IMG/VR virus record: IMGVR_UViG_3300044701_002545
Coordinates: 1-60,200 of that record
Source: a virus
Length of the DNA: 60,200 bases
Direction: 5' to 3' (one strand)
The stretch's first letter is position 1. Every line of letters starts with the position of its first letter. This document shows positions 1 through 60,200 of the stretch, piece by piece. Below the pieces are notes generated by a model, which worked only from the letters and a program-made list of their open reading frames with translations, made no database searches and was not told the origin of the DNA. The position numbers and the translations under genes are program-made.

Positions 1-2
1 AT

Positions 3-179
3 GTTTATTCTAAGATTGCCGAACTTGAAGAACGTATTGTCGCATTAGAACAAGAAAACATTGAAAACTCTAATTGTTTTTATGAGTTGATGAACTCTAT
101 TGATGCAGTTGATGCTCGTATAGATATACTTGCTGGAACTACTATCAATCTTACCAAGTTTGAACTGGGAGAAAAGTAA
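3..179 (+). CDS. Hypothetical protein, 5' end outside window
   Basis: An open frame enters from the left edge and runs 58 codons to TAA. The visible protein begins VYSKIAELEERIVALEQE, a heptad-like stretch suggesting a coiled coil, and ends TKFELGEK. No start is visible. The stop overlaps the next start as TAATG, so the two are probably cotranslated. I do not recognise a family; it is one of the short accessory proteins typical of this block. Confidence 0.7.
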   Translation, partial: VYSKIAELEERIVALEQENIENSNCFYELMNSIDAVDARIDILAGTTINLTKFELGEK

Positions 180-352
180 TGTATGAACTTGATGATTTTG
201 AGAAAGCACTCGCTCATTTCGGCACACGGGTTGATATTATCATCGCGCTTGAAATGGGTGGAAAAATTGATGGAATTTCTGCCTATAAAGAAATCAAAGC
301 AGAACTCAAGGAACTTAAAAAAGCAAAGAAGCAATACGGTAAGGATATGTAG
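179..352 (+). CDS. Small hypothetical protein, 57 aa
   Basis: The ATG overlaps the preceding TAA. The product starts MYELDDFEKALAHFGTRVD, has a short alphabetically simple lysine/glutamate helix near the C-terminus (KAELKELKKAKKQYG) and ends in TAG. The tight overlap with the upstream gene and the acidic-to-basic composition support a real gene. A longer open frame in another phase covers the same bases; I prefer this one because its amino-acid composition is natural and it uses a coupled start. Function unknown. Confidence 0.65.
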   Translation: MYELDDFEKALAHFGTRVDIIIALEMGGKIDGISAYKEIKAELKELKKAKKQYGKDM

Positions 353-467
353 TAAATGTGATGAAGAGAAGCCACTTGACGAAGACCACTATCAGGTGGT
401 AAAATCATTCAGAGAAGGTTTCTCTTACTATTGTCTTGAGTGTTCTAAACCCAAACCCAGAGATTGA
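270..467 (+). CDS. Putative small zinc-ribbon protein, start uncertain
   Basis: The C-terminal half carries two CxxC pairs (CSKC and CLEC) about 24 residues apart, around a core with acidic and aromatic residues, as expected for a one-zinc ribbon. The pattern resembles the protein at 55997-56239 (CRTC and CKEC). The first 25 or so codons overlap the 179-352 gene out of frame and look unlike protein, so the ATG at 270 is only the nearest in-frame candidate. No good start lies just before the first cysteine pair. It could be a 5'-damaged copy. The stop lies three bases before the next ATG. Confidence 0.5.
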   Translation: MEFLPIKKSKQNSRNLKKQRSNTVRICSKCDEEKPLDEDHYQVVKSFREGFSYYCLECSKPKPRD

Positions 468-469
468 TT

Positions 470-1243
470 ATGGACTACAAAAAGTATTCACTTGAAAACC
501 TTGAAAACTGGTTGCATGATGCTCTTTCGTGTGGGGAAGCATCACCACACGAAATTTATTCTGTAATTCGTAAAGTCGTACAAGACGAATATAATTATTA
601 CAAAGAACAATCTCAAAAATGTCTTGGAGTATTGGAACTCTTGAGCGGTCATCGTCCTGTGAGTTTGGATAAACAAGAAGAAGGAAATCATAAAACTTAT
701 GATGAGATGATTGCCCTGGGATATACAATGACTGATGATGGGTTTTGGTTCAAAGAATCTAAAACTTTCTGTGATAAAGATGACCCTTCACCAGAGTGTA
801 AAGGTGCATGGAATGACTTTTGGGAAGTAGACGAAGATAATAGTCGTGAATATAATCTGCGTGAATCCGAATACTATAATAAAAGAGCACAACTTGATGT
901 TGATTTAGAAAAAATTAAAGCAGCAGGTGGCTTTGAATGGACTCCTGATCCAATAGTATCAAGAAATGATCCAGACAGAATTAAGTATGATGGTGTGTGG
1001 ATTTATGAATCTCCTGATAAAGGAAAAACCATCACAAAACGGAAACCTGGGTCTACAGAAAAGTTTCCTGTTAAAGAGGACAAGGTAGTTAAATGGCAAC
1101 TTCCTGTTGGAGTTGATGGGTTGACTGGGGAATGTTATGTTAATTTCCCTGATGATTTGTTGGAAGCAGCAAACCTTAAAGAAGGTGATCAAGTAGAATG
1201 GGTGGATAGGGGTGATGGCTCTTACCTGTTGCGTAAAATCTAA
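470..1243 (+). CDS. Conserved hypothetical protein with C-terminal AbrB-like segment
   Basis: The 257-residue protein starts MDYKKYSLENLENWLHD. I chose ATG 470 over an in-frame TTG at 464, because it follows the previous stop by two bases. The N-terminal third is helical. The last 45 residues (GECYVNFPDDLLEAANLK, then EGDQVEWVDRGDGSYLLRKI) match the swapped-hairpin AbrB/MazE pattern: a short strand, a proline-containing helix start, then GDxVEW. This suggests DNA binding or dimerisation, by family analogy only. The middle, rich in D, E and K, is unassigned. It ends in TAATG with the next gene. Confidence 0.75.
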   Translation: MDYKKYSLENLENWLHDALSCGEASPHEIYSVIRKVVQDEYNYYKEQSQKCLGVLELLSGHRPVSLDKQEEGNHKTYDEMIALGYTMTDDGFWFKESKTFCDKDDPSPECKGAWNDFWEVDEDNSREYNLRESEYYNKRAQLDVDLEKIKAAGGFEWTPDPIVSRNDPDRIKYDGVWIYESPDKGKTITKRKPGSTEKFPVKEDKVVKWQLPVGVDGLTGECYVNFPDDLLEAANLKEGDQVEWVDRGDGSYLLRKI

Positions 1244-1434
1244 TGAATACGATTGAGATTCTTGCCCCATTCGTTATTGGTATTTGTCTGAATAACTTTG
1301 TATCAGTAAAGGGTGATATTTGCAATGTTAGACAATCTCCACCTCCTGTGGTAAAATACTATGAACCAGGCAAAGCTTGTTACATTGAAGGTGTTTTCCA
1401 CCAATCTTGTCCTAAAATGAGTTACTTGAAATAA
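1243..1434 (+). CDS. Small hypothetical protein with hydrophobic N-terminus
   Basis: The 63-residue product begins MNTIEILAPFVIGICLNNF, a short hydrophobic segment that could be a signal anchor, followed by a cysteine-containing tail with three cysteines after the first segment. The start overlaps the preceding stop. No recognised domain. It could be an exported or membrane-attached peptide. Confidence 0.6.
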   Translation: MNTIEILAPFVIGICLNNFVSVKGDICNVRQSPPPVVKYYEPGKACYIEGVFHQSCPKMSYLK

Positions 1435-1443
1435 TTAAGAATC

Positions 1444-1668
1444 ATGGCATTATCTGAAAGCGTAGAAGAAAGTCTAAAGGAAGCAGAAGCATCATTGCGT
1501 AATGCACTTGCATATGCTGCACGTCAAGAACGTCCAATGGTTTGTAGTGTTATTGCTGATATGATTAGTCGTATTGAATCTCTACAAACAACTGATTCTC
1601 TTCTTGATAAACTGGAGAGTCGTAAACCAGGAGATTCTGGTATGTTTGGGACATTCTTTAATGATTAA
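1444..1668 (+). CDS. Small hypothetical protein, 74 aa
   Basis: The product begins MALSESVEESLKEAEASLR and is predicted mostly helical and acidic, ending GMFGTFFND. It looks like a conserved short cyanophage protein, but I cannot assign a role. It lies nine bases downstream of the previous stop, in the same run of genes. Confidence 0.7.
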   Translation: MALSESVEESLKEAEASLRNALAYAARQERPMVCSVIADMISRIESLQTTDSLLDKLESRKPGDSGMFGTFFND

Positions 1669-1717
1669 GAACTATTAATACAGTCTAAAGACAACATTAA
1701 GAAACCGCACATCTCCC

Positions 1718-1725
1718 TTAAATAC
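1718..1725 (+). promoter_or_regulatory. Possible late promoter motif TTAAATAC
   Basis: The sequence CTTAAATACTG lies 36-44 bases before the ATG at 1761. It is close to the CTAAATAC form of the T4-like late promoter but lacks the exact core, so the call is weak. Confidence 0.3.
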
Positions 1726-1760
1726 TGTTAGGATAAGAACACAATCGCGGGATCAAAACT

Positions 1761-1925
1761 ATGACGCTTCCATCCAAAGGCCAAATAAATCTCACAGATG
1801 ATGAGTGGAATGAAATGGATGCACTTAGAAAAGTTATCGCAGAAAGACCGCAAGCACTTGTACCCGAAAAGCTAGAAAAGTTTACTGAGTATATGGTGCG
1901 AAGTTTGAAAGAGATGGGCAATTAA
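1761..1925 (+). CDS. Small hypothetical protein, 54 aa
   Basis: The product begins MTLPSKGQINLTDDEWNEMD and is helical after residue 12 (LRKVIAERPQALVPEKLEKF). It sits alone between a 92-base spacer and a strong terminator, so it is probably the last gene of its unit. Function unknown. Confidence 0.65.
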   Translation: MTLPSKGQINLTDDEWNEMDALRKVIAERPQALVPEKLEKFTEYMVRSLKEMGN

Positions 1926-1936
1926 ATATCTGTCAC

Positions 1937-1963
1937 AAGGACACTGGACAAGTGTCCTTTTTT
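1937..1963 (+). terminator. Rho-independent terminator
   Basis: A perfect 9-bp stem (AAGGACACT with AGTGTCCTT), a five-base loop, and a run of six T. It lies 11 bases after the stop of the 54-aa gene. Confidence 0.9.
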
Positions 1964-1993
1964 AATATATAATTGTTAAAACTATCAAAAACA

Positions 1994-2293
1994 ATGAACC
2001 TCAAAGCATTATTGCTTTCTGCAATACTACTTACTCCACAAGCAGTTTTTTCTCAACAAGTAACTGTTTATGGTGAGTGTAATGCTTATAGAGTAGTGGA
2101 AGAATATGTGCCTGGATATTATACTCGCTTTGGTGCATATATCAGTGGATATGTGAGAAGAACTAAAGTTAGAGTTCCGTGTGATCCAGAACCCTATTTT
2201 GTTCCTTATCGCCCTTATCCAAGGTATTATGATGAGTGTATTGAACGCAGGGGAATTGTTGGCGGAACTTTAGGTCTTCTGTTTGGATGTTGA
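1994..2293 (+). CDS. Small secreted or periplasmic protein
   Basis: The first 22 residues (MNLKALLLSAILLTPQAVFS) are a textbook signal peptide with likely cleavage after FSQ. The 75-residue mature part is rich in tyrosine, proline and arginine and has four cysteines, suggesting disulphides. An in-frame TTG at 1973 would add seven residues and spoil the signal peptide, so ATG 1994 is chosen. An exported phage protein may act in the host envelope, but no family is recognised. Confidence 0.7.
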   Translation: MNLKALLLSAILLTPQAVFSQQVTVYGECNAYRVVEEYVPGYYTRFGAYISGYVRRTKVRVPCDPEPYFVPYRPYPRYYDECIERRGIVGGTLGLLFGC

Positions 2294-2323
2294 ACTGGGC
2301 CCTTTAAAGTGTACCAGTAGTGT
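2294..2323 (+). repeat. Dispersed 30-bp intergenic element, copy 1
   Basis: Three blocks define the element: ACTGGGCCC, then AAAGTGT, then CCAGTAGT with TAT or TGT. This copy starts directly after a TGA and ends 14 bases before the next ATG. ACTGG and CCAGT can pair. Confidence 0.9.
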
Positions 2324-2337
2324 AAGCACTCAATCAA

Positions 2338-2748
2338 ATGGCAACTCGCGCTCGCATCGGTCTTGAACTTCCTGATGGTTCTATTCTCTCTGCATACCAC
2401 CATTGGGATGGTTATGAGTCTTGGTTGGGTCGCATTCTGAACACTCACTACAACACTAAAGAGAAAGCTGCTGAACTGATTGACGGTGGCGATATGAGCT
2501 CTGCTTGGACTAATGCTGGTTTCAAGAATGAAACTGTAGAGCAAGGTCCGCTGTATTATTCTCAGCGTGGCGAAGATTGCCCTCCTCGTCTTGATGCTGA
2601 TCTGTGTGAGTATCTTCTGCCCAACAACAGCGAAGAGTATGCCTATGTCTTCCGCAATGGTGAGTGGGTGTGCTATAATATGAATCAGTTTGACGATTCC
2701 AAACTTCCCGAAATCGTTGAAATCCCTTCTGGTGCTCTTGCTGTCTGA
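2338..2748 (+). CDS. Conserved hypothetical protein, 136 aa
   Basis: The product begins MATRARIGLELPDGSILSAY and contains an aromatic-rich core (HHWDGYESWLGRIL) followed by an acidic half. The sequence looks like a soluble globular protein; comparable proteins with this opening occur widely in phages and bacteria, from memory, without assigned function. It is the first gene after element copy 1 and its codons are richer in CGC, CTG and GCT than the virion genes. Confidence 0.75.
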   Translation: MATRARIGLELPDGSILSAYHHWDGYESWLGRILNTHYNTKEKAAELIDGGDMSSAWTNAGFKNETVEQGPLYYSQRGEDCPPRLDADLCEYLLPNNSEEYAYVFRNGEWVCYNMNQFDDSKLPEIVEIPSGALAV

Positions 2749-2751
2749 TCT

Positions 2752-2943
2752 ATGAAAACTTCTACTTCTGTTGGTATTATTTTTGCTGCTATTGTTCTTG
2801 TAACTGTCAGCATATTCTTTGAAGCAGCATTGCTTGGACTGATTCTATCTTGGTTTAATGTTTATTTGACTTTCTGGCAGAATCTTGCTATTGTGGTTCT
2901 TGCCAATATGATTTTCAAAAACACTGGGAGCTATTCTAAATGA
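2752..2943 (+). CDS. Small membrane protein, 63 aa, two TM segments
   Basis: Two hydrophobic stretches (residues about 7-30 and 34-54) separated by an aromatic turn predict a hairpin membrane protein. It starts three bases after the preceding stop and overlaps the next start. First of a run of tiny membrane-type ORFs. Confidence 0.65.
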   Translation: MKTSTSVGIIFAAIVLVTVSIFFEAALLGLILSWFNVYLTFWQNLAIVVLANMIFKNTGSYSK

Positions 2944-3104
2944 ATCGCAATCGTAAATATGTGATTGCTGGACTGATTGGTTTTGCTGCTATTGTTGGTT
3001 GGAATATCTTTCTAATCCAACGTGATGATAGAATGTTTGATGCCTACTATCGTCAACAAGCGATAGAAAATCTCAAGAAACCTCCCAGTGCTGAGATTCG
3101 GTGA
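2940..3104 (+). CDS. Small single-TM protein, 54 aa
   Basis: The start ATG overlaps the previous TGA (AAATGA). Residues 8-26 (VIAGLIGFAAIVGWNIFLI) form one membrane segment, preceded by a basic NRNRK and followed by a charged tail: a type II-like anchor with the basic side in. Function unknown. Confidence 0.6.
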   Translation: MNRNRKYVIAGLIGFAAIVGWNIFLIQRDDRMFDAYYRQQAIENLKKPPSAEIR

Positions 3105-3199
3105 TTTACTTTCTTATTATTTCTGCAGCATTTGGATGGTTCTTTTTTGTATTATTCTCCAAACATTTTGATTACCTAGACGATAGAAAAAACAAATGA
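3101..3199 (+). CDS. Tiny membrane protein with GTG start, 32 aa
   Basis: GTG overlaps the preceding stop as GTGA. Residues 2-21 (IYFLIISAAFGWFFFVLFSK) are one membrane helix, with a charged tail. The chain of overlaps on both sides supports translation by coupling, although the size makes it uncertain. Confidence 0.45.
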   Translation: MIYFLIISAAFGWFFFVLFSKHFDYLDDRKNK

Positions 3200-3333
3200 T
3201 TCCAAAACGTATCCGAGAACTGATTATGAACGCTGAACGTGAGAAGATTGCCCGTGAGTTTTGGGAGGAAATTGAACGTCTTGCTGCTGAAAAGGAAGTG
3301 ACTGTTGACTATTATCTTGCGGAGTTTTACTGA
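3196..3333 (+). CDS. Small helical protein, 45 aa
   Basis: ATG overlaps the preceding stop by four bases. The product, beginning MIPKRIRELIMNAEREK, is a charged helix, possibly a coiled coil. It is coupled to the next gene by TGATG. Confidence 0.5.
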   Translation: MIPKRIRELIMNAEREKIAREFWEEIERLAAEKEVTVDYYLAEFY

Positions 3334-3452
3334 TGACTTTTATTCTTGGTGTAGGCCTTGGAATCCTAGCAACAATGGGATTTGCACTTCTTTCGATGGC
3401 ATCTAATGGTGATGATGCAGATGATATTGACAACAACACTGATTTTCGTTAA
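3333..3452 (+). CDS. Tiny membrane protein, 39 aa
   Basis: Begins MTFILGVGLGILATMGFALL, one membrane helix, then an acidic tail (SNGDDADDIDNN). The start overlaps the previous stop by one base. Last of five overlapping small ORFs. Confidence 0.5.
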   Translation: MTFILGVGLGILATMGFALLSMASNGDDADDIDNNTDFR

Positions 3453-3478
3453 ACTAAAGGAGTAATTTACAAAATACA

Positions 3479-3721
3479 ATGGCACAAAAGTTTCTCTACA
3501 TTGTTGACCACTACATTCCTTTTCCTTCTAGTGAGTATGGTGGACTTTGGAATGTCATTGCAGAAGATGACAATGAATGTTTCGATTTGATTTCTGCTGA
3601 AGATGAAGGTAATTTCTATGAGCAGCACTATACTGCTCTTCGTGAAAACATTCTAAATGCAAGGACTTATGCTCTTGCTGAAGATGTAGAATCCTCTATT
3701 GTTGAATCTTTTACCACCTGA
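3479..3721 (+). CDS. Hypothetical protein, 80 aa
   Basis: A purine-rich AAAGGAG at 3456-3462 lies 16 bases before the ATG. The acidic product begins MAQKFLYIVDHYIPFPSSEY. It ends in TGATG with the next gene. No domain recognised. Confidence 0.7.
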   Translation: MAQKFLYIVDHYIPFPSSEYGGLWNVIAEDDNECFDLISAEDEGNFYEQHYTALRENILNARTYALAEDVESSIVESFTT

Positions 3722-3882
3722 TGATTGACACTTCTCTAAATCTCCTTGAGTTTAATCTCAAGGAACAGTATCAAGATCGTATCAACTATCTTCAGCAAAA
3801 GATTACGGAGCAACAACATGAAATCTTGCGACTCCAAGAACAAATCAAATATATGTCAAAAGACAGATTTTACGATTGCTGA
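3721..3882 (+). CDS. Small coiled-coil protein, 53 aa
   Basis: ATG overlaps the previous TGA. Residues 8-45 contain a leucine/isoleucine heptad series (LQQKITEQQHEILRLQEQI), a likely parallel coiled coil. The stop is followed by a late-like GATAAATA at 3881-3888 and the regulatory hairpin region of the GIY-YIG gene. Confidence 0.6.
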   Translation: MIDTSLNLLEFNLKEQYQDRINYLQQKITEQQHEILRLQEQIKYMSKDRFYDC

Positions 3883-3925
3883 TAAATAATGATGCTTGTT
3901 TGTGGTTATTCAAGCAAAGAGATTT

Positions 3926-3945
3926 GGGGCAGAAATGCCCCTTTT
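3926..3945 (+). terminator. Probable rho-independent terminator
   Basis: GGGGC and GCCCC form a 5-bp stem round a six-base loop, followed by TTTTCTT. It sits inside the longer inverted repeat. Confidence 0.65.
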
Positions 3946-3949
3946 CTTG

Positions 3950-3957
3950 TATAAATA
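3950..3957 (+). promoter_or_regulatory. Late promoter TATAAATA
   Basis: Exact match to the T4 late promoter core, 24 bases before the endonuclease ATG and just upstream of the right arm of the inverted repeat. Confidence 0.75.
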
Positions 3958-3980
3958 AGTATAACCACAAACAAAGCAGT

Positions 3981-4592
3981 ATGAATAACAAGTATTATAC
4001 TTACGCATATTTGCGTGAAGATGGAACACCTTATTACATAGGAAAGGGTAAAGGATATAGGGCTTATTATAAAAATAGAAGGAAGCAAATACAACCACCA
4101 AAAGATAGAAGAAGAATCATCTTTCTCAAACAAAATTTAACTGAAGAAGAAGCATTTAGACACGAAATCTATATGATTTCTGTATTTGGCAGAAAAGATT
4201 TAGGAACTGGTATTCTTCGTAATAGAACTGGTGGTGGAGAAGGAACAGCAAATATGATACTAAGTGAGGAACATAAGAAGTCCTTACTTGCGGGTAGATT
4301 AAATTATTCTTTTACTGACGAAGTGAAAGAAAAAATTAGAAATACTTTAAAAGAAAAAAATATCAAACCACCATCAAGAAAAGGTATAAACCATAACGAA
4401 CAATATTTTAATAAAAGATGTAAAAAGTTGTATGAAATTACAAGTCCAGACGGTAAAAAATATACTACAAATAGATTAAAAAACTTTTGTAAAATGAATA
4501 ATTTGAGTTGTGGTTGTATGTGTGAAGTTGCTAATGGAAAATATAAACAACATAAAGGGTGGACAGTTAAAATACTGGAACAAAAACCTTGA
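3981..4592 (+). CDS. GIY-YIG homing endonuclease
   Basis: A free-standing site-specific DNA endonuclease of 203 residues. The N-terminal GIY-YIG nuclease has YAY at residues 8-10, YIG at 19-21, the conserved Arg at 27, and a downstream Glu (RHEIYMISVFG) as expected for metal binding. The C-terminal 50 residues (YEITSPDGKKYTTNRLKNF onward) form a small DNA-binding repeat of the kind found after nuclease domains, similar to the tail of the HNH enzyme at 13815-14315. ATG 3981 is chosen; an in-frame extension to 3876 would run through the terminator. The gene has its own late promoter and hairpin. It is AT-rich compared with its neighbours, consistent with mobility. Confidence 0.9.
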   Translation: MNNKYYTYAYLREDGTPYYIGKGKGYRAYYKNRRKQIQPPKDRRRIIFLKQNLTEEEAFRHEIYMISVFGRKDLGTGILRNRTGGGEGTANMILSEEHKKSLLAGRLNYSFTDEVKEKIRNTLKEKNIKPPSRKGINHNEQYFNKRCKKLYEITSPDGKKYTTNRLKNFCKMNNLSCGCMCEVANGKYKQHKGWTVKILEQKP

Positions 4593-4611
4593 CTTCCTTT
4601 CGGTTTTTTGT
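4580..4611 (+). terminator. Possible terminator overlapping the end of the GIY-YIG gene
   Basis: ACAAAAACC and GGTTTTTTGT can pair with one bulge around a 13-base loop; the right arm contains a run of six T. Confidence 0.45.
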
Positions 4612-4638
4612 TATTATATCTTTGTTGAATAAAAAAAC

Positions 4639-4926
4639 TTGGAACTTCCATCTTCTTTCTTTCATTCTCCTCCAGACGGATATTATTATGAAGCAACTGA
4701 GTTCAAACGAAATGTTGTCAGTATTTGGTTATGTAATACTCGTAAGTTTGACTATAACAATGGTGCTCCTACAAGAACTATTCATTCCTTTTACAACACC
4801 AAAACCAGAGAATACTTCTCCCCAGTCAACAGTAAGACCATCGGTGCTTGTGTAAATATCAAGGAAACGCGGAACTATACCGCGATGCCAATTAAACAAT
4901 CTCCACTAGATGCGTTTTTTGTATGA
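4639..4926 (+). CDS. Conserved hypothetical protein without an ATG start
   Basis: A 95-residue frame with convincing protein composition (YYYEATEFKRNVVSIWLCN and later SKTIGACVNIKETRNYTA). The frame opens after a TAA at 4630-4632 and contains no ATG; the only plausible start is TTG at 4639. The gene lies 46 bases after the GIY-YIG endonuclease. Either TTG is used or the original start region was changed when the endonuclease gene arrived. The stop overlaps the next ATG. The family looks familiar from cyanophages but has no known role. Confidence 0.65.
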   Translation: MELPSSFFHSPPDGYYYEATEFKRNVVSIWLCNTRKFDYNNGAPTRTIHSFYNTKTREYFSPVNSKTIGACVNIKETRNYTAMPIKQSPLDAFFV

Positions 4927-5162
4927 GTTACGAACCACAAGTCAATCACTATGTTAAGTGGACAAAAGGTGTTGAGGGTTGGATTTACTTCAAGGATCAA
5001 GAATATGTTACCATCGAGTACACTGTTCGTCCTAAAGATGAAATAAACCTTGAATGCTGTCCTATTCACAAAAATGAAAGATTGCTTGTGATTTGCTATA
5101 ATAAACAGTGGAAAGAGTTGGAGTTTGTAAAGTCGAGAGAGTCTGTATATTCTGAAGTTTAA
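4923..5162 (+). CDS. Hypothetical protein, 79 aa
   Basis: ATG overlaps the previous TGA (GTATGA). The product begins MSYEPQVNHYVKWTKGVEGW and appears to be a small beta-rich protein (YVTIEYTVRPKD). The coupled start and composition support it; function unknown. Confidence 0.7.
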   Translation: MSYEPQVNHYVKWTKGVEGWIYFKDQEYVTIEYTVRPKDEINLECCPIHKNERLLVICYNKQWKELEFVKSRESVYSEV

Positions 5163-5166
5163 GTAA

Positions 5167-5751
5167 ATGATTCACGCATTATTTCCATCTATAGTGATAG
5201 ATGATGTTTGTCAAGATTTCTCTGCAGTTCAACCAGAATTGATTGACTGGATCTATTGGTATAGGGGAAAAAATCCAGATAGCATACATATATCAAATCG
5301 CGGGGGATGGCAATCTCCCGCATATTTTCATAATGAGGAATCTTTTCAGCCATTTCTGAAATATATTTTGGACAACTTCCAAAATATGACTGCTTGCTAC
5401 AAAACAAAGATGAAACTCCTCAATATGTGGATTAACATTAACAGAAAGGGAGACTATAATACAGAGCACGATCATCCTGTATCTGATCTCTCTGCTGTCT
5501 TATGGATAAAGACGCCCAAAGATTGTGGTGGATTAGTGTTTCCTTCTCCAAAATCTTTTGTTCAACATAAAATTATAGATGTTCTTGATGAGGAGATTCG
5601 TAATCAAACAAAGTGTGTTTATTCCACTATGTTTCATCCAGAAGAAGGTAAGACGGTTATATTTCCATCAAATATGAGGCATTCCGTTGAAATGAACAAC
5701 TCTGATGAGGATAGAATATCAATAGCATTTAATATGGAGTTCTGTGATTGA
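5167..5751 (+). CDS. Putative 2OG-Fe(II) oxygenase
   Basis: A 194-residue protein resembling the TIGR02466-type 2-oxoglutarate/iron oxygenases that are frequent in cyanophages. After WININRKGDYNTEHDHP come His101, Asp102 and His103, then a DLSAVLWI strand; the distal part has GKTVIFPSNMRHSVEMN with His172, and an Arg about ten residues later that would bind 2-oxoglutarate. These give the two-histidine plus carboxylate iron site of the cupin-like fold. The substrate is unknown. The gene follows the 79-aa gene by four bases and overlaps no other; ATG 5167 is the only sensible start. Confidence 0.8.
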   Translation: MIHALFPSIVIDDVCQDFSAVQPELIDWIYWYRGKNPDSIHISNRGGWQSPAYFHNEESFQPFLKYILDNFQNMTACYKTKMKLLNMWININRKGDYNTEHDHPVSDLSAVLWIKTPKDCGGLVFPSPKSFVQHKIIDVLDEEIRNQTKCVYSTMFHPEEGKTVIFPSNMRHSVEMNNSDEDRISIAFNMEFCD

Positions 5752-5753
5752 TT

Positions 5754-6017
5754 ATGAAAAGAAAAAGTGCATGGAGATTGCTAGCTAAAGCATTGGGAGA
5801 AAAGGCAAGCAAGGATAATAGAGAGGCAGATATTGTTGCAGGCATTCGTCTTGTAATGTTTATGTCTATTCTTATCACAAATTGTTTCATCGTAGCAAAT
5901 GCAATTCGTCACTGGAATGATGAAACTAAAGTAGAAATAATTCTAGAAACTTCTGGTATGCCAGAATATCACGTTCCACCATCCAATTATTCAAATAGAA
6001 CTATTGAGTTTGAATAA
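5754..6017 (+). CDS. Single-TM hypothetical protein, 87 aa
   Basis: ATG 5754 follows the previous TGA by two bases; an in-frame TTG at 5748 is less likely. A basic N-terminus (MKRKSAWRLLAKALGEK) precedes one membrane segment (residues about 34-50, LVMFMSILITNCFIVANAI), leaving a polar tail outside. Function unknown. Confidence 0.65.
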   Translation: MKRKSAWRLLAKALGEKASKDNREADIVAGIRLVMFMSILITNCFIVANAIRHWNDETKVEIILETSGMPEYHVPPSNYSNRTIEFE

Positions 6018-6025
6018 AATAAATA
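6018..6025 (+). promoter_or_regulatory. Late promoter motif AATAAATA
   Basis: The motif lies 19-26 bases before the ATG at 6044, directly after the preceding stop codon. It suggests that the small gene downstream is expressed late although it sits among small accessory genes. Confidence 0.65.
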
Positions 6026-6043
6026 TCTAAAAACATCCTGAAT

Positions 6044-6235
6044 ATGAAGACATTTCAACAGTTCATGGAACAAACTCCACACATGGAGCCTAACTTCTAT
6101 AGTCAGCAAATTGCAAAGCGTCAGGCAGCACAAAAAGCATCGCAAATCAAACACGTTCACCAAGAGATTGGTGCAGAAGCAAGGGCACAACAGTCTCAAA
6201 AAAGAGCAGAAATGAAGGCAATCATGAGTCGTTGA
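6044..6235 (+). CDS. Small basic protein with capsid-targeting-like N-terminus
   Basis: The 63-residue product begins MKTFQQFMEQ, very close to the T4 internal-protein capsid-targeting sequence (MKTYQEFIAE, from memory). The remaining part is helical, rich in Q, A, K and R, as expected for a DNA-associated internal head peptide. The FME at residues 7-9 fits the hydrophobic-x-Glu site cut by the gp21 prohead protease. A late promoter motif lies just upstream. Other proteins here with the same start are at 6733 and 52444. Packaging in the head is an inference. Confidence 0.7.
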   Translation: MKTFQQFMEQTPHMEPNFYSQQIAKRQAAQKASQIKHVHQEIGAEARAQQSQKRAEMKAIMSR

Positions 6236-6240
6236 TAAAA

Positions 6241-6270
6241 ATTGGGCCATGTAAAGTGTCCTAATAATGT
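6241..6270 (+). repeat. Dispersed 30-bp intergenic element, copy 2
   Basis: Divergent copy beginning ATTGGG and ending CCTAATAATGT. The C-to-T change in the left arm is matched by G-to-A in the right arm, so ATTGGG still pairs with CCTAAT. It lies 15 bases before ATG 6286. Confidence 0.85.
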
Positions 6271-6285
6271 AATCACCCATTCACT

Positions 6286-6444
6286 ATGGATTTCTTCGAC
6301 GACATTCAAATTGAAGAGTTGGAAAACTTTGATTTTGTTGGAGATATGAATGAATTTCTTTTTGATGAGGAAGATCGACTGTATCCAACTCTAAACTCAA
6401 AGTTTGATATTAACGAATATCTTAACGGAAACATTGATTACTGA
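6286..6444 (+). CDS. Small acidic protein, 52 aa
   Basis: Begins MDFFDDIQIEELENFDFVGD and stays strongly acidic throughout, with aromatic residues. Such DNA-mimic-like composition occurs in phage inhibitors, but there is no motif to support a function. It follows element copy 2. Confidence 0.65.
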   Translation: MDFFDDIQIEELENFDFVGDMNEFLFDEEDRLYPTLNSKFDINEYLNGNIDY

Positions 6445-6504
6445 CAGTTTACAGACTGTCCACTAAACTCTCCACACTGACCCTTTAACCTTTATTCTGG
6501 CCAC

Positions 6505-6705
6505 ATGATTGAACAAATCCCCAACGTGCTTCCTCACATCAAAGAACTGAAAGAAGCATGGCATCGTCAAGATTTCGTATTCACTAAGCAACAACAAGAA
6601 GAATACGATCTCTTGCTTGCCACTCGCCGCGAACGTGTCAAACAGTTTTATGCTGAAGGACGTGTGTTCAAAGGTTCTTACAAAGCAAAGGAAGAGGAGT
6701 TCTAA
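6505..6705 (+). CDS. Small hypothetical protein, 66 aa
   Basis: Helical, charged product beginning MIEQIPNVLPHIKELKEAWH. Just before it, at 6476-6500, a degenerate version of the dispersed element may be present (ACTGACCCTTTAA). Its last codons overlap the late promoter motif of the next gene. Function unknown. Confidence 0.7.
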   Translation: MIEQIPNVLPHIKELKEAWHRQDFVFTKQQQEEYDLLLATRRERVKQFYAEGRVFKGSYKAKEEEF

Positions 6706-6708
6706 ATA
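6702..6708 (+). promoter_or_regulatory. Late promoter motif CTAAATA
   Basis: CTAAATACT, the cyanophage form of the late promoter, overlaps the stop of the 66-aa gene and lies 25 bases before ATG 6733. Confidence 0.65.
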
Positions 6709-6732
6709 CTAAAAAAGTGTTTAGATAGTCCA

Positions 6733-7311
6733 ATGCGTACCTTTTCACAATTCATGTCTCTCTGCGAGAAATCTGATTCTGATGCTGCTAAACAACTTGG
6801 CTGGGGTGGTGGTGCTTCCATCACTCGCCAAGGTGAAGGTGGAAGAATCGGTAAAGAACGCAAGAAAACAGAAGCAGAGAGACGTAGAACTAAGAGAGGA
6901 CCAGGTGGCACAACTGTTCCTGCAAAGGAATACAAACCACGCAAAGATATTGGTCAACAGCGTAGTTCTGACACTAGAACACAAGCACCAACACAAGAGC
7001 GTGGTTCTGCAAGAGAAAGACAACTAGCTGCAGCAAAAGAAGAAAGAAGAAAAGCAGCACTTGCTAGAAGAGCAGCAAAGTCTGGCGGAGAGACTTCAAC
7101 AGCAAAACCTAAATCAAGAGATTTAGAAAAGCAAGCATCTAAACTTCTCACCAAGAAGAAAGCAGAGGCACCAAAGGGCAAACCCATTGAGAGAACAACC
7201 AAGCGCGAATATACCAGAGATGAGAAGAAGAAAATGGTAAGAGCTGGTAAGCGTCTACATGCAGACATCATCAAAGGTAGAGACCTTCCAGCATCGAAGT
7301 ACCAACCCTGA
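6733..7311 (+). CDS. Highly basic low-complexity protein with capsid-targeting-like N-terminus
   Basis: A 192-residue protein beginning MRTFSQFMSLCEK, the same tag as at 6044 and 52444, with a possible prohead protease site LCE at residues 10-12. After a glycine-rich stretch it is dominated by Arg, Lys, Ala and Glu (RKKTEAERRRTKRGPGG; KEERRKAALARRAAKSGG) and predicted largely disordered. Such a composition fits an internal head protein that neutralises packaged DNA. A late promoter motif lies just upstream. The head location is inferred from the tag and composition, not shown. Confidence 0.75.
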   Translation: MRTFSQFMSLCEKSDSDAAKQLGWGGGASITRQGEGGRIGKERKKTEAERRRTKRGPGGTTVPAKEYKPRKDIGQQRSSDTRTQAPTQERGSARERQLAAAKEERRKAALARRAAKSGGETSTAKPKSRDLEKQASKLLTKKKAEAPKGKPIERTTKREYTRDEKKKMVRAGKRLHADIIKGRDLPASKYQP

Positions 7312-7316
7312 CATTT

Positions 7317-7346
7317 ACTGGGCCCTGTAAAGTGTCCTAGTAGTAT
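7317..7346 (+). repeat. Dispersed 30-bp intergenic element, copy 3
   Basis: ACTGGGCCC then AAAGTGT then CCTAGTAGTAT; the arms ACTGGG and CCTAGT pair with one G-U. It starts five bases after a stop and lies 19 bases before ATG 7366. Confidence 0.9.
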
Positions 7347-7365
7347 AAGGACAACACTCAAAACA

Positions 7366-7521
7366 ATGCTCTGGCAAGATCGCAACGGAACCTGGCACAG
7401 TACAGTTTCTCCCATCGACATTAAAATCGAACAAGCGATGATTGCTGAGAACGCTAACAAAGTCTGGGAAGAAAAAGAGCGTTCTGGTGATTGGCTTTTC
7501 GATGAAATGTTCGGGGGTTGA
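7366..7521 (+). CDS. Small hypothetical protein, 51 aa
   Basis: Begins MLWQDRNGTWHSTVSPIDIK and ends WLFDEMFGG. It follows element copy 3 and is bounded by a terminator. Tryptophan- and acid-rich; no domain recognised. Confidence 0.65.
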   Translation: MLWQDRNGTWHSTVSPIDIKIEQAMIAENANKVWEEKERSGDWLFDEMFGG

Positions 7522-7533
7522 TTAAACCTCACC

Positions 7534-7570
7534 AGCACGCTCAGATTGACCTCTAAGCGTGCTATTTTTG
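7534..7570 (+). terminator. Rho-independent terminator
   Basis: AGCACGCT pairs exactly with AGCGTGCT (8 bp) around a 14-base loop, followed by five T. Confidence 0.8.
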
Positions 7571-7597
7571 TCTTTACCTATCAAACCACTGAGAACA

Positions 7598-7798
7598 ATG
7601 AATTACATCCAAATCCCTGATTATGCCTTTGATGATGTTATTCGCCTTCTTGAGGAAGGTGTTAATGTCGCCAAGAATGTTGATTTTAGTTCTAATCCTG
7701 AAGCTGAGAGAAGTCCATCCTTTGCAAATGGTTACAATCGTGCTACAATGCAAGGTGTGATTGATAAACTGAACTACTACAAACAGAAAGATAACTGA
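7598..7798 (+). CDS. Small hypothetical protein, 66 aa
   Basis: ATG 7598 is preferred to a longer frame from 7559 that would run into the terminator. The product begins MNYIQIPDYAFDDVIRLLEE and is helical. It is followed after one base by element copy 4. Function unknown. Confidence 0.7.
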   Translation: MNYIQIPDYAFDDVIRLLEEGVNVAKNVDFSSNPEAERSPSFANGYNRATMQGVIDKLNYYKQKDN

Positions 7799-7799
7799 T

Positions 7800-7829
7800 A
7801 CTGGGCCCTGCAAAGTGTCCTAATACTAC
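7800..7829 (+). repeat. Dispersed 30-bp intergenic element, copy 4
   Basis: ACTGGGCCC, AAAGTGT and CCTAATACTAC. It fills exactly the gap between the stop at 7796-7798 and the helicase ATG at 7830. Confidence 0.9.
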
Positions 7830-9080
7830 ATGATGATTCCAATGCAAATCCAACTCCGTCCGCATCAAGAACGTGGTGTTGCTGCTATGCAACAACATGC
7901 TAAAGGTCAGATCATTGTTCCTACTGGCGGCGGTAAGACTCTCAAGATGATCTATGATGCTCTGCGTGAGTTGCAGTCTGAAACTCCCCAGACTATTGTA
8001 GTTGTTGCTCCTCGCATTCTGCTTGCTGAGCAGCTGTCTTCTGAGTTTCTGGAGTTCATCACTAACGCTGAAGTTCTGCACGTTCACAGTGGCGAAACTC
8101 ACCACGTTAGCACTACCAAACCTGATGACATTGCTGTTCACGCTGGTATGTGTGCTGCTGCTAATCGTCACCAACTGATCTTCACCACCTACAACTCTCT
8201 TTCGCGTCTGCAAGTGGCAGGAATTGATGTGGATACGATCTACTTTGATGAGGCACATAACAGTGTTCAGCGTCACTTTTTCCCTGCAACTGAGCACTTT
8301 GCTGCTAATGCACGTCGCTGCTATTTCTTCACTGCAACTCCCAAGCATTCTCTGGCAGTTGGCAAACCTGGGATGAATGATGCTGCTGTGTATGGTCAAG
8401 TCATCTGCAAAGTTCCTGCTCCTGAACTTGTCGAAGGCGGCTACATTGTGCCTCCTAAAGTGATTGTCAAGCAACTGGAGATGGTGAAGGGTAAGCAGAC
8501 CAACTTCGACCGCGATTCTGAGAATCTGCTGGAAACGATTGATGACAACAAGGTTGGCAAGATTCTGATTTGTGCTAAGGCAACCAAGCAAATCGTATCG
8601 CTGGTGACTGAAACTGATTTCTGTTTCCAACTGGAATGTCGCGGTTATTCCTGGATGTATATTACTGCTAAGACTGGTGCAGTTATTGACGGCAAGAAAG
8701 TCAATCGTGAGGTGTTCTTTGACACTCTGAGCGCATGGGGTAAGGATAACGATAAGAAGTTCGTTGTGCTTCACCACAGCATCCTAGCTGAAGGTATCAA
8801 CGTCAGCGGTCTGGAAGCAGTGCTGTTCCTGCGTAACATGGACTTCATTGGTATCAGTCAGACCATCGGCCGTTGCATCCGTCTGCATCACGATGATGCC
8901 AAAGGTATGCGCGATGGACGTATCCAACCTGGCAACCTGAGTCAGTATAGCAAATCGTTCGGTCTTGTGTGTATCCCTGTGTACTCTAAGGTTGGTATCA
9001 GCACCGCTCGCAGTGTGCAGGCAGTTGTTGATACTATCTTCCAGAAGGGAGAACCTGCCATCAGTGTGGTGAGGCGGTGA
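7830..9080 (+). CDS. SF2 DEAH-box helicase
   Basis: A 416-residue ATP-dependent nucleic-acid helicase or translocase of superfamily 2. Visible motifs are LRPHQ (residues 9-13), Walker A PTGGGKT (31-37), DEAH (140-143), TATP (168-171) and the motif VI segment QTIGRCIRL near residue 350 with its two arginines. It lacks extra nuclease or binding domains. It is shorter than T4 UvsW (about 500 residues) and is probably a different cyanophage helicase, with a role in replication or repair inferred from family only. The start ATG follows element copy 4 directly. Arginine codons are almost all CGT or CGC, unlike the AGA-rich virion genes. Confidence 0.88.
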   Translation: MMIPMQIQLRPHQERGVAAMQQHAKGQIIVPTGGGKTLKMIYDALRELQSETPQTIVVVAPRILLAEQLSSEFLEFITNAEVLHVHSGETHHVSTTKPDDIAVHAGMCAAANRHQLIFTTYNSLSRLQVAGIDVDTIYFDEAHNSVQRHFFPATEHFAANARRCYFFTATPKHSLAVGKPGMNDAAVYGQVICKVPAPELVEGGYIVPPKVIVKQLEMVKGKQTNFDRDSENLLETIDDNKVGKILICAKATKQIVSLVTETDFCFQLECRGYSWMYITAKTGAVIDGKKVNREVFFDTLSAWGKDNDKKFVVLHHSILAEGINVSGLEAVLFLRNMDFIGISQTIGRCIRLHHDDAKGMRDGRIQPGNLSQYSKSFGLVCIPVYSKVGISTARSVQAVVDTIFQKGEPAISVVRR

Positions 9081-9193
9081 GTCTCACCCAAGACTCAAGT
9101 GGCCACCTAGCCCGAAACCTTGATTTTTCTGCAATTTCACTGCAACCGACCTAGAACCCATCCACCGCAACAAAAACACCGATTTTTCTCAAA

Positions 9194-9724
9194 ATGAACT
9201 CCAAGAACTGGAAAGCCTACTGTCAAACTACATTCAACTCTCTGGGTGCTAATGTAGTGAATTGGGGCAACCCTGATTTCTTCCGACCCATCACACGATT
9301 GTACTACATTGGTGTGTTTGATTGTGGTCAGGTTAATCACCTTGGTCTGATAAGTGAGCAAGCAAAGGATAATCCTAGCGAGCGAACTCATGATCACTGT
9401 TTGTCTCCACAATTCATCGGCCGAATGATCATGGACAATCCCGACAAATACCTGTCTGATTATGATGTATTTGAGAATCTGTTCTGGTTGTCTTGCTCCA
9501 CGATTACAGTCACAAAGGATGAGAACAAGCGGCTGAGTATGTTGACTGAGAATGACGGAATTGACTATAAAGTTCACGTTCCAACTAACCTTAAGTATCA
9601 ACATCTTGACATCGAACTGTATCAGAAGACTGGTGCAAGATGGGAAAATGCTGTAGAATACGACGATAACATTATTCCAGCGCCTACAGATTTGCTGGAA
9701 TATGAGAAGAGGTTTCTGGTATGA
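9194..9724 (+). CDS. Conserved hypothetical protein, 176 aa
   Basis: Begins MNSKNWKAYCQTTFNSLGAN and looks like a soluble globular protein with scattered His, Cys and Asp residues (THDHCLSPQFIGRMI). No family recognised. A 113-base spacer with no clear signal precedes it, and its stop overlaps the next ATG. Confidence 0.75.
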   Translation: MNSKNWKAYCQTTFNSLGANVVNWGNPDFFRPITRLYYIGVFDCGQVNHLGLISEQAKDNPSERTHDHCLSPQFIGRMIMDNPDKYLSDYDVFENLFWLSCSTITVTKDENKRLSMLTENDGIDYKVHVPTNLKYQHLDIELYQKTGARWENAVEYDDNIIPAPTDLLEYEKRFLV

Positions 9725-9897
9725 AAGAGGGATTTATTATCGGCAAAGGTAACTATGCAGCCGTGCCCTATGGTAATCAACTGATGGTTATACATAACGG
9801 TCAACAGTTGAAGGTGTGTAGGACTGAAAGCTCTGCACGAAAGTTCATTGATGACCACAAGAAGGGTAAGAGTGTAGCAAAGTTGCCCGTTGATTGA
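9721..9897 (+). CDS. Small hypothetical protein, 58 aa
   Basis: ATG overlaps the previous TGA (ATGA). The basic product begins MKEGFIIGKGNYAAVPYGNQ and appears to be a small beta-rich fold with a lysine-rich helix. Element copy 5 begins one base after its stop. Function unknown. Confidence 0.7.
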   Translation: MKEGFIIGKGNYAAVPYGNQLMVIHNGQQLKVCRTESSARKFIDDHKKGKSVAKLPVD

Positions 9898-9898
9898 A

Positions 9899-9928
9899 AC
9901 TGGGCCCTTGAAAGTGTATTAGTAGTGT
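9899..9928 (+). repeat. Dispersed 30-bp intergenic element, copy 5
   Basis: ACTGGGCCC, TTGAAAGTGT and ATTAGTAGTGT; the arms pair with two G-U. It lies 31 bases before the next ATG. Confidence 0.9.
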
Positions 9929-9959
9929 CAGGAGCACCCTGCTCCACAATCAATACCAA

Positions 9960-10250
9960 ATGCAAGACAAAATCGCACAGGTTAAGACTTTCGTGAATGA
10001 GAATGTTTCCAATGAACTTCTCAAGAATGTCGGTCTCTCTACTGCTATTCTGTTTGTCGTGATTGTTGCTCAACTTCTTATTCATGAGGTTGTTGCAGTT
10101 GTTGATGCAATCCCAGTGTTCAATGGTGTTATGGAACTCGTTGGACTTTTTGCTTTCATTAACTTCACCCGCAACAATCTAATCACTGCAGAACAGCGTA
10201 ACGCACTGGTTGATAAAGTCAAGAGCACTTACAATCAAGTCGTTGAGTGA
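9960..10250 (+). CDS. CAAD-domain membrane protein
   Basis: A 96-residue protein: an amphipathic N-terminal helix (MQDKIAQVKTFVNENV), a first membrane helix (about 28-48), a short link (VDAIPVFNGVMELVGLFAFI) with a second membrane helix, and a C-terminal amphipathic helix (ITAEQRNALVDKVKSTY). This order matches the CAAD domain of cyanobacteria, known from appendages of some tRNA synthetases and from CURT1-type thylakoid-curvature proteins. A phage copy would be expected to act in host thylakoid or cytoplasmic membranes; that role is inference. It is followed by a terminator. Confidence 0.75.
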   Translation: MQDKIAQVKTFVNENVSNELLKNVGLSTAILFVVIVAQLLIHEVVAVVDAIPVFNGVMELVGLFAFINFTRNNLITAEQRNALVDKVKSTYNQVVE

Positions 10251-10270
10251 GGGGTTTATCCCCTTTTTTT
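10250..10270 (+). terminator. Rho-independent terminator
   Basis: AGGGG and CCCCT form a 5-bp stem around a six-base loop, followed by six T. It begins at the last base of the CAAD gene stop. Confidence 0.8.
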
Positions 10271-10281
10271 ATGTCTAAGTA

Positions 10282-10311
10282 ACTGGGCCCTTGAAAGTGT
10301 CCCTATAGTAT
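10282..10311 (+). repeat. Dispersed 30-bp intergenic element, copy 6
   Basis: ACTGGGCCC, TTGAAAGTGT and CCCTATAGTAT. Its last two bases are the first two of an ATG (10310). Confidence 0.9.
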
Positions 10312-11233
10312 GAGCATCAAGCAAATGACGAAAAATCTACATTTGGAGCATCCTGAAGATGAGATCCTGACTGGCAATCTGTCAGTTCTCGATTGGTTCT
10401 CTGAGGTAGATTCTACTATCAGTGTCAAAATGGATGGAAGCCCTGCTATTGTGTGGGGTACAAATCCGCAGAATGGTAAGTTCTTTGTCTGCACCAAAGC
10501 AGCATTTAACAAGAAGAAAATCCGCCTTTGCTATAATCAAGATGACATCTTCACTCATTTTGGCCATCAACCTGGTGTAGCACAGATTCTCATTTTCTGT
10601 CTTGATTTTCTGCCTCGCACTCAACAAGTGCTGCAAGGTGACTTTATTGGTTTTGGAAGTGGTCTTGATACATTCAAACCGCAACTGATTACTTACAAGT
10701 TTCCTGCTCCAGTTCGTCAGGACATTATCATCGCTCCGCATACAATCTACAGCGGTGCTGATGACATTCGTGAGATGACTGCTGCTCCTTTGATGAACAA
10801 ACTGATCAGCACTAAAAATTGTCTGTTCGTTCAGCCTTCTGTGGAACTGAACCCTTATCGTGAAGATTTGGAGGATGTGTGTAAGTTTGCCAAGCAAATG
10901 AGCACTCTATGTGAGTTTGTGTCTGATCGCAAGGCATCACAAATCAAAAAAGAGATCAATGCCTGCATCCGTGAGCAAAAGGTCGTGGATGAGAATGAAA
11001 TTGCAGAGAAATGTGATTGTGATGTGAATGTCCTACGGCTTTGGAAGTTGGTGAAGTCTATCAAGGATGATTTGTTCCTGTTCATTCACGAAATGGATCA
11101 GATTGAATGTTCTATCAATGGTGAGGATAGTTTCCACGAAGGTTATGTTATCAGCAACAAGTATGGGACACATAAAGTAGTGGACCGTGAAACATTCTCT
11201 TATGCAAACTTTGTGACTCCCAAGAGCTGGTAA
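10310..11233 (+). CDS. Putative nucleotidyltransferase/ligase-like protein
   Basis: A 307-residue protein with features of the covalent nucleotidyltransferase (DNA/RNA ligase) superfamily: KMDG at residues 40-43 in a SVKMDGSPAIVWG strand (motif I lysine), a GDFIGFGSG segment near 110, EGYVIS at 277-282 (motif IV) and Lys289 in THKVVDRE (motif V). It lacks a recognised C-terminal OB fold. It may be a nick- or RNA-joining enzyme, or a relative with other chemistry; I give this as a motif-based inference. The product is probably the DUF6267-type cyanophage protein, by memory. A second ATG at 10325 would leave the element wholly outside the gene. Confidence 0.65.
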   Translation: MSIKQMTKNLHLEHPEDEILTGNLSVLDWFSEVDSTISVKMDGSPAIVWGTNPQNGKFFVCTKAAFNKKKIRLCYNQDDIFTHFGHQPGVAQILIFCLDFLPRTQQVLQGDFIGFGSGLDTFKPQLITYKFPAPVRQDIIIAPHTIYSGADDIREMTAAPLMNKLISTKNCLFVQPSVELNPYREDLEDVCKFAKQMSTLCEFVSDRKASQIKKEINACIREQKVVDENEIAEKCDCDVNVLRLWKLVKSIKDDLFLFIHEMDQIECSINGEDSFHEGYVISNKYGTHKVVDRETFSYANFVTPKSW

Positions 11234-11262
11234 CTGGGCCCTTTAAAGTGTACCAGTAGTAT
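11233..11262 (+). repeat. Dispersed 30-bp intergenic element, copy 7
   Basis: ACTGGGCCC, TTTAAAGTGT and ACCAGTAGTAT. It overlaps the last A of the preceding TAA and its final AT is the start of ATG 11261. Confidence 0.9.
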
Positions 11263-11341
11263 GAGAACCACACATCGCTTCCAAACTTTCAAAGAAGCAC
11301 TCAGCTTTCTGATGAATCAATTTATTCGTTTAGAAGAATGA
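11261..11341 (+). CDS. Possible leader peptide, 26 aa
   Basis: Begins at the ATG at the end of element copy 7 (MRTTHRFQTFKEALSFLMNQ) and ends in AATGA, overlapping the next ATG. The arrangement, like that at 15761-15808, suggests translational coupling. Whether it is translated is unknown. Confidence 0.45.
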   Translation: MRTTHRFQTFKEALSFLMNQFIRLEE

Positions 11342-11571
11342 CTGACAACAACACGGACCACATTGAAAAGTATGTGCAACGAATCTCTGAACTTCGTGAA
11401 AGTTTAATTAACAAATACGAATATGATTACCATGAGGAGGATGATTATGATCCAGAATATGAAAAGAGGCGTATTCATTCGTTGAGTGATGATGAACTAA
11501 TCTACGAGTTCATGGAAGTTTATCAACTTGATGATGAATCTGAAATCGAAAAAAATATTGGTTTTTATTGA
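11338..11571 (+). CDS. Acidic hypothetical protein, 77 aa
   Basis: Begins MTDNNTDHIEKYVQRISELR; the centre is a run of acidic and tyrosine residues (YEYDYHEEDDYDPEYE). Its start overlaps the stop of the upstream mini-ORF by four bases. Function unknown. Confidence 0.65.
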   Translation: MTDNNTDHIEKYVQRISELRESLINKYEYDYHEEDDYDPEYEKRRIHSLSDDELIYEFMEVYQLDDESEIEKNIGFY

Positions 11572-11574
11572 CAA

Positions 11575-11829
11575 ATGACTTACTCTAACCTCTCAAAGAT
11601 CCGTCCTAAACTGAGAACAACTGGTCGTGTGTCTGGTAACTTCGGACGCAACAAAGTATCAGCAGGTTCATCACTCAATGACATCGGTGGTGATGGTAAC
11701 ATAGGTGCCACACAAGATGATTATTTGAATCGCCTGTATTATGCTTTTGATAGCACTACCGATCCTAAACTTCAACGCTTCATTTATTCCGAAATTCGTA
11801 AGATTCACATTCAGAGAGGTACTTGGTAG
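11575..11829 (+). CDS. Hypothetical protein, 84 aa
   Basis: Begins MTYSNLSKIRPKLRTTGRVS, basic at the N-terminus and globular after residue 45. It starts three bases after the previous stop. No recognised family. Confidence 0.65.
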   Translation: MTYSNLSKIRPKLRTTGRVSGNFGRNKVSAGSSLNDIGGDGNIGATQDDYLNRLYYAFDSTTDPKLQRFIYSEIRKIHIQRGTW

Positions 11830-11831
11830 TG

Positions 11832-12152
11832 ATGCTACATGACATCGAAGTTCGCCCTGGTCCGAATAGTGGTTACTTTCAATACTACACAGAAACTGTA
11901 GAAGCTGCAACATCACAAGATGCAGTTGCTAGAGTACAACGTGCAAACCCTGGATGTAGTGTAAGGTGCTGTCGTTCCTATAACAAATCGAGTGGCAATT
12001 CATCATCATCAGATTCTGGAGATGTTGGTGGTTATTTGATACTTGGTGCAATTCTGTTTGGTATCTGGTTGCTGGTAGAATACTGGTGGATTGTTGTTCC
12101 TGTTGCTGTAATTCTTGGACTTCTTGTATGGTATGGATGGAACAGTGATTGA
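11832..12152 (+). CDS. Membrane protein with two C-terminal TM segments, 106 aa
   Basis: ATG 11832 follows the previous TAG by two bases; upstream in-frame TTG and GTG codons are less likely. The soluble N-terminal half (YFQYYTETVEAATSQDAVAR) resembles small proteins with a core of aromatic strands; a Ser-rich linker leads to two membrane helices (about 66-85 and 88-103). Element copy 8 follows after one base. Confidence 0.65.
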   Translation: MLHDIEVRPGPNSGYFQYYTETVEAATSQDAVARVQRANPGCSVRCCRSYNKSSGNSSSSDSGDVGGYLILGAILFGIWLLVEYWWIVVPVAVILGLLVWYGWNSD

Positions 12153-12153
12153 A

Positions 12154-12183
12154 ACTGGGCCCTTGAAAGTGTACCAGTAGTAT
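12154..12183 (+). repeat. Dispersed 30-bp intergenic element, copy 8
   Basis: ACTGGGCCC, TTGAAAGTGT and ACCAGTAGTAT, starting one base after a stop and ending inside ATG 12182. Confidence 0.9.
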
Positions 12184-12403
12184 GAACAACAACATCGTTT
12201 CCGAAATCTACTCCTACCACACCAACTGGAAGGAAGGTAAAGTCAACCAAATGTGGATTCAGCAAGTGAACGACAAGTTCATTGCTATTGCATACAATCC
12301 CGAAAAGAATGTGTCGATGCCTATGTCCAAACCCCGCACATCTTACCGTGAAACTCTAGAATGGGTTCGCGGTTGGTGTGGAACTTTCTGTCCTCTTTAC
12401 TGA
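12182..12403 (+). CDS. Small hypothetical protein, 73 aa
   Basis: Begins MNNNIVSEIYSYHTNWKEGK and ends GWCGTFCPLY. The start lies inside element copy 8 and no other in-frame ATG occurs for 23 codons, so this start is well supported. Function unknown. Confidence 0.7.
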   Translation: MNNNIVSEIYSYHTNWKEGKVNQMWIQQVNDKFIAIAYNPEKNVSMPMSKPRTSYRETLEWVRGWCGTFCPLY

Positions 12404-12413
12404 TTAAAGTATT

Positions 12414-12620
12414 ATGAGCATCACTTTTACTAACGATCAAAAACAGTATCTTATTTCAGAACTTCAATCTAAAATTAAAGAAATTATAGATCAAAAGATT
12501 GAAATTGTAGAGCAATTTGATGATGATGGTGAATGTTATGAAGATGATTTCTATATTGGTAGTTCTTTTGATCTCGAACTTCAACTAAATTGTGCTCTGG
12601 TCGAAACCATTCTAAAGTGA
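12414..12620 (+). CDS. Small acidic hypothetical protein, 68 aa
   Basis: Begins MSITFTNDQKQYLISELQSK, helical with a negatively charged turn (VEQFDDDGECYEDDF). Ten bases separate it from the previous stop. Function unknown. Confidence 0.65.
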   Translation: MSITFTNDQKQYLISELQSKIKEIIDQKIEIVEQFDDDGECYEDDFYIGSSFDLELQLNCALVETILK

Positions 12621-12631
12621 GGTATTGAAGT

Positions 12632-12775
12632 ATGAAATACGAAGTCAAATTGTATCAAGGCGGCAAAACTTTCATTGAGGAAGTGTATGCTCCTGACCCC
12701 AAATCTGCAAGAGAAACTGCACTCATTCGCAACCCATCTTGTAAAGTTGTTGGCGTCAATGTCAGCTTCAAATAA
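12632..12775 (+). CDS. Small hypothetical protein, 47 aa
   Basis: Begins MKYEVKLYQGGKTFIEEVYA and contains APDPKSARETALIRNP, a small beta-alpha-beta arrangement common among short phage proteins that resemble half ferredoxin-like folds. It is followed after four bases by element copy 9. Role unknown. Confidence 0.65.
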   Translation: MKYEVKLYQGGKTFIEEVYAPDPKSARETALIRNPSCKVVGVNVSFK

Positions 12776-12779
12776 AGTT

Positions 12780-12809
12780 ACTGGGCCCTTTAAACTGTAT
12801 CAGTAGTAT
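12780..12809 (+). repeat. Dispersed 30-bp intergenic element, copy 9
   Basis: ACTGGGCCC, TTTAAACTGT and ATCAGTAGTAT, with AAACTGT replacing AAAGTGT. It ends inside ATG 12808. Confidence 0.88.
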
Positions 12810-12996
12810 GACAAGCAACAATCCCGATAAAATGTTCATTCTCAACGATGCTGCAAAGAATGATCCTGCAGTGCAAATGGCAATTCAATCTTATATGAAA
12901 CGCTTGCAGAAAGAAGAAGAGTATCGCGCACAAGTTCGTGCTGGATTGATTAAACCTCAACCCACAACTGTTTGGAACATTTCTGACCGCGATTGA
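12808..12996 (+). CDS. Small helical protein, 62 aa
   Basis: Begins MTSNNPDKMFILNDAAKNDP and has a charged helix (IQSYMKRLQKEEEYRAQV). Its start lies in element copy 9. The stop overlaps the next ATG as TGATG. Function unknown. Confidence 0.65.
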   Translation: MTSNNPDKMFILNDAAKNDPAVQMAIQSYMKRLQKEEEYRAQVRAGLIKPQPTTVWNISDRD

Positions 12997-13148
12997 TGGC
13001 ACGTTCATTAACATTCAAGAACCCATCAAAAGTGAAAACAATTCTTCTCATTTTTGCTGTTGCGATGATACTCTCGCCAGGAGTTCGTAACATCACATCG
13101 AACACATTGCACACTGTTGCCGACATTATTGCACCCAGCAGTAACTGA
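12996..13148 (+). CDS. Small membrane-type protein, 50 aa
   Basis: Overlaps the previous stop by one base. A basic N-terminus (MARSLTFKNPSKVK) is followed by TILLIFAVAMILSPGV, one short membrane segment, then a polar tail. Element copy 10 begins one base after the stop. Confidence 0.6.
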   Translation: MARSLTFKNPSKVKTILLIFAVAMILSPGVRNITSNTLHTVADIIAPSSN

Positions 13149-13149
13149 A

Positions 13150-13179
13150 ACTGGGCCCTTGAAAGTGTACCAATAGTAT
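13150..13179 (+). repeat. Dispersed 30-bp intergenic element, copy 10
   Basis: ACTGGGCCC, TTGAAAGTGT and ACCAATAGTAT, ending inside ATG 13178. One stem pair is lost in this copy. Confidence 0.9.
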
Positions 13180-13465
13180 GAACATCAACGACCTCTTCGA
13201 AAGCAAGAAACTCTCTGAGCAACTTGCACTGGAAAACTATCAACAACGTAATGGTGTTGTTGATTATCGCTTGCCTGGAGTTTGCAATCACTACTTCCCA
13301 ACCTGGGATCTTCAAGGTAACAAAACCAGAGAAGTTTGCCTGACCTGTAAAGTTAGCAAGACTGTAAAAGGACAGCTGCGTTATACTTTCCAGATCAACG
13401 GTAAGCGTATTGCAGAGAAGCAAATCCCTGCCGAGTTTAATGCTCTCGGAGTCTTCACTCACTGA
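13178..13465 (+). CDS. Hypothetical protein, 95 aa
   Basis: Begins MNINDLFESKKLSEQLALEN. One CxxC pair (CLTC) in EVCLTCKVSKTVKGQLRY and an earlier Cys-His (VCNHYF) could bind a metal ion. The start lies in element copy 10 and the stop is one base before copy 11. Function unknown. Confidence 0.65.
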   Translation: MNINDLFESKKLSEQLALENYQQRNGVVDYRLPGVCNHYFPTWDLQGNKTREVCLTCKVSKTVKGQLRYTFQINGKRIAEKQIPAEFNALGVFTH

Positions 13466-13466
13466 A

Positions 13467-13496
13467 ACTGGGCCCTTTAAAGTGTACCAGTAGTAT
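13467..13496 (+). repeat. Dispersed 30-bp intergenic element, copy 11
   Basis: ACTGGGCCC, TTTAAAGTGT and ACCAGTAGTAT; starts one base after a stop, 20 bases before ATG 13517. Confidence 0.9.
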
Positions 13497-13516
13497 CACC
13501 ACTGAACTTTCCCACA

Positions 13517-13828
13517 ATGCGTAAAATCGAATCACAAATGAATCAAGCCATCAGCACCGAGACTGATTGGAAAAAGGACAATACTCAAGTTGTTAACATT
13601 GAAGGTGTATCTTTCGTCTATCTGTATAACAACCTGATTGCAATGGTAGGTGATACCTGGCTCGAATTGTTTGATGGGGGATGGAAGACTAATACCACCA
13701 AAGCTAGACTGAACTCAATCCTTCAAGAACATGGATCTGGTGAGCGAGTCTACCAGAAAAACTTTGAGTGGTTCATCTCTACTAAAGATGGCGAAGTTCC
13801 CTTTGGTAATGGTATCAAACTAGATTGA
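13517..13828 (+). CDS. Conserved hypothetical protein, 103 aa
   Basis: Begins MRKIESQMNQAISTETDWKK and contains FVYLYNNLIAMVGDTWLELF then GGWKTNTTKARLNSIL. I have the impression of a family found widely in phages and plasmids, but no function is attached. Its last 14 bases overlap the end of the minus-strand HNH gene. Confidence 0.75.
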   Translation: MRKIESQMNQAISTETDWKKDNTQVVNIEGVSFVYLYNNLIAMVGDTWLELFDGGWKTNTTKARLNSILQEHGSGERVYQKNFEWFISTKDGEVPFGNGIKLD

Positions 13829-14315
13829 TCTTTTCTAGAATCTTATAACCTTTGTGATGATTTACCTTTGTTAATGTCTTATGAAGATTTGACCTATTCA
13901 AGTCATTTTCTTCACACCATTTAGCAAGGTTCTTTATCACGAAGGTTTTGTTAGTTTCTATGTGTAAAATCTTCCATTCTGCTGCCTTATTTCTACCTAT
14001 GCTGTCTCTTGAAAGTTCACAGTTTTGTTTGTGACTTACCCACTCTAAATTATCTAAATTGTTGTTTTTTGGATTGTTATCTTTGTGATGAACATCTGAT
14101 AGATTGTGTGGATTAGGCAAATAAGTTTCTGCTACTAATCTATGCACAGATTTCTTTCTTTGATTATACAATCCCACTTGTATTCTCACTCTAGCATAAC
14201 CTCTCTCATCTATACTTTCTTTTAGTTTGCGAGGTGATTTGTAGTTCTTTCCTGTACTATAAATGCCACCATCTTTGTCAACTAAAATGTTACTATAGAG
14301 TGGATGTTGTTTCAT
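13815..14315 (-). CDS. HNH homing endonuclease
   Basis: The only minus-strand gene. The N-terminus (YSNILVDKDGGIYSTGK) matches the NUMOD4-type motif; the centre HRLVAETYLPNPHNLSDVHH then NNPKNNNLDNLEWV holds the HNH nuclease His-His/Asn core; the C-terminal 45 residues (KTFVIKNLAKWCEENDLNRS) form a helix-turn-helix-like binding repeat, similar to the GIY-YIG tail at 3981-4592. ATG 14315 has a weak AGGTG eight bases upstream; ATG 14318 is an alternative. A late promoter motif precedes it. The gene fills the space between the 103-aa gene and element copy 12, suggesting an insertion. Confidence 0.88.
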   Translation of the reverse strand: MKQHPLYSNILVDKDGGIYSTGKNYKSPRKLKESIDERGYARVRIQVGLYNQRKKSVHRLVAETYLPNPHNLSDVHHKDNNPKNNNLDNLEWVSHKQNCELSRDSIGRNKAAEWKILHIETNKTFVIKNLAKWCEENDLNRSNLHKTLTKVNHHKGYKILEKINLV

Positions 14316-14337
14316 CATTAAGCACCTAACTTTGTAG

Positions 14338-14345
14338 TATTTATT
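14338..14345 (-). promoter_or_regulatory. Late promoter motif AATAAATA for the HNH gene
   Basis: Read on the minus strand, the motif lies 22-30 bases before the start. A TATAAT overlaps its upstream side at 14343-14348. Confidence 0.6.
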
Positions 14346-14373
14346 ATAGCACACTCACATTTGATGAATAACA

Positions 14374-14403
14374 ACTGGGCCCTTGAAAGTGTCCCTATAG
14401 TAT
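14374..14403 (+). repeat. Dispersed 30-bp intergenic element, copy 12
   Basis: ACTGGGCCC, TTGAAAGTGT and CCCTATAGTAT, identical to copy 6 over its length, and ending inside ATG 14402. Confidence 0.9.
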
Positions 14404-14581
14404 GAGCAACCAACTTTCCCAAATCTGCCTCGACAAAGCACAACAAATCGCAAACGAAATCAACGGTGATTTGTATTATGTTCCCCAGGAAGATATTGAT
14501 CAACTGTTATCTCAACTGACTGAAGACAATGTAGATCAAATTGCTGAAGAACTTGCTGAATTAGCATATCAATTCAACTGA
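14402..14581 (+). CDS. Small acidic helical protein, 59 aa
   Basis: Begins MSNQLSQICLDKAQQIANEI; the rest is acidic with heptad-spaced leucine and isoleucine. The start lies in element copy 12. Function unknown. Confidence 0.65.
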   Translation: MSNQLSQICLDKAQQIANEINGDLYYVPQEDIDQLLSQLTEDNVDQIAEELAELAYQFN

Positions 14582-14586
14582 GTTAA

Positions 14587-14760
14587 ATGATGACTGATAC
14601 CGACAAAGTATTTGCTCTAACTGAACTTCTGGGTGATGTAATTCACACTCTTGAAATGAAACAGTATGACATCGAAGATGCTACTCTGTCTTATGAATGT
14701 GTGACTGATGCTGATAAGTTTCACCAAAAGATGATCGACATTCTTCATTCTCAAGACTGA
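14587..14760 (+). CDS. Small hypothetical protein, 57 aa
   Basis: Begins MMTDTDKVFALTELLGDVIH, acidic and helical. It starts five bases after the previous stop. A second ATG lies immediately after the first. Function unknown. Confidence 0.62.
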   Translation: MMTDTDKVFALTELLGDVIHTLEMKQYDIEDATLSYECVTDADKFHQKMIDILHSQD

Positions 14761-14767
14761 ATCCTAA

Positions 14768-14905
14768 ATGACATTCACAATCCGTTATTTCACTCCTTAT
14801 CAACAACAATGGAGGACACAAAGTTTCTCTACATTAGAGGAAGCAAATCGTATGGTTGAGTTCTATCGCTCTTGTGGATCTCCTGCTGAATTAATCAACA
14901 ACTGA
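14768..14905 (+). CDS. Small hypothetical protein, 45 aa
   Basis: Begins MTFTIRYFTPYQQQWRTQSF and continues STLEEANRMVEFYRSCGSPA. The strand-then-helix pattern recalls the 47-aa protein at 12632. It lies seven bases after the previous stop. Confidence 0.6.
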   Translation: MTFTIRYFTPYQQQWRTQSFSTLEEANRMVEFYRSCGSPAELINN

Positions 14906-14912
14906 ACCTTAA

Positions 14913-15140
14913 ATGATTACTCTTACCACTGTTAATCTGCCGTTCATTATTAACAAGGAAAAGACCAAAGATGAAAGCGATGAAGGTATGTTTGCTCTTT
15001 ACTTTTACAGTCGAAAGATTATACACAACAACAAACTAAGGTATAAGTTTGAACCCCTAAGATTCGATGGTAAGCAAGCAAGATTCAAGACAAGAAAGGA
15101 TGCAAAACGTTATGCACAGTACAGATTAGGCATTGATTGA
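14913..15140 (+). CDS. Basic hypothetical protein, 75 aa
   Basis: Begins MITLTTVNLPFIINKEKTKD; the C-terminal half is basic (GKQARFKTRKDAKRYAQYRL) and could bind nucleic acid. It is the last gene before a strong terminator. Function unknown. Confidence 0.68.
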   Translation: MITLTTVNLPFIINKEKTKDESDEGMFALYFYSRKIIHNNKLRYKFEPLRFDGKQARFKTRKDAKRYAQYRLGID

Positions 15141-15151
15141 TTATACTGTAG

Positions 15152-15178
15152 AGACCCCACTCTTAGGGGTCTTTTTTT
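15152..15178 (+). terminator. Rho-independent terminator
   Basis: AGACCCC pairs with GGGGTCT (7 bp) around a seven-base loop, followed by seven T. Confidence 0.9.
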
Positions 15179-15494
15179 ATGCTTCGCTACGCTCTGTCTT
15201 CGACTTTTATGGCAAAATAAGGTAAAAAAACAATAAAAAGGTTTTAAAAAGCCTTTTTTAATTATAGCTGAGCGATTGTTATGTGTGATACTTATTGTTA
15301 TTGAAAGGTGATAATGATAAGAATTCGTATCATTTAAGACCTGATACTTATGTCCTTTAAATCCTTCTGGGGGTCGTTATCTTACGTAGCAAGCTATCAC
15401 ACTCCCCCACAAATGTCAAGCACCCCCACGTCACAAAATCCCCACAGATCCCCCACATAAATCCACCGACTCCAAATAAATATCCCCAGTCCCA
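15179..15494 (+). other. Longest gene-free stretch: second terminator, inverted repeat, C-tracts
   Basis: No ORF is supported between 15141 and 15549. It contains a second terminator-like hairpin (AAAAAGG with CCTTTTT, 15235-15259), an inverted repeat GTATCA/TGATAC (15327-15332 and 15342-15347), and four C-tracts at 15404, 15423, 15440 and 15450, each followed by AC. These precede the strong sigma70-type promoter at 15495. Confidence 0.6.
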
Positions 15495-15523
15495 TTGACA
15501 TTTACGCCCACAAGTCCTACAAT
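15495..15523 (+). promoter_or_regulatory. Strong sigma70-type promoter
   Basis: A perfect TTGACA, a 17-base spacer and TACAAT. The likely start is near 15530, about 20 bases before the ATG at 15550, with an AGGAG at 15537-15541. Confidence 0.8.
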
Positions 15524-15549
15524 ACCCATATACACTCAGGAGCGCACTT

Positions 15550-15723
15550 ATGTCAGTAGCATACACCCAGGCACAGAAGCAGCGTTATAGGATCACTCTG
15601 GATCTATCAGTGTTCGGTGACTTCGACCCACATCAGATTGACTGGGAGAAGTTATTCAAGCTAGAACCTGCTGAGAAGTGTGAGGCTTATGTTGAGGACT
15701 TAAGTACACCTGATCGTTGGTGA
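15550..15723 (+). CDS. Small hypothetical protein, 57 aa
   Basis: Begins MSVAYTQAQKQRYRITLDLS and contains FDPHQIDWEKLFKLEPAEKC. Its AGGAG lies eight bases before the ATG. As the first gene behind the best host-type promoter in the window it is likely expressed early. No function known. Confidence 0.75.
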   Translation: MSVAYTQAQKQRYRITLDLSVFGDFDPHQIDWEKLFKLEPAEKCEAYVEDLSTPDRW

Positions 15724-15732
15724 GTAACAGAT

Positions 15733-15762
15733 AGTGGGCCCTGTAAAGTGTCCTAATAGTAT
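15733..15762 (+). repeat. Dispersed 30-bp intergenic element, copy 13
   Basis: AGTGGGCCC, TGTAAAGTGT and CCTAATAGTAT, ending inside an ATG (15761) that opens a 15-codon ORF. Confidence 0.88.
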
Positions 15763-15808
15763 GAGGGGCACAACCCCCACACAAGACTTCACTCAAGACC
15801 ACAAATGA
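15761..15808 (+). CDS. Possible leader peptide, 15 aa
   Basis: The frame from the element ATG reads MRGTTPTQDFTQDHK and stops in AATGA, overlapping ATG 15805. This is the same layout as at 11261-11341. It may couple translation; it may also be chance. Confidence 0.4.
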   Translation: MRGTTPTQDFTQDHK

Positions 15809-16053
15809 CTGCCACTTATCAACAGAATCTCACCGACACTGAGTATAACGGTTGGACGAATTATGAGACCTGGAACGTTGCACTTTGGATCGGCAATGAT
15901 GAGGGTCTATATGACATCGCCCGTCGTTGTGATGATTATCAGGACTTCGTAGATTCCACTGAGGACTTTATCACTGAGACCCCAGACGGAGTATCATTTA
16001 CCAGTGATAAGCTGAACTGGATTGAACTCAACGAAGTGATCGCAGATCTCTGA
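15805..16053 (+). CDS. Conserved hypothetical protein (YETWNVALWI family)
   Basis: The 82-residue acidic protein contains GWTNYETWNVALWIGNDEG (residues about 15-33), a well-conserved signature of a small family seen in phages and bacteria and listed only as a domain of unknown function (possibly DUF7249, from memory). The start is coupled to a 15-codon leader ORF. Confidence 0.8.
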   Translation: MTATYQQNLTDTEYNGWTNYETWNVALWIGNDEGLYDIARRCDDYQDFVDSTEDFITETPDGVSFTSDKLNWIELNEVIADL

Positions 16054-16098
16054 TCTGATTCTACCTTACTCATTCACTCCTAACTAACACTTCTTCTC

Positions 16099-16344
16099 AT
16101 GAAAACCTCCACTAAGTATACCATCAAACTCAACGATGAAGAGATGACTATGCTCCGTGATCTTGTGCGGATTGGTATGCGCTCCAAGTATTATCAGGAC
16201 TTTGTGAATAAAGAATGTGACGACATTGATGAAGAAGATCACCAGATGAATGTCACTCTTGCTGTTACTCAATTTGTCAATCTTTGCTCACCTAGTCTAA
16301 TCGAAAGTGTGGTTGATAAGTACATCTTCGAAGGCATACAGTAA
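16099..16344 (+). CDS. Hypothetical protein, 81 aa
   Basis: Begins MKTSTKYTIKLNDEEMTMLR; helical after residue 12. The start TTCTCATG has no clear Shine-Dalgarno. It looks like one of the small conserved phage proteins with regulatory-type helices. Function unknown. Confidence 0.7.
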   Translation: MKTSTKYTIKLNDEEMTMLRDLVRIGMRSKYYQDFVNKECDDIDEEDHQMNVTLAVTQFVNLCSPSLIESVVDKYIFEGIQ

Positions 16345-16414
16345 GCAACACTTACTCCTGTCGCATGAGTATAAACTAGGCACCACACAGTTCACAACAC
16401 TTTTCTTCTTTATT

Positions 16415-16555
16415 ATGTCCAAGTCCGTGATGCTTTCTCTGCTGGCTCAAGGTAACACTGGCACTGAGATTCTGTCGATTCTTGATACACTCGTTGCTGA
16501 TGAAGCTGTGAGTACTGATGATAACGGTCCTACTCTGAATGAGGTGCAGTTCTAA
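16415..16555 (+). CDS. Small hypothetical protein, 46 aa
   Basis: ATG 16415 is preferred to a longer upstream reading that has unlikely composition. The product begins MSKSVMLSLLAQGNTGTEIL and continues as an acidic helix. The NTGTEILSILD motif recalls small cyanobacterial and cyanophage proteins of unknown function. Confidence 0.65.
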   Translation: MSKSVMLSLLAQGNTGTEILSILDTLVADEAVSTDDNGPTLNEVQF

Positions 16556-16567
16556 TAGTTAACTGTG

Positions 16568-16606
16568 TGCCCCTTGCTTGACAGTGAGGGGCATATGCGT
16601 TAAAGT
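16568..16606 (+). promoter_or_regulatory. Candidate sigma70 promoter under a hairpin
   Basis: TTGACA at 16578-16583, a 17-base spacer and TAAAGT at 16601-16606. TGCCCCT (16568-16574) pairs with AGGGGCA (16587-16593), placing the -35 in the loop. The hairpin lacks a T-run, so it is not a normal terminator. Confidence 0.5.
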
Positions 16607-16707
16607 AGTCGTCCGGCAGTTATTTGCGGTCGGGCGTTATATCGTCGCGGCGGCGTTGCGTATAAAAAATCGATAAGTCCCTAACCTACAGAGGTGACAA
16701 ATCGACC
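16607..16707 (+). other. GC-rich island, possible structured leader or small RNA
   Basis: Between about 16607 and 16664 the sequence is unusually rich in CG dinucleotides for this AT-rich genome. CGTCCG can pair with CGGGCG through one G-U. No ORF fits. It would be transcribed from the promoter at 16578-16606. The tRNA cloverleaf hallmarks are absent. Confidence 0.4.
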
Positions 16708-16715
16708 GATAAATA
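16708..16715 (+). promoter_or_regulatory. Late promoter motif GATAAATA
   Basis: Lies 33-40 bases before ATG 16748, which has a strong GGAGG at 16737-16741. Confidence 0.65.
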
Positions 16716-16747
16716 TCACATCCTTAAAATTTTTCCGGAGGTAAAAA

Positions 16748-16828
16748 ATGGGCGTCAAATGGATTCACAAAGGTGGATATTCAAGACCTGATAAAAGAAC
16801 TCTGAAGAAGGGCGGAAAGAAAAAATGA
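16748..16828 (+). CDS. Tiny basic protein, 26 aa
   Basis: Begins MGVKWIHKGGYSRPDKRTLK and ends GGKKK. A strong GGAGG six bases upstream and a late promoter motif support translation. The stop overlaps the next ATG. Small basic proteins of this type recur in cyanophage virion clusters. Confidence 0.65.
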   Translation: MGVKWIHKGGYSRPDKRTLKKGGKKK

Positions 16829-16965
16829 GAAGTCGCCCCTATTGGAACTTTTGGAAAGTTGTATTTGCTGGTTGGCTAATCAGGTATCCAAAGACAATGG
16901 GAAGAATAGTATTAATCCCCCTAGGGATTTTGATTGTACTGATATATAATGCAGTGGTGAATTAA
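16825..16965 (+). CDS. Small membrane protein, 46 aa
   Basis: Overlaps the previous stop (AATGA). Basic N-terminus (MRSRPYWNFWKVVF) and one membrane segment (RIVLIPLGILIVLIYNAVV) near the end. Function unknown. Confidence 0.6.
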   Translation: MRSRPYWNFWKVVFAGWLIRYPKTMGRIVLIPLGILIVLIYNAVVN

Positions 16966-16999
16966 TTTACACCATAAAAATTCCGGAAATATTTTTTAT

Positions 17000-17191
17000 A
17001 TGGAAAAGGTTTATCACATATATGCTAAGGATAAGTGTATTCTTCATTCAATAAAAGAAGAAGACTTTGAAAGTACTTGGAGTACCATAAAGAACTTGGT
17101 GGGTCTGATGAAAACTGACTATTCATCTGATGATCTAAGTTATATTGAATTGCAAATTAACAAGGAAAGTATTTTGAATTCTTCGCATTGA
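17000..17191 (+). CDS. Conserved small protein, 63 aa
   Basis: Begins MEKVYHIYAKDKCILHSIKE and continues as an acidic protein with a DYSSDDLSYIEL segment. I recall similar short proteins at the head of cyanophage virion clusters. The gene ends within the -35 of the next promoter candidate. Confidence 0.75.
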   Translation: MEKVYHIYAKDKCILHSIKEEDFESTWSTIKNLVGLMKTDYSSDDLSYIELQINKESILNSSH

Positions 17192-17234
17192 CACCGAAGG
17201 TAAGGAAATGTATATGCATTGACAAGTGCATATA
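17188..17234 (+). promoter_or_regulatory. Candidate sigma70 promoter with palindrome
   Basis: TTGACA (17188-17193), 17 bases, TATATG (17211-17216). An exact inverted repeat TATATGCA/TGCATATA (17211-17218 and 17227-17234) encloses a second TTGACA (17219-17224). The palindrome could be an operator over the -10. Confidence 0.55.
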
Positions 17235-17272
17235 TAGACTGTTAAAATTGAACTTGAAAGTTTATTTCTCTT

Positions 17273-18040
17273 ATGGCAAAAGGATTTACTGTTAAAGCAA
17301 CTGCACCTAAGCCCCAAACTGAAGAATGGGATTATGATGCAATTAAAGAAAGGATGCGAGGGAAGAGTATTGTATTTTGTCTTCCAGGTCGCGGATGTTC
17401 ATTTATTTTTCTGAAGGCATTTGTTCAACTGTGCTTTGATATGGTACAGAATGGAATGAGTATTCAGATTTCTCAAGATTATTCTTCCATGGTAAACTTT
17501 GCACGTTGTAAGTGTCTTGGTGCAAATGTTCTTCGTGGACCTAAGCAAGTACCTTGGGATGGAAAACTAGAGTATGATTATCAACTCTGGATTGACTCGG
17601 ATATTGTCTTTGATACAAACAAGTTCTGGCAACTCTGTGATCTTGCTCTTTCTGCTGAAGAAGAAGAGAAAGAAATTGTTTCAGGTTGGTATGCAACAGA
17701 AGATGGTCACACAACCTCTGTCGCACATTGGTTGGAAGAAGATGATTTCCGCAAGAACGGTGGAGTGATGAATCATGAAACTGTGGAATCGATCAGCAAG
17801 CGTCGTAAGCCATTCACTGTAGACTACACAGGTTTTGGATGGGTACTGATTAAGAAGGGCGTTTTTGAGAATCTTGAGTATCCTTGGTTTGCTCCAAAGA
17901 TGCAAGTCTTTGAATCCGGAGCCGTTCAGGATATGTGTGGAGAGGATGTGTCATTCTGTCTTGATGCAAAAGAAGCAGGCTTCGAGATCTGGTGCGATCC
18001 TCGTATTAGAGTCGGACATGAAAAAACTCGTATTATCTGA
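17273..18040 (+). CDS. GT-A family glycosyltransferase-like protein
   Basis: A 255-residue protein. After SIVFCLPGRGCSFIFLKAF comes a nucleotide-sugar-binding type fold; residues 107-112 read IDSDIVF, with Asp108-Ser-Asp110 as the DxD metal site. Later GEDVSFCLDAKEAGFEIW fits the acceptor-side ED motif of GT-A enzymes. Proteins of this kind lie beside the baseplate genes in cyanophages. It may modify a virion or host-surface glycan; the donor and acceptor are unknown. Confidence 0.75.
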   Translation: MAKGFTVKATAPKPQTEEWDYDAIKERMRGKSIVFCLPGRGCSFIFLKAFVQLCFDMVQNGMSIQISQDYSSMVNFARCKCLGANVLRGPKQVPWDGKLEYDYQLWIDSDIVFDTNKFWQLCDLALSAEEEEKEIVSGWYATEDGHTTSVAHWLEEDDFRKNGGVMNHETVESISKRRKPFTVDYTGFGWVLIKKGVFENLEYPWFAPKMQVFESGAVQDMCGEDVSFCLDAKEAGFEIWCDPRIRVGHEKTRII

Positions 18041-18201
18041 TGAAGACGTATAACGTATTCTACAAAGGCAATAAGATTTATGTGGACCTTACTCATGAAG
18101 AATGTGCAGAGGTCCTTCAAGATATCTCGGAAAACTTTTTCTCGGGAAAAGATGATATTAATCCTAACTTAATTGAATTGGAGGAAATTAACAATGGCTA
18201 A
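18040..18201 (+). CDS. Small hypothetical protein, 53 aa
   Basis: Overlaps the glycosyltransferase stop (TGATG). Begins MKTYNVFYKGNKIYVDLTHE: beta strands followed by an acidic helix. It ends eight bases into the next gene, so the GGAGG before that gene lies inside this one. Confidence 0.7.
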   Translation: MKTYNVFYKGNKIYVDLTHEECAEVLQDISENFFSGKDDINPNLIELEEINNG

Positions 18202-18337
18202 AGGTGGTGGAAATAAGACTCTGTTTGAACCCGGAGCACCTAAGAAAACTCGTCAAGGTCGTTCTCCTCGTACATTACTGAGTCCTACCTCTCGTAATGG
18301 ACGTAAGAAGAAGTATCGGGGTCAAGGTAAAGGTTAA
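18194..18337 (+). CDS. Conserved small basic protein, 47 aa
   Basis: Begins MAKGGGNKTLFEPGAPKKTR and ends RKKKYRGQGKG. A GGAGG lies 10 bases upstream. The glycine/lysine/arginine composition, and the resemblance to short cyanophage virion-cluster proteins from memory, suggest a nucleic-acid-associated or head protein; unproven. Confidence 0.75.
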   Translation: MAKGGGNKTLFEPGAPKKTRQGRSPRTLLSPTSRNGRKKKYRGQGKG

Positions 18338-18349
18338 TAGTATAGATAG

Positions 18350-18374
18350 AGCAGGAAGAAATTCCTGCTTTTTT
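18350..18374 (+). terminator. Rho-independent terminator
   Basis: AGCAGGAA pairs with TTCCTGCT (8 bp), a four-base loop, then six T. Confidence 0.9.
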
Positions 18375-18385
18375 ATTATCATTTT

Positions 18386-19081
18386 ATGGCATACTTAAAT
18401 CACAATCTTCCAACATTTACTTGTTACATTCGTAATGAATTTCTCTATAACCATAAAAAAGGCCATGGAGAGGTAACTTTATGCGACGTACACTCTGTAG
18501 CGTCCTTAGAGAAGCACGTACCCCTCTTTGAGGTGTTTCTAGAGAATGGGGTCAACTGGACTCGTAGACCGATTCATGCACTATGTTGGAAACCAGATGC
18601 ACCAGTTCAAGAATTAGAAGAGTGTATGTGGTGGGATTGTTTTTCTCCTTATGTTGATGTTCAAGTTCGTTCAAGATTGGCTAACTTACGTGCTGAACTC
18701 ATCAATTATCGCGGAGAAAAGAATGAAGGAACTTATATGTTCACTCTTGATTGGTCATGGGAGTCAAAATCAACTCTGAATACGAATTTCAGTGAGACTC
18801 CAGAGCACAAATCTGCTCATTTTTTCAAGATGGACAATGGAAATTTCTATGCATACCCAAATAATAAGATTTTATGGTACGATGATGCATGGACAAAGAA
18901 CAGAATTACTAAAAATCCAGGCTATGAGATTGATTTAACGGAATATTCAGTCGAAAATCGTCGTAAAATCGAGACATCTGATGATTTTATGTACGAAATT
19001 ACAAAAATTCGGGATAGCAACCCCGTAAAAAGTTCTGATTTAACAAATCAGGAGCAAAACAATGACCAAAAAAGTCGATAA
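18386..19081 (+). CDS. Conserved virion-cluster protein, 231 aa
   Basis: Begins MAYLNHNLPTFTCYIRNEFL with many aromatic residues and cysteines. I recognise this as a conserved protein upstream of gp25 in cyanophages, without firm function. The last 30 residues are polar and low in complexity. The stop overlaps the next gene start by 20 bases. It could be a baseplate or tail accessory protein; this is based only on position. Confidence 0.75.
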   Translation: MAYLNHNLPTFTCYIRNEFLYNHKKGHGEVTLCDVHSVASLEKHVPLFEVFLENGVNWTRRPIHALCWKPDAPVQELEECMWWDCFSPYVDVQVRSRLANLRAELINYRGEKNEGTYMFTLDWSWESKSTLNTNFSETPEHKSAHFFKMDNGNFYAYPNNKILWYDDAWTKNRITKNPGYEIDLTEYSVENRRKIETSDDFMYEITKIRDSNPVKSSDLTNQEQNNDQKSR

Positions 19082-19316
19082 AGATGAAAATTTCATGAAA
19101 AATGAGTGGGGAACTCAATATTTGGCAAGTGAATATGGTTGGGAAGAGCAAATCAAGAAGCAAAAGATGCTTCGTGAGATCGCAAATGATGATTTAACTC
19201 CCAAAAAGCACGATTTCTTTCATCAAAACGAAATACATGAAAAAATTCGCAATGATGAGGACTATGATGATTGGGAATATGGGACGGAACCACTCTACGA
19301 ATCAAAAAATCCATAA
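19062..19316 (+). CDS. Acidic hypothetical protein, 84 aa
   Basis: Begins MTKKVDKDENFMKNEWGTQY, preceded by AGGAG nine bases upstream inside the previous gene. Charged helices alternate, ending in an acidic segment (NDEDYDDWEYGTEPLYE). The role is unknown; it precedes the late promoter of gp25. Confidence 0.7.
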   Translation: MTKKVDKDENFMKNEWGTQYLASEYGWEEQIKKQKMLREIANDDLTPKKHDFFHQNEIHEKIRNDEDYDDWEYGTEPLYESKNP

Positions 19317-19322
19317 TAAATA
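19315..19322 (+). promoter_or_regulatory. Late promoter AATAAATA for the baseplate wedge operon
   Basis: Lies 21-28 bases before the gp25 ATG and overlaps the stop of the 84-aa gene. No further promoter motif is seen before gp6 or gp7, so all three are likely one unit. Confidence 0.75.
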
Positions 19323-19342
19323 AGATAGAATTATAATAATCC

Positions 19343-19744
19343 ATGCCTCTAGAGCGGGTAAGTAAAGGTTTTAAAGACATAAGTATGTCGTTTCAGTATA
19401 ATCCACTGAACAACGACCTTATTGCGATCAAAAATGAGACCGCAATAAGCCGCTCCATTCGTAATATTGTTTTTACTCTACCTGGAGAAAAGTTTTTTAA
19501 TGAAAATTTTGGATCTTCAGTCTCTAGAGTGCTATTTGAAAATGTAGATGAGATTTCAGCATCTAGTATTGAAAGTCAGATAAGGACATCTATCAATAAC
19601 TATGAACCAAGGGTTTCTTTGATAAGCGTAACTGCATACCCAGACTATGATAATAATTCCTTTGATGTTACTATCACTTACAATATCATTGGAGTAGATG
19701 TTTCTACTCAACAGTTAGAATTTGTTTTACAACCTACAAGGTAA
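19343..19744 (+). CDS. gp25: Baseplate wedge protein gp25
   Basis: A 133-residue protein of the GpW/gp25 family, the same length as T4 gp25 (132). Conserved features include NETAISRSIRNIVFTLPGEK in the N-terminal half and NFGSSVSRVLFE (the lysozyme-like fold's helix region). It joins sheath and baseplate in the T4 wedge. It is the first gene of the wedge operon and abuts gp6 with no gap. Confidence 0.92.
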   Translation: MPLERVSKGFKDISMSFQYNPLNNDLIAIKNETAISRSIRNIVFTLPGEKFFNENFGSSVSRVLFENVDEISASSIESQIRTSINNYEPRVSLISVTAYPDYDNNSFDVTITYNIIGVDVSTQQLEFVLQPTR

Positions 19745-21712
19745 ATGCCACTAGTAAACTTCACAAATCTGGACTTTGACCAGATTAAAGAATCTATTAA
19801 AAGTTATTTGAGGTCTAATTCGAACTTTACGGATTATGACTTTGAGGGATCTAATCTCTCCACAATAATTGATGTATTGGCATATAATACCTATATTACT
19901 TCATACAATGCCAACATGGTGTCGAATGAAGTTTTTATTGATAGCGCAACTCTAAGAGAAAACGTAGTTGCTCTGGCAAGAAACATAGGTTATAACCCAA
20001 AATCAAGAAAGGCTGCAAGAGCAACGGTTTCTTTTTTCGTTGATACTTCAAATATTACACCAAGACCCTCAACAGTAACTCTTAGAGATGGTGTTGTTGC
20101 AACTTCTTTTGGTAACTTTGGAAATCAATCATATTCCTTCTGCATTTTAAAAGGAAATGATGTATTAAAAGGAAATGATCAGGCAACAAACAATAATCCA
20201 TCGGGACTCACAGTTCCAGTAGTCGATAATATAGCAACTTTTACAGACATTGAGATTATTGAAGGAACTGTTCTATCAAATACATTCACATATTCTTCAA
20301 GAAATCCAAATCAAAGATTTATTCTACCAAACTCAGGTATCGATACTGATACTATTTCTGTAATAGTAACTGAGGGTGGAAGAAAGGCAAAATATATCCT
20401 TCAAGATAGTTTATTTGATATTGATTCAACTTCAAGAGTTTTCTTTTTGCAAGAAATAGAAGATGAAAGATATGAAATCATTTTTGGAGATGGAATATTT
20501 GGTAAGAAACTAGAAGAAGGTTATCAGATAGACGTTTCTTACATAGTTTCGAGTGGTGATAGTGCGAATGGTATTTCACAATTCTCATTCTCAGGAAGAA
20601 TTACATATGAAAGAAATGGAGTTACTTATCCAGTAACATCTGGAATTTCTCTACTAACAACAGGTTTAGGTTCATCTGGAGGAGAGCCTATTGAGTCTGT
20701 AAGTTCTATCAAAAAATATGCTCCAAGAATATATGCTAGTCAGAATAGAGCTTTAACTTCCAGTGATTATGAAACTTTAATCCCAACAAAAATATATCCA
20801 GAAACTGAATCAATTTCAGTGTTTGGTGGAGAAGATTTGGTTCCTCCACAATATGGAAAAGTCTTTATAAGCATAAAACCACGAAATGGAGACTTCCTAC
20901 CAAATCTAATTAAGGATAATATTAAACTTAAACTGAAAAAGTACGCAGTTGCAGGAATTGTTCCTGAAATTTTAGATCTAAAATATCTCTATATCGAGAC
21001 GGCTTCTAAAGTTTATTACAATACAAATCTTGCCCCAAGTTCATCATATGTTTCCAGTTTGATACAATCAAACGTCAATAATTACTCGGAATCAAGTGAG
21101 TTAAATAAGTATGGTGCAAGATTTAAGTATAGTAAATTTTTGAAAATTATTGATGATAGTCATGAATCAGTGACTTCTAATATTACAACCATTAGTATTA
21201 GAAGAGATTTGAGAATTGCATTAAATTCCTTTGCAGAATATCAAATTGGATTTGGTAATGAATTTCATATCAAGAGTATGAATGGTTACAATATTAAATC
21301 AAGTGGATTTAGAGTTTCTGGAATTACTCAGGAAGTTTATCTTTCAGATATTCCAGATAGTGATGCGATTACTGGTTCTATTTTCTTATTCACTGTTCCA
21401 TCCGTGACTTCAACATCTTCAACTATCGTAAGTAGAAATGTTGGAACAATTAATTATAAAACAGGAATAATTACATTGAACCCCATTAACATTACCTCAG
21501 GTAAAGTTAAAAATGGCCAATCAGTTATTGAAATATCTGCAACACCACAATCAAATGATGTTATTGGATTGCAGGATCTTTATTTGCAACTAGATACTAG
21601 TAATAGTTCTTTTGAAATGATATCTGATGAAATTGCATCAGGTCTTGATCCTTCAGCATCTAACTACATTGTATCATCAAGCTACAGCAACGGGAACCTA
21701 GTAAGATCATAA
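19745..21712 (+). CDS. gp6: Baseplate wedge protein gp6
   Basis: A 655-residue protein, close to T4 gp6 (660), of the gp6/J-like baseplate family. The start, FDQIKESIKSYLRSNSNFTD, and the long segment YNTYITSYNANMVSNEVFID followed by ATLRENVVALARNIGYNPKS are typical of the family. gp6 forms the ring that holds the wedges together. It follows gp25 directly and precedes gp7 by four bases. Confidence 0.92.
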   Translation: MPLVNFTNLDFDQIKESIKSYLRSNSNFTDYDFEGSNLSTIIDVLAYNTYITSYNANMVSNEVFIDSATLRENVVALARNIGYNPKSRKAARATVSFFVDTSNITPRPSTVTLRDGVVATSFGNFGNQSYSFCILKGNDVLKGNDQATNNNPSGLTVPVVDNIATFTDIEIIEGTVLSNTFTYSSRNPNQRFILPNSGIDTDTISVIVTEGGRKAKYILQDSLFDIDSTSRVFFLQEIEDERYEIIFGDGIFGKKLEEGYQIDVSYIVSSGDSANGISQFSFSGRITYERNGVTYPVTSGISLLTTGLGSSGGEPIESVSSIKKYAPRIYASQNRALTSSDYETLIPTKIYPETESISVFGGEDLVPPQYGKVFISIKPRNGDFLPNLIKDNIKLKLKKYAVAGIVPEILDLKYLYIETASKVYYNTNLAPSSSYVSSLIQSNVNNYSESSELNKYGARFKYSKFLKIIDDSHESVTSNITTISIRRDLRIALNSFAEYQIGFGNEFHIKSMNGYNIKSSGFRVSGITQEVYLSDIPDSDAITGSIFLFTVPSVTSTSSTIVSRNVGTINYKTGIITLNPINITSGKVKNGQSVIEISATPQSNDVIGLQDLYLQLDTSNSSFEMISDEIASGLDPSASNYIVSSSYSNGNLVRS

Positions 21713-21716
21713 TCAA

Positions 21717-24700
21717 ATGACAGAGAAAAGAATTCAATTTAGCAACATTGTACGCAACCAACTCCCTGCGTATGTAACAGAGCAATACCCATTGGTTGCT
21801 GAGTTTATATCCCAATATTATCTTTCTCAAGAATTTCAAGGTGCTCCCACAGATTTAATACAAAATATTGATAAGTATACAAAGTTAGATAATATTACAA
21901 ATCTAAAGAATACTGCTGTACTTAATTCAGATATATCATCTTTAGATACTACAATTACAGTATCTTTATCCCAAACAACTGATTCTGGTGTTGATTTATC
22001 AGGAACTGTTGGATTTCCCGATTCTTATGGCCTGTTACTAATTGATGATGAAATAATCACATATACAGGCAAAACTGAAACATCTTTTACTGGATGTATT
22101 CGTGGTTTTAGTGGCGTATCTTCTCTAAAGAAGAAAAACTCACCAGATGAACTTGTCTTTTCAAGTACAAGTGCAGCGGCTCATATATCTGGCGCTACAA
22201 TTACCAATTTAAGTAATTTATTCTTAAATGAATTTTTATTAAAAACAAAGTATCAATTAACTCCTGGACTGGATAGCAGATCTTTTGATGAAGGTCTTAA
22301 TCAGAATTTATTCATAAAGCAAGTAAAAGATTTTTACCTGAGCAAAGGTACACCAGAATCTTTTAAAATTTTGTTTAAGGCACTTTACAATGAGGAAGTT
22401 GATGTAATAAAACCGAAAGAATATATTTTCAAACCATCAGATGCCCAATATAGAGTAACTAATAGTTTTGTAGTAGAGGCTATTTCTGGAGATCCTGAAG
22501 AATTAGTTAATGCGACTTTGTTCCAAGACGAGTATGGAACTATAAACAAAGCCTATGCTCCGGTTGCTCAGGTTGAAAAAATTACTTCCAAAGACGGAAA
22601 AACATATTATAAAATTGGAATAGATGCAGGTTACTCTAGAGACATTAGAGTGGATGGATCTGTTTATGGAGATTTCTCAATACATCCAAAATCCAAATTA
22701 ATTAAAAATGTCTCTGCTAATTCAACATATCTCGATGTTGACTCTACAGTCGGATTTCCTGAAAGTGGAGAATTGTATGTAACTTATAATGATAATACCA
22801 CCGGCACTGTAACTTATACTTCAAAATCGTATAACCAATTTTTTGGTTGCTCAAATATTAGCAAAACTATACTTGATGGAAGTTCAATTGCAATTAATAC
22901 ATTTGCATATGGATACTCTCCAACTAACGAATTAATAAAAATTAGAGTTAATTCTGTAATAGAAGATATTGAAATAGTAGACGATACTTTTTACTTGAAC
23001 GCTGAGGAAAACATTCAAGTAAAAACTTTAGGAGTTAATCCAAAAGACAACATTTCGAATAATTGGTTCTTTAATGTACCAGCTTCTTTTTCTGTAAAGA
23101 ACTTTTCTTTAGTTGATAACTCTGAGTTAAAGACTTATCTATTGGAGACTAATGAAGATAATTATTTAAAAATAGGGGATTTTATAACTCTTATTAATGT
23201 AGATGGATTGGAAAAAAATGGACAAGTTGCATCTATTCAGTCACTAAGATCATTTAATTTTACTTCATCAGAAATAATTGTTTCGCCATCAAAGGTAAAA
23301 AGATCACTATCAAAATCTAATACTCAATATTTTCCAGATTCCTCTAATATTAATACAAATGTTCAAAATGTTTATAAGATAAAAGATAGAACATTAGTTG
23401 CATCTTCATCAATACCAACGTATTTAAATCAAAAATTAGATGTTTTTAATCGTGCTGTAACCATATCTGGAACATTTGCAGAAGGAACCAGTACTTTTAC
23501 CATAACATCACAGTCTGATCATGGTTTTTACACAGGTGATGCAATTTATTATACTCCACAGAAAATAACCGTATCTACATTTAATGACGATATTACAATA
23601 GAGTCCACTGAAATTTTAAGTTCTTTGTTTGATGAAGGAATTTATTTTATAAAAAGAGTTGATAAAAACAACGTAAAGTTCGCAAGAAGCCTTTCTGATA
23701 TTAACACAGGAAATTTTATAACGTTAAGTTTAGAAAAAACTGTATCTGATAATACTATTATACCATATAGATTTAATGGAAAAACCCTATCACATCAAAA
23801 GTTATTAAGAGAAATAAGTTCTCCAACAAATGACGGCAAGGTTTATGAAACTAAACCAGGTAATACAGGTATTTTGATTAATGGAGTTGAAATTTTAAAC
23901 TATAAATCAAAAGATGTTGTATATTATGGAAACATTGAGGATGTAGAAGTTACATCTCCTGGTTTTGGATATGATGTTATTAATCCACCAGCAATTTCAA
24001 TATCAGATGAAGTTGGAACTGGAGCAACAGGTTATGTTTCAGTAAGAGGATTTTTAGATTCTATCAGAATTGTTGATCCTGGATTTGATTACGTTTCTAC
24101 TCCGACTGTTACTATAACGGGAGGAAATGGATCTGGGGCTAGCGCAAGTGTTAATTTAAAGTCTGTAATACACTCAGCAACTTTTAATTCACAGCAAGCA
24201 TCGAATCAAATTTCTTTAGGATCTACTCAATCTATAATTGGATTTTCCACATTCCACAAATTTAGAGATTCTGAAAGAGTAATCTATAAGACAGATGGAC
24301 AAAATGCGATAGGCGGAATATCAACGGAAGCTTCATACTACATTTCCATACAATCACCAACATCAGTTAAGTTACATAAAACTTTTGAGGATTCTGCTGC
24401 CGGAATTAACACGGTAGTGTTGACTTCATATGGAACTGGAAATCATAGATTGCAATCATATAATTTAAAATCTGTTATTGATTCTATAAATGTTGTTAAC
24501 TCTGGATCTGGATATGAAAATAAAAAGAGAACCGTTTCATCATCTGGCATAAACACAACAGCAAATACAATAACAATACCAGATCATCAATATAATTCTG
24601 GCGAACTAGTCAAATACACAAGTACTGGATCTCCTATTGGTGGATTAACAAGTGGATCACAATATTATATTACAAAATTAAATTCAAATATTTTCAGATT

Positions 24701-27700
24701 ATCTGAAGTAAACTCAAATGGAAATGATAAAGATCTTTATTATAAAAACAATCAATATGTCAATTTAACCAGTTTTGGTTCTGGTACGCATAGTTTTAAT
24801 TATCCAGATATAAGTGTTGTTGTTGAAGGAAAAATAGGAGTTTCTTCGGTTAGTGGAGAAACTTTCCAAGCCGTAGTGCAACCATTCTTCAGTGGAGAAA
24901 TAACTTCGCTTCATTTGTCCAATGGTGGACAAAACTATGGATCTAACAGCATTCTTAATTATAATAGACAACCATTAGTAACTTTAATTAATGGAAGAAA
25001 CGCACAATTAAATCCCGTAATTTCTAACGGAAGAATAGTTGAAGTCCTAGTTAATAATGCAGGTTCTGGTTATGTTAGCACTCCTCGTTTGTTAATTTTA
25101 GGTGGAGGATCTGGTGCAGTAATAACACCTGTTCTTGAAAATGGACAAATAACTGAGGTTAAAGTCATAAATGGTGGATCAGGATATCAAAATGGAGTAA
25201 CTAGTATTCAAGTTATCCCTGCTGGACAAGGTGCTGAATTTAACACAAAAATCAAGACTTGGACTGTTAATCTTTTCCAAAAGTATCTCTCAAGTATTTC
25301 TGGTGATGATGGATTTGTATCAGATTCTCCATTAGAAAAATATGGATTACAATACACTCACTTATATGCTCCTAGAAAATTAAGAGAGTCTGTATATTCT
25401 GTTAATTCTGACGGAAATACGTTATATGGAAAGTTAGACCTAATAAAGAGAAACAATACCGAAACTTCTTCTACAAGTCACTCACCAATAATTGGATGGG
25501 CATATGATGGAAATCCTATCTATGGCCCTTATGGATATGAAACAAAGAATGGAGGGAAGATAACCCAGATGAAATCTGGGTATAAATTACAACCATCTCC
25601 AATTAGGCCATCTACTCTAGAGTTTCCAGTTGGATTTTTTGTTGAGGACTATGTTTATGATGAAGTGAATGGAGAAGACATTTTAGATGAAAATAATGGA
25701 AGATTTTGCATAACACCAGATTATCCTAATGGTACTTATGCGTATTTTTCTACAATCAATGATTCTTCTGCAGATTCATTTGGTCCTTTTTCTGGATATA
25801 GAAGACCAGCTTTCCCATATTTGATTGGAAATAGTTATAAATCAAAACCAATAGATTTTAACTTTGAAAATACATCGAATCAAGATAATATAAACTTAAA
25901 TGAAACGAATTGGGTTAGAAACACTACACCATATAATTTGCTTTCATACGAATATGCTACAATACCAAATTCTTTAGATCAAAAGTTTAAGATAAGATAT
26001 AGTTCCCCAGGTTCTATAGAATCTGTTGGTATCAATAGTGGTGGTGTTGATTATAAAGTAAATGATAGGGTTATCTTTGATAATGGTGAAACTGGTGGAT
26101 CTGGTGTAGACGTAAGAGTTTCTAGAATAAAAGGAAAACAAGTAAGTTCTGTAAGTGTTGCATCTAGTAATATTTTTAATGTAGAATTTTATCCATTTGA
26201 TCAGAAAGGTACTTTCATAGCTTTCTCACCAAATCCACACAATTTTTCAAATCAACAAACTATTTCTGTCACAGGTATTAATACATCATCTTCTTCGTTA
26301 GAGGGTTCATACCGAGTTGGAATTAGTTCAATAGTTCTGGCTCCTGTTGGTTTGGGAACAAGTACAATAGCAATTCAAAGTTCATCTACTACAGGTATTG
26401 TAACTTACATTAGTGTTATAGGAAATATTTCCGAAATTAGAGAAAATGATATACTTGGAATTGGTACTGAAAGAGTAAAAGTATTAAATGTAGATTATAT
26501 TTCTTCTCGACTGAGAATTCTTAGAGCAGTTGATGGAACAGTAGGATCTTCGCATACAATTTCAGAGCTTTTATATGAAGATCCCAGAAAACTTACATTT
26601 GAAGTAGGATTAACTACAAATTCCAATTATAGATTTAACAAAGAAATTTATTTTAATCCAGTAGACTCTATTGGTCTGGGAACTTTGTCTGGAGTTGGTA
26701 TTGGAACAACTATAATATTCTCAAATCCAGGTTCTGGAATTTCTTCGGTCTTTATTCCAACCAGAACAATTTATCTACCATCCCATAACTTGAAGACTGG
26801 GGACGAACTTATTTACAATGTAAATGTTGGATCGGGAATATCAGTTTCTACGAATGGTTCTACCATCTTTAGGTTGAATGATCAGTCTCTGGTTTATGTA
26901 GCAAAGATTTCTGATGATCTAATCGGAATATCTACTGTTAAAGTTGGATTAGGTACAACAGGATCTTTTGTAGGTATTGCAAGTACACAGTCCAATCAGT
27001 CAACCTTATACTTCACTGGAATTGGCACTGGTGTGTACCATAGTTTCAAAACAAACTATCCAACAATCAAAGGTCAGCTCTTAAGAAACTTAGTAACAGT
27101 TTCAACAGCACAAACACACGGTCTTTTAAATGAAGATGTTGTTAATGTTTCTGTCAAATCTGGTATTATAACTTCAGTTGTTGTAAAATATAATGATAAT
27201 AACAGAAAACTGGTCGTAAATCCAAAAGATTTTGTATCTGGGGGAGTAAGTACAACAACCAATTCAATCAACATCCCAAATCATAATTTTTATGCCGGCC
27301 AAAAAGTTTTACACACATCAGCATCACCTTCAGGTGGTTTAAATAATAATCAAGAGTATTATATTGTTATAGTTGATCAAAATAATATAAAATTATCTGA
27401 TACATATCTAAATTCAATTTCCCCATCTCCAGTTATTGTTGATATTTCAAGTTCATCTTCTGGAACAATATCTCCAGTAAATCCTGAAATTGTAATAACT
27501 AAAAATTCAACTGTTCAGTTTGATCTTTCTGATATTTCCCTTTCTTACTCTTATCTTGGAACAAGATATCCAGCTTTTAATTTAAAATTCTACAAAGATT
27601 CTAACTTCGTAGAAGAATTTAATACTACAGGAAAAGATATCCTCTTTGATGTAAGAAAGTCTGGTATAGTTGGCACTAATGGATTAGTAACACTATATTC

Positions 27701-30700
27701 GAATGAACTGTTCCCTGAGAAGTTATTCTATAAATTAGTTCCTCTCGAAACTAACGGAATTCCTAAAGAAAAATATGAAGTAGACATTGATGATACTGTA
27801 TTTGCAAATAATCAAATTACATTTTCTGATAGCCTTTATAATGGTGAATATCAAGTTTCTGTTGCATCATCAACTTCTTTCAATTATACGGTATCCAGAC
27901 TACCAGAGTCTTCTTCATATGCTCCAACTAACTCTGCTATAGAATATGACACCACATCACTAAATGCACTTGGTTCAATTTTCGAACTAAACATTGCTAA
28001 CAGCGGAGCAAATTATTATTCCTTACCAGGAATTTCCACAATTTCATCTGTTAATGGATCTAGTGCAATCTTAGAACCAAACAGCAGATCTATTGGAGTT
28101 GTTCAAAAAACTAGAAAGATTGACATCGGATTTGATTTTCCATCAGATTTTAGTTTGAGACCAAGTGCATCTTTGCCTCAACTTGCAAAGATGGAACCTC
28201 TATCTACAATAGATTATATTGGTATTACCTCTTCAGGAAGAGGATATTCTAAAGCTCCAAAATTAATTTTACTTGACGGCAAAACTAATCAACTGGTTAA
28301 AGATGTTGATTTGAAATATACTCTTGGAGACTCTAAAGTAACTATACTGAATAATACGTTCTCTCTGAATAATGTAAAACCAACAATAATTCCAACACAA
28401 AATACAAATGGAATTGGAATTGGATCGATATCTTACAACTCAACAAATAAAAAAGTTACGGTAGTTCTTTCTGTTGGATTTAGTACTGAAAACACGTTCC
28501 CATTTGCAGTAAATGATAAAGTTTTAATAGAAAATATTAGTGTTGGTGTAGGATCTACAGGAAAAGGATATAATTCAGAAAAATATAACTACACTCTTTT
28601 CACTTTAACTGATGTTGATCAGAATCTTGGTGGAATTGGAACTGTGGCTTACAGTTTGGATGGATTACTTTCTTCAAATGAAATTCCAGGAATTTTTGAT
28701 CCTTTCAATTCTTCTGGAAGGATCATACCACAAAAAGATTTTCCACTTTTCAACCCAGTATTGAAGAAAGGAGAATTTTTAAAAGGAGAAACAATTGTAT
28801 CAGATTCTGCAGTTGGTTTTGTTGAGAAATGGGATCCAAAATCAAGTATTCTATCGATAGGATCAAAATCAGATTTTGTAACAGGTGAAGTTGTTAAAGG
28901 AGCCTCATCCAATGCAAGTGGTTTAATTTCTAATATTACAATATTTGATGCTTTCTTTAAATTAAATGCACTATCAAAAGTAGAGAATGGTTGGAATTCT
29001 AATGTAGGATTTTTGAATGATAACTTACAAAGAATTCAAGATAGTTTTTATTATCAAAACTTCTCATACTCTCTAAAATCTGCAGTTCCTTATGATGATT
29101 GGGAAGATGTTGTAGGATCACTAAACCATACCGCCGGATTTAAAAAGTTTAGTGACCTTGAGATGAAATCTTCTCTCAAGTATAATTCTAACAGAGAAGA
29201 ATTGAATTCTTTGGACGATTCTTTGGTTGTCAGAAGTCCAATAGATTCATCTTTCACTGTTTTGGTAGATTTTGTCAGTGTTGTTGATTTAAATTGTGTT
29301 AAAGATTTTGACTTAGTTAGAGAAAATGCTCTAGTGAGTGACAGATTATTCTCCGATGAAATTACATTCTCAAGTAGAGTGTTAACGGATTATTTTGAAT
29401 CTGTTGGAAATCGTGTTTTACTCATAGATGATGTAAGTTATCTATTCAACAGTAATCCTAGAGATGAAAGATACTCTAATATTTCAAGAATCAATTCAAA
29501 TAATTTTAAAACTAAAAAGTGCTTTATCTATACAAGAGATTCTAGGTATTATAATGAGAGGCAAATAACAGCACTGAGTTTGGCTCAGAATGATGGTTTA
29601 GGATATTTAAATCAGTATGCTAGAGTCGAAACCCAATATGATATGGGTTCATATGATTTTGCGATAGAGGGTTCTGATGCTGTTCTACGTTTTTATCCAA
29701 CCAAATTTGAAAGAAACAATTTTAATACAACTGTACTATCGTATGATGTAAACGATGGCATTTCTGGAATTGGTAGTACAAATCTTAATATTGTAAATAT
29801 TGTCACAAATAATGCAACAGTATCCTCTGGAACAACTACGACAATAGTATCGTTTGATAAGGCTTCTTATAGATCATCAAAACTTCTTATACAATTTTAT
29901 AATCAAACTCAGACTGATTATCAGTTTGATGAAATTACTTTATTACATGATGATACTGATGTAAGTATACTAGAATATGGAAGATTAAACACAAATCTTA
30001 GAGAAGAGAGTTTATCTGGTTTTGGAACTTATAATGCTTACATTTCTGGATCCAATGTAATCTTAGATTTCATACCAAATGCAGGTATTGCTGGAACTGT
30101 AAACTTAATCAACACATTAATAACAGATTCGACAGGATCTACTACCAATTCCGAAATAACTCTAAATCATGCTGTTTTAGAAGGAAATAGAGTTGCAATT
30201 TCTTCAACAGTTTCACCAATATCAACTGTTGTTGTTGATTATGACGACATTTATGATACAGCATATTGTATCGTACAAGTAACAGATACTACAAATAACA
30301 GACATCAAATATCTGAAATTGTAATTATTGATGATGATAGTGAAGTATATTTCACTGAATTTGGAAATATTGAAACTTCTGTTGGGTTAGGAACATTTGG
30401 AGCAACCAGAAGTGGTGGAGTAACACAACTCACATTTACACCACTTCCAAATATTAATGTTGATGTAAGATCTTTTGTAAATTCCATCTCCATAGCCTCA
30501 ACAACAACAGACACATTAAGTTTGAATAATGCAACAATTGTGTCTGAAAGTGGTACTTATTTTGGAACAGGATTTGACGTTAAGCGTTCTTTCCCACTAC
30601 AACATAATCAAAGAGATATTTTCTCAAGATATTTTGATGGATCTAGTTCCACTGTTGTTGATGTTACCAATGACACGGTGACTGTTCCTGGACACTTCTT

Positions 30701-33700
30701 TGTTAGTGGAGAAGAAGTAGAATATTCTAACGGATCTTCTTCTTCAGCAAACTCTATTAGTATTGGATCTACCTTTATTGTTGGCATAGGAACGACCGAT
30801 AAATTACCATCATCAGTGTTTATTATCAAGGAAAGTGATAATAAAATTAAATTTGCTGCTAGTGCAGAAAATGCATTAAAAGTTGTTCCCGACTATTTGA
30901 ACATTACAAGCGTAGGTGCAGGAAGTTCTCACACAATTGTAGCTAAAAATAAAAATCCAAAAGTTATTGTTACAATTGATAATGTTATACAATCACCTGT
31001 AGTTTCTACAGCAATAACTTCAACATTAGCTTCAAAATCTCTTGTAATTGATGATGTACTGTATTTCAGCGGCATAACTTCATTCTTCAGTGGAGATCTA
31101 ATCAAAATTGAAGATGAGATAATGTTGGTTGACTCTGTTGGATTTGGTAGCACAAATGCAGTAAAAGTAACTAGACCTTGGATGGGAACTGATATTGGTC
31201 CAGTTGTCGGGTATTCTACAAATTCTGTTGTTACGAAAGTTACTGGATCGTACAATATTGTTGGTAATACTATCAATTTTGCAAGTGCTCCATATGGAAA
31301 CGTTCCTAAAGAAACAACTGATCCTGATGAGAGAGATTGGGTTGGAATAAAGAGTTCCTCTTCTTTCCACGGAAGAGTATTCTTGAAAAATGGAGTTGAA
31401 CTTACTACTGAGGAGACTTATTATAAGAATCGCGTATTCTTTGATGTGTCAAGTGAATTTGATGGAAATACAGATAAATTTAGTTTAAAATATGAAAATC
31501 AAAGTAATGTTACTGGCGTATCAACAGATAATGTTATAGTTTTAGTAAATGATATTTTCCAAACTCCAGGATTATCAAATAATTATACTTTAACAGAGTC
31601 TTCTGGAATAACAACAGCAACTTTCATAGGATCTGGAGTTTCTATAACTAGCGATCCAAACACATCAACATTACCTATGGGTGGTGTTATTGTCTCTGTT
31701 GGATCGGAAGAGGGATTTGGTTATCAACCACTGGTTTCTGCTGGTGGAACTGCTATAGTTTCTGGACTTGGGACAATATCTTCTGTAAGTATTGGAAACA
31801 GTGGATCTGGATACAGAGTTGGAGTTCAAACTGTAAGAGTTGGTGTTGCAACTTCAACAACAGGAACTCCGAATGTAGTTTATGTTGGAGTGGCTTCCGT
31901 AAGCAATGGAAACGTAGTTAGCATCGCCATTACCAATCCCGGTGTTGGATATACAAACACAAATCCACCATATGTAATAATCGATTCTCCACTATCATAT
32001 TCAAATATTCCATTAGTTTATAGTTCTCCTTCTTCTGGAATTGGAACTGGAGCAGTTGTTGATATTGTTGTTGGACAAGGTTCTAGTGTAATAGATTTTG
32101 AACTCAAAAATACTGGTTATGGATATGGTCAGGGAGATGTATTGACGATACCTATTGGAGGTTCTGCAGGAATATTAACAACATCTAGCCCAAGTTTCAG
32201 TGAATTTAAAATAACAGTAGATAGAACTTTTACTGATAAGTTTTCTGGATGGTATATTGGTCAACTACAAACACTTGATACTATTGAAGATCAATTCAAT
32301 GGTCAAAAAACAAGTTTCCAACTCAAGGTTGGTGGAGTAATAACTTCCATTCTATCTAAGAGGGGAACTTCAATTGACGTTGAGCAATGTTTATTAGTTT
32401 TCCTAAATGATGTTCTTCAAGTTCCAGGTGATTCTTACATATTTGCTGGAGGAAGCACAATCACGTTTACTGAAGCTCCAAGAGAAGGAGACAGTTGTAC
32501 AATTGTATTCTATAAAGGAAACGGAGACACTGATGTCATCTTCAGAAACGTAATAGAAACAGTTAAAGAAGGTGATGAATTAACTATTGATTATGATCCA
32601 TCAATTGGACAGTCTCCAACTTTACAAGAAGAAGAAAGAACAGTAACGTCAGTTCTTGCAACTGATGTTGTTGAAACAGTTCCTTATTTTGGCCCAGGAA
32701 ATACTGCCGATGAGGAGTTGGTAAGACCAGTAACTTGGTGCAGACAAACTGAAGATAAGATTATTAATGGAAAGGAAGTAGGAAAGAGTAGAGAACTTTA
32801 TGAGGCGGTAATTTACCCATCAGCATATGTAATTCAGACTGTTTCTACAGGTACTACGACAATTTATGTTGACAATATTCGCCCATTCTTCAATCCTTCA
32901 AATGAAAATAACATATCATTGACCTTCCAAGATAGAATTATTATTTCATCTCAAGATACAAAAGTATCTGCTTCAGCAACAGCAATAGTTTCTGGGCTTG
33001 GAACAATATCGTCAATTTCTATCAATAGTGGCGGATCTGGATACTTAACTACACCATCAGTTTCTATCCAATCTCCAATTGGACTAGGAACTACTGCATC
33101 CGCAACAGCCTCTGCTACGTTGATTAGTGATTCCGTCTCTACTATTACTGTTACAAATCCCGGAACAGGATACACAAACACAAATCCACCTGCAGTTCTT
33201 GTAGAATCTCCTTCACCTCAAAGAGAATCAAACAGAGTTTCTTCATATTCTGGCGATTCTGGTGTTATAGTTGGATTTGGTACAACTTCGGTTAATCCAG
33301 ACGTTTTCCAATTTGTCTTTGATCTTTACATTCCTGAAAATTCATATTTAAGACAGTCATCTATTGCAGGATCATCAACAACAATAAGTTCATTGAACAC
33401 TGGTGATTATTTTGTTGTTTATGGTTCAAATGTTGGATTCTCTACTCAATTCTTATCACCAAGATCCGCAAGAATTGATGGTTCTACAATAGGACTCTCA
33501 ACACAGTTTATTGATAATGTTTATCAAGTTGAAACTGCGGAAAATGTACGAGTAAATGTGGCAGGAATAGGAACAACATATGCTCGAAGAATATTTACAA
33601 GAATTTCTGGAATTAGTACAGTTGACTTTAGTTACAGTACAATAACATTTGATTCTACTGTTTATTCTTTTGATTCTATTGGCGTTTCTACAGCAGGAAT

Positions 33701-33896
33701 TTCAACTTTCTCATCTGGGACGATTGGAACTTCATTCTACTTTGGCCAATTTAGTTGGGGTAAAGTAGTAATACCTCAGAGATCTGGAACTTCTACATAC
33801 AATTTCTATGGAAACAATGGTGTTGGTGGAATATCCACATCAGCTATAGTAAGAAGAAGCGAAAATCTTCGTTATGAAAATTACATTATCACTTAA
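21717..33896 (+). CDS. gp7: Giant baseplate wedge gp7-like protein, 4059 aa
   Basis: At 4059 residues it is about four times T4 gp7 (1032). Its N-terminal 230 residues contain FSNIVRNQLPAYVTEQYPLV and SFKILFKALYNEEV near residue 215, matching the T4 gp7 segment SYKFLFKVLYNEEV (from memory). The remainder is a chain of beta-rich repeats: NxGSGYxxxPxVxI units (e.g. 24060-24130, 25030-25200, 31780-31980, 33000-33200), SxxEITSP-like strands, and a GWAYDGNPIYGPYGY segment near residue 1260 that resembles the YHYH motif. It likely forms most of the wedge arm and fibre attachment. The gene is AT-rich and uses AGA for arginine. Confidence 0.85.
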   Translation: MTEKRIQFSNIVRNQLPAYVTEQYPLVAEFISQYYLSQEFQGAPTDLIQNIDKYTKLDNITNLKNTAVLNSDISSLDTTITVSLSQTTDSGVDLSGTVGFPDSYGLLLIDDEIITYTGKTETSFTGCIRGFSGVSSLKKKNSPDELVFSSTSAAAHISGATITNLSNLFLNEFLLKTKYQLTPGLDSRSFDEGLNQNLFIKQVKDFYLSKGTPESFKILFKALYNEEVDVIKPKEYIFKPSDAQYRVTNSFVVEAISGDPEELVNATLFQDEYGTINKAYAPVAQVEKITSKDGKTYYKIGIDAGYSRDIRVDGSVYGDFSIHPKSKLIKNVSANSTYLDVDSTVGFPESGELYVTYNDNTTGTVTYTSKSYNQFFGCSNISKTILDGSSIAINTFAYGYSPTNELIKIRVNSVIEDIEIVDDTFYLNAEENIQVKTLGVNPKDNISNNWFFNVPASFSVKNFSLVDNSELKTYLLETNEDNYLKIGDFITLINVDGLEKNGQVASIQSLRSFNFTSSEIIVSPSKVKRSLSKSNTQYFPDSSNINTNVQNVYKIKDRTLVASSSIPTYLNQKLDVFNRAVTISGTFAEGTSTFTITSQSDHGFYTGDAIYYTPQKITVSTFNDDITIESTEILSSLFDEGIYFIKRVDKNNVKFARSLSDINTGNFITLSLEKTVSDNTIIPYRFNGKTLSHQKLLREISSPTNDGKVYETKPGNTGILINGVEILNYKSKDVVYYGNIEDVEVTSPGFGYDVINPPAISISDEVGTGATGYVSVRGFLDSIRIVDPGFDYVSTPTVTITGGNGSGASASVNLKSVIHSATFNSQQASNQISLGSTQSIIGFSTFHKFRDSERVIYKTDGQNAIGGISTEASYYISIQSPTSVKLHKTFEDSAAGINTVVLTSYGTGNHRLQSYNLKSVIDSINVVNSGSGYENKKRTVSSSGINTTANTITIPDHQYNSGELVKYTSTGSPIGGLTSGSQYYITKLNSNIFRLSEVNSNGNDKDLYYKNNQYVNLTSFGSGTHSFNYPDISVVVEGKIGVSSVSGETFQAVVQPFFSGEITSLHLSNGGQNYGSNSILNYNRQPLVTLINGRNAQLNPVISNGRIVEVLVNNAGSGYVSTPRLLILGGGSGAVITPVLENGQITEVKVINGGSGYQNGVTSIQVIPAGQGAEFNTKIKTWTVNLFQKYLSSISGDDGFVSDSPLEKYGLQYTHLYAPRKLRESVYSVNSDGNTLYGKLDLIKRNNTETSSTSHSPIIGWAYDGNPIYGPYGYETKNGGKITQMKSGYKLQPSPIRPSTLEFPVGFFVEDYVYDEVNGEDILDENNGRFCITPDYPNGTYAYFSTINDSSADSFGPFSGYRRPAFPYLIGNSYKSKPIDFNFENTSNQDNINLNETNWVRNTTPYNLLSYEYATIPNSLDQKFKIRYSSPGSIESVGINSGGVDYKVNDRVIFDNGETGGSGVDVRVSRIKGKQVSSVSVASSNIFNVEFYPFDQKGTFIAFSPNPHNFSNQQTISVTGINTSSSSLEGSYRVGISSIVLAPVGLGTSTIAIQSSSTTGIVTYISVIGNISEIRENDILGIGTERVKVLNVDYISSRLRILRAVDGTVGSSHTISELLYEDPRKLTFEVGLTTNSNYRFNKEIYFNPVDSIGLGTLSGVGIGTTIIFSNPGSGISSVFIPTRTIYLPSHNLKTGDELIYNVNVGSGISVSTNGSTIFRLNDQSLVYVAKISDDLIGISTVKVGLGTTGSFVGIASTQSNQSTLYFTGIGTGVYHSFKTNYPTIKGQLLRNLVTVSTAQTHGLLNEDVVNVSVKSGIITSVVVKYNDNNRKLVVNPKDFVSGGVSTTTNSINIPNHNFYAGQKVLHTSASPSGGLNNNQEYYIVIVDQNNIKLSDTYLNSISPSPVIVDISSSSSGTISPVNPEIVITKNSTVQFDLSDISLSYSYLGTRYPAFNLKFYKDSNFVEEFNTTGKDILFDVRKSGIVGTNGLVTLYSNELFPEKLFYKLVPLETNGIPKEKYEVDIDDTVFANNQITFSDSLYNGEYQVSVASSTSFNYTVSRLPESSSYAPTNSAIEYDTTSLNALGSIFELNIANSGANYYSLPGISTISSVNGSSAILEPNSRSIGVVQKTRKIDIGFDFPSDFSLRPSASLPQLAKMEPLSTIDYIGITSSGRGYSKAPKLILLDGKTNQLVKDVDLKYTLGDSKVTILNNTFSLNNVKPTIIPTQNTNGIGIGSISYNSTNKKVTVVLSVGFSTENTFPFAVNDKVLIENISVGVGSTGKGYNSEKYNYTLFTLTDVDQNLGGIGTVAYSLDGLLSSNEIPGIFDPFNSSGRIIPQKDFPLFNPVLKKGEFLKGETIVSDSAVGFVEKWDPKSSILSIGSKSDFVTGEVVKGASSNASGLISNITIFDAFFKLNALSKVENGWNSNVGFLNDNLQRIQDSFYYQNFSYSLKSAVPYDDWEDVVGSLNHTAGFKKFSDLEMKSSLKYNSNREELNSLDDSLVVRSPIDSSFTVLVDFVSVVDLNCVKDFDLVRENALVSDRLFSDEITFSSRVLTDYFESVGNRVLLIDDVSYLFNSNPRDERYSNISRINSNNFKTKKCFIYTRDSRYYNERQITALSLAQNDGLGYLNQYARVETQYDMGSYDFAIEGSDAVLRFYPTKFERNNFNTTVLSYDVNDGISGIGSTNLNIVNIVTNNATVSSGTTTTIVSFDKASYRSSKLLIQFYNQTQTDYQFDEITLLHDDTDVSILEYGRLNTNLREESLSGFGTYNAYISGSNVILDFIPNAGIAGTVNLINTLITDSTGSTTNSEITLNHAVLEGNRVAISSTVSPISTVVVDYDDIYDTAYCIVQVTDTTNNRHQISEIVIIDDDSEVYFTEFGNIETSVGLGTFGATRSGGVTQLTFTPLPNINVDVRSFVNSISIASTTTDTLSLNNATIVSESGTYFGTGFDVKRSFPLQHNQRDIFSRYFDGSSSTVVDVTNDTVTVPGHFFVSGEEVEYSNGSSSSANSISIGSTFIVGIGTTDKLPSSVFIIKESDNKIKFAASAENALKVVPDYLNITSVGAGSSHTIVAKNKNPKVIVTIDNVIQSPVVSTAITSTLASKSLVIDDVLYFSGITSFFSGDLIKIEDEIMLVDSVGFGSTNAVKVTRPWMGTDIGPVVGYSTNSVVTKVTGSYNIVGNTINFASAPYGNVPKETTDPDERDWVGIKSSSSFHGRVFLKNGVELTTEETYYKNRVFFDVSSEFDGNTDKFSLKYENQSNVTGVSTDNVIVLVNDIFQTPGLSNNYTLTESSGITTATFIGSGVSITSDPNTSTLPMGGVIVSVGSEEGFGYQPLVSAGGTAIVSGLGTISSVSIGNSGSGYRVGVQTVRVGVATSTTGTPNVVYVGVASVSNGNVVSIAITNPGVGYTNTNPPYVIIDSPLSYSNIPLVYSSPSSGIGTGAVVDIVVGQGSSVIDFELKNTGYGYGQGDVLTIPIGGSAGILTTSSPSFSEFKITVDRTFTDKFSGWYIGQLQTLDTIEDQFNGQKTSFQLKVGGVITSILSKRGTSIDVEQCLLVFLNDVLQVPGDSYIFAGGSTITFTEAPREGDSCTIVFYKGNGDTDVIFRNVIETVKEGDELTIDYDPSIGQSPTLQEEERTVTSVLATDVVETVPYFGPGNTADEELVRPVTWCRQTEDKIINGKEVGKSRELYEAVIYPSAYVIQTVSTGTTTIYVDNIRPFFNPSNENNISLTFQDRIIISSQDTKVSASATAIVSGLGTISSISINSGGSGYLTTPSVSIQSPIGLGTTASATASATLISDSVSTITVTNPGTGYTNTNPPAVLVESPSPQRESNRVSSYSGDSGVIVGFGTTSVNPDVFQFVFDLYIPENSYLRQSSIAGSSTTISSLNTGDYFVVYGSNVGFSTQFLSPRSARIDGSTIGLSTQFIDNVYQVETAENVRVNVAGIGTTYARRIFTRISGISTVDFSYSTITFDSTVYSFDSIGVSTAGISTFSSGTIGTSFYFGQFSWGKVVIPQRSGTSTYNFYGNNGVGGISTSAIVRRSENLRYENYIIT

Positions 33897-33898
33897 AC

Positions 33899-33906
33899 CA
33901 TAAATA
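33899..33906 (+). promoter_or_regulatory. Late promoter CATAAATA
   Basis: Lies 22-29 bases before ATG 33928, just after the gp7 stop. Confidence 0.75.
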
Positions 33907-33927
33907 CTTCTAAACTTTTGCGTAATA

Positions 33928-35754
33928 ATGGCAAAATTAGGGATAAGCACAGGAACTATTCCAGATGATGGTACAGGTGATAGTTTATTAGATGGTGCTA
34001 TTAAAATCAATAGTAATTTTAGTGAACTATATACTCTTCTTGGTGACGGAACTACTTTAACTAGTGGTATTGTAACTTCTATCGTTGCTGGAAGTAATAT
34101 TACTGTTTCGGGATCAACGGGGCAAGTTACAGTAAATGCAGCCTCTCCTAAAAATTGGGAAACCACTGCGGCAGGAATTCATACATTAAGTAATGTTGGT
34201 ATTGGAACCACAAATCCAACAAGTAAACTCACAGTTACTGGAAGTGGATTATTTACGGGTGTTGTTACCGCGACAAGTTTCAGTGGATCTGGATCAAATC
34301 TAACTGGAATCGTTACTGGAATAACTGCTGGAGCTAATATTACTGTATTAGAGAGTCCAAGTGGAAACTTTATTATTACATCCACATCATCGGGGAGTGC
34401 TGGCGCAGGTGGAACTTGGGCAACGACAAGTGTTGGAATTCATACTTTAAAAAATGTTGGCATAGGAACCACTAATCCACGATTTGCTTTAGAAGTTGGT
34501 GCTGTTGGTGCATCAGGAACTTCCTTATATGTAAATGGTGATGCTAGAATTACTGGTATTTTGACAGTTGGAACATCAAGTATTACACTTAATGGATCTA
34601 CAAATCAATTACTTGTTGGTACAGGTGTTACAATATACGGCAATACAGGTATTGTTAGTGCTACTAAATTCTATGGTGATGGATCTTCCATAACTGGAGT
34701 AATTGCTGCAGGTGTTGGAATTACTATTAGAGATGGTGGTGGAGACTTAGGATCTGCCGAAGTTATTGATTTTGGCGACAATCTTACTGTTTCTTTTGCA
34801 TCAGGCATTGCAACTGTTACAGGCTCTGCTGGTGGTGGAGGATCATCTCAATGGGTCACTACAGCAGCAGGTATTCACACACTTTCTAATGTTGGAGTAG
34901 GAACCACAAATCCAACAAGTGCTCTTACTGTAAAAGGAAATACTTCTCTCGAAACTTTAAGTGTTTCCGGAGTTTCTACTTTCAATAATCTTAATGTAAC
35001 TGGTGTCTCCACATTTCAAAATGATATAAAAGTTGATTATAACAAAGGATTATATTTTGGTAATGGAAATGAATTCTTGGTTTATCGTTATGATGGACTT
35101 CCATCTGATAAAACCGTAGTTTCTAATTCTGTTGGAGCCATACAAGTAACATCTGTTCAAGGACTATCTATTGATAATGGAACTCGTAATTATGCCATTT
35201 TTGATGATAGTGGAACAGCACTTTATCATACTGCTAGTGATGTTCCAGCAGTTACACTGAGGTATAATACAACTACTAGTGGAACTGATTTTTATAAAGA
35301 TATTACTGTTAGAAATATTTCGGGGTCTGCTGAGTATTTTACAGTAAAAACTGAAGGTGGGTCTAGCACCACACAACAAACTAGAGTTGGTATTGCAACT
35401 ACAAATCCAATCACACAACTTCAAGTTGGTAGATCTGGTACACAATCTGGTTTTGGTACATTTAGTGCATCTGTGGGAGTATCTACTACCATTGATACTT
35501 TTGCAACATCATTCTTAACAGCAGAATATACAGTTCATATTGGATATGGAACTTATATTCAAGCACAAAAAGTTCTTGTGATGAACAATGGATCTACAGC
35601 ATATTCTCAAGAGTATGCAATTATGTATGAACCAAGTCAAATTGTTTCAGTAGGAGCTACTGTTTCTGGTGTCAATGTTCTCTTACAGGTAACACCACAA
35701 ACAGGGGTAACTGGATTAACTACTTATAGATTTGTAAGAAATTCTTTAATATAA
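33928..35754 (+). CDS. gp10: Baseplate gp10-like/tail-fibre-type protein
   Basis: A 608-residue protein (T4 gp10 is 602). The N-terminus has DDGTGDSLLDGAIKINSNF, nearly the T4 gp10 sequence DDGTGDYLRKGGIKINENF (from memory), which attaches the pin to the wedge. The rest contains fibre-type repeats, VGIGTTNPTSKLTV and later copies, followed by GVSTFNNLNVTGVSTF-type units common in cyanophage fibres. It may be a gp10-attachment domain fused to fibre repeats rather than a true gp10. Confidence 0.75.
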   Translation: MAKLGISTGTIPDDGTGDSLLDGAIKINSNFSELYTLLGDGTTLTSGIVTSIVAGSNITVSGSTGQVTVNAASPKNWETTAAGIHTLSNVGIGTTNPTSKLTVTGSGLFTGVVTATSFSGSGSNLTGIVTGITAGANITVLESPSGNFIITSTSSGSAGAGGTWATTSVGIHTLKNVGIGTTNPRFALEVGAVGASGTSLYVNGDARITGILTVGTSSITLNGSTNQLLVGTGVTIYGNTGIVSATKFYGDGSSITGVIAAGVGITIRDGGGDLGSAEVIDFGDNLTVSFASGIATVTGSAGGGGSSQWVTTAAGIHTLSNVGVGTTNPTSALTVKGNTSLETLSVSGVSTFNNLNVTGVSTFQNDIKVDYNKGLYFGNGNEFLVYRYDGLPSDKTVVSNSVGAIQVTSVQGLSIDNGTRNYAIFDDSGTALYHTASDVPAVTLRYNTTTSGTDFYKDITVRNISGSAEYFTVKTEGGSSTTQQTRVGIATTNPITQLQVGRSGTQSGFGTFSASVGVSTTIDTFATSFLTAEYTVHIGYGTYIQAQKVLVMNNGSTAYSQEYAIMYEPSQIVSVGATVSGVNVLLQVTPQTGVTGLTTYRFVRNSLI

Positions 35755-35758
35755 TTTT

Positions 35759-37774
35759 ATGGAAGATTTAATTATCGAGAGACAAATTGCTGTTGGGGTG
35801 GGGTCTGATGTTCCTCAAGAATATACAGTGGCCGCAAATAATGAAGAGCAGTGGATAGAACTTCATACTTTGTTAACAAAAGTGACAAGGAGACAATACA
35901 TACCAAATAGAGTTGTAGAATGTGTCTCAGATTACCCTTTCTCCAAAGTAAGAGGTTGCTATAAACTAACCGAAAATGAAGTTGAAGAACTAAAAAATCA
36001 TCCATATATTAATTGGATTCAAAAAGATGGACTTTTTAATCCAAATGTAATCGAACAAGCTAGATTGGATGTTCAGCATCCAGACCATACCCCAATGTCT
36101 TTTGGATATAGGTTTGGCGAACAAGAAATGAATGTTAGATATGATGCTAATCTTAATGCATTATCTGGCGCAGGCTTGACTTATACTCATTGGGGATTAA
36201 TTCGTCATTCAAGCAAAACAAATCAGTTTATTGGAGTAGGAACAACAGCAAGGTATTATTCGGATTTACCATATTCTCTGACGGGTAAAAATGTAGACAT
36301 AGTTGTAGTAGATACCGGTGTTCATTGGGCTCATCCAGAATTTTTGAAACCAGGATATAATTCGGTTCCAGTTGGTGTGGGAACATCGACTGTAACTCGC
36401 GTAAAGGATATATTACTTCACGGTCCAGATGAATTTGGTTTTACCTGGGCAGGTGCTGGATTAACAGAACCAGGAACAGGATCTTTAGCAAACTATACAA
36501 TAGCAAGAGCACTTGAGGGTGTGGATGGAGCAAGTAATACTTTTGGAAATACTGCATGGCATGGCAGCACATGCGCTTCTATGGCTGCAGGCAATCGATT
36601 TGGTTATGCATATGAAGCAAACATTTGGTCAATAGCAGCATCAGATAGAGCAGACATTGGATTTGCGGACACCGCAGATGCTTTTGATTATGTTGCAGTC
36701 TGGCACGATAATAAACCAATAAATCCAGAAACTGGTGTTAAAAATCCAACGATTATGTCATCTAGTTTTGGATATTTGAGAAGAATTGCTTTTCAGGCCC
36801 ACGAATGCACATCTGGCGGAACACTGCTAGGTCCAATTAATACCGCACTACCTGCAGTCAATTGGAATGCTAGTTTTAGAAATGTTAGTTATGGATCAAC
36901 GACTGTTAGAGCAAGTCAGTTAAATGTTCCTGCAATTAATCCCGGATTAAAAACTGATTTATCCACAGTTGTACAAGGTCCTATAGTAGGAAAATATTAT
37001 AGATTAAATTATTACACATTTAATAGCGCATTAACATCAGCGAGAACTAAACTATCGGATCTTTTAGACGAAAGACCTGATATTATATGGGTTCAAGCAG
37101 CTGCAAATAACTACCACAAGTCTGATATTCCGGGAGGTTCTGATTATAATAATTTATTTACCCCAAATGCAAATACAGCAACTTTAGGATCTGGTGATGA
37201 GTACTATTACAATAGACCAGGAAGTCCTCCTGATTATCATCGTGGTTTACCAGATGCTGTAATTAATGTTGGAAATTTTGGCGGCGGAATGTATGATGAT
37301 GATACTGAAGCAAAGTGGTTTACAAGCAACTCTGGACCTGCTATTGATGTTTGGACTTCAGGATCTTACATAATTGGTCCAACATACGCTACTAAACCAT
37401 TTAGTTGGGTAGATCCAAGATCTGTAGGTACTGGGGTAAGTTTTTATCTTGGATTTGATTCTGGAACTAGTTTTGCAGCACCTTTTGCTGCAGGACTGGT
37501 CGCACTATATGCACAAACAAAACCAAATTTAACCAGAGTAGATGCAAGAAATTGGGTTTTAAATCAAGCATCCGTTGGCCTAAGTACAAGTTTGTTTTAC
37601 GAAGGAGAACCAGAAAGTTCTGCTGTTGCTGTTGGAAGTTCTTTAGCATACTGGTCAGATCTAAATGGATTGAGAGGTGCTCCTCGGAGAGTTTTATATA
37701 ATCCATTTGCAAATGCAGACGTTCCAAAAATAACAGGACTGAATATTACCGGACTTAATATAAAACAACAATAA
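35759..37774 (+). CDS. Virion-cluster subtilisin-like serine protease (S8)
   Basis: A 671-residue subtilase. The catalytic triad is intact: Asp185 in VVVDTGV, His268 in WHGSTCASMAAG, Ser571 in GTSFAAPFAAG; Asn in QAAANN provides the oxyanion hole. Residues about 60-95 (GCYKLTENEVEELKNHPYIN then WIQKDG) resemble an I9-type inhibitor propeptide, so the enzyme may be made inactive. The 300 residues between His and Ser hold insertions. It sits five bases after the gp10-like gene under the same late promoter and carries no signal peptide, so a baseplate-mounted protease acting on host surface or fibre proteins is inferred. Confidence 0.88.
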   Translation: MEDLIIERQIAVGVGSDVPQEYTVAANNEEQWIELHTLLTKVTRRQYIPNRVVECVSDYPFSKVRGCYKLTENEVEELKNHPYINWIQKDGLFNPNVIEQARLDVQHPDHTPMSFGYRFGEQEMNVRYDANLNALSGAGLTYTHWGLIRHSSKTNQFIGVGTTARYYSDLPYSLTGKNVDIVVVDTGVHWAHPEFLKPGYNSVPVGVGTSTVTRVKDILLHGPDEFGFTWAGAGLTEPGTGSLANYTIARALEGVDGASNTFGNTAWHGSTCASMAAGNRFGYAYEANIWSIAASDRADIGFADTADAFDYVAVWHDNKPINPETGVKNPTIMSSSFGYLRRIAFQAHECTSGGTLLGPINTALPAVNWNASFRNVSYGSTTVRASQLNVPAINPGLKTDLSTVVQGPIVGKYYRLNYYTFNSALTSARTKLSDLLDERPDIIWVQAAANNYHKSDIPGGSDYNNLFTPNANTATLGSGDEYYYNRPGSPPDYHRGLPDAVINVGNFGGGMYDDDTEAKWFTSNSGPAIDVWTSGSYIIGPTYATKPFSWVDPRSVGTGVSFYLGFDSGTSFAAPFAAGLVALYAQTKPNLTRVDARNWVLNQASVGLSTSLFYEGEPESSAVAVGSSLAYWSDLNGLRGAPRRVLYNPFANADVPKITGLNITGLNIKQQ

Positions 37775-37777
37775 ATA
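37771..37777 (+). promoter_or_regulatory. Late promoter ATAAATA
   Basis: Overlaps the subtilase stop and lies 16 bases before the next ATG at 37793. Confidence 0.65.
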
Positions 37778-37792
37778 AGAATAAAACCTAAG

Positions 37793-38110
37793 ATGGCAGA
37801 TAAAAGTTTCGGTGTAAAAGAATTAAATCTAATACAACCTTCTGGATCACCAACAATAACTAGTCCCAATAATTTGACCATCAATGCAACTCAGGTTTCT
37901 ATTAGTACTGATGTAAGTATTGGTAATCAAGTTGTTTCAAATATATTAGTTGGAACTGGATATTCTGTTGGCATTGGAACCACAATTCCAAGAGGTACTT
38001 TGCACGTTGGATTAAATACTTCTCAGGGAATTATCTTAACATCGGCAAATGGAACTAGGTATAGACTGTTTGTTGAAAACAGTGGTACGTTAAATACAGT
38101 TGCAATATAA
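37793..38110 (+). CDS. Small fibre-repeat protein, 105 aa
   Basis: Begins MADKSFGVKELNLIQPSGSP and contains SVGIGTTIPRGTLHVG, a single fibre-type repeat as in the gp10-like protein. Probably a short baseplate or fibre adaptor; unassigned otherwise. It has its own late promoter and is followed by another. Confidence 0.75.
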   Translation: MADKSFGVKELNLIQPSGSPTITSPNNLTINATQVSISTDVSIGNQVVSNILVGTGYSVGIGTTIPRGTLHVGLNTSQGIILTSANGTRYRLFVENSGTLNTVAI

Positions 38111-38113
38111 CTA

Positions 38114-38120
38114 CTAAATA
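38114..38120 (+). promoter_or_regulatory. Late promoter CTAAATA
   Basis: Lies 18-24 bases before the gp8 ATG at 38138. Confidence 0.7.
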
Positions 38121-38137
38121 GATAAAAAACTCATAAA

Positions 38138-39694
38138 ATGGCAGCAATTATAACTGATCAAATTAGAATATTAAATGCAAAAAACTTTGTTGCTGGAGTA
38201 ACTACTACAGACAACGTATATTATTCTTTTATTGGTCTACCAAATGCCACAGAGGTACAATCTGATTGGGATTCTAATCCACCTTCACCAAAAGATAATT
38301 TTGATGAAGAGAATAATTATTGGGATACTATGATTGCATTGAAAAAAATCAATGCATCTGATGTTAGACAAGTTATTCCAAGGATAACCTGGGTATCAGG
38401 AAATACTTATGATATGTATCGCCATGATTACAGCAGATCAAACACTGCTAAAGTTTCTGGTGCAACAAATCTATATTCGTCACTTTTCTATGTGATGAAT
38501 AGTGAGTATAAGGTTTATATTTGTCTGCAAAATGGAACCAGTCCAGATAATCCTAACGGAAGACCTTCTTTAGATGAACCAACTTTCACTGACTTAGAAC
38601 CTAGAGCTGCAGGTTCTAGTGGAGATGGTTATGTATGGAAATATTTGTACACAATTAACCCATCAGATCTTGTAAAATTTGAATCGACTGATTTTATCCC
38701 TGTTCCAGTAAACTGGGCAACTACAACTAACGCAGATAATTCAGCAGTTAGAGATAATGCGGTAGATGGTTCTATTAAGATAGTTACCATTACTAATAGA
38801 GGAGTTGGGCTTGGGACAGCAAACTCAACTTATACCAGAGTTCCAATCAAGGGAGATGGAACTGGTGCTGAATGCACTATAATCATCAATAACGATCAAA
38901 AAGTAGAATCTATTACAGTATCCAATCAAGGATCTGGATACACTTATGGTAGTGTAGATTTAGAAGCAGGTAATGTTCCTACAGGAACAACGAGGCCAAC
39001 ATTTAATGTCATAATTCCACCAAAAGGTGGACATGGAAAAGACATTTACAGAGAGTTGGGAGCATATAATGTTCTTCTTTATTCTAGAATTGAAAATGAT
39101 ATAGAAAATCCAGACTTTATAACGGGTAATCAAATTTCTAGAATAGGTATTGTTCAAAATCCACAAGCATTTGGATCAACCGATTTACTTTCCTTAGATA
39201 AAGCTAGTGCAGTTTATGCATTAAAGTTGACCGGTGCTGGATATAGCACAGCAGCGTTCGCTGCAGACGCTTATATAACACAAACTATTTCTACTGGAAC
39301 AACTGCAGTAGGTAGGGTTATAAACTATGATCAAATTACAGGTGTCTTGAAGTATTGGCAAGATAGATCAAATGCCGGATTTACAACTGTTGGAGTAGCA
39401 ATCACAACTCCAACATATGGATTTAAACAAAACAGATTTACAAGTTCCCCCGGAACGGGTGGTGGATTAGCAATATCAGGGGGAACTGTAAGTTTGTCCA
39501 TTGATAGCACTTTTACAGGTGTCTCAACCACAATAAATAGTAGGACATACTATCTTGGTCAATCTTTCACTAGTGGCGTGTCAAATCCAGAAGTTAAAAA
39601 ATATTCTGGAAACATTATATATGCTGACAACAGACCATCAATAACAAGGTCATCAAACCAAAAAGAAGATATCAAAGTTATTTTGCAGTTCTAA
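38138..39694 (+). CDS. gp8: Baseplate wedge protein gp8
   Basis: A 518-residue protein, larger than T4 gp8 (334). Shared features are VIPRITWVSGNTYDMYRHD with T4-like spacing, SSGDGYVWKYLYTI-type central motif, and a C-terminus IIYADNRPSITRSSNQKEDI that matches the T4 end (IYMENRPPI, from memory). The extra length includes an NQGSGYTYGSVDLEAG repeat as in gp7. gp8 joins gp7 and gp10 in the wedge. Confidence 0.85.
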   Translation: MAAIITDQIRILNAKNFVAGVTTTDNVYYSFIGLPNATEVQSDWDSNPPSPKDNFDEENNYWDTMIALKKINASDVRQVIPRITWVSGNTYDMYRHDYSRSNTAKVSGATNLYSSLFYVMNSEYKVYICLQNGTSPDNPNGRPSLDEPTFTDLEPRAAGSSGDGYVWKYLYTINPSDLVKFESTDFIPVPVNWATTTNADNSAVRDNAVDGSIKIVTITNRGVGLGTANSTYTRVPIKGDGTGAECTIIINNDQKVESITVSNQGSGYTYGSVDLEAGNVPTGTTRPTFNVIIPPKGGHGKDIYRELGAYNVLLYSRIENDIENPDFITGNQISRIGIVQNPQAFGSTDLLSLDKASAVYALKLTGAGYSTAAFAADAYITQTISTGTTAVGRVINYDQITGVLKYWQDRSNAGFTTVGVAITTPTYGFKQNRFTSSPGTGGGLAISGGTVSLSIDSTFTGVSTTINSRTYYLGQSFTSGVSNPEVKKYSGNIIYADNRPSITRSSNQKEDIKVILQF

Positions 39695-39700
39695 AGAATT

Positions 39701-42700
39701 ATGGCTCAACAAACCAACCTCAACGTAGCACCATATTTTGATGACTTTAATCCTGATAGTGATTATCATAGGGTTTTATTTAAACCGGGATATGCTGTTC
39801 AAGCAAGAGAGTTAACGACTTTACAGTCCATACTTCAGAATCAAATTGAGAGGTTTGGTCAGCACTTCTTTAAAGAGGGTGCAAAGGTTATTCCAGGTAA
39901 CACGTCATATAATCAACTGTATTATGCAGTTCAAGTTCAAAACTTGTATCTGGGTGTTCCAGTTGATGCGTATGTAAATCAATTAATTGGAACCACGATT
40001 ACTGGTCAAACTTCTGGTGTTACTGCATATGTAGATAATGTTATCACATCTTCTCAGTCTATAAGATCAACAACTACGTTATATGTAAGTTATATTTCTT
40101 CAAGCACTGCAAATAATTCTTCTCAGACATTTTTTGATAATGAGCCACTGACCTGTAACATCGATATCTCTTCAGGTTTACTTGGAAATACAACTATTCC
40201 TGCAGGAACACCTTTTGCATCTACACTTGCATCATCTGCAACTGCAACTGGATGCTCTTTCAGTATTCAAGAAGGAATTTATTTCATTAGAGGGCAGTTC
40301 GTAAACGTAAATAAAGAAACTTTAATTCTAGATCAGTACAATAATAAACCAAATTATAGAGTTGGTCTCAATATAAGTGAGCAAATTATAAACTCAGATA
40401 TTGACGAGACTCTGACAGATAACTCACAAGGATTTAATAATTACTCAGCACCAGGTGCCGATAGATTAAGAATATCTGTATCATTGTTTAAAAAAAGTTT
40501 AGATGACTTTAATGATAACAATTTCATAGAATTAGCAACTATTGAAAATGGAACAATAAGAACTGTTGTTCAGGGAACACAATATAATGAATTTGCCAAC
40601 GAACTAGCACGAAGAACTTATGAAGAATCTGGTGACTATTATGTAAAACCATTTAAAGTTGCTCTTAAAGAGTCCCTAAACAACGGAATGGGGAATGAAG
40701 GTATATACAACTCGGGTCAGTTTACAGCAAATGGTTCAATACCTTCAGAAAATTTAGCTGTATGTCAAATTTCTCCAGGTAAAGCTTACGTTAGAGGTTA
40801 TGAACTTAAAACAACAAGTTCTACCTTTTTAGATCTACAAAAACCAAGAACAACAAAAACTTTAGAAAATCAAGCAATTAATTATAAAACAGGACCAACA
40901 CTCCGTTTAAATAGAGCAAACGGTGCTCCTGTTATTGGAGTAGGAAATACATATGTATTGAGTCTTAGAGATTCTAGAATTGGAGTAACTTCATTTACTG
41001 CTGCTGGAAAAGAAATCGGAGTAGCAAGAGTATATGATTACAGATTGGAGTCTGGATCATATAATAGTTTGTCTGATTTAAATGAGTGGAATATATCACT
41101 TTACGATATTCAAACAACTACAGAAATTACAATCAATGAGCCCACTAGTTTTTCTGTTCCCACCTTTATAAAAGGTAAAAATAGTGGAGCTACTGCTTTC
41201 ATAAAAGATGCAGTTGTTGCGGGAATTGCAGTTACAGTCTATGAAACAAAAGGAAATTTTGTTACCAACGAACAACTAATTGTCGATGGCATAGAAACTG
41301 GTTTAGTTTCTATTGCAGTTACTTCGTATGGAATTTCTGATGTAAAATCAGTATATGGAGTAGTTGGATCTGGATCAACTTTTAACGCAGATACGATTCA
41401 AAGTACAGGAATTGTTTTAGGACAATCTACTATTTCTGCAGGGAGTGGTGGAATTAGTACAGTAACAATTTCTTCTATTGTAGATCTAATAAAGGTTTTC
41501 AAACCAGGAAACTTAATTTCATATAGCAATTCCTCAGTAACATCAGATCCAATATATTCGAAGGTCACAAACGTAACCACATCTTCTCTAAGAATAGAAG
41601 CAGTTACTGCTGTATCGGGTATTAATAGTGGAGCACTTCCAACAACTGCAACTACAACAACAGATTTATCAATCTTAAGTACAAATCTAGCAGATTCTAA
41701 AGATAATACACTCTACACACAATTACCAAAATCAAATATTTCAAATATCGATTTAGTTGATGGTTATTTAAATATTAGAAAAATATACACTGTAAGTATT
41801 TCTTCAAATCAACTCTCAACAAACGTTCTTGCTGGAGCAAATGAAACATTTTTACCATTTGATGAAGAAAGATACTCCTTAGTAAGATCAAACGGAAAAA
41901 TTGAAGTATTAACGGCAGATAAATTTGCATTTATTAATGGTGGAACAGAACTTCAGATTTATAATCTAGGTTCTAACGATACTGGTGCGAAATTAATAAC
42001 AACTCTTAAGAAGTTAAATCCAAAAGCAAAAATTAAGAGAAAGAACAGAGTAAACAGTATTGTAGTTGACAAATCAAAGTATTCTGGTTCTGGTATAGGT
42101 GCAACTACTTTGAATGATGGATTAACTTATGGTAATTATCCATATGGAACCAGAGTTCAAGATGAAACTATATCATTAAATGTTCCAGATGTTATGTCAG
42201 TTTTGGCAATTTACGAATCATCGGGAACAGCAGATCCTTCTGCTCCAACTATGATCTTGTCCAATATTAATGGCCCAACATTAACAACTGGCGACCTATT
42301 AATTGGTGAAAAAATAACTGGATCAACAAGTGGCGCAGTTGCAGTATTGGCAGAAAAAACTTCAGCAACACAAATTTCATATATCAATAAAAACTCAAAT
42401 CTCTTCCAACAAGGAGAAACTGTAACTTTTGAAGAGTCTGGAATACAAGCAGTTGTTACAACTCTAGGTTCCACGAGTTTTAATATCGCAGCAAATTATA
42501 CTTTCTCACCAAATCAAAAGGGTACTTTATATGATTATAGTTTTATAACTAGAAAATCAGATTCTTTTGAGCCTACAAGAAAGTTAAAAATTTACTTTGA
42601 TAGTGCATATTATGATTCAACAGATGATGGTGATATTACAACGGTAAATTCTTATAGTTCGTTCGATTATTCTACAGAAATTAAAACGGTTGATGGAGTT

Positions 42701-45700
42701 AGAACTACTGACCTCATCGATATAAGGCCAAGAACATCTAACTATACTGTTTCAGAAAACTCAAGATCTCCGTTAGAATTTTATGGAAGATCCTTTAATC
42801 AGTCTGGAAATTCTGCAGCTAATGTTCTAGCATCAGATGAATCCATGATTATTAACTATTCTTTCTACCTAGGAAGAATAGATAGAATTTTCTTGACAAA
42901 GGATGGTCTATTCCAAATAAGATATGGGGATCCTTCAGAAAAACCAGAAAAACCTTTAGTTATTGATGATGCTCTTGAAATAGCAACTATTACATTACCA
43001 CCATATCTCTACAATGTTGCTCAGGCAAATGTTAGATTCCTGGATCACAAGAGATATAGAATGTCTGATATTAAAAAAATTGAAGACAGAGTTAAAAACT
43101 TAGAGTATTATACAACATTATCCTTACTTGAAACAAATACTTCTAATCTGTTTATTCCAGATGAAAATGGACTTAATAGATTTAAATCTGGATTTTTGGT
43201 AGATAATTTTACATCTTCTCTAATACAAGAATCTAAGTTTGGTATTAAAAACAGTACAGATAGAGCAAACAGAGAGTTAAGACCTCAGCACTATACAAAT
43301 TCGATCGACCTATCTCTTGGGCCCGTTGTAAATGTAAATCCAAATGAAGATAAAGAATTTTCTACAGTTGAAGGTATTAATGTAAGAAGATCTAATGATA
43401 TTATTACTCTCGATTATTCTGAAATTGAATGGTTAGCACAAACTTTTGCAACCAGAACTGAAAGTGTAACGCCATTTATGATCAGTTTCTGGAGTGGGGA
43501 TGTTACTCTTACTCCATCTTCCGACACTTGGGTTGATACTGCAAGAATTGATTCCAATATTATTGATGTTGAAGGAAATTACCAGAGCACTTTATTCTCA
43601 GCTCAGGAAACTTATGACTTAGATCCACAAACTGGATTTGCGCCAACTATCTGGGATTCTTGGCAAACTGATTGGACTGGAGTGACTGATGTTTCCACAT
43701 CATCATCCACTTCATCTTGGACGCAAAATAGCAGAGATCAAGCTTGGTCTCCTGGACAAACTACAGGATTACCTCAATTTGGAAGAATTACTGAGACAAC
43801 ATTTTTTGAAACAACATCTTCAGTTACTACAACTACAACTACAGAACAAAGTAGAACTGGAACAACTTATTATGTAACAGAATCTCTCGATCAAGTATCT
43901 TTGGGGGATAATGTAGTTTCTACAGAAATTATCTCATATATGAGATCCAGAAACATTGAATTTGTTTCTAAGAGAGTAAAACCAAATACACAACTATATG
44001 CTTTCTTTGATGGTATCGATGTAACTTCCTATTGTATTCCAAAACTACTAGAAATTAGTATGGTTTCTGGAGTTTTCCAGGTCGGAGAAACTGTAGTTGG
44101 AACAATGCCTGAAATTGGTATAAATGAGAATCTTGGCCAAACTACACCTACAATATCTTTCAGAGTTGCTCAATCAAATCATATGGAAGGATCATATGAT
44201 TCACCTACAGCAATTTTCCCAGAAAATCCATACACTAACCAGGTTCTTTCTGCAAATTATTCTTCAACTTCTAATATTTTAAATGTTGACACATATTCTC
44301 TTGCAGATCAACCAGAAGGATTATATTCTGGTTGGGTCTCATCTGGAATGTCTTTGATTGGGCAAACAAGTGGTGCTCAAGCTACAATCACTAATGTTAG
44401 ATTGGTTTCAGACTTATCCGCAACTTTAATTGGAAGTTTCTATGTACCAAATCCAAACATAGATGTACATCCAAGATTTGAAACAGGAACTAAAGTATTT
44501 ACTTTAGTCAATAGCAATATTAACGACCAAAATTCCGCAACTACTATAGCAGAATCATCTTTCGTTTCTAGCGGAACACTAGAAACTGTACAAGAAAATG
44601 TTCTATCAGTTAGAAATGCAACTATTGAATCTAGACAAGAATTTGATACTCGCACTTTAACTTCTTCATCAACAAGTTCTTCATCATCAGTTAGTTCTAG
44701 CAGTTCTTCAAGAACTGGTATCGTTGGATGGTATGATCCTCTAGCACAATCATTCTTTGTTGATGATGCAGAAGGAGTTTTCCTAACAAAATGTCAAGTT
44801 TATTTTGAATCAAAAGATGACGAGAATACTCCAGTGACTGTTCAGATAAGAACAATGTCTAATGGATATCCAACCACAACAATTGTCCCATTCTCCGAAG
44901 TTGACCTATCACCATCTCAAGTCAATACTTCAAGTGATGGATCTGTTGCAACGACTGTTCAATTTAAAGCTCCAGTTTATCTTGAGGGTGGAAAAGAATA
45001 TGCATTAGCACTTGTATCTACCTCAACTAAGTATCAAGTGTTTATCTCTAGAGTTGGTGAAAATGATTTGCTAACTCAAGCTTATATTTCAAATCAACCA
45101 TACTTGGGATCTTTGTTTAAATCCCAAAATGCATCCACTTGGGAAGCAAGTCAGTGGGACGACCTGAAGTTCAAACTTTATAGAGCAGACTTCTTAACTT
45201 CTGGTACTGTTGAATTTTATAATCCAGAGTTGTCTGAAGGAAACGGACAAATAGCAAAATTAATGCCAGATTCACTCAGTATGAGTGCTAAGAAAATTAG
45301 AGTAGGCCTAGGCACTACAGTTCAGGATACTGGATTAACTCTAGGCAACACTATCTATCAGGCAAATACAAATGCAACTGGAGATTATGTCGGAAGTGCT
45401 GGAATAGCAACAGGTTCACTCAGAGTCATCAATGCGGGTATTGGTTACACACCATCCGCAGGAATTCAAACTTTTACAGGAGTTAACTTAGTCACTATTA
45501 CAGGATCTGGAAGAAATGCAGTTGCAAATGTAACAGTTAATGCGGGATCAATTTCTTCTGCATCCATCACTAACGGTGGAGTTGGATATATTGTAGGTGA
45601 TGTTCTAGGAATTACTACAATAGGATCATTTAATGTTGGTTCTGGTGCAAGATTGTCAGTAAGTTCAATATTGGCTACAAATGAAATAATTCTTGACAAT

Positions 45701-47170
45701 GTTCAAGGAGATTTTGCAACTGGAGCAGGTGGAACAATTTTCTACACTAATAGTGTTGGAGTTAATACAGAACTTAATTATTCTGTTGGTGGTGGTGTTA
45801 TTATTCAATCTCCAATAGTAACAGTATCAGATGGATTGCACATAAAAGTCAATCACAAAAATCATGGAATGTATTCCGATGAGAATTACGTTACAATTTC
45901 TGGTGCTATGCCAGATTCGAAGCCAACTACAATAACTACAGAATATAGATCAGACTCTACTGCACCAATTTCTATAGTACTTGGATCAACATTCTCAACA
46001 TTCGAAAATGTTGGGGTTGGAACAACGAATCCTGGTTATATTTTGATTGGTGATGAGGTCATTTCTTATACATCATCCTCAACAAATACCATTGGTGGAA
46101 CTATAACTAGAGGTTCAAATCCAAAAACATATCCAGCAGGTACTCCAGTTTACAAATATGAACTCAATAGTGTATCTCTAAGAAGAATCAATAAAACACA
46201 CAATCTTGACGATGTTACTGTGTCAGATCCAATTACATTTGATTCTTATCATATTAAATTGGATATGTCTTCAGACGGTGTTGATAGAAGTGTAGGTACT
46301 TCTGTTCCCAAACTTTATACAGGTAGAACAAAAACTACTGGTGGTTATCTCATAAAAGCAACTCAAAATATGCCTTATGAAGTAGTAACACCAATGGTTC
46401 ATAATTTAACACTCAGAGAAACTAATTTGAGTGCAACAATGAGAACTGTGACTGGAAAGAGTTTAAGTGGAACAGAATCTCCATTTGTTGACAATGGTGT
46501 TGAAGCAGTGTCCTTGAATAATGCAAATTATCTGAACACTCCAAGAATTATTTGCTCAAAGATTAACGAAACTCAAAAGTTACAAAATATCAAAGGAAAT
46601 AAGTCCTTTAATATGTCTTTGAGACTTGAAACATCGAACAGCAAACTTTCGCCTGTGATAGATGCACAAAGAGTTTCTCTAGTTTTAACTTCAAATAGAG
46701 TAAACGATGTCATCACAAATTATGCTACAGATAATAGAGTGAATGGTGTTTTTGAAGATCCTACAGCATGTCAATATATTTCTAAGGAAATTGTCTTAGA
46801 AAACTCAGCAACCTCTATTAAGGTTCTTGCTGCAGCCCACATCAACAACTATAGTGATATAAGAGTATTCTATTCTATTAGCGAAAATCCAAACTTTGAT
46901 CCTATTTTCATACCATTCCCAGGATATAATAATTTAAATGCAAATAATCAAGTTATAGATTTAAGCAACAGTGATGGAAGATCTGACAGAAAAATTGAAA
47001 AGTCAAATGTAATCGAATTCTCACAATCAAAACTAGATTATAAAGATTATGAATTTACTGTAGATGGTCTTCCTGCATTTAGAGCATGTAGAGTTAAAAT
47101 TGTACTAACGTCCACAAGTCAAGTTTATGTTCCTAGACTTAGAGACTTGAGAATCATAACTCTTGCATGA
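39701..47170 (+). CDS. Large structural protein, DUF4815-type, 2489 aa
   Basis: The N-terminus NLNVAPYFDDFNPDSDYHRV and YAVQARELTTLQSILQNQI is the DUF4815 signature known in T4-type phages. The middle contains WYDPLAQSFFVDDAEGVFL, followed by long beta-sheet domains with VQIRTMSNGYPTTTIVPFSE. Three Ser-rich linkers (near 43690, 43810 and 44660) separate domains. Near the end, INAGIGYTPSAGIQTF and ITNGGVGYIVGDVLGI repeats match gp7 modules, and ITRGSNPKTYPAG matches a gp15 segment. It is probably a virion appendage that joins fibres to the baseplate; no T4 equivalent is obvious. Confidence 0.85.
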   Translation: MAQQTNLNVAPYFDDFNPDSDYHRVLFKPGYAVQARELTTLQSILQNQIERFGQHFFKEGAKVIPGNTSYNQLYYAVQVQNLYLGVPVDAYVNQLIGTTITGQTSGVTAYVDNVITSSQSIRSTTTLYVSYISSSTANNSSQTFFDNEPLTCNIDISSGLLGNTTIPAGTPFASTLASSATATGCSFSIQEGIYFIRGQFVNVNKETLILDQYNNKPNYRVGLNISEQIINSDIDETLTDNSQGFNNYSAPGADRLRISVSLFKKSLDDFNDNNFIELATIENGTIRTVVQGTQYNEFANELARRTYEESGDYYVKPFKVALKESLNNGMGNEGIYNSGQFTANGSIPSENLAVCQISPGKAYVRGYELKTTSSTFLDLQKPRTTKTLENQAINYKTGPTLRLNRANGAPVIGVGNTYVLSLRDSRIGVTSFTAAGKEIGVARVYDYRLESGSYNSLSDLNEWNISLYDIQTTTEITINEPTSFSVPTFIKGKNSGATAFIKDAVVAGIAVTVYETKGNFVTNEQLIVDGIETGLVSIAVTSYGISDVKSVYGVVGSGSTFNADTIQSTGIVLGQSTISAGSGGISTVTISSIVDLIKVFKPGNLISYSNSSVTSDPIYSKVTNVTTSSLRIEAVTAVSGINSGALPTTATTTTDLSILSTNLADSKDNTLYTQLPKSNISNIDLVDGYLNIRKIYTVSISSNQLSTNVLAGANETFLPFDEERYSLVRSNGKIEVLTADKFAFINGGTELQIYNLGSNDTGAKLITTLKKLNPKAKIKRKNRVNSIVVDKSKYSGSGIGATTLNDGLTYGNYPYGTRVQDETISLNVPDVMSVLAIYESSGTADPSAPTMILSNINGPTLTTGDLLIGEKITGSTSGAVAVLAEKTSATQISYINKNSNLFQQGETVTFEESGIQAVVTTLGSTSFNIAANYTFSPNQKGTLYDYSFITRKSDSFEPTRKLKIYFDSAYYDSTDDGDITTVNSYSSFDYSTEIKTVDGVRTTDLIDIRPRTSNYTVSENSRSPLEFYGRSFNQSGNSAANVLASDESMIINYSFYLGRIDRIFLTKDGLFQIRYGDPSEKPEKPLVIDDALEIATITLPPYLYNVAQANVRFLDHKRYRMSDIKKIEDRVKNLEYYTTLSLLETNTSNLFIPDENGLNRFKSGFLVDNFTSSLIQESKFGIKNSTDRANRELRPQHYTNSIDLSLGPVVNVNPNEDKEFSTVEGINVRRSNDIITLDYSEIEWLAQTFATRTESVTPFMISFWSGDVTLTPSSDTWVDTARIDSNIIDVEGNYQSTLFSAQETYDLDPQTGFAPTIWDSWQTDWTGVTDVSTSSSTSSWTQNSRDQAWSPGQTTGLPQFGRITETTFFETTSSVTTTTTTEQSRTGTTYYVTESLDQVSLGDNVVSTEIISYMRSRNIEFVSKRVKPNTQLYAFFDGIDVTSYCIPKLLEISMVSGVFQVGETVVGTMPEIGINENLGQTTPTISFRVAQSNHMEGSYDSPTAIFPENPYTNQVLSANYSSTSNILNVDTYSLADQPEGLYSGWVSSGMSLIGQTSGAQATITNVRLVSDLSATLIGSFYVPNPNIDVHPRFETGTKVFTLVNSNINDQNSATTIAESSFVSSGTLETVQENVLSVRNATIESRQEFDTRTLTSSSTSSSSSVSSSSSSRTGIVGWYDPLAQSFFVDDAEGVFLTKCQVYFESKDDENTPVTVQIRTMSNGYPTTTIVPFSEVDLSPSQVNTSSDGSVATTVQFKAPVYLEGGKEYALALVSTSTKYQVFISRVGENDLLTQAYISNQPYLGSLFKSQNASTWEASQWDDLKFKLYRADFLTSGTVEFYNPELSEGNGQIAKLMPDSLSMSAKKIRVGLGTTVQDTGLTLGNTIYQANTNATGDYVGSAGIATGSLRVINAGIGYTPSAGIQTFTGVNLVTITGSGRNAVANVTVNAGSISSASITNGGVGYIVGDVLGITTIGSFNVGSGARLSVSSILATNEIILDNVQGDFATGAGGTIFYTNSVGVNTELNYSVGGGVIIQSPIVTVSDGLHIKVNHKNHGMYSDENYVTISGAMPDSKPTTITTEYRSDSTAPISIVLGSTFSTFENVGVGTTNPGYILIGDEVISYTSSSTNTIGGTITRGSNPKTYPAGTPVYKYELNSVSLRRINKTHNLDDVTVSDPITFDSYHIKLDMSSDGVDRSVGTSVPKLYTGRTKTTGGYLIKATQNMPYEVVTPMVHNLTLRETNLSATMRTVTGKSLSGTESPFVDNGVEAVSLNNANYLNTPRIICSKINETQKLQNIKGNKSFNMSLRLETSNSKLSPVIDAQRVSLVLTSNRVNDVITNYATDNRVNGVFEDPTACQYISKEIVLENSATSIKVLAAAHINNYSDIRVFYSISENPNFDPIFIPFPGYNNLNANNQVIDLSNSDGRSDRKIEKSNVIEFSQSKLDYKDYEFTVDGLPAFRACRVKIVLTSTSQVYVPRLRDLRIITLA

Positions 47171-47177
47171 TTGAACT

Positions 47178-47405
47178 ATGGATTATTTAAAAATAAAAGG
47201 TCATTCTGGATTACTGAGAGATAAAAATTCACATACTATTATCAATACAAACATGAATGACTACAATGAATATATTAAGAAAAGAGACGCCAAACGTGAA
47301 GAGAGTCAAAAGTTACAAAACTTTGAGGAGGATCTTGCTAATATGAAAGATGATATCAATGAAATTAAAAATTTACTGAGGAGTTTGTTGCATGAATCCA
47401 AATGA
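47178..47405 (+). CDS. Small coiled-coil virion-cluster protein, 75 aa
   Basis: Begins MDYLKIKGHSGLLRDKNSHT; residues 40-72 form a charged coiled coil (FEEDLANMKDDINEIKNLLR). Eight bases after the DUF4815 gene and overlapping the next gene start. A conserved short protein of the cyanophage tail cluster; role unknown. Confidence 0.78.
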   Translation: MDYLKIKGHSGLLRDKNSHTIINTNMNDYNEYIKKRDAKREESQKLQNFEEDLANMKDDINEIKNLLRSLLHESK

Positions 47406-47571
47406 TATAGAGCTAGAAAATTTAAATAAAAGTTTTGAATACGTCAAATTTTGTGGTGAAATAGAAAAAATTGATAATATCGAAGATATAAAAAATATTG
47501 CAAAGTGTTACTTCAAATTGTATTTAAAACAACAGGAAGTTTTTTCATCTTTGGTTAGCACTCAACCATAA
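47392..47571 (+). CDS. Small hypothetical protein, 59 aa
   Basis: Begins MNPNDIELENLNKSFEYVKF, acidic and helical; starts inside the end of the 75-aa gene and ends at the late promoter of gp13. Two cysteines. No function known. Confidence 0.7.
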   Translation: MNPNDIELENLNKSFEYVKFCGEIEKIDNIEDIKNIAKCYFKLYLKQQEVFSSLVSTQP

Positions 47572-47574
47572 ATA
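47567..47574 (+). promoter_or_regulatory. Late promoter CATAAATA for neck genes
   Basis: Overlaps the stop of the 59-aa gene and lies 22 bases before the gp13 ATG. Confidence 0.75.
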
Positions 47575-47595
47575 AGTTTAAGAGGTAATAAGTAA

Positions 47596-48441
47596 ATGGC
47601 ACAACCATCTACAAGACAGGAACTAATTGATTATTGTAAAAGAAGACTTGGTGCGCCAGTCTTAGAGATAAACGTTGCTGATGAGCAAATAGAAGATCTT
47701 GTAGATGATGCCATACAATTTTTTCAAGAAAGACATTTTGATGGTGTCTATAATGCGTTTTACAAATATAAATTAACTCAAGCAGATATTGATAGGGGAA
47801 GGGCTAGAGGAGCAGATTCTGTTGCAGGAATAGCAACTACTTCTGTTACAACATCAATAGTTGGAACTGCAACTACTTTTACTTATGAAGAGAATAGTAA
47901 TTACTTGCAAATTCCATCATCTGTTATAGGAGTCACTAAAATATTTTTGTTTGATAGTGCCAACACAATTACAAACAATATGTTTAGTGTTAAATATCAG
48001 TTGTTTTTGAATGATATTTATTATTGGGGAAGTACAGAACTTCTTTCTTATGCAATGGTAAAAACTTATTTGGAAGATTTGGACTTCCTTCTAAATACAC
48101 AAAAACAAATTAGATTCAATAAGAGACAAGATAGATTATATCTAGATATTGATTGGGGGTCAGTAAGTCCTGGTCAGTATATAATTATAGATTGTTTTGC
48201 AACTTTAAATCCAAGTGAATATTCTCGTGTTTGGAATGATTCTTTTATCAAACCATACCTAACAGCTCTCATAAAGAGACAGTGGGGTCAAAATATGATG
48301 AAGTTTACTGGAGTAAAACTACCTGGTGGGGTAGAACTCAATGGTAGACAAATGTATGATGATGCTCAGAGAGAAATTGACCTCATAATGGAAAAAATGT
48401 CCAATACTTATGAGTTACCACCTCTTGATATGATAGGGTAA
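47596..48441 (+). CDS. gp13: Neck protein gp13
   Basis: A 281-residue protein (T4 gp13 is 309). TRQELIDYCKRRLGAPVLEI at the N-terminus, EEQIEDLVDDAIQFFQERH (here DEQIEDL...) and the C-terminal WGQNMMKFTGVKLPGGVELN are strongly conserved in T4-type gp13. It seals the head vertex with gp14 after packaging. Order gp13-gp14-gp15-gp16-gp17 as in T4. Confidence 0.92.
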   Translation: MAQPSTRQELIDYCKRRLGAPVLEINVADEQIEDLVDDAIQFFQERHFDGVYNAFYKYKLTQADIDRGRARGADSVAGIATTSVTTSIVGTATTFTYEENSNYLQIPSSVIGVTKIFLFDSANTITNNMFSVKYQLFLNDIYYWGSTELLSYAMVKTYLEDLDFLLNTQKQIRFNKRQDRLYLDIDWGSVSPGQYIIIDCFATLNPSEYSRVWNDSFIKPYLTALIKRQWGQNMMKFTGVKLPGGVELNGRQMYDDAQREIDLIMEKMSNTYELPPLDMIG

Positions 48442-48446
48442 TATAC

Positions 48447-51008
48447 ATGTTAAATCCTTTTTTCCTTCAAGGGTCAGCAGGCGAACAAGGTCTTATTCAA
48501 GACTTAATAAACGAACAGCTTCGCATGTATGGAACTGATGTTTATTATTTGCCCAGAAAATACATAACCGAAAAAACGGTTATGAGAGAAGTTATAGAAT
48601 CTTTGTTTGATTATGCTTATCCAATAGAGGCTTATATTAATAGTTTTGATGGTTATTCTGACAACCCCACTATTCTATCAAAATTTGGTATTCAGGCATT
48701 GAATGAAATAGTTTTAACAATTTCTAGAGAAAGATTTCAAAATTATATTTCACCTCTTATCAAAAATCAACCAAATGTAAAACTTTCTAGTAGACCTAAG
48801 GAAGGGGATTTAGTTTATTTTCCTTTAGGTGATAGATTGTTTGAAATTAAATATGTTGAACATGAAAAACCATTTTATCAATTAAACACCAACTATACAT
48901 ATGAACTTAGATGTGAATTGTTTAGATATGAAGATGAAGTTATCGATACTGGAATTGATCAAATAGATGATGAAAATGCTGGTGTTGGAATTGGTTCTGA
49001 GTTGTTTAGTGGTGTAGGCATAACACAAACACTAACTCTTACAGGAGTGGGATCGACTGCACGAGCAGTAACGTCTATTGTAAATGGTGCTATACGATTT
49101 ATTTCAGTTACAAACAGAGGTGGGGGATATACATCAACACCGACAGTCGCAATATCTTCTGCTCCAAGTGGTGGTTTAACTGGTGTAGCTACAGCATTAA
49201 TGATTGGTGGAATAGTTGTATGCAATGATAATATAAATCCACAAGCAAAATCTGTTCAATCAGTGCAAATAATTAATCCTGGATATGGATATACTGTTGC
49301 TCCAGGAATTAAATTTATTGGTGGAAAAGGATCGGGTGCAGCTGCTATCGCAGGAATAGGAACTACTGGTAGTGTTGGAATTGTTACTTTAACTTCTGTT
49401 GGTTCTGGATATACATCAACACCAACAGTTACGTTTAGTGCTCCAAAACATGTTGGTGCTGCAGCAACTGCCACGCTTGATTATCCTATAGTTGGTGGTG
49501 GAGTAAGTGTTGTATCTGCAACTATAAGTATAGGTGCATCTTCATTCCTATTCCCTGGAGGGACAACCGGCGGTGTATTCTATAAAACTGCGCCAACTGT
49601 TACTTTCTCGCTACCACCAGGATCTGCCAGTGCGGCCGCTGCAACAGCAACACTTTCCAACTATAATCAAACTGGAGGTACAGTACAATCTGTTGCAATT
49701 ACAACTGGAGGAAAGTTCTATACCAGTGCTCCAACAGTAACTATATCTCATCCTGGAACTAGTTTTGCTGCAGCAACAATAGACATTGGTGGTGGGATAG
49801 ATGGATCTTCGATTAATCCAGCTTCAATTGCATTTAGCACAACGGGAAGAGCATACACTACTGCACCTATTGTTGCTATTAGCACGGGAGGTATATATGG
49901 AAATGTTGCACCAACAATAGTTGCTGTTGGAATTGCAACAATAGATCCAATCACTGGAATTGTAACAGCCGTAGGATTCTCAACCGCAGATCCTTGGTGT
50001 GTAGGAACTGGAGCAACAGTTGGTTCTGGATATACTGTTCCACCAAATATAACCTTCTCAGGAAGTCCCTCACCAGTACAAGCAACTGCAACAGCAACAA
50101 TATCTATTGCCGGTACAGTTAATACTCTTTCTATTGGAAATAGTGGCTTTGGTTATGTGTCAACACCAATAGTAACAATTTCAGCGCCTGTAGGAGGAAC
50201 TGAAGGATTTAGAGCTCTTGGAATAGCAACTATCAGATTCAATTCCGTTTCATCATCGGGTACTTTGGGAATAGGATCAACTCAAATTAGTGGAATCAAT
50301 ACAACAAACATTGTGGTTGGTGATCGAGTAAGACTTGGAGTTGGTTACAGTGATCTTTACAATTTTATACCCGACAACACATTCGTAACTTCAATTGGAT
50401 CAAGCACAGTATTCATCAATAATGCAGCAACAAATGTTGGAATTGCAACATCTGTATTTGAATTTGGAATTGATAAATGCGGTATTGTGACTGGAATAGC
50501 AGTTACATATGGTGGTGGTGGATATTTACATCCACCGACAGTAACGATTTCAAACAATGTATCTGAGAAGAACTATGTCGAAATAATACCAGGAATATCA
50601 ACAGCAATTGGAATAGCATCGGTCAATTCTTCAGGAAATATTTCTGCAATCAATGTAATTGATTCGGGATATGGATACATTCTCAATCCAGAAATTACAA
50701 TATCAAATCCATCTTTAGTTGGTGTTGGAACGTATCAGTTTAACGAAATAATAACAGGAAGTATAAGTGGAGTAACTGCTAGAGTGAGATCCTGGAACGC
50801 CACTACAAATAAACTTGAGATTTCGAATGTCACAGGTTCATTTATTGCAGGAGAATCAATTGTTGGATCAGCATCTTCAGCATCATATGCTTTACTTTCA
50901 ACAAATGAAAATAACATAAACGATGGATATACGGATAATGAAAACATAGAGATTGAAGCTGATGATATTATCGATTTCAGCGAAAAAAATCCTTTTGGAA
51001 TGCCCTAA
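48447..51008 (+). CDS. gp14: Neck protein gp14 with large repeat insertion, 853 aa
   Basis: The first 175 residues (ERFQNYISPLIKNQPNVKLS, and ELRCELFRYEDEVIDTGIDQ) and the last 30 (DGYTDNENIEIEADDIIDFS and NPFGMP) match T4 gp14, which has only 256 residues. About 600 residues between these ends are glycine-rich units such as TNRGGGYTSTPTVAI, NPGYGYTVAPGIKF, SVGSGYTSTPTVTF and NSGFGYVSTPIVTI. The same unit occurs in gp7 and gp8. The insertion would decorate the neck, perhaps as whiskers; this is inference. Confidence 0.88.
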   Translation: MLNPFFLQGSAGEQGLIQDLINEQLRMYGTDVYYLPRKYITEKTVMREVIESLFDYAYPIEAYINSFDGYSDNPTILSKFGIQALNEIVLTISRERFQNYISPLIKNQPNVKLSSRPKEGDLVYFPLGDRLFEIKYVEHEKPFYQLNTNYTYELRCELFRYEDEVIDTGIDQIDDENAGVGIGSELFSGVGITQTLTLTGVGSTARAVTSIVNGAIRFISVTNRGGGYTSTPTVAISSAPSGGLTGVATALMIGGIVVCNDNINPQAKSVQSVQIINPGYGYTVAPGIKFIGGKGSGAAAIAGIGTTGSVGIVTLTSVGSGYTSTPTVTFSAPKHVGAAATATLDYPIVGGGVSVVSATISIGASSFLFPGGTTGGVFYKTAPTVTFSLPPGSASAAAATATLSNYNQTGGTVQSVAITTGGKFYTSAPTVTISHPGTSFAAATIDIGGGIDGSSINPASIAFSTTGRAYTTAPIVAISTGGIYGNVAPTIVAVGIATIDPITGIVTAVGFSTADPWCVGTGATVGSGYTVPPNITFSGSPSPVQATATATISIAGTVNTLSIGNSGFGYVSTPIVTISAPVGGTEGFRALGIATIRFNSVSSSGTLGIGSTQISGINTTNIVVGDRVRLGVGYSDLYNFIPDNTFVTSIGSSTVFINNAATNVGIATSVFEFGIDKCGIVTGIAVTYGGGGYLHPPTVTISNNVSEKNYVEIIPGISTAIGIASVNSSGNISAINVIDSGYGYILNPEITISNPSLVGVGTYQFNEIITGSISGVTARVRSWNATTNKLEISNVTGSFIAGESIVGSASSASYALLSTNENNINDGYTDNENIEIEADDIIDFSEKNPFGMP

Positions 51009-51011
51009 ATA
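51005..51011 (+). promoter_or_regulatory. Late promoter CTAAATA
   Basis: Overlaps the gp14 stop and lies 23 bases before the gp15 ATG. Confidence 0.75.
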
Positions 51012-51033
51012 GATTTTAATAAAAGTAATTAAA

Positions 51034-52035
51034 ATGTTTGAGTATTTTTACAACGAAATTCTTAGAAAAACCGTTATATCATTTGGTTCTTTATTCAATG
51101 ATATAAAAATAAAGCATACAAATTCTTCGGATCAAGTTGTTAGTGTCATAAAAGTGCCACTTGCGTATGGCCCAACGCAAAAATTTCTTGCGAGAATAGA
51201 ACAGTCTCCAGACTTAAATAAACCCGTTCAAATTACATTACCAAGAATGTCTTTTGAATTTACAGGTTTAACTTATGATGCATCAAGAAAATCTACAACA
51301 ACTCAAACATTTACTGTAAAGGATTCGACTGATGGTTCAATAACCAAAAAAGCATATTTGCCTGTTCCGTATAATATGCAATTTGAGTTATCGATCATGG
51401 CAAAATTGAATGACGATGCTTTACAAATTGTTGAGCAAATTTTACCTTACTTTCAACCAGCATATACATTATCAGTTAATTTAGTTGAAGAATTAAATGA
51501 AAAGAGAGATATACCTGTAATATTAGAAAATATTACGATGCAGGATGATTATGAAGGAAACTTTACGACCAGAAGAGTTCTATTATACACACTAAGATTT
51601 ACTGCTAAGATTTATCTTTTTGGACCTATTTCTACAGCAACCAAAGATATTATCAAGAAGACCACAATCAGTTATATTACTGGAGATTCTACTATTACAC
51701 CAACAAGGGAAGTTGTATATTCTGCAGAACCAAGAGCTATAAAAAATTATACAGGAACAGTTTTAACAGTTCTAGCTAAAGATATTACAACTACAGATAT
51801 TCTTGTTGAAGTTGATGATGCATCTTCAATTTCTGCAAACACCTATTTGGATTTGGAAGGAGAAGAGGTATACGTTAAGTTAGTGTCCGGAAATGTTTTA
51901 ACTGTAGATAGGGGTAGAGACGAAACAACTATTACTTCTCATTTAAGAGGTTCTAGTGTTAAATCAATTACAGCAGCAGATAATTTGCTAATCGAAGACG
52001 GAGATGATTTTGGATTTAGTGGATCGACGTTATGA
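51034..52035 (+). CDS. gp15: Tail sheath stabiliser gp15
   Basis: A 333-residue protein; T4 gp15 is 272. MFEYFYNEILRKTVISFGSL, IKVPLAYGPTQKFLARIEQS and ITLPRMSFEFTGLTYD are characteristic. The last 80 residues (after SAEPRAIKNYTGT) are an extension with an EEVYVKLVSGN then LTVDRGRDETTITSHLRG, a module also seen in gp7 and the DUF4815 protein. gp15 caps the tail and joins it to the neck. Its stop overlaps the gp16 start. Confidence 0.92.
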   Translation: MFEYFYNEILRKTVISFGSLFNDIKIKHTNSSDQVVSVIKVPLAYGPTQKFLARIEQSPDLNKPVQITLPRMSFEFTGLTYDASRKSTTTQTFTVKDSTDGSITKKAYLPVPYNMQFELSIMAKLNDDALQIVEQILPYFQPAYTLSVNLVEELNEKRDIPVILENITMQDDYEGNFTTRRVLLYTLRFTAKIYLFGPISTATKDIIKKTTISYITGDSTITPTREVVYSAEPRAIKNYTGTVLTVLAKDITTTDILVEVDDASSISANTYLDLEGEEVYVKLVSGNVLTVDRGRDETTITSHLRGSSVKSITAADNLLIEDGDDFGFSGSTL

Positions 52036-52457
52036 AAATGACAAAAAAATTTGATGGATTGGAAGAAGCATTCAATGTAGATACTGAAATAGTACACGTT
52101 GATGAGCAAGAAAAGACAATACAAAAAGCACAGACATCAGTCGATGATGTGAAAAAAGATTATGAATACACTAGAGGGAATTTGTATTCTTTAATTGAAA
52201 AAGGTCAAGAAGCAATAAATGGAATTCTTGAACTAGCACAAGAAAGTGAAATGCCAAGAGCATATGAAGTAGCAGGTCAACTTATTAAAAATGTTGCAGA
52301 TGCGACAGACAAATTAATGGATCTACAGAAGAAATTAAAAGACATTGAAGAAGAGAAACCAAAAGGTCCTACTACAGTAAACAATGCACTTTTTGTTGGT
52401 TCTACTGCAGAATTAGCTAAGCTCTTAAAACAACAAAAACCAGATGAAAACGTTTAA
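52032..52457 (+). CDS. gp16: Small terminase subunit gp16
   Basis: A 141-residue, highly helical protein (T4 gp16 is 164). A central helical pair (LYSLIEKGQEAINGILELA then VAGQLIKNVADATDKLMDLQ) forms the ring-forming core. It recognises DNA and stimulates gp17. The ATG overlaps the gp15 stop (GTTATGA). A second ATG six bases downstream is an alternative. The stop overlaps the 51-aa gene. Confidence 0.88.
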   Translation: MKMTKKFDGLEEAFNVDTEIVHVDEQEKTIQKAQTSVDDVKKDYEYTRGNLYSLIEKGQEAINGILELAQESEMPRAYEVAGQLIKNVADATDKLMDLQKKLKDIEEEKPKGPTTVNNALFVGSTAELAKLLKQQKPDENV

Positions 52458-52599
52458 GCAGTTTCAAGAAGAGTGGACTAATAAATATAAAAAGAGTATT
52501 GACTGCTCAAATCCAAAAGGATTTTCTCAACGTGCTCATTGTGCGGGGAGAAAGAAAAGAGCAAAAGGCGAAGAAACTAAATCCAAATCAGTTGAATGA
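52444..52599 (+). CDS. Small basic protein with capsid-targeting-like N-terminus
   Basis: The 51-residue product begins MKTFKQFQEEW, the same tag as the proteins at 6044 and 6733, with FQE as a possible gp21 site. The C-terminal part CSNPKGFSQRAHCAGRKKR is a conserved cysteine-basic module I recall from other cyanophage head genes. It overlaps gp16 by 14 bases and the next start by four. Likely an internal head protein by tag and position. Confidence 0.75.
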   Translation: MKTFKQFQEEWTNKYKKSIDCSNPKGFSQRAHCAGRKKRAKGEETKSKSVE

Positions 52600-54338
52600 A
52601 GAATCCAAAGTTCTCCCACAAAACACCACATCTAAAGGGGAAACAACATCAGTTAGATCCCAATTTAGATCTCAAACAATTAGTTCATCACGCAGCAGTT
52701 CAATATGTTGATCGTGATGCTGATGGTGATGTGGATGTTTATGACAACCCCAAAAGAAAAACACCAGACGAGAATCCAAAAGATATTAACGTCAGTACTG
52801 GATCCAAAAAACTTCTTGCTAAGCAAAAAGGAGAATTGAAACATACCAAAGTTGGTATGGCATACGAAGGATCATTACATAAATGGTTTAAGTCTTCCAG
52901 TTCTAAAGATGGAAAACCTGGATGGGTAAATGTTGTTACAGGTGGAACATGTGCAAGTGATGAACCTAGAGAAGGAACTCCAAAATGCGTTTCCTCTGCT
53001 AAGAGAGCAAGTATGACGCCAGCAGAGAGACTTTCCGCAGCAAGAAGAAAAAAAGCAGCAGATCCTGGTCAGCAACAAAAATCAGGCGCTGCAAAGCCAA
53101 CTTATGTTTCTACAGATTCACCTAAAGAGAAAATGAAAGAAGAAATTGAAGTAAAAGAAGCAAAAGATAAACCAGGAAAGAGTAGTGGTAAAAAAGATGC
53201 TTGTTATCATAAAGTAAAGTCTCGTTATAGTGTTTGGCCAAGTGCATATGCTTCTGGAGCCTTGGTTAAGTGTCGCAAAGTCGGTGCTGCAAATTGGGGC
53301 ACCAAAACAGAAGAAATGCATATGCATGAAGAGGAAAGATATTGTCCTCTTTGTAAGAAGAGAGAAACTAGATCAGAATGTTCTTATGGGGAAAAGGCGT
53401 GGGATAAAGTTTCTGTGAAAGATGAAGAATACTCTATGGCAAGATCTGAATTGAGTACCATAGTAGATGCTGTAAGAAGACTAAAATCTAAAGTAGAAAA
53501 TGGTGAAGGAAATCTTGAGGCATGGGTTCAATCAAAAATTACCAAGGCAGCAGACTATATTGACACTGCGGCAGATTATGTTATGGGAGGCGAGATGGAT
53601 GAGATGAAGTGTTGGCCTGGTTATGAAAAGAAGGGAACTCAAAAACTTTTTGGAAAGAAGTATAATCGTTGCGTTAAAAAAGAAGACGTAACTATTGAAG
53701 ATGCTGACGGAAATACATTTGCTGAAATTGTTGATGTAATCAAACCAGAACCAATCAAAGGATTTAAATCTCAAGTTGAAGAGGCAACTCGTTTACAATC
53801 ACAAACTGGAAATGTTGTTATGGTTACTCTCTCTTGGAGAGGAAAGTATTACGCACTAAAAATCTTTTTCCCACAAGTGAAGTTGCCAACCCGTAAAGAA
53901 ATCAATGATGAACTTCAAAAAGTTTATCCTGGATCGATGGTAGTTCATCATACAGTATCTGAGATTCAACCTGGCCAACCACTAGTTCAATCCATCGGTC
54001 CTCAGGGAGGTAGTTTTGCATCTCCAGGACCATCTAAAAAATACGTTAAACCATATGGAGAACAGGTAGAATTCAATGAAGATTGGCAAAAAGTAAATCG
54101 TCAAGATAAAACAGATGGATTGAGTCCTGCTGCAGTTAAAGCCTATAGACGCGAAAATCCAGGTTCAAAACTTCAAACTGCCGTAACTGAAAAGAATCCA
54201 GAAGGCAAAAGAGCAAAGCGTCGTTCTTCATTCTGCAGACGTATGAAGGGAATGAAATCAAAACTTACCTCAGCAGAAACTGCAAGAGATCCAGATTCAA
54301 GAATCAACAAAGCACTTCGTCGTTGGAATTGTAACTGA
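52596..54338 (+). CDS. Mosaic basic virion-type protein between gp16 and gp17, 580 aa
   Basis: Recognisable segments in order: HHAAVQYVDRDADGDVDVYD (a calcium-binding-like acidic loop); LHKWFKSSSSKDGKPGWVNV to KCVSSAKRASMTPAERLSAA; DACYHKVKSRYSVWPSAYAS then GALVKCRKVGAANWG (DUF5872-like); an acidic central part; GYEKKGTQKLFGKKYNRCVK; and a final RRSSFCRRMKGMKSKLTSAE basic tail. Such modules recur singly in other phages. It is placed where T4 has nothing between gp16 and gp17. It may be a head-associated or packaging-related protein; unproven. ATG overlaps the previous stop. Confidence 0.75.
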   Translation: MKNPKFSHKTPHLKGKQHQLDPNLDLKQLVHHAAVQYVDRDADGDVDVYDNPKRKTPDENPKDINVSTGSKKLLAKQKGELKHTKVGMAYEGSLHKWFKSSSSKDGKPGWVNVVTGGTCASDEPREGTPKCVSSAKRASMTPAERLSAARRKKAADPGQQQKSGAAKPTYVSTDSPKEKMKEEIEVKEAKDKPGKSSGKKDACYHKVKSRYSVWPSAYASGALVKCRKVGAANWGTKTEEMHMHEEERYCPLCKKRETRSECSYGEKAWDKVSVKDEEYSMARSELSTIVDAVRRLKSKVENGEGNLEAWVQSKITKAADYIDTAADYVMGGEMDEMKCWPGYEKKGTQKLFGKKYNRCVKKEDVTIEDADGNTFAEIVDVIKPEPIKGFKSQVEEATRLQSQTGNVVMVTLSWRGKYYALKIFFPQVKLPTRKEINDELQKVYPGSMVVHHTVSEIQPGQPLVQSIGPQGGSFASPGPSKKYVKPYGEQVEFNEDWQKVNRQDKTDGLSPAAVKAYRRENPGSKLQTAVTEKNPEGKRAKRRSSFCRRMKGMKSKLTSAETARDPDSRINKALRRWNCN

Positions 54339-54353
54339 TAGGTAGGTTTTGTT

Positions 54354-55997
54354 ATGTCTGATGTATATCTTGGTAATCCGCTTTTAAAAAAAGCAAATAC
54401 TCCTATTGAGTTCACACAAGAACAGATTGAGGAATTCATTAGGTGTAAGGATGATCCCGTTTACTTTGCGAATAATTATGTAAAAATTGTAACTCTGGAT
54501 CACGGTCTCCAGACTTTTAAACCATATCATTTCCAAGAGAAGTTAATTAATAATTTCCACAATCACAGATTTAATATCTGTAAGATGCCACGACAGACTG
54601 GTAAATCTACCACTGTAGTATCTTTTCTATTGCATTATGCAGTTTTTAATGATAATGTCAATATTGGTATTCTTGCAAACAAAGCAGCAACTGCAAGAGA
54701 ACTTTTAGATAGATTGCAAACTGCATATGAGAATCTTCCAAAATGGATGCAACAAGGTATTATTTCTTGGAATAAAGGTTCATTAGAACTTGAAAACGGT
54801 TCCAAGATTTTGGCAGCATCAACTTCTGCATCTGCTGTTCGAGGAATGTCATTCAACATTCTATTCTTGGACGAATTTGCATTCGTTCCAAATCATATTG
54901 CGGATTCATTCTTTGCATCCGTATATCCAACGATTACTTCTGGTAAACAAACCAAAGTTATCATAGTTTCCACTCCACATGGTATGAACCATTTCTACCG
55001 CATGTGGCACGATGCAGAAAAGGGTAAAAATGAATATGTTTATACTGATGTCCATTGGAGCGAAGTTCCGGGAAGGGATGAGGAATGGAAGAAGCAAACA
55101 ATAGCCAATACTTCAGATTCCCAGTTTAAGGTTGAGTTTGAATGCGAATTCTTAGGATCTGTTGATACACTCATTGCACCATCTAAACTCAGAAACCTCG
55201 TATACGACCACCCTAAGACCCGCAACGCAGGTTTAGATGTATATGTTGACCCACAAGAGCAACACGATTACTTAGTAACTGTAGACGTTGCTAGAGGTGT
55301 TGGAAATGATTACTCAGCATTTACAGTTGTCGATATTACACAGTTTCCTCACAGACTTGTAGCAAAGTATAGAAACAATGAAATAAAACCAATGCTTTTT
55401 CCAAGCATAATTTATGATCTTGCAAAAAGTTATAATGACGCATACATTTTGTGCGAAGTTAATGACGTTGGCGATCAGGTTGCAAGTATTCTCCAATACG
55501 ATTTAGAGTACAATAATCTTCTCATGTGTTCCATGAGAGGCCGTGCTGGGCAAATAGTTGGTCAAGGATTTTCTGGAAAGAAAACTCAACTTGGAGTTAA
55601 GATGTCCAAAACTGTAAAAAAAATTGGATGCCTTAACCTCAAAACAATGATTGAGGAAGATAAACTTTATTTAAATGATTATGATGTTATTTCTGAGTTA
55701 ACAACTTTTATTCAAAAACATAACTCTTTTGAAGCAGAAGAGGGATGTAATGATGACCTTGCTATGTGTCTTGTAATATATGCATGGTTAGTTGCTCAAG
55801 ATTATTTCAAAGAACTTACTGATCAAGATGTAAGAAAAAGATTATACGAAGAACAAAAAAATCAAATTGAGCAGGACATGGCTCCATTTGGATTCATATC
55901 AGATGGTTTGGGAGAAAGTAGTTTTGTTGATGATGAAGGTGATAGGTGGTATGTTGATGAATATGGAGATAGATCGTATATGTGGGATTATATGTAA
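54354..55997 (+). CDS. gp17: Large terminase subunit gp17
   Basis: A 547-residue ATP-driven DNA packaging motor and nuclease (T4 gp17 is 610). Walker A is PRQTGKST at residues 79-86, Walker B ILFLDE at 169-174 with catalytic Glu174, and a nuclease Asp in VTVDVARGVGNDYSAF. The C-terminus is acidic and aromatic (WYVDEYGDRSYMWDYM). The stop overlaps the next ATG. Confidence 0.95.
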   Translation: MSDVYLGNPLLKKANTPIEFTQEQIEEFIRCKDDPVYFANNYVKIVTLDHGLQTFKPYHFQEKLINNFHNHRFNICKMPRQTGKSTTVVSFLLHYAVFNDNVNIGILANKAATARELLDRLQTAYENLPKWMQQGIISWNKGSLELENGSKILAASTSASAVRGMSFNILFLDEFAFVPNHIADSFFASVYPTITSGKQTKVIIVSTPHGMNHFYRMWHDAEKGKNEYVYTDVHWSEVPGRDEEWKKQTIANTSDSQFKVEFECEFLGSVDTLIAPSKLRNLVYDHPKTRNAGLDVYVDPQEQHDYLVTVDVARGVGNDYSAFTVVDITQFPHRLVAKYRNNEIKPMLFPSIIYDLAKSYNDAYILCEVNDVGDQVASILQYDLEYNNLLMCSMRGRAGQIVGQGFSGKKTQLGVKMSKTVKKIGCLNLKTMIEEDKLYLNDYDVISELTTFIQKHNSFEAEEGCNDDLAMCLVIYAWLVAQDYFKELTDQDVRKRLYEEQKNQIEQDMAPFGFISDGLGESSFVDDEGDRWYVDEYGDRSYMWDYM

Positions 55998-56239
55998 TGA
56001 ACACTGAAGAAGATTTTGATAAGCAAATAAAACTTGGGCACCTTTTACTGAATGATAGAAAATGTAGGACTTGTGGTGAACTAAAAAATTTGGTTGATGA
56101 ATTTTATAGAACTCGCAAGGATAGAGGTCCAGTAGCATCATCATATTCATATGAGTGTAAAGAATGCACTATAAAACGAGTTGTTATTGGAAAAATACAA
56201 CGTAACGTTTTTGGTAAATGGGAATATCCTGACTGGTAA
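55997..56239 (+). CDS. Small zinc-ribbon protein, 80 aa
   Basis: ATG 55997 overlaps the gp17 stop; an in-frame start at 55982 would lie inside gp17. Two CxxC pairs (CRTC and CKEC) about 31 residues apart predict a zinc ribbon; the segment SSYSYECKECTIKR parallels FSYYCLECSK of the 270-467 gene. A DNA- or RNA-binding accessory of packaging is plausible but not shown. Confidence 0.8.
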   Translation: MNTEEDFDKQIKLGHLLLNDRKCRTCGELKNLVDEFYRTRKDRGPVASSYSYECKECTIKRVVIGKIQRNVFGKWEYPDW

Positions 56240-56279
56240 TCCATTCACGTCATGTTTCCCCCACGAAAAGTATATTTTT

Positions 56280-56287
56280 AATAAATA
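56280..56287 (+). promoter_or_regulatory. Late promoter AATAAATA for tail tube and sheath
   Basis: Lies 34-41 bases before the gp18 ATG; no hairpin or terminator is visible in the 81-base spacer. Confidence 0.75.
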
Positions 56288-56320
56288 TTTTCAGACAAAC
56301 TGAGATTTACGGAGAAAAAC

Positions 56321-58543
56321 ATGGCGACTCCTCAATTATCTCCTGGTGTATTAACTAGGGAGGTTGATTTAACGGTAGGAAGAGCTGATAATGTTTTAGA
56401 TAATATCGGTGCGATTGCCGGACCTTTCCCTATCGGACCTGTTGACGAACCAATTGATATTGCTACTGAACAAGATTTAATTAACGTTTTTGGAAAGCCA
56501 AGAACTACAGACTCCCAATATGAGTACTGGATGAGTGCTTCATCTTTCCTATCATATGGAGGAGTTCTTAAGGTAGTCAGAACCAGCGGAGCATCACTCA
56601 ACAATGCTAATGCCGGTGTTGGTATCGCTTCAACTTCCATATTGAAAATTGATAACTATGATGACTACACAAACAATCATGCAGAGGCAACAAACTTTAC
56701 CTTTGCTGCTAAGAACCCAGGATCTTGGGCAAACAGTTTAAAGGTATGTTTTATTGATGATTTAGCAGATCAAGTCATTGGCATCAATACCACAAATCTT
56801 GGTTCTTTAGGTGCTCAAATTGGTTATGGTGTAACTGCTGCAATTACAAACACCGTTATTGCAGGATCTGGCACCACATCACTTTTCAACGGATTCATTA
56901 AGGGAATTATTACTGGAATTACCACAGATTCCACAAATGGAAATAGCTCAATTAATGTAAAAGTTCTCTCAAGAGTTTCTTCTGCTGGAACAGAAACTGC
57001 TGTTACCTACGCAGAGGGTTCCGTAACCAATTCATTTGACGCTGACACCAACATCAGATTTGTTAACAACTCTGGAATTGTAACCGGAACATCAGCAGCT
57101 ACTGGAATAGAACCAACATCAGTTGTTGATTGGTATGATCAGCAAACCCTTGGATTAACAAACAGCACAATTTTCTGGAAGTCTATTGCACCAAAACCAG
57201 TAACTAACAAGTACTCACTGGATAGAGGTGGTAAAGGAGATGCTCTTCACGTTGTAGTTGTCGATGATTTAGGTACGATTACCGGAAATCAGGGAACTCT
57301 TCTAGAAAAGCATTTGAACCTCTCAAAGGCTTTAGATTCAGTTTCTGCAGTCAATTCACCACAAAAAATCTGGTATAAGAATTATCTTGCAGATTTCTCA
57401 TCTCAGATTTATGCTGGATACAATCCATCAAGTGCTGCAGATGCATATCATGGAACAACTCCAACACCAACTGCATTTAGTGGAGTGGGTGGTGTCGGTA
57501 TTGCTACTGGATGGACTAAAATTACTACTGCAGATGGTCTATGGGGACTAAATGCTCAAGATGTAACTTATAGTGCAATCGGAAACGTATCATACACACT
57601 CAATGGTGGTGTTGATTATTCTGCTGCTGGTGGATTAGCTGCAGAACTATCTGATTTAATCACTTCTTATGGTCTATTCTCTAACAAAGATGAGATTCAG
57701 GTAGATTATTTGATTAATGGCCCTTCTGCTAATTCAGAATCAGACTCTCAGGCAAAAGCAAATTATTTGATTTCTATTGCCGAGTCAAGAAAAGATTGTG
57801 TTGCCGTAATTTCACCATACAAGCAAACCGTTGTTGGACTTACTAATACAACAACACAAACTACAAATATTATTAAGTTCTTCAGTTCACTTTCATCTTC
57901 ATCATACGCAATATTTGATAGTGGATATAAGTACACCTATGACAGATTTAATAACAAGTTTGTTTACCTAGCATGTAACGCAGATGTTGCTGGTCTTATG
58001 ACTCGCACAAATGTGGTCGCATACCCTTGGTTCTCACCTGCAGGTCAGCAACGTGGTATCCTGAATAATGCTATCAAACTTGCATACAATCCAAATAAGG
58101 CTCAGAGAGATCAACTGTACCCACAGAGAATTAACTCAATCATAACACAACCTGGAATTGGAACTCTCCTATTCGGTGATAAAACTGCTCTAGGTTATGC
58201 ATCGGCATTTGATCGCATTAACGTTCGTCGCCTCTTCTTGACCATTGAACAGGCACTACAAAGAGCAGCACAAGCTCAACTATTCGAACTAAACGACGAG
58301 CTCACAAGAGCAAACTTCAAGAATATTGTTGAACCATATCTCCGTGATGTCCAGGCAAAGAGAGGTCTTTATGGTTTCTTAGTTGTTTGCGACAGCACAA
58401 ACAATACTCCTGATGTGATTGATAATAATGAGTTTAGAGCAGACATTTACCTGAAGCCTGCTAAGTCGATCAACTACGTAACACTAACCTTTGTTGCAAC
58501 CAGAACTGGTGTTGCATTCGAAGAAGTAGCTGGCACAGTTTGA
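56321..58543 (+). CDS. gp18: Tail sheath protein gp18
   Basis: A 740-residue contractile sheath subunit (T4 gp18 is 659). The N-terminus LSPGVLTREVDLTVGR and GPFPIGPVDEPIDIATEQDL is the conserved attachment part; the C-terminus has RRLFLTIEQALQRAAQAQLF and NFKNIVEPYLRDVQAKRGLY, typical of sheath proteins. A 35-base spacer with AAGGAGG leads to gp19. Confidence 0.95.
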   Translation: MATPQLSPGVLTREVDLTVGRADNVLDNIGAIAGPFPIGPVDEPIDIATEQDLINVFGKPRTTDSQYEYWMSASSFLSYGGVLKVVRTSGASLNNANAGVGIASTSILKIDNYDDYTNNHAEATNFTFAAKNPGSWANSLKVCFIDDLADQVIGINTTNLGSLGAQIGYGVTAAITNTVIAGSGTTSLFNGFIKGIITGITTDSTNGNSSINVKVLSRVSSAGTETAVTYAEGSVTNSFDADTNIRFVNNSGIVTGTSAATGIEPTSVVDWYDQQTLGLTNSTIFWKSIAPKPVTNKYSLDRGGKGDALHVVVVDDLGTITGNQGTLLEKHLNLSKALDSVSAVNSPQKIWYKNYLADFSSQIYAGYNPSSAADAYHGTTPTPTAFSGVGGVGIATGWTKITTADGLWGLNAQDVTYSAIGNVSYTLNGGVDYSAAGGLAAELSDLITSYGLFSNKDEIQVDYLINGPSANSESDSQAKANYLISIAESRKDCVAVISPYKQTVVGLTNTTTQTTNIIKFFSSLSSSSYAIFDSGYKYTYDRFNNKFVYLACNADVAGLMTRTNVVAYPWFSPAGQQRGILNNAIKLAYNPNKAQRDQLYPQRINSIITQPGIGTLLFGDKTALGYASAFDRINVRRLFLTIEQALQRAAQAQLFELNDELTRANFKNIVEPYLRDVQAKRGLYGFLVVCDSTNNTPDVIDNNEFRADIYLKPAKSINYVTLTFVATRTGVAFEEVAGTV

Positions 58544-58577
58544 TTTAGTTAAACAAACAAAAAGGAGGACCTAAAAA

Positions 58578-59147
58578 ATGGCACACACTATTCAAGATTT
58601 CAAATCAGTACTAAGAGGGGGCGGTGCCCGCCCCAATCTATTTGAAGTTGTTTTAACTGATATTAAAGGTGGAGCAGAATTCGCTGCAGATGAGTTTTCA
58701 ATCTTATGCAAAGCAGCTAACTTACCAGCATCAAACGTAGCATCGATTGATGTTCCATTTAGAGGAAGAACCTTCAAGGTTGCTGGAGATCGTACCTTTG
58801 ATCCTTGGACAATCACCGTCATCAATGATGAAGACTTCAAAATCAGAACTGCTATGGAGCAGTGGATGCAGTCAATTGCACAATACTCTGATGGAAGTGG
58901 TTTCACCAACCCCGGTGATTACATGTCTGATGCAACTGTAAAACAACTCAAGAGGGTTGCTTCTACCACAGGACCAAACGTTGAGTCTGGTGGTGGACTA
59001 GAAGTTGCTAAGCAGTATAAGTTCTACAGCATTTTCCCAACCGCAATTTCTGCGATTGATCTATCATACGATACTGGAGACACCATTGAGGAGTTTACAG
59101 TTGAATTCCAAGTTCAATATTGGACTCCAATAACCGGAGAAAATTGA
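58578..59147 (+). CDS. gp19: Tail tube protein gp19
   Basis: A 189-residue tube subunit (T4 gp19 is 163). RPNLFEVVLTDIKGGAEFAA, SFLCKAANLPASN (here ILCKAANLPASN) and PFRGRTFKVAGDRTF are family hallmarks. A strong AAGGAGG at 58560-58566 fits high expression. Shares the gp18 late unit. Confidence 0.95.
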   Translation: MAHTIQDFKSVLRGGGARPNLFEVVLTDIKGGAEFAADEFSILCKAANLPASNVASIDVPFRGRTFKVAGDRTFDPWTITVINDEDFKIRTAMEQWMQSIAQYSDGSGFTNPGDYMSDATVKQLKRVASTTGPNVESGGGLEVAKQYKFYSIFPTAISAIDLSYDTGDTIEEFTVEFQVQYWTPITGEN

Positions 59148-59150
59148 TCC

Positions 59151-59158
59151 GATAAATA
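59151..59158 (+). promoter_or_regulatory. Late promoter GATAAATA for gp20
   Basis: Lies 32-39 bases before the gp20 ATG and four bases after the gp19 stop. Confidence 0.75.
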
Positions 59159-59189
59159 GTCCATAGACTTTAAGGATCAAAAATAAATT

Positions 59190-60200
59190 ATGGCAAGGTT
59201 ATTTGGTTTCTCTATTGAAGATACAGAACCACTATCACCAAATGCAGTCAGTCCCGTTCCACCTAACAGTGATGACGGGTCTGACTTTTATTTGAGTAGT
59301 GGTTTTTTTGGTTCTTATGTAGACATTGAAGGCGTTTATAGAACAGAGTATGATCTTATCAAAAGATATCGTGAAATGGCACTTCATCCAGAATGCGATA
59401 GTGCTATTGAAGATATTGTAAATGAGGCTATTGTATCGGATAGTAATGATTCTCCTGTCCAGATTGAACTATCCAATTTAAATGCAAGTGATGGTATTAA
59501 AAAGAAAATAAGGGAAGAATTTAAATATATTCTCGAACTTTTAGATTTTGATAGAAAGTGTCATGAAATTTATAGGAATTGGTATATTGATGGTAGACTT
59601 CACTATCATAAAGTAATTGATTTAAAAAATCCATCAGAAGGAATACAAGAGTTAAGATATATCGATGCAATGAAAATTCGATATGTTAGGGCTCAAAAAA
59701 AGAAAGATAGAGATAAGTTTAGATTGTCTAATGTAAACACAGATAATCCAATGGAATATGAGTTTCCAGAAATTGATGAATATTTTGTTTATAATCCAAA
59801 AATGACATATCCAACTTCAAACCCATCATCGATGGGTGGTAGTTCTGGAATCAAAATGTCTAGAGACTCAATTACATATTGTACTTCGGGATTGGTAGAC
59901 AGAAATAAAGGATCAACTCTTTCATATCTTCATAAAGCAATCAAGTCACTCAACCAGCTAAGAATGATTGAGGACTCTCTTGTTATTTACAGATTGTCTC
60001 GTGCTCCAGAAAGAAGAATCTTCTACATTGATGTAGGCAATCTTCCTAAAGTAAAAGCGGAACAATATCTCCGCGATGTTATGATGCGTTATCGTAACAA
60101 GTTAGTATATGATGCTAATACCGGAGAGATTCGTGATGATAAAAAGTATATGAGTATGCTTGAGGACTTCTGGCTTCCTCGTCGTGAAGGTGGTAGAGGA
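59190..60200 (+). CDS. gp20: Portal vertex protein gp20, 3' end outside window
   Basis: The open frame runs from ATG 59190 to the right edge, 337 residues of what is about 520 in T4. EFPEIDEYFVYNP, HPECDSAIEDIVNEAIV and NQLRMIEDSLVIYRLSRAPE with RRIFYIDVGNLPKVKAEQYL are strongly conserved portal segments. The portal is the channel through which gp17 pumps DNA. Cut by the window edge. Confidence 0.95.
   Translation, partial: MARLFGFSIEDTEPLSPNAVSPVPPNSDDGSDFYLSSGFFGSYVDIEGVYRTEYDLIKRYREMALHPECDSAIEDIVNEAIVSDSNDSPVQIELSNLNASDGIKKKIREEFKYILELLDFDRKCHEIYRNWYIDGRLHYHKVIDLKNPSEGIQELRYIDAMKIRYVRAQKKKDRDKFRLSNVNTDNPMEYEFPEIDEYFVYNPKMTYPTSNPSSMGGSSGIKMSRDSITYCTSGLVDRNKGSTLSYLHKAIKSLNQLRMIEDSLVIYRLSRAPERRIFYIDVGNLPKVKAEQYLRDVMMRYRNKLVYDANTGEIRDDKKYMSMLEDFWLPRREGGRG

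Follow-up and report, generated by a model that had tools for sequence, protein, structure and literature searches.

A putative antisense RNA module upstream of homing nuclease genes in cyanophages

In IS10/Tn10, the transposase is controlled by the small RNA RNA-OUT, which uses the loop of its hairpin to pair with the 5′ end of the transposase mRNA (RNA-IN) and is transcribed from the opposite strand of the DNA that also encodes this target. In the type I toxin-antitoxin pairs IstR/TisB and OhsC/ShoB, the small RNA and the gene for a membrane toxin are neighbouring, divergent and non-overlapping, the small RNA being complementary to about 20 nt of the leader. Outside T4, little is known about how over-expression of selfish phage nucleases is controlled and how several of them coexist in one genome. 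According to PMC2988022, the homing nuclease genes I-TevI, segB and mobE have translational hairpins in which a late promoter lies between the arms and read-through RNA shuts the start region. In the cyanophage S-PM2, CfrI is an opposite-strand antisense RNA of ~225 nt that overlaps psbA at its end and F-CphI at its start (PMC2984593, PMC12197685); among open-licence papers, it is the only small RNA control of a cyanophage homing nuclease that we found. None of the open-licence papers found describes the module presented here, which is probably undescribed.

The window, a 60,200-nucleotide stretch of the IMG/VR virus record IMGVR_UViG_3300044701_002545, had received an initial annotation that pointed to a 14-bp exact inverted repeat (3896–3909 and 3961–3974) around a terminator and the site TATAAATA at 3950, ahead of an ATG at 3981. 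All of these elements were confirmed at their positions, the arms being exact reverse complements and the terminator stem (GGGGCA, TGCCCC) being followed by TTTT. Absent from that annotation were the core of an upstream late-promoter-like site (P1, 3883–3888), a 5′ hairpin (3894–3915) and two extra base pairs past a bulge. We consider it likely, judging from sequence, folding and comparison, that positions 3881–3980 form a control module for the mobile cassette of a homing nuclease, in which an antisense small RNA from P1 would pair with the leader of the mRNA made from a second promoter, P2, and repress it in trans, while read-through RNA would be silenced in cis. The features are as follows.

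3881–3888, + strand: P1, upstream late-promoter-like site GATAAATA, with core TAAATA at 3883–3888.
3894–3945, + strand: predicted small antisense RNA, ~52 nt long, driven by P1 and ended by the terminator, its start placed by T4 late-promoter spacing.
3894–3915, + strand: 5′ hairpin of GCTTG (3894–3898) and CAAGC (3911–3915), with the left arm mostly in its loop (from fold and covariation).
3896–3909, + strand: left arm TTGTTTGTGGTTAT, the antisense sequence, exact reverse complement of 3961–3974.
3926–3948, + strand: intrinsic terminator GGGGCA (3926–3931)-GAAA-TGCCCC (3936–3941)-TTTTCTT (from sequence and fold).
3950–3957, + strand: P2, a late-promoter-like site for the nuclease mRNA with sequence TATAAATA, between the arms; predicted start at ~3963.
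3961–3974, + strand: right arm ATAACCACAAACAA, reverse complement of the left arm and putative target within the 5′ leader of the mRNA from P2.
3974–3979, + strand: AAGCAG, a weak Shine-Dalgarno-like stretch (from sequence), partly covered when pairing passes the 1-nt bulge.
3981–4592, + strand: free-standing GIY-YIG homing-endonuclease-like gene, 203 aa (from PHROG match and motif).

At T4 late promoters, RNA starts about six bases past the last A. This spacing would put the start from P1 at 3894, the base of the 5′ hairpin, and that from P2 at about 3963, inside the right arm. P1 is weaker than P2 by consensus, and its function as a promoter is putative; for cyanophages, the late motif has been published as NATAAATA (PMC2984593). 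The predicted RNA 3894–3945 folds at −18.8 kcal/mol (z −3.0), and an RNA with both arms at −36 (z −6.1). The predicted duplex of the right arm with the 5′ half of the small RNA reaches −21.1 kcal/mol, or −19.3 kcal/mol counted from the predicted start at 3963, and arm pairing gains 2 bp beyond a one-base bulge on top of the 14 bp. The earlier suggestion that read-through RNA would bury the leader while RNA begun at the late promoter would leave it open agrees with the predicted folds: the mean unpaired probability of 3964–3974 drops from 0.98 to 0.06 on pairing, with the same result for a left arm in cis or in trans. Positions 3975–3980 are only partly covered in read-through RNA (predicted unpaired 0.42 versus 0.84), and even the mRNA from P2 is predicted to have its AUG (3981) paired, which counts against the explanation that we favour.

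In the mechanism that we propose, transcription from P1 would yield a short RNA (~3894–3945) ended by the terminator, whose 5′ hairpin would expose the left arm, mostly in its loop. P2 would drive the nuclease mRNA, the 5′ end of which would present the right arm beside a weak ribosome-binding site and the ATG. Pairing of the small RNA with this leader, over about 14 bp plus 2 bp across the bulge, would keep ribosomes from loading, and any RNA reading through from P1 or from genes further upstream would have both arms and fold shut on itself. We infer here where transcription starts, that the small RNA is a separate molecule and that repression results. If both promoters are late, they would give no clear timing for nuclease production, a point against this reading. 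Attenuation was ruled out, as the right arm lies 3′ of the terminator.

By analogy, IS10 RNA-OUT is the closest described system in mechanism. In both cases the DNA enzyme of a selfish element would be under a small RNA whose loop faces the 5′ end of the mRNA, a likeness borne out in the module by the predicted fold, the covariation of the stem and the predicted start; the module's RNA would differ in being a separate upstream unit on the same strand, an inverted copy of its target, and in acting on a homing nuclease rather than a transposase. The module shares with IstR/TisB and OhsC/ShoB a predicted small RNA beside the target gene and complementary to its leader, in pairs that differ in sequence, but its two units are in tandem and would guard a mobile nuclease. 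Like CfrI, it would be an antisense RNA touching a homing-nuclease gene in a T4-like cyanophage; place, strand and size are all unlike those of CfrI, and the S-PM2 stretch shows no such module.

The initial annotation had proposed comparing the repeat in relatives carrying the gene. A protein search of IMG/VR yielded 80 nuclease loci, 75 of which had enough upstream sequence, and a late motif lies 26–44 bases 5′ of the ATG in 68 of these 75 protein-selected loci. Seventeen non-redundant loci, picked only by protein similarity and a late promoter after removal of near-copies, have differing arm sequences, yet the arms are complementary in 16 of them. Across the same 17 loci, an arm pairs over a mean of 9.7 bp with its own partner compared to 5.3 bp with swapped partners (permutation P ~1×10−5). 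The core TAAATA was found at equal spacing (followed by NNNNTG and then the hairpin base) in 14/14 non-redundant protein-selected type A loci, and a hairpin with a T run holds the terminator position in type A relatives. DNA pattern scans widened the set to 157 type A and ~37 type B elements. In cyanophage contigs, the same module stands 5′ of ~190 homing nucleases, which include several GIY-YIG types, HNH and further kinds, with ~90 arm sequence versions in which complementarity is kept. Four pattern-selected loci (L093, L104, L127 and L147) have a plain terminator and late promoter without arms.

RNAalifold on a MAFFT alignment returned no structure, as the arm registers shift, and for this reason we used swapped-partner tests. 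Over 50 elements, the stem of the 5′ hairpin covaries (5.65 for own compared to 4.00 for swapped partners, P = 5×10−5). The own arm was the best partner in 47 of the 50, with a duplex energy of −22.4 compared to −10.0 when swapped, although this energy test is biased in that its 50 representatives were chosen for having arms. Arms were not a selection criterion in the 17-locus test, in the scan of the phage S-SRM01 (see below) or in a set of 145 elements selected solely by two promoter cores and their spacing, and in this last set 144 have paired arms. Departures from Watson-Crick pairing in the promoter-geometry set comprise 23 G·U, one A·C and six others (binomial P = 3×10−6); a repeat kept at the DNA level would give G·T and A·C equally, so the pairing acts as RNA. 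Comparison of these sequences establishes the module and its conserved order, pairing at the level of RNA, covariation of hairpin and arms, and a link to homing nucleases.

The gene at 3981–4592 matches the PHROG homing endonuclease family phrog_314 (E = 2×10−10), its translation displays the motif YTYAY...YYIG, and neither Pfam nor NCBIfam gave a match at E 0.01. It is free-standing at a gene junction, without an intron setting. In many relatives the flanking genes are present without the nuclease; there, the upstream stop codon overlaps the start of the next gene (TGATGAAACT...) and no TAAATA is found, whereas the filled junction of the window contains P1, the RNA, the terminator, P2 and the nuclease. 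Since the empty sites lack P1, it travels with the nuclease. Such cassettes also occur at a neighbouring junction (L277 and L284). Empty and filled junctions agree with the GIY-YIG gene being mobile, homing itself being putative. A terminator-like hairpin, AACAAAAACC...GGTTTTTTGTT at 4579–4612, overlaps the nuclease stop codon. The gene 3′ of the nuclease (4639–4926) seems to start at TTG, while relatives with the empty site have ATG (MKL...); the insertion may have altered this start codon.

The resemblance to the I-TevI expression switch, on which the initial annotation centred, stood in part. A timing switch acting only in cis, as in T4 I-TevI, segB or Aeh1 mobE, would have upstream RNA fold the leader shut so that only late P2 RNA is translated, with no separate small RNA. 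The late promoter between the arms, the late RNA without the left arm and the burial of the leader predicted for read-through RNA (unpaired 0.06 versus 0.98; fold z −6.1) all fit this explanation, such a switch is known for T4 homing nucleases (PMC2988022), and the pairing data taken alone may be compatible with it. What does not fit is that the cassette brings in a late-type promoter dedicated to the left arm and that a terminator precedes P2: an I-TevI-type switch requires the left arm only in upstream transcripts, whereas the P1 core is present in 14/14 type A loci and absent from empty sites, and the available part of PMC2988022 describes neither a separate promoter and terminator for the left arm nor a hairpin presenting it in a loop. 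RNA from P1 would also be late, defeating a pure early/late switch. Moreover, the arm-holding hairpin covaries even though it is incompatible with the long cis hairpin; a left arm in a loop that competes with the read-through hairpin is what one would anticipate of a free small RNA, not of a switch in cis only. Such a hairpin would not be worth keeping for a read-through role alone. A separate small RNA is the likelier carrier of the left arm, and we regard the explanation in cis only as rather unlikely.

A small RNA that exists but acts to protect or activate the nuclease mRNA, for instance by shielding its 5′ end from RNase E, is improbable: the predicted target at the extreme 5′ end is where pairing could block 5′-end-dependent decay, but the leader is predicted to be open already without the small RNA, and pairing covers the region needed by the ribosome. 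We give still less weight to the repeat acting as DNA, either as a nuclease operator or as an invertible promoter segment. The promoter is indeed flanked by the repeat, and I-TevI binds an operator over its own late promoter and represses it (PMC2988022); against this, the departures from a perfect repeat are strand-biased (23 G·U versus 1 A·C), the same arm precedes unrelated nucleases, and in all type A copies found the promoter points toward the nuclease. Among the window's exact inverted repeats with loops of up to 120 bases, that of the 14-bp arms is the longest, and second-order Markov simulations of the whole window gave a repeat of at least 14 bp in 6 of 60 runs. Taken alone in this window, the repeat is only mildly unusual, and this rate of about one in ten would suit an inverted repeat that arose by chance beside a terminator and late promoter of the ordinary kind. 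Its recurrence with changed sequence over ~190 loci speaks against chance, which the 17-locus swap test and the promoter-geometry set (144/145 paired) refute, making its probability negligible.

The sequence TATAAATA has a single copy in the window (3950–3957) compared to 5.6 expected; its scarcity across 60 kb may reflect avoidance of stray late promoters. A search of 3600–4800 against Rfam gave sub-threshold matches only, none at the gathering score, the best being a plant miRNA model on the wrong strand.

Returning to the proposed antisense module, 67 of 81 downstream proteins match phrog_314; the remainder include HNH, endonuclease VII-like and NUMOD3-only proteins, two matching phrog_5018 and a few without assignment. 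A single arm can precede unrelated nucleases, as does AATTGGTTCGCA, which stands before two GIY-YIG types and an HNH nuclease. At loci with at least two modules, 2 of 82 cross pairs exceed −18 kcal/mol in strength, and an arm sequence of its own would keep each of several cassettes in one phage largely independent. It is conceivable, if doubtful, that the arms are exchangeable address codes, shared or differing regardless of protein family, and that the RNA of a resident cassette silences an incoming nuclease with the same code and not one with a different code. If true, such codes would amount to RNA-based incompatibility or immunity among selfish nucleases, with occasional orphan RNAs (L195) lacking a nuclease. 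The ~90 natural loop/leader codes across cyanophage nuclease families make the mechanism testable, and the module offers a set of putatively orthogonal natural antisense pairs and a candidate RNA family to annotate.

The orphan unit (L195:3014–3100) consists of P1, hairpin, terminator and P2; it lacks both right arm and nuclease, stands ahead of a structural-type gene and is either a remnant or a solo antisense RNA. At L133 (strand −, 3516), L155 (strand −, 5940) and L187 (strand −, 6790), the RNA unit is intact and the nuclease frame is broken after a few codons, as in decayed cassettes.

The complete phage S-SRM01 has 97 ATAAATA late-promoter-like sites, seven of which have arms of at least 8, and 7/7 of these precede GIY-YIG or HNH type genes. 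In a 6-by-6 energy table of its arms scoring at least 9, the best partner of every predicted RNA is its own leader (−20.5 to −26.6), with cross pairs reaching −17.5 at most. Further named isolates with the module are B23 (two) and S-B68, and Sf-CH5 and S-B05 have the type B scaffold. The nucleases fetched from S-PM2, ACG-2014f, S-N03 and RN05-S have no module, indicating that not every cyanophage nuclease has one.

The type B scaffold, GTGGGCAGCAAC-arm-GTTGCGTAAGTCCCAC, is nearly invariant outside the arm (L203–L263), and its right arm lies near or touches the ATG. A recognisable upstream late promoter (P1) is often missing from type B, so that its antisense hairpin and loop may belong to the terminator at the 3′ end of the message upstream. 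That types A and B have different hairpins with the same apparent loop-to-leader logic strengthens the functional reading. Some type B copies, such as L011, have sigma-70-like boxes upstream.

In two cases the annotated nuclease start lies inside the module, 5′ of P2 (L001:2991, which is S-SRM01 51291, and S-SRM01 192466); start codons annotated 5′ of P2 in such genes are probably wrong. Three nuclease products are named 'translation initiation factor 2' (S-SRM01 62515, B23 41542 and Sf-CH5 156271). At L274:7978–9640 (S-SRM01 207378–209040), an endonuclease gene splits psbA, consistent with a mobile intron.
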